Source: Acanthamoeba lenticulata (taxonomy: Eukaryota; Discosea; Longamoebia; Acanthamoebidae). Taken from it: a stretch of 64,000 bases of DNA. A program made the position numbers and the translations under genes. The notes under the pieces are model-generated. The model was not told where the DNA came from. It did not search any database and worked only from the letters and a program-made list of their open reading frames with translations. Location of the stretch: NCBI GenBank assembly GCA_002179805.1, contig NAVB01000197.1:1-64000 (forward strand). Direction: 5' to 3'. Shown one piece after another: positions 1-64,000 of this stretch; within the stretch, counting starts at the first letter, position 1, and the number at the start of each line of letters is the position of its first letter.

Positions 1-84
1 TAATTATCAATTATTTATTCGGCTGTTTTATCTTTTTTTTTTAATGATTTGTATTTGATTGATTTCTTGGCTTTACTACCGCAG

Positions 85-3000
85 GCGTTGAAGAGCACCC
101 AGTGGCTGCACAACCTGCGACGGCTGCTGGAGGCGGCCGCCCGCGGCGTGGCGCTGATGCAAACCCGAGAGCCTGTTGTGGTCCAGAGCTTGGACGGCCT
201 CAACTGCGTCCCGCAGCTGACCTCCCTCATCCAGCTGTGTGTGGACCCTTATTACCGGACCTTCAAGGGCTTCAGCGTCCTCATCGAGAAGGAGTGGATC
301 AGCTTCAGTGCGCTTCTTCCTCCCTTGCCCTTCACGAGAGCTCACTCACTCACGTATGCCTTTAATCGCAGCTCACCACTTTGGGCAAGGACGGAAGAAG
401 ACGCATGGCAAAAAGGATATCCGGAAGAGCAAGAACAAGGGCGACATGTCCCACATCTTTGTCCAGTTCATGGACGCCGTGTGGCAGCTCTGGAGCCAGT
501 GTCCGCGCTGTTTCGAGGTACGCACCGGTGCCGCGACGGAGGCTGATCATTGCTGATTTGCGTGTTTTGCTGGCGCTGTGCGTTTGTTCAGTTCTCGGAG
601 GGCTACCTGCTATTCCTCCTGGATGCGTTGTACAGGTAAAGAACGAAGAAAGAGCGAAAGCGAAGAAAGGGGGGGGGGGCAATAGACTGACCACATGTGT
701 TCATTTCTCGTGGCAGTGGCCGGTTTGGCACGTTCCTAGGAGACAACTTCTACAAACGGCACAAGCACAAGCTCGTGCACAGCACGGTCTCCGTGTGGTC
801 CTACCTGCACGCCAACCGCGCGAGCTACACCAACCCGCTGTATAGCGAGGCCCACAACCAGAGCCACTCGCTCGACTCGCCTATCGCCATCACGCCCCTC
901 TTGGTACGTCCGGGCTCCAGCGTCAGCATCTTCAGCTGGCTCACCGCCGTGCCGTGTGCGCAGGTCAAGTTCTGGTCGTCGTACTTCCTGCAGTACCAGT
1001 GCCGCGACACTCTCACGCACGCTTCGCTGATCATCGACGCCACGTTTGGGTTGCGCGAGGAAGCGGGCTCGGCCACGTCCTGCGGCGCCAATAGCGGCAT
1101 CTCGGCGGCGCGAGTGCCCTCTTCCCACTTGTCCTCGCCTACCTCGACGGTCATGTCGCTCTCGCCTACGGCCTCGCCGTCGCCATCGCCCTCGGCGCCG
1201 TCGCCCATGAACGAGAGCCACGATGCGCTATCGTTCACCGACTCGCCACGCTCGTCGACGAGCCCAAGTCCGCTCTCCATGTCGGGCATCTCCGATGACG
1301 TCGACGTGTCGACAGTTTCATCGCCCGCGACGTCGACATCGGCGTCGCTCATCGTGCCGGCGCTCAACTTGGCGCGCAAGGGCCTGCACAACATTCCGCT
1401 CGAGCTCTCGGCGGTCGACGACCGCCGCTTCGGGCTCATGACGAGCCTCAACCTGAGCAATAACATCCTCAGCTCGTTCTCGTTCCTTGTCGCGCACCTG
1501 CGCCAGCTTGAGGTCCTCGACCTGTCGACCAACGAATTTCGCGAGATCCCCGAGCTCCTGGCCCAGTCCTTCGCCGAGCTCACTCGCCTGCGCGAGCTCG
1601 ACATTAGCCACAACAAGATCTACCGCTTGCCGTGCCAGCTGGGCCTCCTCACCAACCTGCGACGGCTCGAGGCCAGCCATAACCGCCTGCTATATGGCGA
1701 GGAGGCCGGCGGCGACGAGCCTGCGGCCGGCTGCGCCACCACCCGCCAGACGCTCGGCTCGTTTGACTTTGGCCCGCTGGCCAGCTCGCTCGAGTACCTC
1801 TCGGTCTCGTACAACTCGCCCCGGGCCAAGCCCGCTGCCCAGCCAGCTGCCTCAGCCAACGGGACGACGACGAGCCGCCGCCACTCGACGTCGCCCTCGC
1901 TCGCGGCGATCCGCGAGCTGCATCTGTTCCCGCGGTCCCTGCTGGCGCTGACCAACCTGACCACGCTCAAGTTCCGCGGCAACAACATCCCGCACCTGCC
2001 GTCCAACTTCTTCGCGACCTTTAGCCAGCTGACGAGCCTCGATATGGGCGACAACCCGCTCACTGAGCTGCCCGAGGGCCTCGGCGGCCTCCAGCTGTCG
2101 TTCCTCAACATCAACAACCTCGGGCTCCGAGAGCTCGTCCCGCCAGATCTCTTCCAGCTGGACGCCACCCTGCGCGAGCTGCACGCCCGCGGCCTGGCCA
2201 TGCGCCGGCTCGCCCCGGGCTTTGCGGCGCTCACGGCCCTCGAGACGCTCGACCTGTCGGACAACGGCCTGACGACCTTCCCCGACGTCCTGCTCAAGCT
2301 CACCAACCTGCAGTGCCTCACCCTCAACGACAACCACCTCACCGCGCTCCCGACGGGCATCAAGCTCTTCAAGAACCTGGAGAAGCTCTACCTCCACGGC
2401 AACGAGCTCGTCTCCCTCGTCCCCGAGATCGGTACTCGCCCTGCGCCCTGCAGCCCGCCGCTGCTTAATGGCGGCGCCTAACGCCTGGTCGCACACCAGG
2501 CTTTTGCAAGGCGCTTGGCGTGCTGGACATCAGCGACAACAAGATCAAGGAACTGCCGCCTCAGCTTGGCGTCCTGCCTCGCCTCCGGTGCGTGCAGCAA
2601 GGCCTTGGGCTTGGCCGCGGGTGAGGCTTGCTGTGGCTGACAGAGAAAGAGCGGCGGGGGGGGGGGCGCACACACGAATGAATCCTCAGACGGCTGATCA
2701 TCGGGAAGAACATGCCACTAGTGTCACCGCCAATCAATGTCGAGGCCGAGGGCGAGGAGGCCGTGCTGGCGTTCATCAAGCAGTTCATCAATGGCTTCGA
2801 GCGGTGCTACAGGTACAAGCTCATGCTTGTCGGCCAGGAGAACGTCGGCAAGTCAACTCTGCTGCGCTGCCTCAACCAACGGGTACATCGCAAACCCGAT
2901 GCCCAGCCCAACATCTCCACCGACGGCATTGACATCGGTGCGCGACTCGTTCCTCCTTTCTCTCCCTTTTCGTTCTTTGCTTTCTTCGTTCTTTTCTAAC

Positions 3001-6000
3001 TCGTCGCGTTCGTTCTTTCAACAGGAGAATGGACGGTGAAAGTTGCTCGCGACCACGAAACGAAGGAGATCTCGCTTACCACGTGGGACTTTGCTGGTGC
3101 GTGAATTGATCATTACCTCGTGCTGCATGACTGCATCATCCTAACCGTCTGACGGTGGCGTGTACAGGCCAGGAACTGTATTATAGCACACACCAGTTTT
3201 TCCTGTCGGAGCGCTCGCTCTTCCTGCTGGTCACCGACGTCTCCAAGCCGCTCGAATTCTCACGCCTCGACTTCTGGTGCGTCTCCTTCTGCCCCCCCCC
3301 CAAACCCACCAAGACTGACGAGATGGCATGGGCTGGGTTCAGGCTTGAGTCAATCCGTTCGCGCACCAAGAGCGCACAGGTCATCATCGTGGGCACGCAC
3401 ATCGACGAGAAGGTGCCGAATGTCGCTCGTCCTCGCGCCCAACGCCAGTTGACTTACACGCACACGCGTCTCGTCTTCAGATCTGCACGTCCGAGTACAT
3501 GGAGGCCAAGGAGAAGGAGATCCGGGCCAAGTGCTGCGCGCGCTATCCCAACATCCACTCGCTCTGCTTTATCAGGTTCGCCTTCTTCCCGCTGCGCCGC
3601 GCGGGCTCCGAGTGAACCAACCATCGTGGTGTGTCTGTGACCAGCTGCGCCAACGGGAAGAACTTGGCGCAGCTGCACGCCAAGATCGAGGAGGTGCTGG
3701 CGTCGGAGGTGCATCTCGGCGAGTTCCTGCCCAAGAGTTACCTCGAGCTGGAGCGGATGATCCTGCAGCAGCGCAAGTCGCGGGCCGAGGAGGGCCTGCC
3801 GCCGATCGCCCTGTGGAGCGAGTACAAGTCGTGGGCCGAGCTGTGCCTGATCGAGAACGAGAAGGAGCTCCGGATCGCCACCACGTTCCTCCACAACCTG
3901 GGCTCGCTGCTCTTCTTTAGCGAGGACGAGAACCTGGCCGACGTGGTCATCCTCGACCCGCAGTGGCTCACCGACGTGATGGCCACCATCATCACGACCA
4001 AGCACAACTACCTCGGCCGCGAGGGCTACGAGGGCGTCCTCCAGCACGCCGTGCTGCCCTTCATCTGGCGCCCGCCCACGTTCCCGGACGACCTCCACGG
4101 CTTCATCCTCTACCTCCTCAACAAGTTCGAGGTCGCCTTCACGCTCGATGACGGCGACGACGGCGATGGCAACGGTGGCGGCCGCGACAAGTTTGGCGAG
4201 GGTGGCCTCCAGTCCATCTTGTCCTTCCTCCCGCCCGTCGCTGAGTCGTCGGGGTCGTCGCCCGTCGTGCAGCAGCCGAGCGAGCCCAAGGGAGCGCCGA
4301 GCGAGACGAGTCAAGCGGAGTCGCGCTCGCGCTCGCCCTCTGTGGTCCTCGCCGAGTCGCGCTCTCGCTCGCCCTCTGTGGCGTCGGCCGAGCCGCCCGC
4401 CACCGCAGCCGCGACCCCGGAGACCTCGTCGGCCGCTGAGACGACAACGACCCCCGCGGCCCAGCCCACCAGCAGCGACAGCACCGAGGACGAGGCCAAG
4501 CCTACGTCGACGACGACGACCACTGCAGCGGCTGAGGCATCGGCGGTGCTCAGGCGGAAGAGCACGCGCGAGCTGCTCGAGACCCTCGTCAAGAAGCGCA
4601 TCCCGCGCCAGCGTCGGCTTAAGGGCTGCAGCCTCGTCCCGGCCCTGCTCTCACCCAAGCGGCCAGACGACCTGGCCACGCTGTGGCCGCCGCGGCGCGA
4701 AGGCGACGGCCTCCTCGAGTACGGCCGCATCTACACGTTCGACTTTGCGCCGACGGGCTTCTTCGCCAAGGTCATGGTGCGCCTGCTCAGCTTCCGCCTG
4801 CCTCGTATCCTCAAGTACTGGCGCTACGGCCTCCTCCTCTCGTCGGGCGTCGAGACCGTGTTTGTCGAGTTCGAGCCGGCCTCGCACGTCCTTCGCGTCA
4901 CCATCCGCGCCGAGGACGTCGCTGGCCAGCGGACCGACGACGTCGGCGTCAATGGCGCCGGCGCCGGTGCCGGCATCGCCGCGCCCGGCGACAAGCCGCG
5001 CAACAGCATCGACGGCCCGCGGCCGAACCAGATTGCGCTGCCGCCGCTGCCCTCCGAGATCGACCAGCGCGAGGAGGAGGAGGCCCGCGCCCGCAAGGAG
5101 GGCCTCAAGAAGAGCAAGCGCAAGGACAAGAAGGGCAAGGACGGCGAGGCCGACAGCGGCAAGAAGAAGGAGAAAAAGGAGAAGAAAAAGTCGAGCCGGC
5201 GTGACAAGGCCGCGGCACCATCGATGCCTTCGGCTTCACCCTCCATGATCCTGCATCATCAGCCCAGCCAGCCGCAGCTGCCTCAGCAGCCTCAACAGCA
5301 ACAGCCGCACAAGCTCGAGGGCGAGCCGAGTGCCGCTGCGTCCCGGGATGCCGCGTCGGGCGAGGCCGCCACTGATCTGCCCAGCTTCCAGCTCGTGTCC
5401 CTCCTGGTCTTCTCCACGATCGACGCCCTCGTGCGCGACTGGTTCAAGCTGGAGGCCAAGGTCACCGTGCCGTGCCCGCACTGCATCGCGGCCAACCTGA
5501 CGAACCCGACCACCTTCCCGTTCACCGAGCTGCAGCAGGCCCTCCTCCGCCCCGAGAACGCCTACATCGTCTGCAAAAACGTGGGCAAGTTTGGTTCGTA
5601 GTTCTTTATTCATTTTTTATAATTTTTTTATTTTGCTTAATTTATTTTATATATATTTTTGGATGCACGAAACTCACTGGCTGGTCCGGCGTCCGAGCAG
5701 GCTACGCGCAGCTTATCCGAATCGACAGGCTGATGCCCGATGTGGCCATGCTGCACCTGGACGACGCCAAGATCGACTTCAGTGAAGTCACCCTCGATGA
5801 GGAGATTGGCGCTGGCGGGTTCGCCGAGCTGTACAAGGGCAAGTGGCGCGATGAGGTGGTGGCCATCAAGAAGTTCAAGTTCACCGACGATGAGACCCTC
5901 TCCCCTGAGGAAGTCCTCCAAGCGCTCGAAGAGTTCCGGCAGGAGGTCTGGATTATGGGGTACGATCGCTTTTCGTTCTTTGTAGACATGATCGCTTTCG

Positions 6001-7674
6001 CTCTTTGGGTATTAATCATCAAACGGTGGTTTCATGAGAAGGGGCCTGCGCCATCCAAACATTGTGGCGCTGCGAGCCTTTTGCATGGAGCCCTGCTGCA
6101 TCGTGGAGGAGCTCATCACGGGCGGCAACCTGCTTTCCTTCCTCCACTCGCCTGCTCCGTACGTTCTTCCCTTCCCCCCCCCCCGACCTGACCTCGTAGC
6201 CAGCTGGCACTGACCCAAGACCACGTCATCTGGGCCACAGACTCGAGTGGCCGCTGCGCCTGAAGATCTTGATGGACGTGGCCAAGGGCTGCGCGTTCCT
6301 GCACGGCACCACGCCGCCGGTGATGCACCGCGACCTCAAGTCGCCCAACATCCTTCTAGTCAGCACCGCGCCCGATGCTGATCTCGTGGCCAAAGTCTGC
6401 GATTTTGGCGTCTCGGTCAACGCCTCGGCGGCCGCGATCGGCCGCAAGGTTGATTGTCCTCGTACGTCGTCTCCCTCTTGAACCTCGGACGGCGCGCTTT
6501 GCTTGGTCTGACCTCCGTCGGCTTTTTTTGCGGACAGTCTGGCTGGCGCCCGAGGTCATGCAGGGCAAGCCTTACACGGGCAAGGCCGACGTCTACTCCT
6601 TCGGCGTCATCTGCTGGGAGACGATCGCGCGCAAGCGCTTCTTTGAGGAGATCGGCTTCATGAGGTGCGTTCTTGTCGTCATTGTCGTCGTCACCATAAC
6701 TGTCGACGCCTCACACGAATGGTGGTGGTCCGACGCGTGTGTGCAGCCAAATCGAGAACAAGGTGATCATGGGCGAGCGGCCGGCCATCCCGGACCACTC
6801 GCTGCCCGAGTTCTCGCAGCTCATCGCCAGCTGCTGGCACCAGGACCCCGCCAAGCGGCCGAGCTTCGTGCAGGTCGTCGAGCAGCTGCGGAAGCTTCTG
6901 GCCCAGTACTGCCCCGAGCACGCCGACTACGATCGGGACGTCATGGCCCGCGAGGAGGCCCTCGAGAAGGCGCGCCAGGCGCGCAACCGCAAGTACCGCC
7001 ATCAACAGCAGCAGCAGAAGAGTGCCATTGCGGCTGAGGATGACGACGAAGATGACGACGGGGATGAGACCGACGACCGTGATGACGTGGATGCAGGCGG
7101 CGAAGGTGAAAACCGGAAGCCGGCCGAGGCCGGTCCCTCGCCCGCCAGCGTCGTCACGTCGCCCAAGCCGTCGCGCAAGCGCACGCTGAGCATCAATCTG
7201 GTGCAGCAGCAGAGCGTTTCGGCGGGCGGCACGGCCGAGACGCGCAAGGTGATGCTCAACCAGCTCCGCAAGCTGAGCCGCCAGCGCGCCCTGCCGCACA
7301 CCATCTCTGTCGAGCTGCCTGAAGGGCACTCAACGCCGCCGCCGCCGCCGCCGCTCGAACCAGAGGCCGAGCCTCAGACGACGCCGGCGGAGGGCCAAGA
7401 GCAGCAGAGCGCCAACGTGACCGCCGTTGACGGCGTGGAGACCTCGGCAGAGACACGGCCGAGCGAGGAAGCCGCGGCCGAACCGACTGTGGACGAGACC
7501 ACGCCAGCAGCGGCGATGACCGAGGAAGAGATCAAGCTCAAGGAGAAGGAGGATCGCAAGCGGCGGGTGGAGGAGATCCGCGCCAAGATGGCCAACCGCA
7601 TCGCCGTCCCCAAGGCCGCGGGCTCGTCCGGCGGACCGACATCGCCGCGCCCCGCCGACCAACAGGGCAGCTGA
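85..7674 (+). CDS. pats1: Pats1-like Roco protein: myotubularin-LRR-Roc-COR-kinase (5' end outside window)
   Basis: Partial gene; its start lies upstream. Domains in order: the C-terminal half of a myotubularin phosphatase domain (about 85-1050; DPYYRTFKGF, FVQFMDAVWQ and GRFGTFLGDN are family landmarks), a Ser/Pro linker, a run of leucine-rich repeats (about 1350-2690), a Roc GTPase (2815-3500; P-loop GQENVGKST, DFAGQE, GTHID), a COR region (3500-5590) broken by long Ser/Thr- and Lys/Glu-rich inserts, and a TKL kinase (5770-6930; GAGGFAEL, VAIKK, HRDLKSPN, DFG, APE all present, so probably active). An acidic tail ends in an Arg/Glu-rich, coiled-coil-like stretch. Short introns include 308-371, 518-591, 636-716, 904-963 and 2432-2499. 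The order matches Dictyostelium Pats1, a cytokinesis-related Roco protein, but I see no C-terminal WD40 repeats. By analogy it is a GTP-regulated cytosolic kinase scaffold. The myotubularin catalytic loop is degenerate. Confidence 0.93.
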
Positions 7675-7764
7675 CGTGGTCGTCTCCCAGGCGTGAGAAA
7701 AAGTAGTACATAATTCTGTTTTTTTATGGTAAGTCGACTTTGTTCAAATGATTCGAGCCATTGA

Positions 7765-8596
7765 TCACAGGTTATTCTTTCGGGGAGGGAAACGCCACTC
7801 CTTGCCCATCTTAGTGGCGATCAGGTGGAACCGATCGGCTCCGAAGTACATGCGAGCCTGTTCCCACAAGAGCGTGAGTTTTGAGATGAACGACGTGCAC
7901 ACCGGGAGAGCGCACCTTTTCCTTCGGCTCGTCCGCCCGACGCACGAAGAAGGTGGGCGCCCCAAAGGCTCCGCGTTCGATGGCCTCGTCGGTGGTGGCC
8001 TTGAGCTCGTTCTTGACCTCGTCGTCCCCTAGAAGTAGAAGAACCACTGCATAAGACCACAGCAAGCCGAGAAGGTAAGAAGCGCTCGAGGCCGCACCTT
8101 GGGCCTTCTGCAAGAAGAGGGCGGCCTCCTCCTGCGAGCAGCCGGCGGCCACAAGGGCGCCGGTGAGGGTGGCGACGTCGGTCAGATCGCCGTCCTGCTC
8201 CCAGTAGACTTGCCACAAGTGCTTCGTCGCAGCGCGCAGGCGGCACTGGCCACCGACGGCGTCACGGTCGTGGCGGTCGAGGGCCACCAGCATGCGCATG
8301 GGCAGGAGGGTCAACTGCGGGAACCGTGAGGGCATGCGCATGCGAAACCCGAGCGCGCGCGAGGTGTCGGCCAGATCGCGCAGCATGTAGCGGCCCTTGG
8401 CTGGCACTGTGGCCGGCGGCTTGTTCCCCGCAGCCTTCATGACCGCCCCGAGAAAGAAGGGGCGCAGCACGACCTCCACCTGGTCGCGCCACTCGCCATC
8501 GGCCATCTGTACCAGCTGTTCAAAGCCCAAGTAAGAGTACGGACTCACCACATCGTAGAAGAACTCGATAACAAACTTGTTTTGTTGGTCTGCCAT
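7765..8596 (-). CDS. Kappa-class glutathione S-transferase / DsbA-like oxidoreductase
   Basis: Three exons read toward lower coordinates. The N-terminus (EFFYDVVSPYSYLGFEQL) is the DsbA/GST-kappa first strand with the SPYSYLG active-site region. The middle carries the helical insert, and the last exon reads ARMYFGADRFHLIATKMG, matching the kappa-GST ending in which a Phe-Gly-x-Asp-Arg motif contacts glutathione. Kappa GSTs and the related 2-hydroxychromene-2-carboxylate isomerases conjugate or isomerise with glutathione in mitochondria or peroxisomes. The C-terminus (RKNNL) resembles a weak PTS1, but that is inference. I chose the ATG at 8596 because its context has G at -3 and +4; the in-frame codon three positions upstream is GTG. 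The last intron starts around 7916. Confidence 0.88.
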
Positions 8597-8914
8597 GGCG
8601 TGCACGCTTGTTGGGTAGTGTTGGGTTCCTGGGCCGCGAGTCGTCGACAGAAATCACAAAACGCAAAGAAAAAAGCGAAACCAAGAACATTCCTGGCGTG
8701 CCTTTAATGAACTTGATCCGCTGTTGCCCCCAACACGGCGCGGCAGGCCGGGAGAGTGGGGGGCTCCACAAACTATAAGATGAACGCAACGCGTTAACCC
8801 ACCATGAGCTCCTACAGGGCTCTCTTTCTTCCTGTCATTTTCGTGTGTCAACTTGGTGCACTCTGGTTTTGCTGACGACCAATTTGATTTATAAATATTC
8901 TTTTCCATCTTTTT
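8597..8914. other. Spacer between two minus-strand genes
   Basis: It holds the 3' flank of the F-box/ankyrin gene and the promoter side of the GST-like gene. An AT-rich patch at about 8880-8910 probably belongs to the 3' end of the ankyrin gene. I see no convincing gene or repeat. Confidence 0.5.
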
Positions 8915-11533
8915 CTAACTGTCCAGGCGAAGGAGATCAGCAAAGACGGCGGCCACCCGCTGCCACTTGCGCCGGTCTTCGGCACCGGCAATCCACAGGA
9001 CGGCCGGCTCATGCTCGTCCCACCGATCGGCGCCCAGCCGCCGCAAGGTGGCCTGCATCTGCGCCCGCGAGAGTGTACTCCGCTGTTGCAACACGAGGAC
9101 GAGGAAGACGATGATGAGTTCACCTACGCATGAACGGAATGGCAGGAATGTGGTGGCGGAGCCGCACCAGCGACCGTACTGGCTGACTGAGCAATCAGTC
9201 GAGTAGCGTGAGGCCCTCGGCGTTGACGGCGTTGACGTCGGCGCCGTGGCGCACCAGCAGCGGGGCGAAGTGCATCGCGAGGTAGTGAATGGGAGGTGCA
9301 CCGGTTTGCGGGTGGCGCATGTTGAGGTCCAGCCCGAGCCCGATGAGGGCCTTGAGGTTCTTTTCGAGCACAAACGGGGGGCCGTGGTGAAACAGCCCCT
9401 CGAGCGCCACATGACTGCGCACGTCACGAACACATGACATCAGCATCAATGTCACGTCGTCATCTCATCGCCGAGACACTTCAGCATTACCTGGCGAGGT
9501 TGAGGCCGTTGGCCGCCAGCAGCGCCATGATGCGCGGCGAGCTGATGCCGGCCAGCCCTAAAATTGCGTTGACGTCGGCGGCCGCATCGAGGGGCATGGG
9601 CCAGCCTGCCCGGTCAAAGAGCCACTGAAGCGCGTCGTAGCTCGTCTGCTCGATGGCGTTGTAGGCTGCCTCCGCATCGGGCTGGTTCCACCTGCGTCGG
9701 AGCCACTGGAGCACAAGCACGAGCAGGGACACGCGGCTGGTGAGCGGGCAGCCGTGGGCTAGCAGGAGGTCGCCAATGGCCAACTTTCGCGCCAGTTCGC
9801 CAGGTTGCTTGGCGCGCGCGGTCAGCAGGGGCGATAGCGCCGACCTGCCATCGCGCTATGTTGTTTCGAGTCAAATCGTGTAAGTGATCTCGTATCGTGT
9901 CTTGTCGTGTCGCGCGTCACGGTAGGGGTACCGAGAGCAGGCGGGCGTCGGCGCCCTTATCGAGCAGGAACTGGAAGGCTTTGACGGGCGCGCGCGGAGA
10001 GGCGGCGAGAATGTGCAGGCAAGTGCGTCCGCCGAACGATTGGGTGAGCTCGTTGACGTCGGCCCCGCGCTCGACGAACAATGCCAACAGCTCGTCGCAG
10101 TCCTTTTGGGCCTGTGTGCAGACGCTGAGCTCATGTGATGATGTCAAGTTGTGGTGTAAAGGTGACGGCAACACGCACGGTGCACGCGGCATGCAGGGGC
10201 GAGACGTCGAAGCCGCTCTCTTGCGGGCCCAACTCCAGCAGGCGCTTGGTGGTATCCACCCCGGCGTGCTTCACCGCCAGTAGCAGTGCCGACAACTTGG
10301 GCCCCGAAAACGTAGGCGCGTTCAGCAGCTCGTCGCACATGTGGCTCCCAACCAGGAAGTCCAACACGCGCCTGTTGTTTTGGCTGCACGCGACATGCAA
10401 CACTGCGCGAGAACATGCAACATCATGTTGGATGTTTGAATTCCACACTATATCGGGAGATTGGGGAGAGTGGTGTACCAGTGTAGCCGCTTGGACCGTA
10501 AGAGAGCAGCAGCTGGCGATACTTGTCATGGCTGTGTTCTTGGTGGATCTTGGCCAGGTGCGCCATCAGCGAGACGTGCCCTCCCTGGGCTTGGACGTAG
10601 AGCATTATACGACACAACTCAGGCTTGGGTGCAAAAAAATTAAAATTTAAAAAAAGTAAATTTAAAAAAAAAAAACAAAAAGGGAACCGATACCAGCAAG
10701 ATGCCACAAGGCCTGCGCGCTGGTGCTGCTCCCCTGGAGCAGGGCCTCGAGATGGTCTAGCGAGGTGGTCGCCACTGGCGGTGATGTGCCGCGATCGGGG
10801 TCAGTCTGTTGCGTGGCCGGCACCGCGTAGCGCAGCAGCACGCCCACGATCGCCAGCGAGCCCTGGCGCACGGCGGCGGTGACCGCGTGGGGCGGCACGG
10901 GCACGCCGTGGGCGCACACCAGCTCCACCACGCGCTCGTCGTTGGTGTCGATGGCGCTCGCCAGGGCGTCGCGCTTCTTGGGCAGGACGTGCGCCGCGGC
11001 CGGGCAGGTGGCGAGCATGCGGGCCAGTGCCGCGTGGTGCCCGCAGTGGATGGCCCACGTCAGCATTGAGTCCACGTTGGCTGGGCTAGGCATCCTCTGA
11101 TACTTGTGAAGGAGACGCGCAGAGTAGAGGCAGAACGTGCGGAGGTCGAAGCCCTTCTTCTTTTTGGTTGGCATCGGCCCGCCAAAGTGCCGCTTGTGCA
11201 CCTGTCGCACGAGGAACGTGAGAGTGAAGCAGCGCACGGATGAAGGAGGGGCGCAGCTCGAAGGGCGGCTACCTTGCGCCAGAGCCAGGGGGTGAGGGAA
11301 GACGAAGCGGGCGAGAGGTAGAGGAGGCTGTGCCAGTGGCGGCAGACGACCTCGGTACGGGCGAGGTCCTCGGGCGCGAGGTAGCGGAAGATGAGGACAG
11401 CCACCTCCTCCGGCAGCCAACCCCCAAACATTCCGTCCTGCTCTTCTTGCTCTCCCTTCTCTTTATTGGTCTTTATTTCTTCGGCTACCTCTTCGTAATC
11501 TTCATTTTCACTTCGCCACAGCCCGCCCAACAT
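8915..11533 (-). CDS. F-box / ankyrin-repeat protein (3' end uncertain)
   Basis: Starts at an ATG at 11533. An acidic leader is followed by an F-box (LPEEVAVLIFRYLAPEDLAR, then CRHWHSLLYLS), then many degenerate ankyrin repeats, for example HVACSQNNRRVLDFLV, HILAASPRAPVKAFQFLLDKGAD and LVRHGADVNAVNAEGLTLLD. F-box/ankyrin proteins act as substrate adaptors of SCF ubiquitin ligases. This combination is greatly expanded in Acanthamoeba and in its giant viruses. Several short introns are visible, including about 11203-11271 and an A/T-rich one near 10627-10694. An in-frame TGA occurs at 9195-9197, yet the same frame stays open beyond it and splices into a convincing last exon ending at 8915 (TLSRAQMQATLRRLGADRWD region). 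So the true end is either 9195 or 8915. Confidence 0.82.
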
Positions 11534-11722
11534 CGCCCCAGCAAAAAGAATTTACTGATGCATTTTCGGCCAATAAATAAATAAAAATCAAGAAAAAAGG
11601 AAATCAAAGACTGACAGGAAAAAGACAGAGAAACAATGGCCATGAACAAGATGCACCGGTGGAGGTGCTTCACGTACGAACAGCATACTTGGGTGATGGC
11701 GTGGCCTTCAAAACTGAACAAA

Positions 11723-13679
11723 ATGCGACGACGCAGGCTGGTATGGCATAGTTGCCGGAGTCTGCGGCCGGCGGCAGGGCAAGGACAACGCCCGAGAGCA
11801 CTCTCTCTACGCTGCACCACTGCAGCACGACAGTTTGGTACGCAGCCAGAGGCGCCCGAGGACAGTGTCTCTTCGCTGCCGCCTCCGGATGCCCGTAGCG
11901 ATCGTTGCAGCAGCATTGATATGCCCATCCACCCGGGCGTCATTGCCAAGGGCCGTATCGCAACGCTCTGCCACGCCATGGGTGCGCTTCACCTCCCCCA
12001 CAGCCCGGCCTTGGCTTGTCCTGCTTTCCTCAGGCTTGATCGTGCACAGGTTTTGGGCGGCCCGTGTACCTAGCCGAGTCCGCCACCGAGGACGGATGCC
12101 GCGTGCGACTTAAGCTGCCCGATGGCGAGGTCCGGACCAGAGCAGTTGTTTGTTCTTGGCTCATGCGACATGTGCGCGACAGGAGTTCACGTCGGGTCTC
12201 CACCCGACCAAGAAGGAAGCCGAGTACGAAGCGGCGATGTTGGCGGTGGGCAAGGCCCGCTGCCTACAAGTTCGCACCGTGCCCAAGGAGGAGCAGCGAG
12301 TCTATCCCGTGCTCCAGTTCAAGGGTGCGTCGTCCTCGTCGACGAGGCAGCGTGCTTATGGCCCGAGGGCTCCGGAAAGACTCCGGGTGGAGACTCACCA
12401 GTCTGGCGTTGGGCGTAAAGGGCACATGACACTGGTGAAGGACGAGCGGACGGCCTGCGAAGCGCTCGCAGCGTTCCGCGACTCTTTGGACCGCTTCCCG
12501 GTCATCGGCTTCGACACAGGTGCCACACCGCACGCAGCGCTGCAGCTTTTATTTCTCAAAGAGGCTGACTGGACCTCACCGCTTCTTCTCCTCCTACTAC
12601 CTCTTTGATGTTCATCAACCAGAGTCGCAGCCGCACTTCTACCGATCGCCAAAGCGGGCTGCGTCCAAGGACGACTCGCCTACAGCATCGCCACCAGTTG
12701 ACTCGTCGTTTCCGGAGCTTATTCAGATCGCCTCCGACACGCACGCCGTCCTCTTCCAGATGCGCGTACGCACGCACGCCTCTTCTTCCCCGTCTCGCTC
12801 GTCCCCTCACGCGCCCACTCGCTTGGCTCCGGCGGCAGAACCTGAACTATCAAGTCCCCGAGCTGCTCGCGCAACTCTTTGAGGACAAGCGCGTCTTGAA
12901 GGTGCACGTTTGTTGTGATCGATCGTTGGCTCAACAGCGCATCGTCCGCTGCGAGCGCCGCTGAGCGAGTGGTCATGGGCCATGAACAGGTCGGCTCGGG
13001 GATCAGCCAGGACGCCGTGCTGCTGCGCCGGTTCTGTCCGCGTATGCAGCCCAGCGCCTTCGTGGACCTGGCCTACTTTGCGCGCAAGTTCCAGGCCTAT
13101 CCGCATGGGCTCCAGGTGCCTTGTTTTCCCCTTTAGTCCTTGTCGTCGTCATCGTCATCGTCATCATATCGTCTTGTTGTGGACGTGCTGTTGCTCACAA
13201 CACGGTCTCGGCGCGCACACAGTCGCTGACGGGCATCTTTTTGCAAGGCCGCATCAACAAGAAGCTCCAGACGTCCAACTGGGGCGCGCGGTCGCTCTCC
13301 GAAGCCCAGGTGCGTCATCCGTCCCGACAGCCGTGGGCAAAAGGGCGGACGTTTCAACTCATCATGCGTCGTACGGCCTTCTGCAGCTGGCCTACGCGGC
13401 TACGGACGCCTGGGTCGCCGTCCAAATCTACCGAGCCCTGTGTGAGGTGGCGCACCAGCTCCCGCGTGCTGCACAAACGCTACGTTTACGACGTGGCGTG
13501 CGCGGGCGCGAGACAACTAACACCTGCAGCGTTTGCTTTGGCAGAGTGACGAATCGACCTCGCACGCCCGTATTCGAGCCGTGCTGGCCCACGCAGGGCT
13601 TCACCCGCCCGACTCCTTCCTCCCGCGTGCTGCAGTCCGTGAGGCGACTGACGTCGTCCCACCCATTTTGGGCTCATGA
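11723..13679 (+). CDS. dsRNA-binding domain plus DEDDy 3'-5' exonuclease (RNase D/WRN type)
   Basis: After an Arg-rich leader without acidic residues (MRRRRLVWHSCRSL), which suggests a mitochondrial presequence, come a dsRBD (about 11921-12260: IATLCHAMGFGRPVYL, then HPTKKEAEYEAAMLAV) and a DEDDy exonuclease. The exonuclease motifs appear after splicing: ExoI GFDTEADW (split by an intron near 12520), an ELIQIAS strand, ExoII VGSGISQDAVLL and ExoIII LAYAATDAWVA, with the pre-motif SNWGARSLSEAQ. All four acidic residues and the Tyr are present, so it should be active. At least eight short introns interrupt it. The last exon ends with TGA at 13677-13679, but the join before it is not settled. 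An in-frame upstream ATG at 11636 is an alternative start. Likely role: processing or decay of structured RNA; an RNA rather than DNA substrate is inferred from the dsRBD. Confidence 0.82.
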
Positions 13680-13844
13680 GCCGCAACGACCCTTTTTCTT
13701 GTTTTTTTCTGGTTGGTCGCAGTGCACGGCAACCGAATCCTTAAGTCATAAACGTCCCAGGCCCCGCATTCGTGCATTTGCCCGACGAGCGTGCCTGGGA
13801 CAGACGGTTGCTGGTGGACACAGAGACGGGTGTGACACGGAAAA

Positions 13845-14773
13845 TCAATTTAGTAACGAGGCAATGGCCATCCTGTTGGGATGTCGGCTACAGCTGGTCG
13901 TTGTTGTTGTCGTCGTCGTTGGGACGGCTGAGTAGGAGAGGATCGAGGAAGAAGGCAACGACGTTGAGGACGAGACGAGCGGGTACTGGACTGGGGACGG
14001 GACGAGAGGAGACGACGAGGGAGAAGAGGCAGAGAGCGGGGACGACGGCATCAAGCTGGCCGGGAGGATGGAGACCAGCGCTGTCAGCTTGCCACAACCG
14101 TTGCTGGGCGATGCAGTTGTCTTTGTAGTCGTCGATGGGGAAGAGGCAGATCTCTGCTTCTTTTGCTTCGTCGTAGTCGTTGTGCCGGTGGGCCCCGACT
14201 TGGGCGCCGCCTTCTTCTTCTTGATGGCCTTGGCCGGGCGCATCATCGAGGACTTGGGGGAGCAGGTTGTCGCGGCCTTGTGGTTCAAGCTCATCTCGGC
14301 GGGCGGCGAAGGCACGCGTAGCACCAAAGGCAGGAGATGGGTGGCCTGGGTAGTGGGGAGAGGATGGTTAACTGGGAGCTCAGGGCCAATTGGTCGCACG
14401 ACTTCCTCCTTTCCTCCTTAGCCCCGCATTTTATGATGTAGGGCGTTGATATGCCAAAGGTCGGGGCGTGTGTGGGCGTGTGAGGTACCTCGTGCCAGTA
14501 GCGGTCCTGCTGGAACCACAGGAAGGAGCTCAAGACTTCGGAGGTGCCGTCCCCTTTGTTGGTCGTTGGGGTGGAGGTAGAAGAAGTAGCAGAAGTGGAA
14601 GAAGTGGAAGAAGAGGCCTTGGGCGTTGTCGCTTGCGGGCGCTGAGGTTGAGCAGCAGCTTGCATTAAGAGGGGAGTGGGTGCGACGACGACAGGCGGAC
14701 GGGTGATGAAGGTTGTGGGCACCACAACAGGCGGTCGTGGAAGTAACGTCGTCATTCTTGTCTGGCTGGCCAT
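13845..14773 (-). CDS. Unrecognised low-complexity Ser/Thr/Pro-rich protein
   Basis: I do not recognise a family. The ATG is at 14773. The first exon encodes a Pro/Val/Thr/Ser-rich stretch ending in SSFLWFQQDRYWHE, the only non-repetitive segment and the best handle for a search. A GTACCT...GAG intron (about 14291-14489) leads in phase to MSLNHKAATTCSPKSS and a Lys-rich patch (AIKKKKAAPKSG), then long Ser/Thr runs up to the stop at 13845. The basic patch suggests a nuclear location, but that is weak. The gene could have an extra upstream exon. Confidence 0.5.
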
Positions 14774-15780
14774 TTGGCGAGGGTGCTAAGACTGGCGTGG
14801 ACGTGTGCGCTGACGTAAAAAAGACGGGGAAGTAAAAGAGAGACAGACTATGCCCGACTTTAAGGTATTGCTTTGCTCTGTGGGAAGGGGAAACTGAATG
14901 ACGGCAGCCCCGAAGACTTTGATGATGATGGGCGTCCCTATCAAGATCGGGGATTGTGACTGTTGTTGCTGAAACGCCAACGCCGTCACAGCAGTTGTCG
15001 GAGCGCTCCAGCAATCGGAGCTCGCCAACTGTTTCGTTGTCCCGTTTGGTAGGAACTTTCCGTCAAACGCGTCAATGGGCAATATAACGGTACAATTCGT
15101 CTTCCCATATACTCCCTACTCGACCTTCGCTCCCCGTCTCTGCTCCGGTTTTCTTTCCGTTAAACCCTCCGCCCAGCGAACGGGGTACATAAGGGACATC
15201 TTTTGCGCTTCCGAACACCCACCCAGCGTCTCTCTGAGAGCCTTAAGTCCTGTGGCCCTGTTGAGATGAGCTGAGGTGCTTCCCACCTTAAGTCTTAGAT
15301 GGGAACACATGCGCCCAATCGCACATCACATTCTCGTTTCCACATAGCTGTCATATCGCCCTAGAATGTTGGCTCAGCCAAAGGGTTGTCTTCATGAAGC
15401 TGGCACGTAGACACCACGATCTGTGCCTTGGGGCAGTCTGCCTTCCCACGGCCTCAGTGGTGATGTTTTTTCTTGGCCTCGCTCGGGTTTGTCTTTGCCG
15501 CATTTTTGTCGGCTGTTTCGAAACAGGTTTTGAAACCGTCGGGCTTTGGGAGTCACGCCACAAATAGCGGACTTTTCCGACCGCGGCACAGCTCACGGCG
15601 TGCGTCAAAACACGAACTTGTGCAGCCGGTACTTCTTCGCTCGCGACAGCGCAAGGGAGAAGAAGGATTACACACTTTGTGTCCACCAAGAAAGAGAACT
15701 GATCCACTCAGTGAGCAGCCTGACTGTCAGCTCCACATCGTTCTCCTTCACCCGTCAATCCTTCCGCACAATAACAAGAA
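14774..15780. other. 1 kb spacer between divergent genes
   Basis: Promoter side of both the unrecognised minus-strand gene and the plus-strand decarboxylase. A minus-strand open frame at 14786-15082 lacks an ATG and has no canonical donor in frame with the next gene, so I do not call it. A 9-base direct repeat, CCTTAAGTC, occurs near 15240 and 15287. A good acceptor-like pyrimidine tract lies near 14810-14850 on the minus strand, hinting at an unannotated 5' UTR exon. Nothing else is supported. Confidence 0.5.
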
Positions 15781-18062
15781 ATGTCGTCCTCCAAGTTCTG
15801 CTCGCGCGAGCCGCAAGATCTGAAGCAGATCTTTGGTCGTGTCGCCGAATACGCTGCCCAATGTACGTTGCTCGCATCCTCACTGCTACGCAGTCCTTGT
15901 CTCTTGTGAATTTATTTTATTTATTCTTTTCATCTAATCCTGCGGAACGGCCGCTACCCCCAGATGTGGCCCAGCACTACCAATTCGACAAGACCCGCGT
16001 GATCAACTTTGTGCCACCGGACAAGCTCAAGGAGATCATCGACTTTTCTCTTCCCGCTGCGGGCTCTGGCCTTACCCCCGACCTCAAGAGTGCGCCCCAC
16101 TCCTCTTCCTTTTGTCCTTCCACACTCTGCACGCAGAACCATCGCCAACCTGTTGTTGTTGTTGGACATCGCCTCGTCGTCATCGTTGGGCCCAAACACA
16201 GGCGTGGAGAAGTACCTGGACCAGGTGCTCGAGTACAGCGTGCGCACTGGCTCGCCCCGCTACTTCAACCAGCTCTGGTCGGGCACTGATATCGCCTGCA
16301 TCGTGGCCGAGTGGGTGTCGGCCTTCACCAACTCGTCGACCTACACCTACGAGGTGGCGCCCGTCTACTCGCTCATGGAGATCGAGGTCATCAACCACCT
16401 CCTCAAGTTTGTCGGCTACGAGGGTGGCGACGGCATCCTGGCCTCGGGCGGCGCCGTCTGCAACTTCATGGGCCTTCTCTGCGCTCGCGACAAGCTCTTC
16501 CCTGAGTCCAAGACCGTACGCCTTCTTTTATTTATTATTGTTTTTATGTATTTTTTGTTAAAAAAAAGTTGTTCTCATTTTTGGTATTTTTAAATTTACA
16601 ACAGACTGGCAACCCGGAGGGCAAGAAGCTGGTGGCCTTCACGTCGGCACACAGCCACTACACCATCAAGCGCAGCACGTGGATGATGGGTCTTGGTCTG
16701 GACGCTGCCATCAACGTCGCCGTTGACGCTCGTGGCCACATGACTCCCGAGGCTCTCGGTGCGCCTTTCTTCCCTCTTTTTTTTTTTAAAAAAATTAAAA
16801 TATTTCTTTATTTAAATTATTATTTTTGTTTCTATTTTCTCATTCCATGTTCTCTGGGGCTGCAGATGAGGCCATCACCAAGGCCAAGGCCGAGGGTCTC
16901 ACGCCCTTCTGCGTCAACGCCACGTGCGGCACCACCGTCCTGGGCGTCTTCGAGGACATTGTACGATTTGCCTTCTTCTTGACTGTGGTTGATTGCTTCG
17001 TTGACCACTTCTTCTTCTCTTCTTCTCGGCTCCACAGAACGGCATCGCCGACGTGTGCCAGAAGCACGGCGTGTGGCTGCACGTCGATGGCGCGTGGGGC
17101 GGCAGTGTGCTCGTTTCCAAGAAGTGGCGCCACAAGATGGCCGGCGTGGAGCGTGCCGACTCGGTGGCCTGGTGTTTGCACAAGATGATGGGCATCAACC
17201 AGCAGTGCGCTGCTTTCCTCACCAAGGAGAACAACCTCCTCGTAAGGCTTCCTCTACACCAGCCATTTTTATTCATTTTTTCTTATTTTTCTTTTCTTTT
17301 ACATGTCATGCTGACGTCATCGCGTTTGTGTCTACAGAAAAAGGTGAACGCGAGCCACGCGGACTACTTGTTCCACTTTGACGACACGCGGCCCTACGAT
17401 CTGGGCGAGAAGACCCTCAACTGCGGTCGCCACCAGGACTCGTTCAAGGTGTGGCTCTCGTGGAAGGTCCACGGCGACGCCGGGATGGCGTACCGCGTCG
17501 ACACCAACTTTGCCAACGCGCAGTTCTTCACCGAGGAGCTCAAGAAGCGGAGCGACCGCTTCGAGCTCCTCTTCGAGCCCGAATGCACCCAAGTCTGCTT
17601 CTTGTACGTCTTTTTCATTGTCTTTTCTTTTTCTTCTTCTTTTGAGGGCCGTTGGCTGACACAACATGAACTACACAACGGCAGCTACCTGCCCAAGTGC
17701 ATTCGCGGGATGGCCAAGAGCAAGGAGCGCGATGAGCTGTGCGGCAAGTACGTGCCCATGCTGCGGCGCCGGATCCAGGTGTGCGGCTCCATGCTGGTCA
17801 ACTACAACCCGCTGGCCGAGTCGCTCCCCAACTTCCCCTTCGTCCCCAACCACTGGCGCATCGTGTGGGCGTACGTGGCGGCCGCTGTTCTCTCTTGCTC
17901 CTCCTTCTCCTCCTACTCGGTTGGTGCCTTGCCTCACGGAGCCTTCACGACTTGGTATCGTGCAGCAATCCGGAGCAGACGTTCGAGGATGCGCTCTTTG
18001 TGCTCGACGAGATGGACAGGCTGGGCGAGGACATGACCCTCGGCGAGACCGCGCAGGCCTGA
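15781..18062 (+). CDS. PLP-dependent group II decarboxylase (glutamate/cysteine-sulfinate decarboxylase-like)
   Basis: About nine exons. The first ends after codon 27 with a phase-1 GTACGT donor. Landmarks: SPRYFNQLWSGTD, YEVAPVYSLMEIEV, GDGILASGGAVCNFMGL (PLP phosphate region), FTSAHSHYTIKRS, ATCGTTVLGVFEDI, WLHVDGAWGGSVL (the Asp binds the pyridine N), SVAWCLHKMMGI (Schiff-base Lys), and a C-terminal NYNPL...NHWRIVW block. This places it with GAD65/67, CSAD and GADL1 rather than with aromatic amino-acid decarboxylases. Likely reaction: decarboxylation of an acidic amino acid (glutamate, aspartate or cysteine sulfinate); the substrate cannot be fixed by eye. The usual NPHK motif reads CLHK here. 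Introns at 16521-16604 and 16760-16864 are unusually A/T-rich compared with the exons. Confidence 0.93.
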
Positions 18063-18238
18063 GGCGTCACGAGCTGCGACGTATTCAGGCGAGGCGTTTC
18101 ATTTTTGAAGGATTAATGAAATGAACGGACAAAAAAGAAAGTTGAAGGGGGACAACAGCCAACGAACACTTGCTTGATCGTTCCTCCAACCCCGCAAGGC
18201 AGAGGTCAACGCAAAACACACTTATCAAAATTTACAAA

Positions 18239-21200
18239 TTACATGCAGATGCACTTGGCGTCCTTGTCGCCTTCCTTGACCGCCTTCTCGTACACGGCCA
18301 GTTCCTCCAGATACGACTTGGGCGGCCACTGCACACAAGCCAGACCCCCCATGTGAGAGACAGATCGCGCAACGCGCAGGCACAAGGCAGTGGAGTGGTA
18401 AGGGCCGGCACCTGGTTGGCTTCGATGTACTCGAGGCTGTCACCGGCCAGAGTCTTGAACTCGGGCCGCTTGCTCATGGGCTGGTAGTTGGACGCGATAA
18501 AGTGTCGGCAAAAGCCTGGCGTTCATGTGTGTCAGTCGTGTGTGCGGCACTGTTGTTGGAGGCATGCAACGCACCGACGAGCTGGTCAGCGTTGTGCTGC
18601 TCGGCCAGATGCAGGAGTCCCACCACGTCGATGTCGGCCTTCTCGATGCCGTCACTGCACCATCCCAGACATGATGATGAGAGGCGCCCATCAACCACAT
18701 CACCATCACTATCACCATCACATCACACAAAAGGCACGCGACGGACCTGGTGGCGGCCTCGACCTCCTTGCTGATGTAGAGCTCGCACAGGGTGATCAGC
18801 CGCGGCAGGCCTGCGCAGCTTCGGTCGTTAGGTTTTTCATCATCATCGTGGTCACCATCTCGGTCGGGCCAATCTCATGGGGAGCGCACCGAAGCGGTTG
18901 GCGAGGACGAGTATGCCCACAGAGTCGCCGCTTTCGCTGATGGGCGAGTGGTCCGTGTAGAGGAACTCGAGCATGGCCATGAAGCTCTCCACCGACGTGT
19001 CGCCGATGGGCACCGCCTGCAGCGAGTCCTCCACGAAGTGGCCCGAGAACATGGCCGCCAGCACCTTGCAGCGCCCCATCAGGATGGCCTTGTGCGCATG
19101 GATCCGGCGCCCTGTTACATCGTATTACAGAATTATTACGAATCTAGATGGGAAAATAATAATAATAAATGTCGAACCTTCAACTTCAAAGATGACGTCG
19201 GAAAGGAGGGGCTTGTCGAGGAAGAGCTCCTTGGCCACGTTGCCGGCCTCATCGTTGAGCCAAGTGCCGATCGACGGGTTGAGGAACTCGTCGCCCTGCA
19301 GCACGTTGCGGCAGATCGTGGCCAGGTGGTCCAGCTGGAACAGCTCCGCCGCCGCCAGCAGGTCCTGCACTCCGTCCCTGTGTCCCGCGCAACAACGTGA
19401 GCGATGTGAGGCCTTTTGTCTTGTCTTGTCTTGGGCTCGCGCCCTCAGACGGGGGGAGAATGGGGCTTGTGGCGCACGTCTTGTCGCGGATCGTGGCGAT
19501 GCCGGTGTAGAAGAATTCCAGGATTTTGCCAAACACGGCGAACCCGACTTGCTTGCTCACTCCGATGGCGTAATGCAGCTTGCCCTCCTCTGTGCACGCG
19601 CGCGCGTGTGTCGTGCGTTCAGTCTTGTGCTGGAGACTGAACTGGACTGGTGTGCGTACGAATGGACCGGTGGATGGAGGCTAGGCCCGGGACGTGCCCG
19701 GCGTTGATCTGCCGATAAAACTGCGGCATGGCCGGGTCGGCCTGCGCGCCCTTGGCCTCGTTGTCGTCTTCCTCCTCATCGCTCTCCTCGTTGCCGTTGT
19801 TGTCGTTCTCGCCCTCGTCGTCGTCGTTGTCCTCAGCGGGCTTGGGCTTGGCCGCTGCCTTGTGCTGTTGCTGGTAGTCGTGGATCTGGGAGCGGACGAG
19901 GTGGTTGGGGATGAGGGTCTTGTTCTCCAGCTCGGCGCCCGTGATGGGCGCCGTCGAGTGGGTCTGCAGCCACGCGGCGATGCTCGCCCGCTCGTACGTG
20001 TGTCCGTCACACGTCAGCACCGGGTCCGTCTGCGACGATGACGTCAGCCATCATGGTGACGCCAGCAAGCCGCAGGGGGACGTACCATGATCTCCTGCGT
20101 GATGGGGCACAGGAAGTGCTCGGGCACGTCCTCTTGTCCTCCGAGAGCCTCGCCTGGTTGACCGTCGGCAACCTTCTCGGCCTTCTTGGTGGCCTTCTTC
20201 TTGCCCGACGAGGCCTTCTTGCTGCTCTTCTTGTCCTTCTTGTTGGCGCTCTTGCCCTTGAGCTTCTTCTTGGGCTTGTCGTCCTTCTTGGACACGATCG
20301 CTGCTGTTGTTGCCGCGTCTTCTTTGTCGTCGACAAAGATGCGCCGGAAGAGCGTCGAGTTGGCCGCGAGCACCGCCTGATGCGCCTGGAATGTCCGCTC
20401 CCCGACCACAAACTGCACACAAGGGCGGGACACCATCATCAGCCCAGCGCGCGATGGCCGCGCTACCACAGCCAACGCGTGCCTTCACGTCGGCCTCGGC
20501 GCCAGAGTCGAGGAGGCCCTTGAAGTCGTCGGCAAAGGTCGACGTCTGGATGTTGGTCCACGGCGCGTGCGTGGGCTTGGGCAGCACCTGCTCGTCATTG
20601 TTGTCATCATCATCAGCATCAGTACCATCATCTCTTCTTGGCTAGTGGAAGAGGTCGAGCGTGCGTACGGGCGGGACCAGGGCGGGCTTGTAATCATACG
20701 AAGAGGACTTGCCCGACTTGCCGCCGCGCTTCTTCAAAGTAAACTTGCTGCCGCTGCCGCTGCTGCTGCCACGGGGAGAGACGCCAGCCGTGATGATCTG
20801 GTCGAACGCTTGCTTCACGCCCTCCATCGTCAGCGCGCTAGTCTCCACGTAGCACGCCGCTTTGATCTGCGCTCGCATGCAAGGACAACACTCGCTCGGG
20901 TCAGCAGCTGCCGACGATCGTCCGGACAGCCGGCGGGCAGAGCCAGTGGCGCGTGTACCCGCTTGGCCATCTCGACGCCCTCCTCAGTGGTGACCGTGTG
21001 CTGTCCGCGGTCCCGCAGCCGCGACCTGCGACGCAACCGTGAGCAGGCAGAGCTTAGCCCAGAAGAAGAAGAAGAAGAAGAAGCGCGAGTATGTACTGGA
21101 TGTCGTTGTCGTGGCGGAGGTCGATCTTGTTGGCGCACAGGACGATGGGCGTGCCCGGGCAATAGTGCTCGATCTCGGAGACCCACTTGGCCGCCACGTT

Positions 21201-21730
21201 CTCAAGCGAGGCCGGGCTCGCGATGGAGAAGCAGACCACGAAGACGTCGGTTTGCGGGTAGGAGAGCGGCCGCAGCCGGTCGTAGTCCTCCTGGCCGGCT
21301 GTGTCCCTGATGAATGAAGAAGGGAGGAAGAGGAGGGAGGATGGTGACGTCATCACGTGCACCATCTTCTCCTTCATGATCAAGCAGCGACTGGTACCAG
21401 AGGCCGACGTTGTAGGGCTTCCCGCCGACCATTACGTTCGCGCTGGACGAGGAAAAGACAAAAGAGGACATGAGGAAAATGATGGTGTGCCAAGCAAGTG
21501 GTCGTAGAAGAAGGAGGGGGGCTTGCCTGTAGTTGTCGAAAACGGTCGGTACATACTCGCTGGGGAAGCTGTTCGTGGTGTAGGAAATCAAGAGGCAGCT
21601 TTTGCCCACGGCTCCATCCCCGACGACCTGAGGCGGCCAAGGGCCGTTAAGTCGTTCCAATATCCATCCGTTTCTTCTTGGCCCACCCCCTGCACAAGAG
21701 GCAACATACCACTACTTTAAGGGCTTGCAT
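18239..21730 (-). CDS. Rho GTPase-BTB(with U-box insert)-BTB protein with CaaX end (RhoBTB/RacA-like)
   Basis: A tiny first exon (MQALKVV, 21710-21730) splices to [12 protein letters not shown]. The Rho GTPase has [27 protein letters not shown] and ANKIDL, all catalytically intact. After a Gly/Ser/Lys linker, the first half of BTB1 reads [21 protein letters not shown] Lys-rich insert leads into a complete U-box (about 19880-20130: [39 protein letters not shown]). After an acidic insert, the second half of BTB1 follows ([12 protein letters not shown]), then BTB2 ([38 protein letters not shown]), a BACK-like helical tail, and a C-terminal CICM, a CaaX prenylation box. RhoBTB proteins are CUL3 adaptors; the U-box adds an E2-binding module. 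It is probably a membrane-attached ubiquitin ligase platform. Many short introns. Confidence 0.92.
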
Positions 21731-21959
21731 TTCTTTCTGATCAAGGATGGCCGTGCACAGATGTTGGTTATGGCCGGAGCGGACTGGTTGCCGCGTTCAC
21801 CCTCTCGGTGCGGCGAACCACCAGAAAACGAACCTCGTCGTTGCCGAAACGACCGCTTCGTCTTCTTCGCCGAACCGTGGCGGAAAACAATTTCTCGTTG
21901 GCGTAACCAAAAAGAATAGCAAACAGAAAAAATGCTCAGGAAAAAGCTAAAGAATTCAG
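21731..21959. promoter_or_regulatory. Compact bidirectional promoter region
   Basis: These 229 bases separate the divergent ATGs of the Rho-BTB gene (-) and the methyltransferase gene (+). The part next to the methyltransferase is A-rich (about 21905-21955). Both 5' UTRs and core promoters must lie here. No specific element is assigned. Confidence 0.5.
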
Positions 21960-22814
21960 ATGTCGGCTCACGAAGGAGAGGCAGGCCCGCACATCAGTCC
22001 CGCTGGAGAAGGAGGCCGCTATCGCACGGAAACGGCCACGACTTTCTGGAATGAACAGAGCCAAGCGTACGAGTCGCGCCCGTTCTATGCCGAGACGGGC
22101 GACTTCTTCCGCTGGTGTCTCGACCTGGTCCTCATCCACCTGCAGGCCACTGCCGACTCGCGCATCGTCGACCTGGGCGCTGGCACGGGCAATTTCTCGC
22201 ATGCGCTCCACAAGGCCCTCCGGACGCGCCACCCAGTCGTGTGCGTCGACCCCTCCGCGGGCCTGCTGGCACTTGCGCGGGAGCGAGAAGGCGTGCACCC
22301 TGTGGTCAGCGGCGCATTCGAGTTCGTCGTTGGCGACACTGCGGACGAGTCAACGGGCCCCGCGGAACTGCAGCAGTTCGATCGGGTGCTCATGAAGGAG
22401 ATGGTGCACTTCATTCCGCGTGAGCAGTGGCACATCTTGTGGCCCGCCCTCTTCGAGCGCCTTCCACCGGGAGGACGGGTGGTCATCATGATGCGGCCCC
22501 AAAGCACCGAGTTCCCCTGGACACGCAACATCGAGGCCACTTGGGAGCGGTTGTGGACGGGCGACGGCCTCGAGGACGCCATCCGGGCAGCCGGCTTTCA
22601 CGTAACGTCGGTCGAGTCCGGGTTCCCGTTGTCCATGCGCAAGGCCGAGTGGCTTGACCTGCTGGCTTCGCGCTTCTGGTCGAACCTGTCCGAGGAGCAT
22701 CTTTCTGAGAGCGAGCTCGCGCGTGCCCTGGAGGAGCTGCGAGCGACCTTGCCTGATGAAGCCGTGCTGTCATGGCACGACAACTTCACAGTCATCGTGT
22801 GCGCCAAGCCATGA
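21960..22814 (+). CDS. Class I SAM-dependent methyltransferase, intronless
   Basis: A single 284-codon exon. Motif I (VDLGAGTGNF, residue about 70), an acidic residue after the second strand (CVDPSAG), FDRVLMKEMVHFI (motif IV region) and PPGGRVVIMMRP (motif VI region) define a Rossmann-fold methyltransferase of the UbiE/Methyltransf_11-25 type. The N-terminal FWNEQSQAYESRP resembles ubiquinone/menaquinone- and small-molecule methyltransferases. The substrate is unknown. The absence of introns is unusual here, since most neighbours have many. Either an ancestral intronless gene, a retrocopy or a transferred gene would explain this. Confidence 0.9.
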   Translation: MSAHEGEAGPHISPAGEGGRYRTETATTFWNEQSQAYESRPFYAETGDFFRWCLDLVLIHLQATADSRIVDLGAGTGNFSHALHKALRTRHPVVCVDPSAGLLALAREREGVHPVVSGAFEFVVGDTADESTGPAELQQFDRVLMKEMVHFIPREQWHILWPALFERLPPGGRVVIMMRPQSTEFPWTRNIEATWERLWTGDGLEDAIRAAGFHVTSVESGFPLSMRKAEWLDLLASRFWSNLSEEHLSESELARALEELRATLPDEAVLSWHDNFTVIVCAKP

Positions 22815-22887
22815 TGATTTCTTTTCTTTTTCTCTTTTTTCTTTTTGTTCCTGCGCCCCCCCACCAAACAAGGCCACGCCAGCAAAG

Positions 22888-23870
22888 ATGGACACCACCC
22901 GAGCTTTCTTGTTGTGGGTAGCAATCCTGTCTATCTTGTCTGCGACAGTTGCCAAGGCAGGCAACAGCAGGCAAGACGACTCGGGCGTGGACCCAGCCTT
23001 CACAGAGTTTATCAAGCAAAACGACATCAAGTTGGAGACACAACCCATTCCACACAACTACATCCAAATCTGGGGACAGCTGTTTGACGAGAACGTCAAG
23101 CAAGGAAAATGGTACGACTTGCGCCGTTCTGGCATGAAAAGAGACCTAACCTGTCGTGGCCAGGATGATCTTTTTTGCGACAAGCTCCAGCCACCTCAGC
23201 AGGGGTTTGCAATCTATCTGGGAAGAGTTCACCTTCCAAGGGATGTTCCATTATCCCAACATTAAGTTTGGCCAAGTCACCTGCGAACATGAAGCACTGT
23301 TGTGTGTTGACCGCTGGAGTACGTTTCCTCTTATTTTTTGTTTAAATCTATGCATGATAATTTATTCCGATTTTTATTTTTATTTTTTATTTTATTGATA
23401 CAGATATCAATGCTACCGACTTCCCATTTGTTGTGGGCATCGAGAACGGCACTTATACTGTTATGACGGAGAAAAAGACGAATGATGGTCTCCACGAATT
23501 CATCAAGTCTGACTGGGCCCAACGAAGGTCAGCTCCAGTACCTCCTGAACCTACACGTTTCCAACTTTCCCTGAAGGTGCGCTTTTTCATTCGCGACCAA
23601 CATTAGTTTGGGTTCTAACACGTAGCTACACAACAGCGGTTCAACAAAGCTCTCCAAACACTCCCCGTCTATTTTGCGTACGTCGTGTACGGCACATGTG
23701 CCCTGTTTGGCGGGATGACCCTTGTTATCTTTTATTTCGTCTTGGTCTTGTGCTGCTCACGCGGGCAATCAACGGTGAAGCCGACGGCGAAACAGACGGC
23801 GAAGCCGACGACGAAATCAACGGCGAAGCCGACGACGAAGCCGACGGCGAAAAAGGTCAAGAAGCACTGA
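22888..23870 (+). CDS. Thioredoxin-like type I ER membrane protein lacking CxxC
   Basis: The ATG at 22888 starts a signal peptide (AFLLWVAILSILSATVAKA). After an intron at about 23113-23161 the frame reads GKWMIFFATSSSHLSRGL and WEEFTFQGMFHYPNIKFGQV, the thioredoxin beta-alpha pattern. FPFVVGIENGTYTVM resembles the cis-Pro and following strand of PDI-like domains. The residues where CxxC would sit read Ser/His, so it should be redox-inactive. A transmembrane helix (YVVYGTCALFGGMTLVIFYF region) is followed by a short Thr/Lys/Pro repeat tail ending KKVKKH, which fits a KxKxx COPI retrieval signal. It resembles TMX-type membrane PDIs. Likely role: non-catalytic ER chaperone or receptor, by inference. 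It ends 83 bases from the stop of the convergent giant gene. Confidence 0.8.
23771..23856 (+). repeat. Short in-frame tandem repeat of about 12 bases
   Basis: Seven or so imperfect copies of a unit close to GCCGACGRCGAA, encoding alternating Lys-Pro-Thr-Ala/Thr in the cytosolic tail of the thioredoxin-like protein. The copy number is likely to vary between strains. Confidence 0.75.
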
Positions 23871-23924
23871 TCAACCCTCATTCATCTTCTTCTTGATGAT
23901 CATAAGTGCTTTTTTAATCAAAAG

Positions 23925-23930
23925 AATAAA
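23925..23930 (+). terminator. Polyadenylation signal AATAAA
   Basis: A canonical AATAAA lies 55 bases after the stop of the thioredoxin-like gene, within the 83-base gap to the convergent gene. Cleavage would fall within or beyond the opposing gene's end, so the two 3' UTRs probably overlap. Confidence 0.6.
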
Positions 23931-23953
23931 GCAAGGATTGTGAAGAAGATCAA

Positions 23954-26900
23954 TCAAAACAGCCAGAAGTAGGTCAGCCGGCTCTTGCCAGCCGGGCTGA
24001 CCTCGCGGGCCACGAGCCCGCCCAGGAGGGCCGTCCAGGAGCCCGTCTCTGGCGATTGCTCGTGATAAATCAGCGGGTTGAGGCAGGCCGTGAACGACCC
24101 GTCGGCCTCGCGCGCCACCCGCATCATGCGCCACAGCACCTTGAGGTCGTACGAGTCGGGCGCCGCCCGATACTGGATGGCCGACGAGAGGAGGCTGAAG
24201 CGCTTCTCCTGCGCGACGGGGTCGACCGCGTAGGCGCAGAGCGGCCACAGCTCCATCCGGTTTCGGTCTCGTTCGTAGTGGAGCAGACTCACCCGCGGTC
24301 TAGTGGCCAGTCCGGCAGTCAGTCAATCAGCTTTCCGCGCTCACACAAGCGGAACAAACGTACTTGGAGAGCAGCCAGAGGGCGTCGATGGTGCGCGGCC
24401 GCGGGGCAGGGCCAGACGTGGCCCGAATCAAGGGCCACACCCAGTTCTCGGTCTCTTGCTTCACCGTCTGGTGGCGCAGAAGCGACAGACCGGGCGCGAC
24501 GTAGGCCAGGCACAGACGCCGCTTATCCTGCTCCAGGTCCTCCTCCAGGTGGTAGAGCGGCCTGCGTCCGAAGAGCGTGTGAGTGTGTGGCATGTTAGGA
24601 ATGCCAAGAGTGAAGCACCCGGTGGGGGTCTGAAGCTGAACGCACCAGAGCCGGCTGAAGCTCTTGACGCCGTCGGTGAAGTAACGGAACAAGGAAAAGG
24701 CCGGGTGGAAGGCCCACAGCAGCGACAGCTGCCGGAAGCCCGGCGCCGCCGGCCCTGCCGCCGTCCGTCGCTCGTGTCGGAAGAGCGGCCACAAGCGGAC
24801 CAGCTGCTGGTCCTTGCTCCTGCGGGAGGCGGCCGACGACAAGGTCGTCAGCGACGCGTCAAGCCCATGAAGAAGCGAGCGACACGTACCGGAGGTAAAG
24901 GAAAAGGCCAAAGAGGGCGGTGATGCGGCGGACGCCCGTCACGACGCTGTCAGTGTAGGAGTAGAGCGGCCACAGGCGGTGGCTCGACTCGCCGTCGCTC
25001 CGCAGCACGCGCGAGAAGAGCCCGCCCAGGAGGCGCAGCGTTGTCGAGGCCGGCGTGGCGCGGTAGCGGAAGAGCAGCGGCACGCTGCACTGAACCTCGT
25101 CGGCTCGCTTGGTGTAGGTGAACAGCGCCATGCGCGGCAGGAGCCACCCGAGCGAAAGCCGGACGCTGATGACGCACGCCAACAAACACAACGCGGATCA
25201 GATCAGGCCAGGGCTCGAGCGTTCGAGCTTGCGGGGTGGCCTTGGCCTTTGGGCGCTTACCTCGTCGTCTGGCCGCTGGACAGGTCGCGCGTGCGGGTGA
25301 AGCTGTAGAGCGGCCACAGCCGCTGGACGACCTCCTCCTCGACCCGGTAGGACTGTGCGGAGGCGCCACCCCAAGCCAAGGCAAGTGTCAGTGGTCTCGG
25401 GACACGCTTTTCTATGTCGTGGAAGAAGGGAAAGGAGGAAGAGGCGTACGCCGCTGCGGAGCCGCGTGACTTGGGCGTGGCTGGCGTAGAAGAGGGAGAG
25501 GGCCGGGTGCAGCGCGTAGAGGAAGGCAAAGCGGCGTCGCTGGGGCTCGTCGCGGTAATAATAAAACGGCGCGACGTAGTGCACCACACTGTCCATTGCC
25601 GTCGACGTCGCGGCCGATGACCTGACGGCGGCGCTGGAGCTCCAGCGCGCGTAGCGCACGAGCGAGAGGTAGGAGGGCAGCACGAACGGGTAGAAGAGGG
25701 ACCACTCGACCGACCGCGCGCGGCGCGCGTAGTGCCAGAGGCCGGCCACATGGGCCCGGGTCTCGGCCGGGGACTGGGCCCAGCGGGCGAGGGCGAGCTG
25801 CGGCGCGAGGAGCCACACAAAGGACAGCTGGCGCGTCGCGCTGGCCCGGTCGTGGCGGTAGAAATAGAACGGCATGAAGTAGTGCCGCAGTGCGTCGGCG
25901 CTCCGGCGCCACTGCCCGAGCGCCAGGCCCGGGAACAGCAGGTAAAAGAACGAAAGCGACAACGTTTTCGTGTCTGTCCGCCCAACAAGAAACGAGCATA
26001 AATCATAAATACTCCAAGACAATAAAAAAAATAAAAATAAAAACAGCACCAAAGGAATATAAATAAACAACAATAGAGTTTTGGCGTACTGGCGTCGTCC
26101 GAGTAGTGATAGAGCGGGAAGACGTAGTGGCGGAGGCGGCCGAGCTCCTTGGTGACAGCGGCAACGGCCAGAGCCGGATGAAGAGCCCACACGAACGACA
26201 GCCGGTAGTTGCGAGTGGCCTTGTCGCGCATGTAGTGGAAGACGGAGAAGACGTAGGCCAGCGTGTGTGTCGGGTCGTTGCGCAGCAGCACGAGCGCGGC
26301 GCTAGGATGCAGGAGCCACAGCAGCGAGAGCTGGCTCAGGCCCGCGCGCGACCACGTGTAGTGGTAAACGCCCTGCAGGCGGTGCAGCAGTCCATCGTCG
26401 CCCGTCCGCCGATAATAATACAGCGACAGCACCGGATGCAGCAGCCAGCCCAGCGCCTGTTGGCCGCCGCCGCCGCGGGTCAGCACGAGCCGCCGTGGGC
26501 GCCGTGGCGATGGAGGGCCGTACAAAGAGGCTCTGGTCTGGCGTGGCCTCGTAGTAGTGCAGCAGGAGGCTGGCGTCGCGGACCGACCAGTCGGCCGATG
26601 GGGTCGGGCCTGACCTCGCGTGGTGGAACCTGTCGGCAAATTGTCGGATTAGCGCTTTTGGCGCCAAAGAAGGCGCGGTCGAGGGAAAGGTCGCACCAGA
26701 CGGGCAGGAGCGAGGTGAAGGACGACGAGACGCGCTGCGCCTCCGAGTCAGGAAGGGCTGCGGGCGACGACGTGCGCCAGTGGAGGAAGAGCAGGAAGCG
26801 GAGGTAGGCGTGGCCCTGGTCGGCGTCCTCGTCGTAGGCGGCGAGCGGCCAGAGCAGCCGGCAGCCCCACCGGTTGCCGTTGCGGTGGTACCCAAACAGC

Positions 26901-29900
26901 GGCCTGTGCGCAGCGGCACACACGCAGTCAGGACTGATCCGGTTCTCGTCGAGCGAGTCACACGCATGCGGTAAAGCGCGTACCAGATGTGGAGGCTGCG
27001 CGTGTGGCCGTGTTCATCGACGCGCCGGTAATAATAGGGCGGCAGCAAGCCAAACGTGCCGAGCGTCACCGCCCCTGTCGTGCACGCACAGTGGACCGAG
27101 CTCGAGCGTCAGTGCCGCTTGGGAGAAGGAGACAGCGATTATGGGGCAAGAAGAGGCCGTACCGCGACTGTCATCAGTTCCGCGCAAGTGGAGCCAGAAG
27201 GGGAAGAGTGCCGTCGCGCGCCGGCCGTCGCCCATCTCAAAGGCGTAGTAAAGCGGGAAGACGACGCGCGCCCGAGCGAGGCCTCGCCCCCGCCGCCCGG
27301 CATCCTCGTTGTCGTCGTTCTGGTTCTCGATGTCGCTGCCCCGGCGCGCGGCCGCCTCGTAGTCGTCGTAGATCCAGAGGAGCGGCAGCAGGCGCACCTG
27401 ACGCGCGGCGGGCGAGCGCGAGTAGTGGAGGAACGGCCACAAGACGTCGTACGCGAAGCCGCCGTCCTCGCCGGACGCGTGAGACCGCCGGAAGAGTGGG
27501 AAGCAGATCAGCTGGCGCTCGTAGGCGAGGGTGCCGTCGGGCCCGAGCCGCGTGGTGGCGACGTAGAGCGGGACCAGGGCCGTGGTGTCGTGCGTGATGC
27601 CCGTGGCGGCGTCCCGCACGTGGCGCCGGTAGTAGACAGGCAGCAGGAAGGTCGTCTCGTTGTCATGGCCGTCTTCGCCCCACATCCTGCGGAAGAAGAT
27701 GGGCAGGAGCCACTGGCGGCGCTCCACGCGCACCGGGTCGAAGAGGTCGCCGAGCAGCGGCGTGATGAGGGCTGACCAGCCGAGCTGGCGGTCGCGCGTG
27801 TAATAGCCCAGCGGGCAGAGCCACGTCTCGCGCTCGGGCGAGTAGGACCGATAGTACAGCGGCAACACCCACTGGGTCCGTGAGCGACGACTGCAGCCGA
27901 GGACGCGCCACGAGCCTCAGCACGACGAGCAGGAAGGTAGAGGAGGAAGAGGAGGAGAAGGGAATCGAACCTGTGGACGCGGTTGATGTCGACAACAAAA
28001 GGCCCGAGCACGAGAAAGCGGTCAAGGTTGAGTTGGTTGTGATAGGACCAGAAGAAGGGCAGGACGAAGACCTGGCTGTAGGACGAGGTCCGGTTGCGGA
28101 AGTAGAAGGGGAACAAGAACCGGATGTCTTCAGACGGCGACTTGATCGAGACCCACACGTTGAGGAGAGGCATGATGAAGCAGACGTTGACGCGCTCCTT
28201 CGGATTCTTGCCCCTGCATTATGTTGAGTTTTTATGTTGTTATTGATTAAAATAAAAATAAACATAAACATTTCAAACAAAAAATGGTGAACTGTGCATA
28301 CTTGTGCGAGAAGACAAAGGTGAAGAGAGGCAGGATGAAGCTGGCAAAGCCGTGGGCTGCGTACGTCTCCCACGTGACGCTGTGAGGAGACGACGATCAC
28401 CAATCAATCACGTTGTCAGAGTCCACGCTTACAAGGTCAAGGCCGAGAGCGAGCGTACAGGAGCAGGGGCACGAAAAAGTTGAAACGCCCGCGGCTTTCT
28501 ATGGTGGGGCTGTTGGGCTGGACGTTGAGACGATAGTAGAGCGGCGTGAAGGCCTCCAGGTAAGAGCCCGGCATCGAGTTGTTGGCCACGTCCCGCACCG
28601 CGCCATAAAAGGGGAACAACAGGAACGCGGACACCGTGTCTGGGCACGAGACGAGGCCTCGATCAGCTCCAGGACCATTAGCGCGAGGACGGAGAAGAGA
28701 GAGGACGACGCACTGGACTCGTGGCGGAGGAAGGGGAACGGGACGAAGCCCCACCAGGTGTCGGCGCCCTGCAAGCCGTTGTGATAGTGGAACCAGGCCG
28801 GCGTGCGCATCTGGAAGCGGCTGTTGGTGATGAGGTCGACATGGTCGACGTAGAACGGGAGCACGGCCAGCGCTCGGCTGTTGTTGCTCTGCTGCTGGTA
28901 ATAAACCGGTGCGAGGACCCGCATTTCGCTGCCGCCCAGCGCCGGGCCGCCGCCCTCGCGCCGCGCGTAATAGACCGGCGGCAGCAGGAGCCACCCGTCG
29001 CCGTTGTTGCCCTGCGTCGAGTAGCAGACGAGCGGGGAATAGAGGGAGGACGTCTGGGCGACGTCGTCGCTCGTGTAGAAGGATATCAGAAGAGGCACGA
29101 CCACCGACCGGCGCGTCTTCCGCACGGCGCGCGTGTGGTACGTCACCCGTGTGCGCGTTGGTCGGGACTGCTTCTTCTCATGCTTAGGCGACGTCTTTGC
29201 TTTGCCCTTTCGCCCAGCGCTGCTAGACGCATTCTCCTCGCCTTCGTCCTCCTCGTCTTCGCTTTCCTCTTCGTTTTCGCTTTCGCTCTCGTCGTCGCTG
29301 CTGCTATCGTCGCTTTCGCTGTCCGAGTCGAGATACTCCTCGACCTCCTCGACGAGCTCCTCCTCGAAGTGGAACGTGGAGTCGCTGTTGAGGAACGGGA
29401 AGAGGTAGAGGCTTTCTCGGCCCTCGCCCAGCGTCCGATGGCACACCGGGAACAAGCCCCACGTGTGACTGCCGACGAGGGCGGGCGGAGCCGACAATGT
29501 AGAGGACGAGACCTCTGATGGCGATGAAGAAGAAGCAGACGATGAAGAACCATCCGAGGAGGGTGCGACGGTTGGGTAGGTGCTGTCCCAGTAATAGAGG
29601 AGGAAGTGGCCCTTTAAGCGGTGGCTCGTTGTCCCGTCCGTCGTCGACGATGAAGAGGAAGAGTAGGAATAGAGCGGGAACACTTGGTGGGAGAGCGCTC
29701 CCGCAGGGCCCTTCTGGTAGTGCACCAGCGGCCACGGGGCGTCGATCCGGTACTCGTCGAAGCGCTCCGCCTCCTGCACGCAGCGCCGTCGAGTACTCGA
29801 CGCGTCAGGCAACACAGAAAGCAGTGATAAAGCAACAACAACTACAACTTGGCTCGGCGGGCGTACAGCGTGGTCAGCCTCATGGTCAGCGGAAAAGAAA

Positions 29901-31269
29901 GTGAGCCGGAAGAATGGGTAGAGCGTGGAGTACTCGACGGCGCGGCCTTCGCCTGGTCTGACAAAGGTCTGCACGCCAAAGATGGGCCACACGTGAAGGC
30001 GCGTCGAGTTCTCGTCCCGCACATGCACGTAGAGCGGGACCACGACTGTGTACTCAAGCAGACCCCGCGCGGTGTTGTTGTTGCCGTCGCTCGAGGCCGT
30101 CTGGCGGAAAAAGAGCGGCGCGACGCGTGAGGTGACGCGACGGACGCCCGCGTGGTCATCGTCCCATGGGCCGACGCTGTACTTGGCCAGCCCGCCCAGC
30201 GCCGAGATCTCGAGCCTCGAGGCTGGCGCTCCCGCGTCGCCGCCACTGCCGAGGCGGTCGTAGCGAAGGAGGTACGGCTCCAGGGCAAAGTGGGTCTGCA
30301 CGCCCGCCTTCAGGTAGTGCACGAGGCCGGCCAGCAGCTTGAGCTCCACCTTCTTGGCCTTTCGTTTCTGAGTATTTGTCGTCTGTCGGACCTCTTGTTG
30401 TTCGTCCTCACGCTCTTCTTCATCGTCATTGCCATCACCGTCATCTTCATCTTCATCAACGTTCTGATGTTCGTTATCGGCGTCGAGTTCTACGTCCTCA
30501 AGCTCGCGCAGATAGCGGAGGAGCCACGGGTGAACTGCGAACACGAGCGACGAGTCGTCCGCATGGTAATGCACCAGGTAGAAGAGCGCCGAGAGGTCGG
30601 TGGCCAGCAGGCCGCCCTCGGCACCGTACCGCCGCGCCATGCTCCACAGCCACGGGCGCACGTCGACGCGCATGAGCGTCGTTGAATCCGTTTCTGTGTA
30701 GCGTGTAAAGGCGACATGTGAGGAACCACACAAGGCAGGAGCAAGAAAGGAACGAGAGGCACAAACCGTGTGTGTGAGAGCAGTTGAGGAGAGGCCACAA
30801 CACGTCGACCTCCCAGTCGCCGCTGCCGCGGTGGCTGCTCTTGGCGTAGATGCACGGACGCACGCGGTAGGACTCGCGATCGCCAACACGCTCGTAGCGG
30901 AAGAGGGGCCTGTATGGCCGCAAAGCACATGGTGGTGAACACACTCGACAAGAAAAAATAAGTGAAAGAGGGGTGAAGGCTGCACCATAGCACGTCGCCC
31001 TCAGCAGCACTGTTGTCTGGCTGGACGCGGTAATAAACCAGCGGCCACGCTGGAATGGGCCGTCGAACCCTCGGAGGGTCTTCTTCGGAGGCTGCGGCGA
31101 GTGTGCTATCTTCATCATCGAGGCCTTCTTCCTCTGCCAGCAGGGAAGCTTCACCCTCCGTGTCTTGTGTTGGTAACGAAACGAGGTCAACCCCTTCGTC
31201 GGTCGTCAGCATACCGGTTTGTTCCAGGGGGGCAGCAGGTAACGCCTCCTCCTGCTCGATCACTTCCAT
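23954..31269 (-). CDS. Giant WPLYxY-repeat protein, unrecognised
   Basis: One reading path of many exons runs from the ATG at 31269 to TGA at 23954, giving roughly 1,900-2,100 residues. After an acidic N-terminus, nearly the whole protein consists of degenerate units in which a hydrophobic-aromatic strand such as LWPLYSYTDS, VFPLYHYSDD, LLPVYYRR or APFYYYRD alternates with a charged loop and a second strand such as LSLLWLLHPSAAL or FLYALHPALSLFY. The spacing is about 20-25 residues. In the C-terminal half the strand pair is very regular (24900-26450). Two acidic/Ser low-complexity inserts interrupt it (about 29170-29350 and 30380-30500). No signal peptide or long transmembrane helix is obvious. 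The strand-loop-strand rhythm suggests a beta-solenoid, propeller or barrel, by inference. I know of no characterised family with this pattern, though similar PLYxY repeats may occur in bacterial proteins. Confidence 0.8.
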
Positions 31270-31423
31270 AGTGGCACACTAAAACAATAGCGTGCTGGTC
31301 AAGTTGGGGCGACGTTGAAGCCGCTCCCACACGTAGGCACTCTTAGCGCTTCAGGGAAGAAAATAACTATTATTTACATTTTTCTCGTTTTTCTTCTGTT
31401 GTGCCTCACATTTCCACCTCAAG

Positions 31424-32248
31424 ATGAAGAGCGTGCGATCGATTGCGGGGTCGGGGATGCCGCGGCCTACCCTTCCGATTCTTCCTCTTGCCTTTCAGAC
31501 GCGAAATGTCGCAAGCAGCAGCCTGCTGCGAACGATGAATGCGGCGCATTTTAGCTCCACGCAATTCACATCTCGCCCTCTGTCTGCAATTGGTTGCGTG
31601 AGGTCACTCCATTCGAGCCGACCGCTCAACCAAGAATCTGCCGCTTCGTCGACAGTGCCTGCTCCCTCCTACATTGTTCCGGAGAGCTTTGCTGTTGTCT
31701 ACGTTGGTGGCCGGCAGTACAAGGTCACAAAGGGTACCGCATCCTATCAATCTCACTTCCCATTTCTCCTTCCTTTTGCGCCGCAACGTCACTCTGCGCC
31801 TTTCATTCAACCAAAATCTGGCCCTGATTCCTGCTCACACCGTCTCGTCCGGTCCCCCTCAGGTGACATCATCATTACGGAGAGGCTTGTGGTGGACGTG
31901 GGTGAGAAGATCCACCTGAAGAAGGTGTTGCTGGTGGGCAGCCAGAACTTCACCGCCGTCGGCGCCCCGCTGCTGACTGAGGCCGTGGTCGAGGCCTTTG
32001 TGGAGGAGCAGACACGAGCGGCCAAGGTTGTCGTCTTCAAGTTTAAGCGCAGGAAGAACCACCGCAGGACGCGCGGCCACCGCCAGGACATCACCGTCCT
32101 ACGGATCGGCGACATCAAGCTCGCCCACGAGCAGGCCGCGCCCGACGCCACCACCGGCCGCTCCCCTGTCTTTGGGCCTACCTTCCCCGCTCCCGCCTTG
32201 TCTTTGCCCCCATCGGACGAGACCAAGGAGGCCTCCTCCCTCTCGTAA
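31424..32248 (+). CDS. MRPL21: Mitochondrial large-subunit ribosomal protein bL21m
   Basis: Two exons. The first encodes a long basic, Ser-rich presequence (MKSVRSIAGSGMPRPTLPIL...) and the start of L21 (ESFAVVYVGGRQYKVTKG). A phase-1 intron at about 31734-31861 leads to DIIITERLVVDVGEKI, KKVLLVGSQNFTAVGAPLL and the rRNA-binding signature KFKRRKNHRRTRGHRQDIT. The C-terminal Pro/Ser extension of about 45 residues is not part of bacterial L21. The protein should bind 23S-type rRNA in the mitochondrial ribosome. The spacer before it (31270-31423) is shared with the divergent giant gene. Confidence 0.95.
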   Translation: MKSVRSIAGSGMPRPTLPILPLAFQTRNVASSSLLRTMNAAHFSSTQFTSRPLSAIGCVRSLHSSRPLNQESAASSTVPAPSYIVPESFAVVYVGGRQYKVTKGTASYQSHFPFLLPFAPQRHSAPFIQPKSGPDSCSHRLVRSPSGDIIITERLVVDVGEKIHLKKVLLVGSQNFTAVGAPLLTEAVVEAFVEEQTRAAKVVVFKFKRRKNHRRTRGHRQDITVLRIGDIKLAHEQAAPDATTGRSPVFGPTFPAPALSLPPSDETKEASSLS

Positions 32249-32429
32249 GCGACTGTTGTGGCTCTTCCTCTCAAGACTGTCTCATGTTCTCTGCCTTCCT
32301 TCTCTGCTACATCTTCAACCATTTGACTTTGTGTGTTCGTCGTCCTCTACTTCGTGTCGTGGTTGAGGGTTTTGTGTATTTGAAGAAGTAGAGGAGGAGA
32401 AAATGTGGTTGTGTACATCGACCAACGCT

Positions 32430-34002
32430 CTACTTGAGGCCGGCGAAGAAGCTCTTCTTGTCGTTCTTCTTCTTGCTCTTTTTGCTCCTGGTCGCTTCCA
32501 CTTCCATTTCGTCCTCTTCCTCTTCCGCCTCCTCCTCGCCGTCCTCCGCTTCGCCAGCCTCTTCACCGCCTTCCTCTCCGCCTTCGCCCTCCTCCTCTTC
32601 TTCATCGTCGTCGTCTTGTTCAAAGAGGTACGACACGTTCCAGAACTTGATGCAGAAGTCGTGCGAGCTCGTCGTGAGGAACCGGTTGTCGTGCGACAAG
32701 GCCATGCACTCGATTGGCAGCTCGCCGTGTTCGCCCACGATGCCCAGCATCTTGTTGGGGTGGATCCCCACCACACTGTTATCAAATCCCCACCACATCA
32801 GATTGTCAGCACCATTACATGAATCATCAGCATCATGAAGGACGAGGCGAGACGGGACGAACCGGATGAGACCGTCGGAGGAGCCGGTGACGATAGTGTC
32901 GTCGTCGATGGCGATCATGGCGTCGATGGACTGCGGGTGGCCCGGGAAGCGATCGCTGATATCACCCCACTGGCCCCACGACCAGATGTCCAGGATGCCA
33001 TCCTGCGAGCCGCACACCACCTTGGTCCCGTTCTGTGCAAGTTTTGGGTGTTAATTCAAGTCCAAAGAACAATAATAATAATAGAAGTAAAACAAACTGT
33101 TGTAAAATACCTTGATGACGGCCACCGACAGCAGCTCATCGTCCATGTTGTCCGACTGCGACTCGAGGCCGGCCTTGCGCATGTGGAAAACGGAGAGCGT
33201 GCCATCGCCACTCGGCGCGAGAATCATGTTCTTGTTGGGAACCAGCGCAAGCTCACTGATGAAGTCGTCATTCTCCTGCCAGGAGAAGAGCTGCTTGGTC
33301 TGGCGAAGGTCCCAAAGCTTGACACCACCCTCCTCGTCGCCTGTGGCCACCAGGTTCTGGTGGACCGCCATGCATGTAAGCGCGTGGCTGGTGAATGTAA
33401 GCCAAGCAGTGCAGACGGTGAGTTTTCTTCATTGCAGGAGCTGATGGTGGCTAGAGACAGAGAAGGCAGTACTTGTGTGCGCCCTGCTTCTGGAAGATGA
33501 TCTTCTGGGCATTTAAATCGTACGCAACCAGAGAACGATCGGCACCTCCGGTAAACACATCTTTAGGCACGGGCTGTGAGTGCTCATACTCAGACAAATG
33601 CAGAGACAAGCGCGGCGTGAGGGCAGCGTACAGTTGCCGTCGTGCGAGAATCGGATAGCACGGCACGACTTCTTGTGGTTTTTGACTTGCAACAGCTTGA
33701 CAGGAACTTCACCAGCGGCGTATCGGAATCTAATGGTGAATTAAGATGAGCGGAAGCGTGAATAGAACAAGATGAGGCTTATAGTACACTTCAAGAGAGC
33801 CGTCAATGATGCCAGCACCGAGCACGTCCTGAGACGGATGGAAGGACATGTCGATCACTTGACGCTCACCGCCCAGGTAAATCTTGTCGGGAGAGCCCTC
33901 ATCGTCTCCGTCTTCACCATCCTCCACCTCCTCTGCCTCTCCCTCGTCATCCTCAGCTTCTTCTACTTCGTCGACATCATCAATGAAATCGTCAGCCTCC
34001 AT
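32430..34002 (-). CDS. WDR55: WD40 protein WDR55 / Jip5
   Basis: Starts with MEADDFIDDVDEVEEA at the ATG at 34002 (a very acidic leader), then WD40 units such as VIDMSFHPSQDVLGAGIIDG, VATGDEEGGVKLWDLR, VVCGSQDGILDIWSWG and TGSSDGLIR. It ends with a long Glu/Asp tail and the C-terminal basic motif KKNDKKSFFAGLK, which is characteristic of WDR55/Jip5. The family is nucleolar and needed for rRNA production and ribosome biogenesis. Several short introns interrupt the propeller. A shared 283-base promoter region separates it from the divergent TFIIIC-like gene. Confidence 0.9.
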
Positions 34003-34285
34003 GGTACGCGGAAGGGCAAGCCTTGTTGTGGCGCGGAATCGCGATTTGAGATGGCGAACCAATCTTCTTCCGCTTCTTTTCTCCGTTGGCAGTAACGAGA
34101 AACCGAAAGGGAAAAAATGCAACTGAAGAAAAAGTAGTTGACCGTTTGTGGCAACTGACGTCAGTTCGAGTCCACCCCCTGCTCTTCGTTGGGTGCGCTG
34201 TTCGTCGATTGAGCGACACAAATCGGCCTGTGGTGTGGAGATCAGAATTCTGGCGTGGGGGCCTGCGCATCACAGCATTTCGCAA
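34003..34285. promoter_or_regulatory. Bidirectional promoter region
   Basis: Lies between the divergent ATGs of WDR55 (-) and the TFIIIC-like gene (+). The plus-strand frame stays open back to about 34148, but the ATG at 34286 (CGCAAATGG context) is the most plausible start. No specific element is assigned. Confidence 0.45.
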
Positions 34286-37200
34286 ATGGAGGCGCCAAAT
34301 CAAGGCGATCTGCCCCCGCCCCCTAATGGTGCTTCCATAAATGCAGCACCAACAGAGGTGGCGCCCGTCACACCAAAGAGAAGAGGTCGCCCACCCAAGA
34401 AGAAGACGGGCGACGGTGAAGATGCCACTACCACACCCACGACACCAACACGAGGCCGCGGACGAGGGCGAGGACGAGGCAGGGGGCGAGGGAGAGGACG
34501 AGGCGCAGCAGCTGAGACTCCCGAAGACCTCGCCGCTGCCTCATCCTCCGAGCTGATGCAACAACGCTCCATCCAGTACTTCTTTGGCACTGACTCCTCC
34601 ACGGTGGTGGCTGCTGGCGTTGTTGAAGCCAGCGGCCAACAGTTTGCCGACGCGGCCCTTCTCGTCACTCAGGCGGGTATCGAACCGCCACCAGAGCCTG
34701 CCCAGACGACCCCAGACCAGCCCCCTGGGCGGGTCACGCGCTCGCGCGCCCGGACCTCGGCATCTACGACAACGACTACGCTCGAGGAGATCACGGCGGG
34801 CGTCGAGGAGTCAGCAGGCGTGCCATCAACTCCGCCACCAGCTCGAGGGCGCGGCCGGGGCCGTGGGCGTGGCAAAAGCCCCAGCCCGAGTCCCAAGACT
34901 AGCGGCCGCGGGCGCGGCCGAGGCCGGGGTCGAGGCCGGGGCGCCGCGCAGCAACAACAACAGCAAGAAGGGGCTGAAGGCGCCGTCCCGCAGGACGAGC
35001 AGGAAGAGCCGCAGACCAAGGCCGACGCCGACTATGAAGCAAATGAAGCTGAGGCTGACGAGGACGAGGAAATCGAGGACGACGCCGAAGCCGAGTACCA
35101 GGACGAAGCGGCCGAAGACGAGGATGAAGCCAGCGACGCCGAGGACGATGAAGAAGCTGGAGAGGGCAAGAGGAAGCGAAAACGAACGAGCGCCGCCACT
35201 TCCGCCAGTGGAGGAGCCAAGCGGGGCGCCAAGCGGGCCAAGGTCAGCGCCTCTCCGCGTGGCGGCCGGGGTCGGGGCCGAGGCACCCGGGCCCGCGGGC
35301 GCGGCGGCCGCACATCGCGGCACCGCGTGTCGCCCGAGGAGCATCGTAACGCCGAGTACGCCGCCAGCCTCCCTGTGGCCCTTCACTTGCAGCCCCATCA
35401 TCATGCTGGCTCCTCATGCGTCGCACGTTACTATTTGTCCATCAACTCACTCAAACACGCGCAGGATGATGAAGCGCTTGGAGGCCCTGCAGAAGCCGCT
35501 GGATACGGAGGTCCTCTACCCGCAGTGGATGCCGCGTCGGTCCCAGGTCCAGTTCGTCAGCGATCCGAGCGAATACCTGCCCCTGTGTACAGAGGTGACG
35601 TTCGGGCTCGAGGAGCACCAACCAGAGGAGGCGGACGCCGAGGCTTCTGCTGGCACGCCCGTCGTGCGCTACCACACGCTGGGCCTGTTTGACGCCCTCG
35701 CCCTGCGGCGGACCGACGGGACCGGCCAGCGCCGCTGGGCCGAGACGGTGATGAACGCCGGCGGGCCCGTGTGGGCCATGGACTGGTGCCCGACGCGGTC
35801 GGCGACCCACCCGCACCCGCAGTTCGCCGCCATCTCGGCGCATGCTTCCCCGTCGGAGACGCACATCCTGGGCAAGCGCTACGTGGGCAAGAACCTGATC
35901 CAGATCTGGAGCCTGGGCGCCCTGCAGGACTCGGGCTGGGGCGGCGACGCCCAACAGCCACCGCTGCCCCCGGTCCGGCCGGTGATGGCGATGGGGATCC
36001 TCCACGAGGGCGGCTGCGTGTGGGACCTCAAGTGGTGTCCCTCCCGGACCTCGACGTGGGACCTCCCCGTGGCCGCAAACGCGCACGCCGCTGCGGCCGA
36101 CGCGGTGGTGGACGGCAGCGAGGCGCCTCTCCACGACATGCTCCTGGAACTGCAGCATCACCGGTACGAGGACGAGATCCCGCGGCTGGGCATCCTGGCC
36201 GCCGCCTTTGCGGACGGGTCGGTCAAGCTCTTTTCCGTGCCGCACCCGGACAGTCTCGTCCCGCAAGCCGACAGCGCCGCGCGGGGGCCCATCTATGTCC
36301 AGCTGACGCCCGTGGCCGAGTACAAGCTCCACGCGAGCAACGTGACCTCGGTCAACTGGTCGCCCCACGGCCGGCACCAGACGCTCCTCACGGGCTACTC
36401 CGACGGCCACATCGCCGTGTGGCAGGTGGGCGAGGAGGGCGGCGCCGACGCGCGGCCGCTGATGTGCAGCCGCGCCTACAAGCGCGCGGTCCAGGGCGTC
36501 GTGTGGGACTCCAACAATCCCAATGTGTTCCTCTCCTGCGGGCAGGGCGGATACCTCAAATTCTGGGACACGCACGACCCCTTCGCGCCCCTCTACTCTC
36601 ACATGGCCGGCGGAGGTTCGTCGTTTGTCGCTTTCGCTTTCATTCTCTTCCCCCCCCCCCTTCGTTTTTCGACAACTCACCACATGACCCCCACGCGTAG
36701 GATGGATCGTCGATGTGAAGTGGCTGGGCGGGGACTACCCCAACATCGTGTTCTCGTCGGACGACCACACCATCCGCCACTTTGCGCCACATGACCTCAC
36801 CTCCAAGATCTTCCGCTACCACGACGCCATGGTCTGGGTACGACGGCCGCCGCTGCTTTCTCTCGACTCGTATGCGTGCTCACACAATGTGTACTCAGTA
36901 CGTCGACGGGACTTACTGGCTGAACCAGCTGGCCTCGTGCTCGGCCGACGGCATGGTCAAAGTCCTGCCGCTGTCGCCCAAGATCATGGCCTCGACCAAG
37001 AGCCTCTACCGGCCCAAGGAGATCACCGCGCTCCAGGTGTCGCTCGTCGCCATCCCCGGCCACCACCTTCAGGAGGAGCTCGCGGCCGGCGCGCCTCCAC
37101 TCGCCACCACCACAACGACGACGACGGTGACAACGGAAGTGGTGATGCTGCGTTCCCTGCCGCCGGACGAGGCGACGTCGCGCGTCGAGGCCGCATCAAG

Positions 37201-37366
37201 CCAGGAGGGCGACGCGGCGCCGGGAGTCCCGCGCAAGTTCCCCGACGCCCGCGTCGCGGTGCAGCGCGTCAAGTGGAACCCCAACCTGCCCGCCTCCGGG
37301 TGGCTGCTCTCCGGCACGACGGCCGGTCTGGTCCACGGCCTCCTCCTCAACCAAACTGTCCTCTGA
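34286..37366 (+). CDS. GTF3C2: TFIIIC WD40 subunit (GTF3C2/Tfc6-like) with AT-hook and RGRG tracts
   Basis: The N-terminus has a textbook AT-hook (KRRGRPPKKK) followed by long Arg-Gly arrays (34455-34510, 34840-34950, 35260-35320) and an acidic block. After an intron ending near 35463 comes a WD40 propeller: PVWAMDWCP, LIQIWSLG, CVWDLKWCPS, GILAAAFADGSVKLFSVP, VTSVNWSPHGRHQTLLTGYSDG, AVQGVVWDSNNPNVFLSCG and DVKWLGGDYPNIVFSSDD. The pattern of a first unit with PVWxMDWCP followed by GILAxAFxDG is typical of GTF3C2. It would be part of TFIIIC, which recruits RNA polymerase III to tRNA genes. The AT-hook/RG part should bind DNA. Introns occur near 36616-36701 and 36837-36898. Confidence 0.85.
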
Positions 37367-37399
37367 TTCTTGTTATTAGTATTTTCTTTTTCTTTTCAA

Positions 37400-37716
37400 A
37401 AAATAATTCACTTTCACATTGGTCAATGTGGCCATGCCCTTGATGGTGGCTAGTTGGGAATGATGAGCAATGATGGTGCAGTCATTGATGTAGAAGCCAA
37501 TGATGCTCAAGTGGTTTGAAGGCGTTGGCACATAGATGGGCATCAATGAGGTGTTCCACTCAAAAGGAGCTTGTTTCAGCCCATATAGGCTCTTGTGGAG
37601 GCTCAGTGGCTACACCCTCATCACCAGCAACATCAAAAATCAGCTCACTGGAGGCGCACCAGTGGCTCAAGGCCATGGAGGAGGAATGTGTGTGCTTGGC
37701 CATAACGACATGGTGA
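37400..37716. mobile_element. Degenerate Ty1/copia reverse-transcriptase fragments in opposite orientations
   Basis: On the minus strand, 37588 down to about 37400 reads LYGLKQAPFEWN followed by a Gly-Phe-Tyr-Ile-Asn-Asp-Cys segment and an IIAHHSQLATIK-like segment. LYGLKQAP is the hallmark of copia reverse transcriptase. The catalytic YVDD stretch appears deleted between NDC and TIIAHH. On the plus strand, 37650-37716 reads EAHQWLKAMEEEC...TTW, matching the segment that lies just upstream of the RT fingers in copia polyproteins, but inverted. The copy is dead, rearranged and without visible LTRs. Confidence 0.75.
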
Positions 37717-38079
37717 TGTGTGAGGCAAGCCATCAGAGTTGTCTGGCACACCCCTGGAGGTGTGCTTGTCCTCTTCAGCTTTGTCCTCATTGTTGTGCTC
37801 ATGGTGGCCATGGTTGTGGTGCTCCTCTTCATCAAGGTCGTGGTCAGAGTCAGTGTGCTTCTCCTGGGCAGGTGGAGCAACAGTTCTCAGCCCTTGACCT
37901 ATTCCATTATTTGCCCAATCATGCGGCTTGGAGTTTTCGCCTTGGCCAAACAGTCAGTGTAATTTTTTTTTTTTTTTTTGATATCAAGCCGAATACACTG
38001 GTTCGCGGCAGGCGTCGACGTGTTGGGCATCGCCCCAGCCGGCGCGGCGGTCGTTTGATGGTTTGCTGTTGTTCTGGTT
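37717..38079. other. Low-complexity flank with a 17-base poly(T) run
   Basis: The minus strand of 37720-37870 is a His/Asp/Glu-rich stretch that may continue the copia wreckage (a polyprotein linker). A run of 17 T lies at 37963-37979, about 100 bases past the stop of the minus-strand ABC transporter, read as poly(A) on that strand. No intact gene is seen. Confidence 0.5.
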
Positions 38080-40855
38080 TTACGACTTGGGCTTGTTGAG
38101 GAAGCGAAGGGCAAAGTAGGCGCCCACCCGCGTGAGCACGATCATCCCGACGATGAATAAGATGTCGCCCCAGATGTTCTGCAGAACGAGGCCAGCAAGA
38201 AAAGGTCAGCGAGCGAATCGCGACAACAGCGAAGGACATTCTAGGAAGGGGACACGCACCGTCTCGACGCCCAGAGAGTTGAGGATGTCCGGGTCGCCGC
38301 GGATCGGGTTGGACGAGAAGTTGATCGAGTTGGGCGACGGTGTCCAGTCGCGATTGCCGATCTGGAACTCGTTGAGGAGCGTCAACTGGGAATGGGAGAA
38401 ATGCGTCAGCGATTAGGTCACTCGACAGCCGCAATTTTAGGCTGCTACGCACCTCGTAGGTGTACTTGATGAAGGACACCCAGCGCGCCCACCTGATCCA
38501 GGGGCGCAGGTTCTCCTGTCGGATGAAGAAGCCGCCAAGCAAAACTGACCCGAGCACGACGATGATGGACAACGTGATAGCTTTCTTCACATCCACCACC
38601 ATGGCGCTGATCAAGAGGCCGATTCCGTTGCCCAGCAGGGCAAAGAGGCACATGATGACGATGTAGAAGATGAAGGCGCCGGCGTCTGGTGATAGGTTGA
38701 CCTATATGGTGATGGCTGTTGTGAGTTTCCAAGCGTCGTCACCACAGCCGCGCAGTAAGGGAATACGCACCATCCAGTAAGTGATGCAGGCAAACATGAT
38801 GGGTAGAATCAGCTCGAGCGGCGTTTCGGCGATGATCTTACCAAGCAAGTATGCCGAGAGTCTGTATGTTCCTGTGGCTCGTTCTTTATTGATCACCGAG
38901 CGCTCGGGCGGGACTGCGCACGCGGGGGGAAATAATAATAATTATTCTAAATGCATGGAGTGACATCAAGCTGCGGCCACACGTACAGGAGTGAAGAGCA
39001 TTGAACCAGGTATGCATGCACCAGAACATCGTGGAGAAGAAGAGGAAGCCCGAGATGTCTGGGATTTGCGACTCTACAACAGGCAAACGAGAAGTTAATA
39101 AATAAAATGAAAAGTTATCTTAAATTGCAACACGCACCGACGGTGTCGCGACGGAACCAGAGGAGACCGGCGAGGACGGCTATGAAACCGATCTGGAAGA
39201 AGCGCTCCCACGACAGGATGTCGCCCTTGCGCTGCACAAAGGCGCGCTGGGCCAGCACCCACGTCTGCAGCCACGGCGGGGTTGGAAACTTTTTTCCCTG
39301 CTTCATGTCCTTGACCGAAGCCTTCTCCTCGGGCGTGATCTCCAGAGGCTGGTTGTCCGCCTGGCCTCTCTTCTCGTCCTCGGCGTACTTGTCGATCAGC
39401 ATCTGCCTTACCGTGCGGCCGTCCTTCATCTTGTCATGCGAACTGACCACTTCCACTACACGTGTCGACAAAAATGTCACCGAGGACCACAACGTCAGGC
39501 CTCAAGAGAAACACGTACGCATGTGGTCTGCCGGATTGTAATACGGAGGGGACTCGAGCCCAAGCGAGTGGAGATAGGGCTGCACCTCGCGAGCGGGTCC
39601 CGAGTAGACCACGTAGCCGCCCTCGGCCAGCAGGAGCACTTTGTCAAACCTGCAAGCACTCGTGAGCACGACAAGGTCGTGGAAGGACTGGGCACAGGCT
39701 TGAGACGGCGTACATCATGAACATGGCCGACGAGGGCTGATGGATGGTGGTGACCACCGTGTGTCCGCTCTTTGCCAGCGTCTTGAGCGAGACAATAAGC
39801 CCGAGCGATGTCGCGGCATCGAGACCCGAAGTCGGTTCGTCGAGGAAGATGAGCGGCGGGTTGCTGACGATCTCTGTGGCGATGTTGGTTCGCTTGCGCT
39901 CTCCGCCCGACACACCGCGCACCCAGGGCCCGCCGACGATGGTGTCGGAGCACCGCTGGAGCCCGAGCTCGGTGAGCACCTCTTCGACTCGCTCGCGCTT
40001 CTCCTTGAGCGAATACTTGCTGGGCAGCTTGAGGTAGGCAGCGTTCTTGACCGTGTTGCGCACGTTGATGAGCGGGAAGAAGATGTCGTCCTGGAGCACG
40101 TAGGCCATTCGTCGCTTGAATCGCCGGCCAGACACTTCCTCGCCGTTGACCAAGACCTGGCCAGTGACGTTGGACTTGATTCGACGCGAAAGCACGTTCA
40201 GGAGCGTCGTCTGTTGACGACGGACGATCAGGCGTCAAAAAAAAAACGAAAGCGTACATAAAAGAAAAAACAAAACGAAAAGGCAACGATTTGCCGACTC
40301 ACAAGGGAAGGCGCGGACCTTGCCGGAACCCGTGGGACCCATGATGGCGACGACCTGGCCGGCCTTGACCTGGCCAGAGACGTGGTTCAGGATGGGCACT
40401 TCCTTCTTCTTCTTGAACCGATCGGTGATTCGTGCTGGAATCGGCAGCTTGAACAGCATGCGCATGAGGAAGCTCTTTGGCGGCAAGGGAATCACCACTT
40501 TGTAGTTGATGTCCTTCCACTCGAGGTTGATGCGCAGCTTCGGGGGCCGCATGGAGAAAGGCACGGGCTGGTTGATCCTCGCGTACTTGGACACTAGCTC
40601 GCCCAGCTCGTCTTCGGACACGCCAAAGAGCTCTTCAGCGTGCGCCAGGTCTTGGTGCTCATCGTCGGTGTGATGGTCAGAATCGTCGAGCCGGTCTCTG
40701 CTGTCGTGGTCAGCGTCATGGTGGCCCTCGTGGGGCTCACCTTGCGCCTCTTGCTCCATGTGGGCCTGCTCCTTCTGCTCGTCTACGGCCGTCCGCTGTT
40801 CCCCTTCATCTTCGCCTCCTCCTCGAAAGTTGCCGTGTAGTTGTGGGGCATCCAT
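38080..40855 (-). CDS. ABCG-type half transporter (White/ABCG family)
   Basis: A His/Asp/Glu-rich N-terminal leader is followed by the nucleotide-binding domain: Walker A GPTGSGKTTLLNVLS (split by an intron near 40200-40310), the Q-loop region YVLQDDIFFP, ABC signature VSGGERKRTNIATE, Walker B LIFLDEPTSGLDAAT and the H-loop TTIHQPS. The C-terminal half is the ABC-2 membrane domain, with FFQIGFIAVLAGLLWF, FFSTMFWCMHTWFNAL, KERATGTYRLSAYLLGKIIAE, ALLGNGIGLLISAMVV and the Asn/Asp-rich last extracellular loop. NBD-first order is diagnostic of ABCG half-transporters, which dimerise and export lipids, sterols or drugs. All ATPase motifs are intact. It ends LNKPKS at 38080. About nine short introns. 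Confidence 0.94.
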
Positions 40856-41327
40856 GATGATTGCGTTGGTGGTGAAGACGGTGTGGTTGTTGGTTGATGT
40901 TGTGATTCACTGTCTCTTCTTCTGCTCAAGGCACACTTTGGTCTGTTAGTTCGTGGAGGCTCAGCTGAGCCTTTTTGTATGTAGCGCTCATCTCCACGGC
41001 TTCTCCGTTTATGTTCCTCCTCTTTTGTCGGCGTAGGGGATAATCCCCGCTTTCAAGGGTAAGTCCCGCGCACTGGTGGAGGCGGCAACATTCAGGCCTG
41101 CCCCATTCGTCCATAGGGTGGAGTTGCCCGTCGGGCGCTTTTGCTATACGCCGATTTTATCCCAAGTACAACTCCTCAAACTGGTGCAACAAAAAATCTC
41201 TGCATTTCGGGCGAAAATTGACGAAAAACGTCCACTTCCTCGTCATCTACTGTCGATCAAGACCTCACGCCGCGCATGCTCGTCATGCTTGCGCGGCCTA
41301 GGTTTTCCTAGCTCCTTCTTCTTCTTT
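40856..41327. other. Spacer between two minus-strand genes
   Basis: 472 bases containing the 5' flank of the ABC transporter and the 3' flank of the PQQ-type gene. No open frame with good coding features is seen on either strand, and no obvious repeat or RNA gene. Confidence 0.5.
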
Positions 41328-43121
41328 TTAGTGCCCTTTGCCGCCATCGTCAGCTTCGGGGCACGAGGGCAGGGTCAAGGCGTAGAAGCTCTTGCAGCCG
41401 GCGCCCTGGCGCGCGTAGCCGCAGCCCCAGTAGAGAGTGCCCGACACCAGCGACGGCGCGCCCACGGCCGAGCCGCCTGGCGCAAATTCCCACAGGATGC
41501 GACCCGTGTCGGCCTGGAGGGCAAAGTAGTTGTTCGCACCCGCCGGCGTGGTGGTGCTCGAGCCGCCGAAGAACACGCCATTGGCCGCGGTGACGGGCGC
41601 GTTGGTCACGGCGCGCGCGGCCGACGCCTGGCTCGAGTTGTTCGTCAGCCCTGCGGGCACGGCCGTCTGCCACAGGATATTGCCGTCTTCCGGGTCGAGG
41701 GCGGTCCACAAGCCGCCAAAGGTCACGTTGCGAGGTGAGGTCGAGCGGACGAGGTCCACCTGCGTGAAGTTGGAGTTGCTGATGGCCACCACGATGCGCT
41801 TGCCGTCAAAGGCCGAGCCCCACATGGCGCCGCCGTTGAGCCCGCCGGGACCGGCCTTGCGCGCCCACGCCAGCCGGCCGGTGGCCGGGTTGAGCGCCAC
41901 GACCATGCCGTTCTTCTGACCGGCCGCGAGCAGTCTGCGGGTCTCTGGCTTGCCGCGGTCGTTGATGACCTCAAAGGAGATGAGCATCGGCGCCTGGCCA
42001 AAGTCGGCGTCGGGCCCAGCGTTGGCGGGACAGTTCTCATTGGGCGGGGACGGGTAGCCCAGCAGGAGCTGCGGGTTGCAACCGAGATTGTAGGCGTCGT
42101 CGCGGTAGCGGCCGGGCGCAAAGGACTGCGCCCACTCGATCTCGCCGTCGGACAGGCGAAGTGCGACGATCGAGTCAACGTGGTTGTCCGGATGGTACAA
42201 GCAGTGGTTGTTTGGCGTGCCGGCCTGGCGGCATGCGAGAACGTCGGGCGTCTCCAGGTAGTTGTTGCCCGTCCCGATGTAGACGAGGCCCAGCTCGTCG
42301 TCGACCGAAGGGCTGGAGCCCCACACGGCGGCGCCGGTGTAGTTGATGGGCGTCATGAAGGTGCGCCACACGATGCGGCCCGTGCGCGCGTCGAGTGAGG
42401 CCATGGAGCCTCGGAAGTTGCAGCAGGGGAAGCCGGGCAGGGCTGAGTAGGTGTTTTCTGTGCTGGAGACGCCCACGAGCACGCGGCCTCGGTGCACGGT
42501 CGCCGACTGGGTGATGACGGCGTTGGGGTGGCTGTCCAGCCGGGTCTTCCAGACCAGGGCGCCGTCGGCGGCCTGGAGGGCAAACACAAACGCGGACGCT
42601 GTCGAGTCACCGAGAATGAGGAGGTCCTCCCACAAGGCAGGCGAGTTGCGCGAGGCAGAGCCGGAGTAGTAGCCCGTCGAGTTGGTCACCTGACCGAAAA
42701 TTTGGGTGACGGCGTCGACCCGCACGCGCCACCGGACTTTGCCGGTGTGTGCGGCGACGCACCACACGTTGCCGTTCCAGTCCGGGAAGTAGACCCACTT
42801 GCCGTCGGCGGACACGGTGGGCACGGCCGTCACGTCGGACGGTACGGTTAGCTTCCACTTGACGGCGAGCTGATGGACGGTCGAAGGGCGAATGCACGTC
42901 TCTTCGGCAGCGGCGCGGTGCGAGTTGGTGAGGCCATTGCCCCAGTTGGGCCAGCCAAGGCCGACCTCTTGACCGTCGTCCCCAGTTGCGTGCCTACCCG
43001 CCTCCGCCGGGCGAAGTGGAGCAACCACAAGCAGGATCGCGAGTATGAAGACGCTACTCACCACCAACTGGCGACCGTTGGGGGAGGAGAACATGAGTTG
43101 GTGATGGCGTTCGTTCTTCAT
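41328..43121 (-). CDS. Secreted PQQ-type beta-propeller (quinoprotein/polyvinyl-alcohol-dehydrogenase-like), intronless
   Basis: A single uninterrupted exon of about 597 codons from the ATG at 43121. A hydrophobic signal sequence (VVSSVFILAILLVVAPL...AEA) precedes WPNWGNGLTNSHRAA, the usual opening of PQQ propellers. Blades follow: GKWVYFPDWNGNVWCVAAHTG, DGALVWKTRLDSHP, LGLVYIGTGNNY, GQKNGMVVALNPATGRLAWAR and GANNYFALQADTGRILWEF, each with the Ala-Leu-Asp-x-x-Thr-Gly-x-x-x-Trp repeat. The polyvinyl-alcohol dehydrogenase/quinoprotein subgroup fits best. Whether it binds PQQ cannot be read by eye, and I see no clear CxxCH haem motif. It is secreted or lysosomal. The lack of introns in 1.8 kb, plus a family common in bacteria and plants, raises the possibility of horizontal transfer. 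Confidence 0.88.
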   Translation of the reverse strand: MKNERHHQLMFSSPNGRQLVVSSVFILAILLVVAPLRPAEAGRHATGDDGQEVGLGWPNWGNGLTNSHRAAAEETCIRPSTVHQLAVKWKLTVPSDVTAVPTVSADGKWVYFPDWNGNVWCVAAHTGKVRWRVRVDAVTQIFGQVTNSTGYYSGSASRNSPALWEDLLILGDSTASAFVFALQAADGALVWKTRLDSHPNAVITQSATVHRGRVLVGVSSTENTYSALPGFPCCNFRGSMASLDARTGRIVWRTFMTPINYTGAAVWGSSPSVDDELGLVYIGTGNNYLETPDVLACRQAGTPNNHCLYHPDNHVDSIVALRLSDGEIEWAQSFAPGRYRDDAYNLGCNPQLLLGYPSPPNENCPANAGPDADFGQAPMLISFEVINDRGKPETRRLLAAGQKNGMVVALNPATGRLAWARKAGPGGLNGGAMWGSAFDGKRIVVAISNSNFTQVDLVRSTSPRNVTFGGLWTALDPEDGNILWQTAVPAGLTNNSSQASAARAVTNAPVTAANGVFFGGSSTTTPAGANNYFALQADTGRILWEFAPGGSAVGAPSLVSGTLYWGCGYARQGAGCKSFYALTLPSCPEADDGGKGH

Positions 43122-43791
43122 GACTGCTCGTGGTGTTGTGCACGGGGCCGAGAGCGGTAGAAGAAAGAACGCCGAGCGAAGAAGACAAGAGGTACCTCTC
43201 CGGAGGTTCGTCCTGCTCGAGCAGCACCCCACACACCGCCTATTTTCGGCCGCCAATGCTGGTGACGTCCGTGTTCGCAACCATGGTCGACTCCTTTTTC
43301 GAGGCAGATGTGCAGTGTTGAGGCGATGCGTCAAAGCTTGTGGCCGCCAGTCGCACATTGAGTTGTGAAAGAAGGAAAAGGAAAGTGAGAGGAAGAAGGT
43401 AGCGTGGACCAAACACGACACGTTAGTAAACAGCAGCAACGACGGGCCACCAATCGTCAAGTGTTGGCTTTGCCATTGGGCCATACGCTCTTCTTGTCCC
43501 TTTTTTGTGCACACGTATACATACCGATATACCGGTATGGGCACGTTCGAGAGCTGTCCCCTAACTCAACGTGCTCAGCTTCAGGAAACCCTAGGCACAC
43601 TTTGTGACAGTAACCCGTCTATGAACATCTACCTCATCCATCTGGTTGCCAAGTGAGCCTAACATGCTTTTGCACTGGCCCACCTGCAACTTAGGCCCTG
43701 TTGGGGAACACGTTGTTGGCGAATCGCGCCTTTCTTGCGAGACAGAAGAAAAAGAAAAAGAAAGAAAAAGAAAGATACCCGCTGTGGCTAG
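43122..43791. other. 670-base divergent spacer with purine tract
   Basis: Promoter side of both the PQQ-type gene (-) and the MAPKK gene (+). It holds a GA-rich purine run at 43741-43776 just before the MAPKK ATG, probably in its 5' UTR, and a small palindromic AT/CG patch around 43518-43538 (ATACCGATATACCGGTAT). No gene is supported. Confidence 0.5.
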
Positions 43792-45575
43792 ATGAAGAGG
43801 GGGCGAGCTCGTTTCTTGGACAAGTTCAAGTCCAAGAGCAGCTCAAGCAAAGGACTCGACGTTTCCCCTCCGGCCGATGAAGAGCACACGCGCTCAATGT
43901 GCGTGCAATCATCCCCCTTGCTCCTCATTTAGACAGAAATTGAACATCCCCTTCGTTCGCTCCATGGGGCTGCAGGACGGAGGAAGGAGATCTGATGGAA
44001 CAAGATCTCCAAATCGGGCGCGGTGGCTTACGCATTAACGGCGAGGCCGCACGAGCTGGCAACTTGGACGTTAAGTTTGAAGACCTCGAGGAGCTCGGCG
44101 TGGTTCTTGGTTCCGGTGCCTCTTCGGTTGTGCGCAAGGTGCGGCACCGGCCCACGGGGCTTGTGCTCGCCATGAAGGTATCCTCGCTCCCCCCCCCCTC
44201 ACCCCGGCCACCCACACCTGCAACGCTCCGCTCACGCTTAATACCGGAGCAGGTGATCGGGCTCGACGTGCCAGAGGAGGTGCGGACGAAACTTTTCGTG
44301 GAGCTGCGAACCTACCACTCTTCGTCGCACCCCTCTATCGTCTCCTTCTTCGGCGCGAGCTACGAGGTGGGCCTCTCCTTGCCTTTTTGCATTTTTCAGC
44401 TTTTAATTAATTTTAATGAGCAAAAATCATTATGATATTTTATATTTTGCACTTGTAGGAGGGCAGCATCCGCATCTTGCTCGAGTTCATGGACGGCTCG
44501 CTGGCCGACATCAGCGGCCGCAGGCCGCTGCCAGAGAACGTGCTCTCCAAGATCACCGCGCAGATCCTGCGCGGGCTCAGCTATCTCCACAAGGACCTGC
44601 ACATTGTACATAGAGACATCAAGCCAGCCAACATCCTGTGCGTTGCCCACTTTTGCTTCCGCGGCCACTTTTCAGATCCTCTCACAACGCTAACCCACGC
44701 GTCCACTAGCATCAACACGCGAGGCGAGGTCAAGATTTCCGACTTTGGTGTCAGCGCACAGCTGACTGACACGCTCGGGTTGGCTAAGACCGTTGCCGGC
44801 ACTGTAACATACATGGACGTACGCAGCCCGATGCGCCCCTCAACTCGTCGCCCTTCCTCCCTTCGCCCACTGGGCCTGGGCGCGGAAGACATGTTTAGAT
44901 CTTGTGTTATTGACGCAGCACGCTGGTCACGCGCAGCCGGGCCGCATCGCCGGTCAGCTGCACAGCAGCAACTCGGACGTGTGGGCGCTCGGGTTGACGA
45001 TCATGGAGTGTGCGCTGGGCTACTACCCATACCGACCACCAAGCATGGAGAACGAGGTATGACACCCATGCCCAATGATAATGCCTCCGAGAAGGAGGGA
45101 GATTCAGGTCCTGAATTGTACGCCAACAACAATAACAGGTGGTCCAGTTTTTTGACCTCTACGACGCGATCGTCAACCATGACCCGCCCACGTTGCCACC
45201 AGACCGATTCTCCAAAGAGTTCTGTGATTTCGTAGCTGCCTGGTATGTTGTGCTGGGAGCTTGTGATGATGGTTGTCACTGTGTGACATCGCTCTCATCT
45301 CCTTCTTCTTCCGTACGCTGTCATTGCCGCGACCAGTCTGTGCAAGAACGCCACGAAACGACCTTTTGCTGCTGAACTGCTGGTACGTCCTCCTTGCTTG
45401 CACTTGTGATCTCTTTTTGAAAAGAGTGTTGCGCGCTACCTGCTGTTAACCTCCATTTGCGGTGGGATGGGATTCATGCATGTAGAATCACCCTTTCATC
45501 AAGAAGTATGAAAGCGATCCCGTGGATGTCGCGCAGTGGGTGCGAAGCGCGTTTGCCGAGCGGCAGCAAACCTGA
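43792..45575 (+). CDS. MAP kinase kinase (STE7 family) with plant-type activation loop
   Basis: The ATG at 43792 follows a purine-rich leader. A short basic N-terminus is spliced (donor 43899, acceptor CTGCAG near 43975) to TEEGDLMEQDLQIGRGGLR, then the kinase: GSGASSVVRKV, LAMK, HSSSHPSIVSFFGASYEEGS, LEFMDGSLADI, HIVHRDIKPANIL and ISDFGVSAQL. Activation loop TDTLGLAKTVAGT has two Thr five residues apart, like plant MAPKKs. Next come SDVWALGLTIMECALGYYPY and a C-lobe ending NHPFIKKYESDP. Catalytic Lys, HRD Asp and DFG are all present. After the activation loop, the usual S-P-E reads D-P-G across an intron, an oddity that depends on the splice choice. Eight or so introns. It would phosphorylate a MAPK. 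Confidence 0.9.
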
Positions 45576-45759
45576 GCTGCGCGCAAAAAATAATAATGAT
45601 TCAATTCAATTTTTTTCCTGAACAAGTTTTTTTTCGATTTCGAGGAAGCGTTCATTTCAGGCGTACCGTGCCGGCAAGCGGATCCGGCCCTGAAATCTTC
45701 TCCTCTCATCCGCTACACAGTTGCATCTTCTACTCTCGACCTCGGACTCAACAGCAAGC

Positions 45760-48700
45760 ATGTCGGAGGACGAGTTCGATTTTGATAAGCAAGTGGCGAA
45801 AACGGACGAGAGCCCATCGAAGAAGAAGACCACGAGCCCGGCGAAGAAACCGGCTGCAGCCGCAGGTGCGCGTAAGACGGGAACCACACCGGCAGCCACC
45901 AAGCGAGCGGGCTTATCCTTGAGAAAGAAGACAGACGAGAAGAAAGCGAGCGAAGAGAAGAAAGCCGACGACGGTGTAGAAGAGGATGATAAAGAGGAGA
46001 AGGGCAAGAAGGGAGGCGCCAAGGGAGGCAAGGCAAAGGATGCAAAGGAGGCTGGAGCGAAAGCGACGAAGGAGAAGAAGCCCGTGAAAGCTCCTACATC
46101 TTGGAAGGACGTGAAGGCGTTCATCGCCGTCAAGGACAAGGACAAGGCCAAATCGATCACTACAGCCATCGAAAAACTTGGCGGCAAGGTTCGATTCAAA
46201 TGCCTTTCTCGTCGCAGCTGCAAGTGCATTCTCACGAGTTACGCTGTGGTGTACACCATCAGGTGCAATCTCGGTTTGCAGCCCTCACCACGCATGTGAT
46301 TTTCGACGCGGGAGACAAGAACCACTACAACAAGGCCGTGGAGGGCAACGTGCCCGTCGTTACACCGGACTGGGTTGTGCAGTACGTTACCATCATAAAA
46401 CGTCTCTCTACGCTGGGGTAGCGAATGCTGGTGAATCTTCAATGGACATGGTTGCTGCCGGTCAGGTGCGAGAAGGAGAACAAGCTGCTTGCGACCAACA
46501 AGTTTGCCGCTGAGCTGGGCGCCGCCACCGCCACGAAGGGCAAGTCCGCCACGTCGGCCAAGGCGGACACCAACGGAAAGGGCGCCGCGGCCAAGTCCAA
46601 CGGCGCATCCTCCTCCACTACCACCGCCACTGCAAAGAAGGCTGCCGCAGACAAGAAGGCCAGCGGCAACAAGAAGGCCGCAGGTGACGATGAAGGTGCG
46701 GCCGTTTGATCCATACGTTAGCTGGGCATGAGCGCATAGTCTTACGTCTGCCGACACACAGAAAACGAAGAAGGCGCGTCCAAGAACAAGGACGACAAAG
46801 AGGGTGAAGCCAATGGCGAAGATGAAGAAGGAGAAGACGCCGAGGCGCCCAAGGCCGGTAGCAAGCGCAAGGCAAGCACCAAGCCGCCAGCCGGCGTCAA
46901 GCAGGAGCCCAAGAAGGGCAAGACCACTGCCGCTGCCGCGGATAAGGCTGGCGCCGACAAGAAAAACGACGGCGATGTAGACAAAGAAAACAAGGACAAG
47001 TCGGAGGAGGAGGACAAAGACGCCACCAACAAGAGGAAGCGCGGATCCGCTGCCGGCGGGAAGAAGGAGGGTGAGGAAGAGGGCAAAGGCGCCGCGGCCA
47101 AGAAGGCTAAGACCGCCACTAGTGCTGCCAAGGGCTCCAAAGGAGCCGCCGGCAAGAAGGGCAAGAAGAAGGGCGATGAGGCGGAAGACGACGCCGAGGA
47201 CAAGGAAGAAGACAAGGAAGAGGGCAAGGGCAAGAAGGGAGGCGCCAAAGGAAAGAAGGGCGGCAAGACCGAAGGCAAGGCTGGCGGAGCCGCGACCAAG
47301 AAGAAAGAAGCGGCCGACGCCGCCAAGAAGAAAAATGCCTCGGCCAAGGCTAAAGGCAAGCAAAAAGGTGCGATTTCGGCCAACTCCACTCGATGAGTGC
47401 TCTCTTGAGCTTGTTGTTGACACCCAACAAACTCAACAACAGCCGAGAATGAGGATGATCTAGACGAGGAGGAAGAAGAGGTTCTCGGTCCGCGCAAGAA
47501 GGGCAAGAAGGGCAAGGGTGCGTGTGCTCGCCTGTCTTCCTGGACCTGTTCTCCTTGGCTGATGCTTACGGCTTTTTCTTTGTGTGGGTACAGGAGGAGC
47601 GGCGGCGCAACTGCCGGTGGCGTACCACATCGTGTCAAGCTACTTGGACAAGGAGCAGCGGACCATGCTCGACGACCTGGCCTCGCAGCTCAAGGACGCC
47701 GAAGTCATCTGGGAGAACCACGTGACCGAAAAGGCCACGCACCTGGTCTGCGGCGGCAACAAGCGGACGGAAAAGGTGCTCCAGGCCCTGGCCAAGGGCA
47801 TCTGGGTCCTCAAGTGGGACTGGGTCATCGAGTCCCTCGAGGCCGGCGAGTGGCTGCCCGAAGAGAAGTTCGAGGCCCACGACTGGTTCCCCGGCGCCAA
47901 GCTCGCCCGTCTCGCTCGCGGTACACGTCGACTACTATTTATTCGTTTTTTCTTCAATTCTTGATTTAAATCTATGAATAATTATACTAAAATCGTGCCC
48001 CGCACAGCCCAAAACGAGAAGGCAGGCCTTCTCCAAAAGAAGAGCGTGATGATCCGAGGCGGCGTGCGGGTGCCGCTTCACTCGCTGGAGCTGGCCGTTG
48101 AGCTGGCCGGCGGCACGGCGACGACGTCCTTCCTCGAGGCCGATTACTGCATCGTGGCCAAGGACAACGGCTACGAGCCCTGGATGGAGAAGTTCCCCAA
48201 GAACCGCACCGTGCATGTCGTCCAGGAAGACGTACGTGCCCTCTACTCTTTTATCGTTATCGTCGTCGTCATTCATGCTCACTTGCTCTTCCGACATGCG
48301 CGTCATGACCATGTCGACTCTGCGTGCTCTGTAGTGGCTGCTCGACAGCTTGCGAGACTACAAGCTGCTGCCAGTCAGCGACTACGCCGTGTCGACGACG
48401 CCGCCAGAGGGCTACCAGCAGCCGGAGCGGAAGCGCACGCCGACCAAGCGCAAGAGGAAGGCCATCGAAGACGATGAAGACGAAGAGGAAAATGAGGAAG
48501 GACAAGAGGAAAAGGAGGAGAAGAACAAAAAGAAGCAGAAGACGACGACAACAGATAAGAAGGCCGCTGCCGCCGACGCCAAGAAGAGCGCGGCATCGCC
48601 CAAGAAAGGCGCTGCCGCGGCAGCGGACAAGGACAAGACCAAGAAGGACGAGGACAAAATGCAGCTGGAGAAGGGGAAGACATCTGGCGGCAAGAACGCA

Positions 48701-48925
48701 GGGGAGGAGGAGGACGAGGATGATGAAGACACTGAGGATCCCGACGCCAAGCAGGAGAAGGCGCCCAATGCCGCCAGCAACAAGGCCGCGGACAAGAACG
48801 ACGCCGATGGTGACGATGGTGACGACGCAGAGGAGGCCGACAACAAGGCGGCCAAGGACGACACGGGACTTGATGGGCAGATGGACGTGGCGCTCGAGGA
48901 GGGCTCGCCCGACATGAGCTTTTGA
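45760..48925 (+). CDS. Three-BRCT nuclear protein with Lys/Glu-rich linkers
   Basis: MSEDEFDFDKQ begins an acidic/Lys-rich leader. BRCT1 (about 46090-46385) has KSITTAIEKLGGK, THVIFDAGDKNHYNKA and VPVVTPDWVV. A long Lys/Ala/Glu-rich linker resembling histone H1 tails follows (46470-47520). A tandem BRCT pair comes next: YLDKEQRTMLDDLASQLKDA, THLVCGGNKRTEKVLQALAKG and WVLKWDWVIESLEAG, then VRVPLHSLELAVELAGG, ADYCIVAKDNG and WLLDSLRDYKLLP. It ends in another acidic Lys/Glu tail. Tandem C-terminal BRCTs bind phosphopeptides in DNA-damage mediators (MDC1, MCPH1, PTIP). A 1+2 layout resembles MCPH1, but the linkers carry no recognisable motif, so I do not name it. Six or so introns. Confidence 0.85.
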
Positions 48926-49104
48926 GAACCGCGTTGTGTTCGCTTCAACCCGGGTTGGCTGCGGCAATAAGAGAGCCTTTTTTCTGTAGCGCCTGTTCTC
49001 GGTTATTTCCTTGTTTGTTATGTATCAGGAAGTTTGTTACATGTGATGTAACAAAAAAATGTAACAAAGTACCCGTGCGGTGGTTCCTTAAAAAGGCCAC
49101 CAAA

Positions 49105-49818
49105 ATGTGCAACAACAAGCAGTACTCCCTTCCAGAAGGCATGAACACTCACTCCAGAAGACATGAACAACACTCATTGTGCAAGAAATGTGGATTGAAG
49201 GCCACCAAAGACGAGCTGGAGAATCACAGCCACAAGAAGGGCCCGGTGCTGGCTAGATACACATGCCAGTGTGGCTCAACCTGGACCAGTGCCCACGCAT
49301 ACTGTGATTCATATCAGGTGCGTCACTTCCCCTTTCTTGGTCAGTGCAAACACTTCATTAACGGTGTTTGTGCACAGCAATGCAAGAAGTGCAAGGGAAA
49401 GGCCTACCCGCACAACGCACAATTCAAGAAAAAGGGTGATGGTGACTCACTGGCCCCGAAGCCTCACCTGGCCAACCTGTGCCAGCGGTGTAAATCAGGG
49501 CTGGAGTGTTCTGCGTTCAAGAACATGGAGCAAGTCCTTCCCGTCATCGTTGGGGCGTTCGAGAGCTATGAGATAAAGGACAAGAAGGAAACAAGAGGGG
49601 CAAGTGCCCAGGCTCAAAGAGCTGCTGGCTCTGAGTCGCGCCCAAGGCAGGCAAAGACACGCCGACGACAGCCCAGCAGACCCGCGAGGACGGCGAAACC
49701 AATCGGCACGGCGACAACACAGAGCCACAACACGTCGGCTTCGACGTACGTGCCACCGGCCCGAAAGAGGGGCACGAGAGGGAGAAGGGCCCCTTCTTCG
49801 GCCCAAAAGCTTGATTAA
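49105..49818 (+). CDS. ZAR1-like 3CxxC zinc-finger protein
   Basis: ATG at 49105, 180 bases past the BRCT gene's stop. A Cys/His-rich segment (HSLCKKCGLKATKDELENHSH) precedes the 3CxxC core: RYTCQCGSTWTSAHAYCDSYQ, an intron at about 49317-49378, QCKKCKGKAYPHNAQF, then HLANLCQRCKSGLECS. Three CxxC pairs plus the W-x-S after the first pair are the ZAR1/receptor-transporter-type pattern. In animals ZAR1 proteins bind maternal mRNAs. The C-terminal third is Arg/Ser/Thr/Pro-rich and basic, which suits RNA binding, though function here is inferred. The frame stays open upstream to 48922, but the low-complexity upstream part looks like UTR. Confidence 0.8.
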   Translation: MCNNKQYSLPEGMNTHSRRHEQHSLCKKCGLKATKDELENHSHKKGPVLARYTCQCGSTWTSAHAYCDSYQVRHFPFLGQCKHFINGVCAQQCKKCKGKAYPHNAQFKKKGDGDSLAPKPHLANLCQRCKSGLECSAFKNMEQVLPVIVGAFESYEIKDKKETRGASAQAQRAAGSESRPRQAKTRRRQPSRPARTAKPIGTATTQSHNTSASTYVPPARKRGTRGRRAPSSAQKLD

Positions 49819-50079
49819 TTTGTGGAATGCACAGATATTTTGTATATTTCAATGTGGCATTTCCGCGGGCTTTCGCCCACAAGTAGAGAAGAAGGCAAGC
49901 AATACTCGCCGCTGTTGGATAAAACCTCGTCTGGTGTGTTGGGTTCTTCAAGCAGCTGATTGCCCGCAAGACACACAGTAACTAGTCGTAGTTTCACTCG
50001 TAGATACACATAACAAGGTCCGTGCGTTGCTTGCGTCGTTTGTGGACTTGAAGCCTTACCCAACTTGGTGGCGCCACAG

Positions 50080-50573
50080 ATGACCAAGTACATGGTTGCA
50101 GTTGACGGCAGCGAGCACTCCAACAAGGCCTACGCCATTGCTGCTAAGCTGCTCACCAACAAGGATGAGGTGATCTTTGTCACCGTTGCGCAGAAGGGCA
50201 AGGGTGCCGCCGCTCAAGATCTCCTTGAGACATGGACGAAGAAGGCCGAAGCTGATGGCGTACGTGCTGCACAATCCACATTCTTCGCCAATTTCCAGCG
50301 AGGTTGCTCATCTCAATTCTTGAACAGTTCACGGCCAAGCCTCTCTTCCTCGAATCGGCCGATCCTCGTGACGCCATTTGCAACGCTGTTACGGAGCACA
50401 ACATCGACATTCTCGTCGTGGGCACCAGGGGTCTGGGCACCATTAAGAGGTACGTTGTGCGATCTCGCACCACCACGAACCCAATCTAACGGCTCTCTTG
50501 CAGGATGCTTCTTGGCTCGGTGAGCAACTACTGCGTGCAGCACGCCTCGTGCGATGTTATCGTGGCCAAGTAA
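50080..50573 (+). CDS. Universal stress protein, UspA family
   Basis: Three exons, about 134 residues. KYMVAVDGSEHSNKAYAIAAKLL is the UspA first strand and helix. LLISILEQFTAKPLFLES follows the first intron, which fits best with a phase-1 donor near 50262. The ATP-binding signature G-x2-G-x9-G-S is intact across the last intron (DILVVGTRGLGTIKR then MLLGSVSNYCVQHASCDVIVAK). These are small cytosolic nucleotide-binding stress proteins. It starts at the ATG at 50080, where the only upstream in-frame candidates are not ATG. Confidence 0.93.
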
Positions 50574-50623
50574 AGAGACCCATCTTTCTCCAGCCACTTC
50601 TCTTCATCTTCTTTCCCGTAAAT

Positions 50624-50629
50624 AATAAA
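50624..50629 (+). terminator. Polyadenylation signal AATAAA
   Basis: AATAAA lies 50 bases past the stop of the universal stress protein gene and 57 bases before the stop of the convergent TFIIH gene. Confidence 0.55.
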
Positions 50630-50685
50630 CATCTCTGCACATACGCGAGCCCTTTTTTTGTCAAGTCCTCGCTTCCTTCGTCTCT

Positions 50686-52733
50686 TCACGCTTGGCTTCT
50701 GCTGGCCGCCGAAGAGGAAGACGAAGAGGAAGAGAGATGCTCCTTCACGTAGCCGCGCACCAGGGCGTGGGCCGACTCGCTCACGAAGAGGCAGCGCTTG
50801 CCCGCGTCCGAGTAGATGAGCCCGCCCACGTCGCGCGCGTACTTCTCAGCCTTCTTGAATGCCGCAACTTCATCGCGCCACCAAGTTAGGTTTGTTCAAG
50901 GAGACTTCACACGTGTGTGTGTGTGACGTACGCGAAGCAAACTGGTCGTAGAAGTATCCCGGCTCGAGGGTCAGGCGGCGGTCCTCGGCTTCCCACAGCC
51001 GCAGCTGGTCGGCGATCGACTCAGGGATGACGGGCGTGCTCTGCCTCATCTGTGGATGTGCGTTGGCCTCGAGAAACTGCACCATCATCAACAGCAAAAA
51101 CTTGCTTGAGCTTTTGCAAGAACAAGTAAATAGAGACGGACGCACACGAAGGATGTGGTTGGCAGAGATGCCGACACGAATGGCCTGCCGCACGTTCTCG
51201 CGCAGGAGGATGGCCATCGTCATGTTGGGCAGCTGGTACTCGATCTGCGCAAAGAGGCTCAGCTGGAGCACTCGCACGGGGCTCGCCGTGTAGGCGTAGA
51301 CCCGGTAGTCGGTTCCCACCACTATCCACCCCTCGCCGCCCTCTTCTGCGCTTCGAAGTCCGGCCGCTGTCGACGAAGGTGAGGACAACAACGATGAAGA
51401 AGAGGATGATGATGAAGTGGAAGAGGAAGAAGAAGAGGAAGAAGATGATGACGAAAGGCTGATCGCCAGCGGCGTTGGGTAGACCCACTTGGAGTCCCTG
51501 TGCGCGCGGTAGATGAGGCCCAGGTCCTGGAGGTCCTGCAAGAGGCTTGTCTGCTCCAGCGCGGGCTCCTCCATGCGATAGCCCTGTTGCGCGTTGATGT
51601 TGTTGATGACGATGATGGTGAGCGTGAGCATTGTGGTGTCGTGTGGTAACGAGGAAAGAAGAGGCTACGTACGTGGCCGACGGTGAGGAAGCTGAGGCGG
51701 AACAGGAAAGAGAGCACGTCGTGTACGACGTCGGCGCGCTCCTCTTGGAGGCTCCGCAAGTGGAGGAGCAGCAGCATCCACACCTGCGTGCGCAGGTCCT
51801 GCAGCAGGAACGGGAAGCCCTTGTCCGCGATCCGGATCGACTGGTCGTCCCTGCCGTGTGTCGTGCGCCGTGCGCGTGTGCCATGAGCGCGTATGCCGTG
51901 CGTGTGTGCTACGAAAGCGCGTGTGGTGGGACAGGCGAGGCGGCGTTTACTCGTGAACGACCATGAGTTCGCCGCGGGTGAGGAGGGACACCACGCGGTC
52001 CGATGGCGGGCGAACGGCCGTGGAGCCCATGATGAAGAGCAGGATCGTGTCCCAGCACGCCGTCGTAAACGCTGCCAACGTGTCCAGGCTCGGCATCTCT
52101 TCGTCTTCCTCTTCGTCCTCATCTTCGTTGTCGCCCCGCGGCCGAGCTGCTGTGCGTTCGGGCCACGGCGCTAGCCCGCTGGTGTTGTTCAGCGTTGTTG
52201 TCATCATTATTATCACCATGAGGTCGATGAAGAAGCGAACGACGTGTGGCCCGTTGGCGGAAGGTTCAGGCGTGTACGAACCTCTCGGTGAGGACCTTTT
52301 GGAAGTTGGCGGCGAAGCGGCGATTAAACTCGTAGATGCAAGACGTGCTGTCATCGCCCTCCATGTCGTCTTCTTCCTCTCCTTCTTCTTCTTCTTCTTC
52401 TTTTGTGTGATTGGGGCGCTCGCGAAGGATGCAGAGGGAGAGCAGTCGGCGGAGGGCGGCCTCGCCCTGTGACTGGTAGCGTGCGGCGGTCCACTGCTGC
52501 AGGAGCCGTGCGCGCGAGATGCGGCTCGACACGAACGCCAGACGAAGGACCCAATGCTTCGCCAGCGACGGCAACGACCTGCGCTCCCCGCTCGTGAGCT
52601 CAATCAATCGAAGATCATCCATCATCTTTGTAAGCACGAACCTAAACACGGCCTGACACGTCCACGGGTCGGCATAGAGGCTATCGAGAGCCGCTTGTGG
52701 CAGAGCGGTCAGGTACGCCTCCACATCTCCCAT
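50686..52733 (-). CDS. GTF2H4: TFIIH core subunit p52/Tfb2
   Basis: Starts MGDVEAYLTALPQAALDSLYADP at 52733, the characteristic p52 opening (L-x-x-Leu-Pro...LDxLY). Further matches: RSLPSLAKHWVLRLAFV, IYEFNRRFAANFQKVLTE, AACWDTILLFIMG-like, GFPFLLQDLRTQVWMLLLLHLRS, VLSFLFRLSFLTVG, LLQDLQDLGLIYRAHRDSKWVYPTPLA, GWIVVGTDYRVYAYTASPVRVLQLSLFAQ and EYQLPNMTMAILLRENVRQAI. The C-terminal p8-binding fold follows (WEAEDRRLTLEPGYFYDQF) and it ends SSSSAASRSQA. It links the XPB helicase to the TFIIH core for transcription and nucleotide-excision repair. A poly-Ser block (about 51385-51460) and an acidic block (about 52085-52130) are inserts. Six or so introns. Confidence 0.93.
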
Positions 52734-52846
52734 TCCTGCAGAAGAATCTGTTTGTGATTTTCAAGTCTTTTATTCCTCGAATTATTTTTTGTATTTAATT
52801 CCTTTTTTGAATTTCTGATGTACACGACCCAGGATGTGCGCTCCCG

Positions 52847-55800
52847 CTACTTGAAGCCCCACACTTCAATAGTGACGCATTGGAACTGGGTGGTATCCCC
52901 ACTGAGTGGCTCGTTCTCGAATGTCTAGACGTTGTACATGTGAGCAAAAAAGAAAGAAGAAGAGAAGTGGTTGCCAAACCTTGCTCTTTTCGCTGGTGCC
53001 GTGCCACAGCTCCTCGTCCACGCATAGCCCACGCCTGCCATTTCACATTGACAATGGACGTCAGTCACACATGTGATCTTGGTCAGTGACTGAAGAGAAG
53101 AGAAGGAAAGGAAAGGAAACGCGTACGCGTCACCAAAGTAGAGGCCCTTGGGCGTGACGCGCACAAACTGCCTGGCGTGGCCGGCCAACCACGTCCACGA
53201 CTTGACCTGAACAACGACAACAACAACAATTAAGTTTCAAGTTGAACCGGTCCCAAGTCGCTGTCGTATCGTACCTCGGGGACGAGCGTGAAGAGCATGT
53301 CATCGCGGGTCCCGTAGAAGTTCTCGTTCCGGCACAAGCGCAGTCCCTCAGTGGAGAACGCCCCAAATACCTGCGCGTCCACACACGATTCACGTTGATT
53401 CGATGCACACGCGCACAGCACACGCACGCGCGCACGTGCTCGTACCCGCCGCTGCCTGTCTCGGATCAGCAGCACCGCCGGACGGACGCCTTCGCACTTG
53501 TCGAGGAGCGACGACAAGCTGAAGCCATGCTTGGTGCTGGAAAACACGAGCATCGGGTCGCGAATGGTGAATCGCGACGGGATCAAGGACCAGAGCGCCT
53601 GGAACTGGATGTCGTCCATGAGCTCCGACGTCTCGGTGATGTTGGGCATCACCAGCGGGCGGTACGGCGGCTCTCTGCAGCGAGAAGAGTCACAACAACA
53701 ACAACAACATGCAAGAAGATGGTGCCCCGGCTCTGCGTACATGACGTCGGCCACCTTGGGCCGGTTGGCCTCGTCAAAGGCCGATGTGTGCCGCGGCTGG
53801 AAGGACAGACCAAAGGCGGCCCGGAGCAGGCTGTCGGCGTCCTCCAGCTGCAGCGCGGCCTGCTCGACGATCGCCACAAATCCGAGCGCCGTGTCGGCCC
53901 GGACCAGCAGCCGGCGGCAGCTCTGCAGGATGGCCAGCGCGACTCGATAGAGCACATGGCTGCCCTCGGCCAGGTAGCAGTCAAAGATGCGCAGCACCGT
54001 CTGCCGCCCCACCCCGCCAGCCAATGAGCAAAAAGTAACAGCGCGTTGGGGGCGCAATGGGGGGGGGGCGTGATGTAGTTTACGAGGAAGGGGAGGGCGC
54101 CGATGAACAGCCGCTTGAACCACATGTCGGCAAAATGCTCGGCTTCGACGCCCAGCACGTCCATGTCTGCCGCCCACCGCGGAACATTGGGGTGTCAGCG
54201 TCACGCGAGTAAGAGGCCGAATGGGAGATGTGGCGCACGGGAGGAGACGTCGGGCAGACACTTGGCGATAAGGGAGCGGTAGGTGTGGAGGAACAGCGTC
54301 AGCTTGCGATTGCTCAGGCACAGGTACCATCGATTGGAGCGCGACTGCTCGAGCATGAGATGGGCGACGACGTAGGCATCAGCCTCCGAGAGGAACGTGA
54401 GCAGCACGCACACTTGAGGGAAGGGAAGAACAGAAATGGGAACGACACGACGACAGCAGTGTGAGATCAACGCCACGAGGGATACAGAAGGTTGTGGCCG
54501 ACGTGTACCCAGGTCCGGCATGGCCGGGACGTAGTCCACGTCGGGATTTTCCTGCACCGGTGGTGTGTCGCATCACACGTGTTGGTGAGCCCGTCAGCGA
54601 GCGGACCACGGAACAGGCCCGAGGGAGGGGAGGGGCGGCACCATAGTGAGCGCCCACAGCAGGCGTGCGGCGGCGGTCACGCCCTGTGATGTCAGGAAAT
54701 GGTCGCCTGTGGTGGGAGAAGCAGTCGTCAGCCGACGGATGAAAGCCGATGATCGGGATGATCGTGGCGGATGGAAGGATGAATGCATGAATGGATACCA
54801 GGACGAAGCTCGCCGCCAAAGGCGGGGACCTGGTAGAAGCGGGTTGGGAGGCGCTGCCCAAACACGCGCTCCAGGACGGTGGCGTAGTAGTTGGGGTAGG
54901 CGCGCTCAAACTCGACGCACCCGACCACCGTGCGCCACACCTGGACGAGCGCGCGTGTGTACGTGTGAGCATGACGCAGCAGCTGTGTGACGTGGCTGAT
55001 GCTGCATGACGCAAGGAGCGCCCGCGTACCGGCGAGCGCCTGGCGTCGGGGACGCCCTTCCTGATGTGGTCCCGCAGGCTGTGGACGCACTTGTTCCTGC
55101 ATCATCGCGTGCAGAAGGAGATCGCGTTCAGACGACCACAAACTGTTGGCGGGTTGATAGTCTAATAGAGGTGAGGCACGCACCGGTCGAGAGGAACGAC
55201 GAGGGAGGACCACCGCTGGTCGGCCGATTTGGCCTTGGCCGCGTTGGACGGCGAAGCTCTCAACTGCGCGTAGGCGTGTTCGTCCCGCAGGGACTCGGCA
55301 TTCTTGAGCCTGCACAATTCAACGTGTTGTCAAGACGGTGGGTGGATAGAATGGCGTGACTGGAGGACGTACTCGCGCGCAGAGCTCTTGGAGAGCTCAA
55401 ACTCCTCCTCGATGTACTTGTCCACCTCGGCAGCCGAAGGAGGAGGAGCTGCATAGCTGGCGCGAAGGCCGAGCGACCCCACCGCTGGGGGCCTGTCGAC
55501 GGTCACCCAGGGCTCGTCTTCCTCCTCCTCCTCCTCTTCTTCTTCTTCTTCTTCCTCTTCACCTTGCTGCTTGACGTTCGTGGTCGTTGTCGTTGTGTTC
55601 ATGCACAAAACGTTTCTGGCTTGCTGCGCCAATACGGCTGGCGGACGATAGACGAGGCCGGGGTTGTAGTGCGGCAGCGTCACGCGCTCGGGACCGTCCA
55701 GGAAAGGGGACTGCACGCAACACATGATGAAGAAAAATGGATGGATCAGCAAAGAAGAGACGGGTGAGCAGGGTGAAGATGCGTTCATACGCTCCGAACA

Positions 55801-56198
55801 AGTTCGTCGGTGGTGAAGGTCCATGTCTGGTCGCCTTGCTCGGCCAGTCGCTCCTCCTCTTCTTCCTCAAAAGCCTCAGCCGCTTGCGGTGCAGATGATG
55901 CAGTGACTTCGCGTGTCGGTTGCGATGCACTTGAGAGGCGCCATTGGGGGCGCATGGAAGCCGGAGGCGTGCTAGCCGCAGCTTGCAAACGATGCACTAG
56001 TTCTCGGCGCTCATCCTCATTCATCATAACGAAGCCCCATGTGTTGGTGGCAGAGGCAGTGGTGCTCGGCGTGGTCGTGCTGGATGCATGCGTGCTGGCA
56101 CTTCCAGTCCTCCCTCCTTGTCTCACCTCCTCGAACTCATCGATGAAATCGTCAAGCGAATCGCGCACGGCGCCAAATCGAAACTTGTTGTCCTCCAT
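52847..56198 (-). CDS. TBC-TLDc protein (TBC1D24/Skywalker-like), probable inactive RabGAP
   Basis: MEDNKFRFGAVRDSLDDF begins a long acidic, Ser/Thr-rich leader including a poly-Glu block (about 55520-55560). The TBC domain follows: SLRDHIRKGVPDARRSPVW, then ENPDVDYVPAMPDL, WYLCLSNRKLTLFLHTYRSL, WFKRLFIGALPF and TVLRIFDCYLAEGSHVLYRVALAIL. The TLDc domain has LWSLIPSRFTIRDPMLVFSS, GFSLSSLLDKCEG, VFGAFSTEGLRL, FYGTRDDMLFTLVPE, FVRVTPKGLYFGDA and FENEPLSGDTTQFQ, ending EVWGFK. TBC followed by TLDc is the TBC1D24/Skywalker order, linked to endosomal and synaptic vesicle traffic and oxidative stress. The TBC glutamine-finger motif is lost. At least twelve introns. Confidence 0.9.
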
Positions 56199-56605
56199 CT
56201 ACGTTCTTTGGGCGAAGTTGTTTTAAGTGTTGAGAACTCTAACGCCAGACGGTTCGGTGCCCGGTAAGAAATGAACAGAAAGCTGCTCCAAAAGCTACAG
56301 CCACCTCACCGAACCGCGGGACGGAAAGTGGGGTCGTCTTTTCCGTCGAGTACTCAAAGGCCCCTACCCCTTCTGTTGTGCTAACGCGCGCTTTGGGTTG
56401 TAAAGGCTCACAAGAACCACACTTGCCTGGTGCTTTTGTTGATGCCCACAAACGTGCTATCCCACGCGACGTCGCCGAACCACGGGCTCCAGCTGGTCCA
56501 GCTGTGCAAGATCAAGTGCTCTTCCGGCCGAGGGCCTGCCGGCCCGAAGAGCGCCTGGCATGCTCGCTGTGCGATGTCGCAGGGGTCAGCACCTTTGTGG
56601 GAGTT
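56199..56605. other. Spacer between two minus-strand genes
   Basis: Holds the 5' flank of the TBC-TLDc gene and the 3' flank of the small unknown gene. A plus-strand open frame through here continues antisense to the small gene and has no recognisable family, so I treat it as chance. No repeat is seen. Confidence 0.5.
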
Positions 56606-56980
56606 TTAGGCACCACCAGCTTTGAGAATGTTGGTAAGCTGTCCCTCGAACTGGAAGCCCTTGAGCACCTGCCACTGGACCTGGCAGCCCTTGTGAGGGG
56701 CGCCCAAGTCGGGCAGTTCTTTATGAAGGGCGGGAGAGGCCAGCAGGTTGTCCACGAAGCTTATCTCACTCAGTCGGCCTTGCTCGATGTACCAGTCCAG
56801 TCGCGAGTCGGCGGCCAAGGTGAACGAGGCAAACAGTGCACCACCGTTGCAATAAATATCGCTCAGTGCGTTGAGCAGCTCTTGCGGTTTGGTAACGTTG
56901 GTGTTGCCTGCCAACGGAAGTAGGGCAGGTTTGGGAATGTCTGCGGCGGGTGCCCTCTTCTTCTTGGTCTTGCGGTCCAT
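56606..56980 (-). CDS. Small unrecognised protein, single exon
   Basis: The ATG at 56980 gives MDRKTKKKRAPAADIPKPAL, about 124 residues with a Lys-rich start and no introns. The remainder looks globular rather than low-complexity: PQELLNALSDIYCNGGALFA, ASFTLAADSRLDWYIEQGRL, NLLASPALHKELPDLG and QVLKGFQFEGQLTNILKAGG. I do not recognise the family. The basic start may be a nuclear signal. The preceding frame is open further upstream, but its sequence is Phe/Arg-rich and looks non-coding. Confidence 0.6.
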   Translation of the reverse strand: MDRKTKKKRAPAADIPKPALLPLAGNTNVTKPQELLNALSDIYCNGGALFASFTLAADSRLDWYIEQGRLSEISFVDNLLASPALHKELPDLGAPHKGCQVQWQVLKGFQFEGQLTNILKAGGA

Positions 56981-57148
56981 CGTCTTGTCCTGTGTCGTTT
57001 GGCCCCAAAAGATATTCCAGTTGCCGGTTTTTCTTGTTCCGCAAAAAAACGCGGAATGGCCCGAAAAAGAATTAAGGAAACTGAGAAAATGAAGAAAAAA
57101 AGGATGAGCCGCTGAACAAGAAGACGCCAAAACAACGTGTGTTACCAA

Positions 57149-58837
57149 TCACACGTTCTCCTTCTCGACGAGCGACTCGACCTCGACGCTCTTCAGGCTG
57201 TTGGCCGCGGCCTCGGCGAGCCGCTTCTGCTCCTTGATAGTGTACTCCTGGTAGCTGTACAGGCATATGCCCACGAAGGCCACCACACAACCAATGCCGT
57301 TCCACACCGTGATCTGCAGTGTGATGACGGTAACGGTGAGGATGATTCATGAAGAGGCAGAAGGTGGATGAAGAGGGGTGAACAACGGACCTCGTTCTGG
57401 AAGATGATGACCGATAAAATGATGACGATGACCACCTTCAGGTTGCCGAACACGGTGAAGGTGAGCGCCGACGTGGACTTGATGGCGAAAAAGACGCTCA
57501 AGTCTGTGCGTTCATTTTGTGGATGAGTTAACTGAGTCTTACGCCCGAAGTTAGAGCTCTTTGGGCGGGGAAAGGAGGGCAGGCGGTACTCAGCAAGAAG
57601 GCGACGAAGCCAGAGATCATCAAGAGCATCACCACGACGTGCGCGCTGACGTCTTCATAGGAGTGGTTCATCACGCCCTCCATCTCGTAGATGTCTGAAT
57701 ACCGCGCGACACACAACAACCGTCAGCCGCCTGGATCCAGCGCTGCGTCACGGGCGGAAGCAGGGCGTACAGGCAAAGGGCAAGTTGACGACAAAGGCGA
57801 GCGGCGCCATGTAGTACAGCAAGTTGACTGAGTCCAGACGGTTCTCGCCCGTGAGCAGCACCGACGACAGCACGCTTTGAAGGGCTGTTTGTTTTGCAAC
57901 ACGTGAGCAAGATCGAGATGGAGAATATCAGCGACGGTGAAGCGAGGAGCAAATACCGGTGGTGAGGCAGGAGAAGAGAGCGCAGCTGAAGCCGATCATT
58001 TCAAAGTTGATCTCGGTCAAGGTGGCCATGGCGACGCCGCCCACCACAGGGATCAGCGCCAAGTAGATTCCTGTGGGGAAAGTCCTGTTTGACACGATCA
58101 ATGCACCACAGCTCGTGATCAGCCGGTGTGTTCGGTGTGTGCACGCCGTGGTGGCCCGAGGATAAGCACGTACATGCCCAACCCAAACACTTGCAACAGA
58201 ACCGTGCACGCCGGCACAGCAGACTGTAGGCGATCCAGCACAAGCAGGCAAAGAGCACCGGTGTGAGACTCACGAGAGGCGAGAAGAAGAGCTTCAGAAT
58301 GGAAGGTGCGCACGCACCTTGACTGTCTGCATGAAAGAGACTGGGATGTATCGCAAGCTGATATTTCCCAAAATAATGTTGACGAAAAAGATGAAGCTGC
58401 ACATACGCCACCACGTGAGTTTTCGGCAGTCCTGGCAGCAGTGTACTTACAATAATTAAAATTAAAATAAATAGTATTGAGGGAGACGGTACGCAAGCGG
58501 GAAGACGTTGGTAAAGCATTTGTTCAAGGGGATGTGAATAAAGGGCACAGCCTTAAATACCTGTAGGGAAAGGGAAGGAAGGAAGAAGAAGATGATGAGG
58601 GTCCCGTGGCCCACTAGGACTTCGGAAGGACGAGCGGTGGATTAAGGTACGTACTCGCAGCGTGAGGTAGGCTCCTATGCTGCACACCAGCATGTGAACG
58701 CCGGTCAGGGTAAGAGGGAAAGAAAACCGAAGGATTTGGAAAATCCACTTGTTGGCCAGGACTGTCACGATGTTGGTGCTCCACCACAGCAGGATGGACA
58801 CAACGGCCTTCTGGCCAGCGGTAAGTTGCCCAAACAT
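57149..58837 (-). CDS. Nucleotide-sugar/triose-phosphate transporter-like protein (TPT/SLC35 family)
   Basis: Starts MFGQLTAGQKAVVSILLWWSTN at 58837. Successive transmembrane segments include IVTVLANKWIFQ, FSFPLTLTGVHMLVCSIGAYL, NVFPLAFIFFVNIILGNISL, YIPVSFMQTVK, GIYLALIPVVGGVAMATLTEI, NFEMIGFSCALFSCLTTA, VVVMLLMISGFVAFLL, TSALTFTVFGNLKVVIVIIL and GIGCVVAFVGICLYSYQEY. VLANKW, FMQTVKA, SALTFTVFGNLK and the C-terminal NGIGCVVAFVG block are typical of the TPT group, which includes UDP-sugar and GDP-fucose-like Golgi/ER exchangers. The Lys-rich cytosolic C-terminus ends VEKENV. Substrate not assignable. About eight introns. Confidence 0.9.
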
Positions 58838-59472
58838 CTTTCTTTCTTCCTGTGATTTTAGGTCCTCTCTCTCTTTAGACCAGAGCAACCTGCAAAGTAA
58901 GCTCCGTACTCCACGGAGGAGATGCGAACCCTGGTAATTTGACACGACCTAACGAGTCCGGATCGATTCGATCGGTGTGCAAGCTTGGCCGAGTTGTTTC
59001 GCTACAGGCCGCGGCAAACTGTGCAGAAGCGAAAGGGGAGTTTTGTGACAAAAGCAGCACCTTTCTCGGGTGTCACCCACAAAGCCAGCCAGCACGTGCT
59101 CACCAAAGAGGACAATCTCACCGTTCTTGGCCAGAAAAGCTGCGGGAAGCGTGCACGGTCGACAAGTTCCCACACGCCACAGTGGCTGCGTAGACACCAA
59201 CATGCAGCCCCACTCGTACTGTTCCGTCGTTGGGACAGCTGGGCTCCGTTTCGTCAGCCTTGTGATGAACACGCGTGACGAGTCACACTGTTGCTGCGGC
59301 CAGTCGGTCAACTCAGTCAGTCCACCGCTCGGCGTGCCGGCGCGTGGCCGGCAGCGGAGGCTTGGCGGGCGAGGCCAGCAGGGCCGATGGTTGTGCAGTG
59401 ACCGTAAGCGACCGCGGTTGGACCGATATGGGTGTCCACTTCTCGTCGCTGCGCGCCGTCGCCGTAGCACTG
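58838..59472. other. Spacer; uncertain minus-strand open frames
   Basis: Promoter side of the transporter gene and 3' side of the filamin-repeat gene. Two minus-strand open frames (58949-59479 and 59313-59606) overlap here. They could be further exons of the filamin-repeat gene, but I find no clear domain. A tRNA-like GGTTCG at about 58930 does not fold into a tRNA. Confidence 0.4.
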
Positions 59473-62400
59473 TCAGCAACAGAGTCCAGCGGAGCGGCAG
59501 ACCAGCCGTTGGCCGTACCGGAGGGCGGCCCGCTCCAGCATGTAAATGTAGACGAGGTAGTGTCCGGCGGCAGCAATGTTGTAGGTGACCTCGTACGTGC
59601 CGTCACGCTTGTCCGTTACTTGTCCCTCCTCGCGCCTGTGTCGGATTCCGGTGTTAGAACAGACGTGAACGTGCAGAAGGAACGCAAGGCTGGTGCTAGA
59701 CCCGATAGCGCCCTCGAAGACGACACGGAAGAGATCTCCGCCTGTGCTGCGCCGGTTGCCGTGGACGTCCCTGAGTGTGGCCCACCACGTCAGTCTGTTC
59801 TCGCCACACAGGCATGCATTAACGGCACGCACTTGGTGATGATGTCAAAGGTGTTGGTGACTCCGGCTCGGCCCGAGCGAGATGCCTCGCCCTTGATCTC
59901 ACAGTTGGCGGGGAAGCTCTCCTCTGTTTATCACCCGTATGTATGAGCGTCAGCAATAAACGCTCATTGTTAGATGGATCGGGGCAAGATGAAGTTGCAC
60001 CATCAGACTCAACTGTGACGAGGAACGGGCTGCCCTTGACCTGAAAGCCGTTGACAGTTATCCGCAGCATGTACTCCCCGGCGATGTTGGTGGTGTAGCG
60101 CGCCTCGTAGATGCCCCTACCCTTGTCGCTGATCTCAGCGGTCATGTGGAAGGGGCCAGATAGTTGCGCCAAGATGGTGTCCCCTCCGTCGACTCTGGCG
60201 TTGCCAAACTCGTCTCTGCGGCCAACCAAAAACGACGATCAGTCGACCAGCTCCAAGGCTCGCGGGCTGGCCTGGCTCACCTGACTTGGATTGTCAAGAA
60301 GGCCGGGATGCCCACCAGGGCGCGGTGAAGCCCGGGACCTTGCACGACCGACGCCAACGGGTCCGTCGGCCCGGCCGCGCCGATAACCAGGAAAGGACTC
60401 TTGCCCAAGTGCCGGCCCTGGTGGAAGACGGAGATGTTGTAGCGTGCAGCCCGCGAGACGCGGTAGTAAAGCGTGTAGGTCCCGTTCCCATAGTCCACGA
60501 CGGAGGACTTGTCAACGTAGGGGCCGTCGACGTGCATAGTGAAGTGTTGGCCGCCTGCGGTCATCGGCTGCCCGTGGATGTCGACCGCTTGAATGTGGAC
60601 CGGCATCTGCTGGCCTGCTTGTGCTGTGGCGCCTACACCAGCTCCAAAAACGAAGGAGAGGTGAGGCGACAGCTCGGCCTTGGAGCCGTTGAAGCAATAA
60701 CTGTTGGTGACATCGACGCGGAGGTAGTTCTCTGGCGTGTTGGCCATGCAGAAGTCCTGTTGGGAGTGCGTGAGCGAGCGGTGATCGCAGGGAAAGGGGA
60801 ACTGGCCACGTGAGTTGGGCGTTCGTGCCTGAAAGCGACTGTAAATGGCCTTCACGGTCAGTCCCATTAGCGGAGCGTCCTTGCATTCCTGCCGCGTGCC
60901 AGGAGAGTGAGCATCTCATAAATAGTCAACAAAGCACTCGAGGAAGCTCGCACGTCATAAAGCGCTTTGCAGAATGCTGGGCAGATGCGCATCCGCTGAA
61001 CCTCGTTGGTTGGATCATAAGGATCCAAAAACAGCATCCGGTGCGGACTGCACTCGTGCCCGCACCAGAGGTCCTCCATCATGGTCATGCAGTTGTTGTC
61101 TCCCTGGTTGACATGCAACTTTGTGCTCAACAACACATGCGCCAACAACGACTTTGCAAGAAAACGCACCTTGAGCGTCGGGGTAAGCGCCTTGCTCACC
61201 CACTTCGCCACCCGGCGGTCGCCCTCGGCATCACAACAAGCGTTCTCGTTGTACCACGAACATCGTCGCAGCTCGGGCTGGGGCTAAGAAGCCAAAGCCG
61301 GACGGTGTAAGCCTCCCAGCACGGGTTGCGGGACAGCGATCACGCGTACCCGCTGTGCGTGACGGCTGCCTTTGGGCACAAGGCACTTGTCGTGGTTGGT
61401 CACAGAAGTGTAAATAGGACTGTTGCTGATGTGTTGGCCCTCCAACGTCACCGCAATGCGGTACCGGCCTGTGTGATCAATGCTAAGCCAACACGCACTG
61501 GGTCAAGCACAAGCAAGCAGTAGCGACTGACCTGGTTCGTCAAGTGCGAAGGTGACCAAGTAGAGACCATCGCGCATGTCGGTTTGCTCCACATGCACAT
61601 CTGGCCCCTCAGGTATTGGATGGACTCGCACGTCAAAGTGGTCGCCTCCATTCGGCACTTCTTCGCCTTGCCTGTCCGTCGCCTGGATGAAGAAGCTCCA
61701 CTGTCCGGCAAAATCAGCCTTCAGCGCCTGTCCGTAGGCGAACGAGGTCTCTGCACTAGCGACTCTCGCTCGTCCATTGAAACACGTATGGGTGTGCTGT
61801 CCTTCCCTGCAGTGAAGAATTGATGAGCGTCGGTTTTGACCACCGGGATGAGCTTCGCCTGCGCACCGAGAATTCGTCTTGACGTCATCAACCACAACAA
61901 TCTCCACATCAGGCGGAGCCATCGCCTTGCAGAACTCTTCTGCCAATGGCGATCGGTCTTCGCCCCAGGTCAATGCAACTTCCCATGCAGGTGGAGCAGT
62001 TCCCTCCTCGTTCTCTTCCTTCTTGGCGTATTCAGGTACCAGTTTCTCATCGCGGCAGGCTGCGTACAGTTGATCACAAAAGGATGAGCACAGACGGTAC
62101 GTGAACAGCGTGCTTGACATCTGCGCCACGAAATCGGCCTGGGCAGGCGAACACAGCAAGCCGCAGCGCATGACGTGCAGGAGCGACACACAATGCTCGC
62201 TCTTGCCGCCGTCCTTGTGGGTGCGGTAAAGCCAGCGGACGAGTTCATTCGTGTCGCGATGATCGCAGCACGCGTTGTCCGCATACCACGAGCACGTGGT
62301 GAGAGGCGGTTGAGGCTGGCACGTAAACCTCAGAGTCAGTAAGTACGCCCGCATTAACAAGAAATACAACCCAGAAGCAGCTCGACACCTTGTGTGGAAC

Positions 62401-62502
62401 AACCTCGTTTTGGTAGGGGCACTGAAGGTGCTCCCCTGTGGCCAGGCCAAGCACAGCCCAGACGAGCGCCAGCACCAGCTGCGCAGCCAAGCGGCACCGC
62501 AT
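59473..62502 (-). CDS. Secreted protein alternating folate-receptor-like Cys-rich modules and filamin repeats
   Basis: A clear signal peptide (MRCRLAAQLVLALVWAVLGLATG) at 62502. Module A is Cys-rich: LTTCSWYADNACCD, VMRCGLLCSPAQADFV and YRLCSSFCDQLYAACRD, matching the folate-receptor/Cys-rich spacing. A filamin-type Ig repeat follows (FFIQATDRQGEEVPNGGDHF, DGLYLVTFALDEPG, GQHISNSPIY). Module B repeats the Cys-rich unit (RCSWYNENACCDAEGD, LWCGHECSPHRM, ICPAFCKALYD), then two more filamin repeats (PVHIQAVDIHGQPMTAGGQHF; FLTIQVRDEFGNARVDGGD, each ending GKSPF or KGSPF) and a fourth partial one (LRDVHGNRRSTGGDLF). The protein is extracellular or luminal, and a role in adhesion or ligand binding is inference. 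The 3' end at 59473 is uncertain because the last repeat lacks its final strand. Many introns. Confidence 0.82.
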
Positions 62503-62789
62503 GCGAACAACAGCAACAGAAAAGAAACGAAGAAAAAAAACTACTGCAATAAGAAAGACACATAAATCGATCAAAATCCGGGAATGGCGAGAACGGTGCG
62601 CGCGCCGGCAAAATAGGTAATTTGTGGGGTTTTTCGTGACAACATCGTACACTTTGGGGCCACCTGGTGTGGTGGCACGCAGGCACATACAGAAAGGAGT
62701 TGTGCACACCAAACGGTAAATTCAACCAGATTCGAGCACGAGCACTCATCTTCCATCTCTCTAGCGCAAGATCCTCAAACTCCTCAAAC
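62503..62789. promoter_or_regulatory. Bidirectional promoter region
   Basis: 287 bases between the divergent ATGs of the filamin-repeat gene (-) and the Rab11-like gene (+). The part next to the minus gene is A-rich on the plus strand (about 62515-62575). No specific element is assigned. Confidence 0.45.
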
Positions 62790-64000
62790 ATGAACAGCGA
62801 AGCGGGGCCGGATACGCCTGATTACCTCCTCAAGAGTACTCGCACGCTCCCATAGTCGTTTTGAGCGGCAATTTGTAGTAGAAGGCTTACTCCTATGCCC
62901 TTTGGTGCACAGTCGTCATCGTCGGTGATTCTGGTGTTGGCAAATCCAACATTATGTCGCGGTTTACAAACGACACATTTGAAGAGAGCTCCAAAACAAC
63001 GATTGGCGTGGCATTCGCCACCAAGAACTTGGCAGTTGAAACGGGCGCAGACACCAAAGACTCTAAGAAGCACGTGAAGCTGCAGGTGTGGGACACCGGT
63101 ACGGCGTTGTGTTCCTCTTTTGTTACAAGGATGCCCAGAGATCTGATTTTTGAATTTGTGCGCAACCGTTCGTTTTTCCTTGACACCAGCCGGCCAAGAA
63201 CGCTACCGCGCCCTTAGCAGCGCGTACGTTCCTCCTCCTCACCTGCACCGTTTTTGTTCTTGCATCAACCTTTGCCTTCCTCTTCCCTTGCTACAGTTAT
63301 TACCGTGGGGCTCAGGGCGCCTTGGTCGTGTACGACATCACGTCTCGGGAGTCGCTCGACTCCATTCCCAAATGGCTCGAGGTACGTCCGCGCATAAGAA
63401 CCCCTCACGAGCAAATGCTTCTTTTCTCCGTTGAGCTGTGACCTCATTCTCTACTCGACCGATGGCACTCAAATAGGAGATCGACAAGTACTGCACCCAA
63501 GACATCGTCGTCACGCTTGTCGGCAACAAGCTCGATTTGGCTGATAACGTACCTACATGCCTCTAGCCTTGTAAAAGTCTGTTTGTCCTTATGCTTCCCT
63601 CTTTCGCGATGGCTAGCGCTGTGTGAGCGTTGAAGAGGGCAAGAAGGTTGCTGCTCGGGAGAATATGTTCTTCATCGAGACTTCAGCCAAGGATGCCACT
63701 AACATCGAGAAGGCCTTCACTCATCTGATCAAAGGTATGCCTTTATTCTCTTCTTGCTTTGGTGGCCGCTTTCGCTCACTTGTTGTTGTCTACATCACAC
63801 AGAGATCATCCAGAGCAATCTGTCCCAGGTCAACAATGAGAAGAAGCCTTCCGGCAAGGTATGCTTTCATCTCTTAAGTCTTTAGAGCTCTCCGTCAGGT
63901 GATCACGTCTCAAAATCATCACGCGATGGCCATTGTAGGGCCCCTCGGAGAATGGCATCACGCTGAAGCCACCAGAGGAGGATGGAACTGGAGGCGACGC
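62790..64000 (+). CDS. Rab11-like small GTPase (3' end outside window)
   Basis: Exon 1 ([15 protein letters not shown]) joins by a phase-1 intron to [13 protein letters not shown]. The Rab11-type P-loop GDSGVGKSN, effector [50 protein letters not shown] and [14 protein letters not shown] are all intact. [15 protein letters not shown] with SSAYYRGA, and the length of switch I place it near Rab11/RabA. The [12 protein letters not shown] segment between switch I and WDT is longer than in Rab11. It would act in recycling endosomes or contractile-vacuole traffic. The visible part ends with an acidic hypervariable region ([12 protein letters not shown]) before any prenylation Cys. Seven short introns. 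Confidence 0.92.

Follow-up and report, generated by a model that had tools for sequence, protein, structure and literature searches.

One profilin encoded in the genome analysed matches profilin IA (PDB 1PRQ) and profilin I (1ACF) of Acanthamoeba castellanii at 114 of 125 positions each, which fits an Acanthamoeba or a near relative. The question raised by this locus of Acanthamoeba lenticulata is whether one gene encodes a Rho GTPase whose first BTB domain (BTB1) is interrupted by a U-box and, if so, what kind of ubiquitin ligase such a protein might be. The window, i.e. the whole stretch of DNA analysed, comprises positions 1 to 64,000 of contig NAVB01000197.1.

Gene Model and Domain Architecture

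A minus-strand gene running from an ATG at 21730 to a stop at 18239 was modelled, and its product is a 771-amino acid Rho GTPase/BTB/U-box protein. The reading frame is single and unbroken across 16 predicted exons. The 15 introns are 56-100 bases long; 13 are of the GT-AG type and two (introns 2 and 7) of the GC-AG type. Splice junctions are predicted ones, placed by eye and by the family-typical sequence read over each junction, and such sequence is restored at the junctions, for example FDNYSANVMV and LWDTAGQED. It is likewise restored at both GC-AG introns (after exon 2, 21527, and after exon 7, 20483). The limits of the gene model coincide exactly with the 18239-21730 given in the initial annotation. 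The features are as follows, with their basis in brackets.

18239..21730, minus strand: whole coding region, 16 exons, 771 amino acids (gene model and Pfam domains)
21710..21730, minus strand: exon 1, start Met, MQALKVV (gene model)
21527..21627, minus strand: exon 2, GTPase P-loop and switch I (PTVFDNY), then a GC-AG intron (gene model, domains)
21398..21442, minus strand: exon 3, GTPase (gene model)
21097..21306, minus strand: exon 4, GTPase switch II (DTAGQED) to NKxD motif (gene model, domains)
20959..21025, minus strand: exon 5, GTPase (gene model)
20669..20866, minus strand: exon 6, end of GTPase and Ser/Lys linker (gene model)
20483..20587, minus strand: exon 7, Pro-rich linker and start of BTB1, then a GC-AG intron (gene model, alignment)
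20332..20412, minus strand: exon 8, first part, remainder of BTB1 first half (gene model, alignment)
20131..20331, minus strand: exon 8, middle, Lys-rich tether (alignment, P0001 model)
20086..20127, minus strand: exon 8, last part, first part of U-box, residues 345-358 (gene model, domains)
19859..20029, minus strand: exon 9, first part, remainder of U-box, residues 359-415 (gene model, domains)
19730..19858, minus strand: exon 9, middle, acidic tether (gene model, alignment)
19660..19729, minus strand: exon 9, end, BTB1 second half starts (gene model, alignment)
19478..19589, minus strand: exon 10, BTB1 second half (KILEFFYTG) (gene model, alignment)
19178..19377, minus strand: exon 11, end of BTB1, linker, start of BTB2 (gene model)
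18890..19111, minus strand: exon 12, BTB2 with phi-x-E signature (FVE) (gene model, SPOP alignment)
18747..18810, minus strand: exon 13, end of BTB2 and start of BACK/3-box-like region (gene model, SPOP alignment)
18575..18654, minus strand: exon 14, BACK/3-box-like region (gene model, SPOP alignment)
18412..18515, minus strand: exon 15, C-terminal domain (gene model)
18239..18328, minus strand: exon 16, C-terminal domain; CaaX-type end CICM and stop at 18239-18253 (gene model)

The protein comprises, in order, a Rac-like GTPase, a Pro-rich linker, the first half of BTB1, a Lys-rich tether, the U-box, an acidic tether, the second half of BTB1, a second BTB domain (BTB2), a weakly scored BACK-like region and CICM, the C terminus reading KCICM-stop. 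Pfam places a Ras domain at residues 5-174 (E = 1.4e-50), a U-box at residues 345-415 (E = 8e-20; 71.2 bits against a cut-off of 21.4) and a BTB match (7e-41) over three stretches, the best being residues 573-673. The match to BACK_BPM_SPOP (PF24570) is, at 21.3 bits, below its cut-off of 27.4, and part of this region aligns with SPOP. The best PDB matches of residues 1-180 are Rac3 and Rac1. The architecture read in the initial annotation, with an intact Rho GTPase, BTB1 split by a Lys-rich segment and a U-box, then BTB2 and a CICM end, was borne out by the gene model and Pfam. The Lys-rich segment lies upstream of the U-box, and both U-box motifs quoted in that annotation are present, joined across intron 8. 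An acidic segment downstream of the U-box, absent from that annotation, is also present.

Exon 8 encodes most of the BTB1 first half, then the Lys-rich tether and the opening residues of the U-box, and exon 9 holds the remaining U-box, the acidic tether and the next portion of BTB1. As the U-box thus begins in an exon that also encodes part of BTB1, it does not belong to a neighbouring gene, and skipping it alone would need cryptic sites. That the domains belong to a single gene product agrees both with this shared exon and with transcript-assembly (TRINITY) names on seven of 25 homologues. Matches to residues 427-771 in the 48.5-Mb genome (1,825 contigs; 58 of 239 candidates scored) fall only on contig C180, and the remaining genome matches listed are confined to residues 1-220 (other GTPases) or 286-426 (other U-boxes).

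A convergent neighbour at ~17005-18062 (plus strand) has a pyridoxal-dependent decarboxylase domain (one 66-amino acid piece tested, E = 5.5e-23). On the other side a divergent open reading frame at 21960-22814 (plus strand), with a methyltransferase domain, begins about 230 bases from the ATG of the RhoBTB gene. Several matches to the U-box elsewhere in the genome come as equal-score pairs on two contigs (C665/C1592, C750/C757 and others), a pattern suggestive of recent duplicates or of haplotypes that the assembly left unmerged. The RhoBTB gene was met once.

The U-box RhoBTB Family and Other Inserts in BTB1

Three protein searches detected a U-box inside a RhoBTB-type BTB region in 25 database proteins (nine, seven and nine new, respectively). 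Precomputed annotation also gives a Ras domain in 15 of them, and several of the others are fragments. The combination of a RhoBTB-type BTB region and a U-box was found in other Amoebozoa, such as Arcella intermedia (P0005, Tubulinea) and Pelomyxa schiedti (P0146, Archamoebae), and also in the metamonad Anaeramoeba ignava (P0101). The automatic database names of the Arcella and Pelomyxa proteins are "RING-type E3 ubiquitin transferase" and "rac gtpase", respectively. No match named as Acanthamoeba castellanii appeared in the protein searches, the first of which scored the 7,994 candidates sharing most words. Seven proteins (P0003, P0004, P0006, P0047, P0097, P0109 and P0113) carry the TRINITY names, and P0001 is an 808-amino acid uninterrupted frame within a 2,498-base contig.

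As judged by eye, the U-box site is identical in the 19 of 26 rows (A. lenticulata included) that have both flanks, one flank being cut short in the other seven. In each of these 19 rows the U-box follows the alpha3 motif (LFRRIF type) and precedes the BTB1 second half. Comparison with the two closest relatives, P0001 and P0002 (values in that order, gaps left out), gave identities of 86% and 90% for the A. lenticulata U-box, 86% and 84% for BTB2, 91% and 87% for the final 99 residues, and 67% and 72% for the BTB1 second half. For the Lys-rich tether the values are 39% and 36%, and for the acidic tether 35% and 29%. The GTPase shares 76% identity with its P0001 counterpart. On these alignments the U-box is conserved as strictly as BTB2, and both tethers far less. 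Repeated in 25 database proteins, the combination is, on sequence grounds, far beyond chance, and the U-box RhoBTBs are a conserved family that extends beyond one species.

AlphaFold2 models of the relatives P0001 and P0098 have the U-box looped out as a separate domain, and the prediction for a relative has BTB1 and BTB2 packed against each other in the manner of a BTB pair. The stretch matching the Lys-rich tether is largely disordered in the P0001 model. The P0098 model gave structure matches to E4B and CHIP and agrees with an SPOP-like BTB2 and following region. A fold search with the full-length P0001 model returned Rho-family chains only, among the 50 matches listed.

Phylogenetic trees are compatible with one or with several gains of the U-box. 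A quick tree of 77 of 103 rows (26 thinned by hand) united 17 U-box rows with P0016, though with weak support (SH-aLRT 87). More careful trees of hand-picked rows neither recovered nor rejected one U-box clade (p-AU 0.549 with 56 rows; 0.254 with 58 rows and a simpler model). The supported U-box clades in the 58-row tree were an Acanthamoeba-type (97/87), an Arcella-type (100/100) and one with Pelomyxa (100/100), plus Anaeramoeba. A tree of U-boxes only (33 rows; one of six same-genome loci passed the cut) scattered the RhoBTB U-boxes with long branches and little signal, with a p-AU of 0.075 against one clade. For the U-box of Anaeramoeba P0101 (residues 283-352) the LubX score is 60 bits and the CHIP score 59; that of A. 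lenticulata has its highest scores, about 55 bits, to plant PUBs and LubX (55.0 to the plant PUB 7c96; 54.5 to LubX, its two U-boxes summed) and at most 29 to CHIP (about 26-29). Since these scores differ, separate captures are possible, and the Anaeramoeba U-box may be one.

Other modules also occupy BTB1. RING-type Cys/His patterns, judged by eye and with a simple pattern, lie between beta1 and helix alpha2 in P0068, P0069, P0089, P0091, P0092, P0093 and P0148. These seven RhoBTBs group with Vannella robusta, and their site differs from that of the U-box. A second zinc-finger-like stretch also lies between beta1 and helix alpha2 in this group. A RING follows alpha3 in P0125 and lies later in the BTB1 loop in P0016 (both TRINITY-named; places by eye). 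The RING matches of P0016, P0068, P0089, P0092 and P0093 are below the Pfam cut-offs. We rejected a reading of the P0016 RING as a swap for the U-box at the same site, this RING being downstream of the GIQSISI stretch.

The BTB1 insert of P0110 contains an E2 domain (UQ_con, 88.1 bits; cut-off 27) together with SAM and VWA domains, and P0065, a partial relative of P0110, has an E2 domain in BTB1 (UQ_con, 86.6 bits). The P0110 E2 keeps the Cys aligned with the yeast Ubc4 Cys taken as catalytic, and its HPN reads HYA. Residues 340-384 of P0072, in the BTB1 region, give an EH-like match of 20.4 bits, below the cut-off of 22, and on this match we rejected the notion that only ubiquitin modules enter BTB1. 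In the sample examined, which was gathered by similarity to U-box RhoBTB proteins and not at random, BTB1 has received inserts more than once, mostly, not solely, ubiquitin modules. The majority of RhoBTBs among the rows listed have no U-box, RING or E2 module. Tentatively, the BTB1 loop could be an old socket for ubiquitin-transfer modules (U-box, RING in three positions, SAM-VWA-E2). The insertion in human BTB1 would then be a modified or emptied form of this socket, with dependence on CUL3 as one of its states, and RhoBTBs would be Rho-switched ligases equipped with a catalytic partner of their own.

Ligase Features and Possible CUL3 Docking

We consider it fairly likely, on the features described here, that this RhoBTB-family protein is a Rho-switched, membrane-tethered and self-contained U-box ligase that recruits its own E2 and does not depend only on CUL3-RBX1. 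Its U-box keeps the Ile and Pro that we take to contact the E2 and has Gly at the position equivalent to the CHIP Arg, presumably the linchpin. Of the 26 rows, 10 (A. lenticulata included) have Gly there, 15 have Arg and one has Thr.

The phi-x-E motif of SPOP-type BTB domains has a role in CUL3 docking. BTB2 reads FVE where SPOP has MEE (phi-x-E, alpha3-beta4 loop), and BTB2 and the following region align with SPOP. The motif was not seen in BTB1, which is interrupted at that place by the U-box insert. Because the insert occupies the place of the SPOP-type phi-x-E, BTB1 is not the likelier cullin holder, and it is possible that one protein holds both a cullin and an E2, via BTB2 and the U-box. 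A CUL3 gene is present in the same genome, a piece of it on C484 scoring 245 bits to PDB CUL3 chains versus 168 to CUL4. Mammalian RhoBTBs are described as CUL3 adaptors, with CUL3 binding placed on BTB1 and an inactive state proposed to arise from GTPase-BTB1 contact (PMC4931677). Pro353 and Ser363 of human RhoBTB1 are reported to be required for CUL3 (PMC10413933).

The alternative that survives best, although we think it unlikely, is that the U-box supplants CUL3-RBX1. The protein would then act purely as a U-box ligase, and its BTB domains would do no more than pair and bind substrate. The insert does occupy the BTB1 loop in which SPOP-type BTBs have phi-x-E, and strict F/M-x-E is missing from BTB2 in seven of the 25 U-box rows with readable BTB2 versus 10 of 54 readable rows without a module (75 such rows, 21 unreadable by script), the reading being by script except for nine U-box rows read by eye. 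However, F-x-E is retained in BTB2 by the A. lenticulata protein and 17 other U-box rows, and the SPOP alignment of the A. lenticulata BTB2 and following region, with which the P0098 model concurs, also speaks for a kept dock. Moreover, the seven rows without F/M-x-E include four of one clade with Pelomyxa, hence few events. The Vannella-type RING group has strict F/M-x-E in none of seven readable rows (eight rows given), but two of the rows read (P0090 and P0094) are fragments without a RING, and P0069, P0089 and P0090 have L-x-E or I-x-E near the BTB2 phi-x-E place, so that an apparent loss in this group lends replacement little support.

It is quite unlikely, in our judgement, that the U-box chiefly ubiquitinates its own RhoBTB, ending the signal, and not external substrates. 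A Lys-rich tether immediately upstream of the U-box would suit such a self-limiting switch, and mammalian RhoBTBs are described as substrates of their own ligase complexes (PMC4931677), but the tether is poorly conserved (36-39%) and scarcely present in some proteins, such as Anaeramoeba P0101. Improbable, too, is a U-box without ligase activity, acting merely as a docking surface for an E2 or partner. The linchpin-equivalent Gly favours this reading, whereas the Arg in 15 of 26 rows, a U-box conservation that matches that of BTB2, and the RING or E2 modules in BTB1 of other RhoBTBs, which suggest a ubiquitin-transfer role, oppose it. We rejected as next to impossible an artefact in which two genes or an assembly join were misread as one: the splice sites are predicted, two of them GC-AG, but exon 8 contains both the U-box start and part of BTB1, the same domain combination recurs in 25 homologues, seven of them TRINITY-named, and the P0001 frame is uninterrupted.

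Known Systems and a Possible Mechanism

The RhoBTB subfamily (mammalian RhoBTB1-3, Dictyostelium RacA and animal racA-like proteins) shares with the A. lenticulata protein the Rho GTPase, Pro-rich linker, bipartite BTB1, BTB2 and perhaps the BACK/3-box-like C terminus, which scores weakly in A. lenticulata, but is without the U-box. Animal racA-like and dictyostelid proteins are 43-52% identical to it over about half of the query region, and a gar RHOBTB3 is 34% identical. The BTB1 insertion of mammalian RhoBTBs is described as of unknown function, and the GTPase domain of RhoBTB1/2 as deviating (PMC4931677).

The CaaX end, taken in the initial annotation as a distinction from animal RhoBTBs, proved not to be one and was rejected as such: a Cys at position -4 is found in 59 of the 72 RhoBTB-family proteins of the first protein search (P0001-P0072), among them many animal racA-like proteins and a gar RHOBTB3. 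Of the 26 U-box rows, 25 have this Cys, and the remaining one, P0070, is a truncated sequence. A CaaX box is described as missing from mammalian RhoBTB1/2 and from Dictyostelium RacA (PMC8305917), an absence that looks derived. The A. lenticulata protein is probably prenylated at CICM.

A full U-box is shared with the ligases of the plant PUB, CHIP and UFD2/E4B types. In these the U-box is paired with ARM, TPR or UFD2 core, not with GTPase and BTB domains. SPOP/KLHL CUL3 adaptors are similar in that the BTB2 phi-x-E and following region align with SPOP; unlike them, the A. lenticulata protein adds a tandem BTB, an E2-recruiting domain and a GTPase. To our knowledge, the nearest published idea is TRIM23, in which a RING E3 is joined to an ARF GTPase. 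Both proteins thus unite an E3 module with a small GTPase, but TRIM23 is a RING-type TRIM with an ARF domain and has no BTB, U-box or Rho domain. The TRIM23-type layout of RING/B-box and ARF is not that of the A. lenticulata protein, in which a zf-RING_UBOX match (21.1 bits; cut-off 25.2) overlies the U-box, an Arf match (30.2 bits) overlies the Ras domain, itself at 171.5 bits, and no B-box is listed. In TRIM23 the two activities, carried in one chain, are described as linked (PMC5794181). No Rho GTPase/BTB/U-box ligase was found described among the papers listed in searches of the open-access (open-licence PMC) literature, in keeping with the initial annotation, which knew of none. Each of the parts is known; their combination, and the fact that it is conserved, appear not to have been described.

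By its sequence or the models of relatives, the protein has an intact Rac-like GTPase, tandem BTBs, a U-box, a weak BACK/3-box-like region and a CaaX-type end. On the same evidence, two flexible and highly charged tethers connect the U-box to the loop that follows helix alpha3 in BTB1. As a self-contained ligase, the protein would recruit a charged E2 directly through the U-box, and the BTB and C-terminal parts would bring substrate, possibly also CUL3 through the BTB2 phi-x-E. The GTPase domain would keep BTB1 autoinhibited until its activation released the U-box, and farnesylation would place the ligase on a membrane. The economical model would be one BTB arm with an E2-recruiting U-box and the other arm able to hold CUL3; the seven U-box rows lacking F/M-x-E in BTB2 speak against extending such a dual model to all U-box RhoBTBs.

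If this is true, an E2-recruiting domain, a substrate adaptor, a possible CUL3 dock, a GTP switch and a membrane anchor are combined in a single chain. With all ligase parts in one chain, Rho control of ubiquitination would therefore be testable with a single purified protein. Mammalian RhoBTBs have been linked to tumours (PMC4931677) and to epileptic encephalopathy (PMC11683136), and the family would offer a testable answer to what their unexplained BTB1 insertion may formerly have been. The relatives with the same layout in other amoebae would point to an unrecognised group of switchable ubiquitin ligases.
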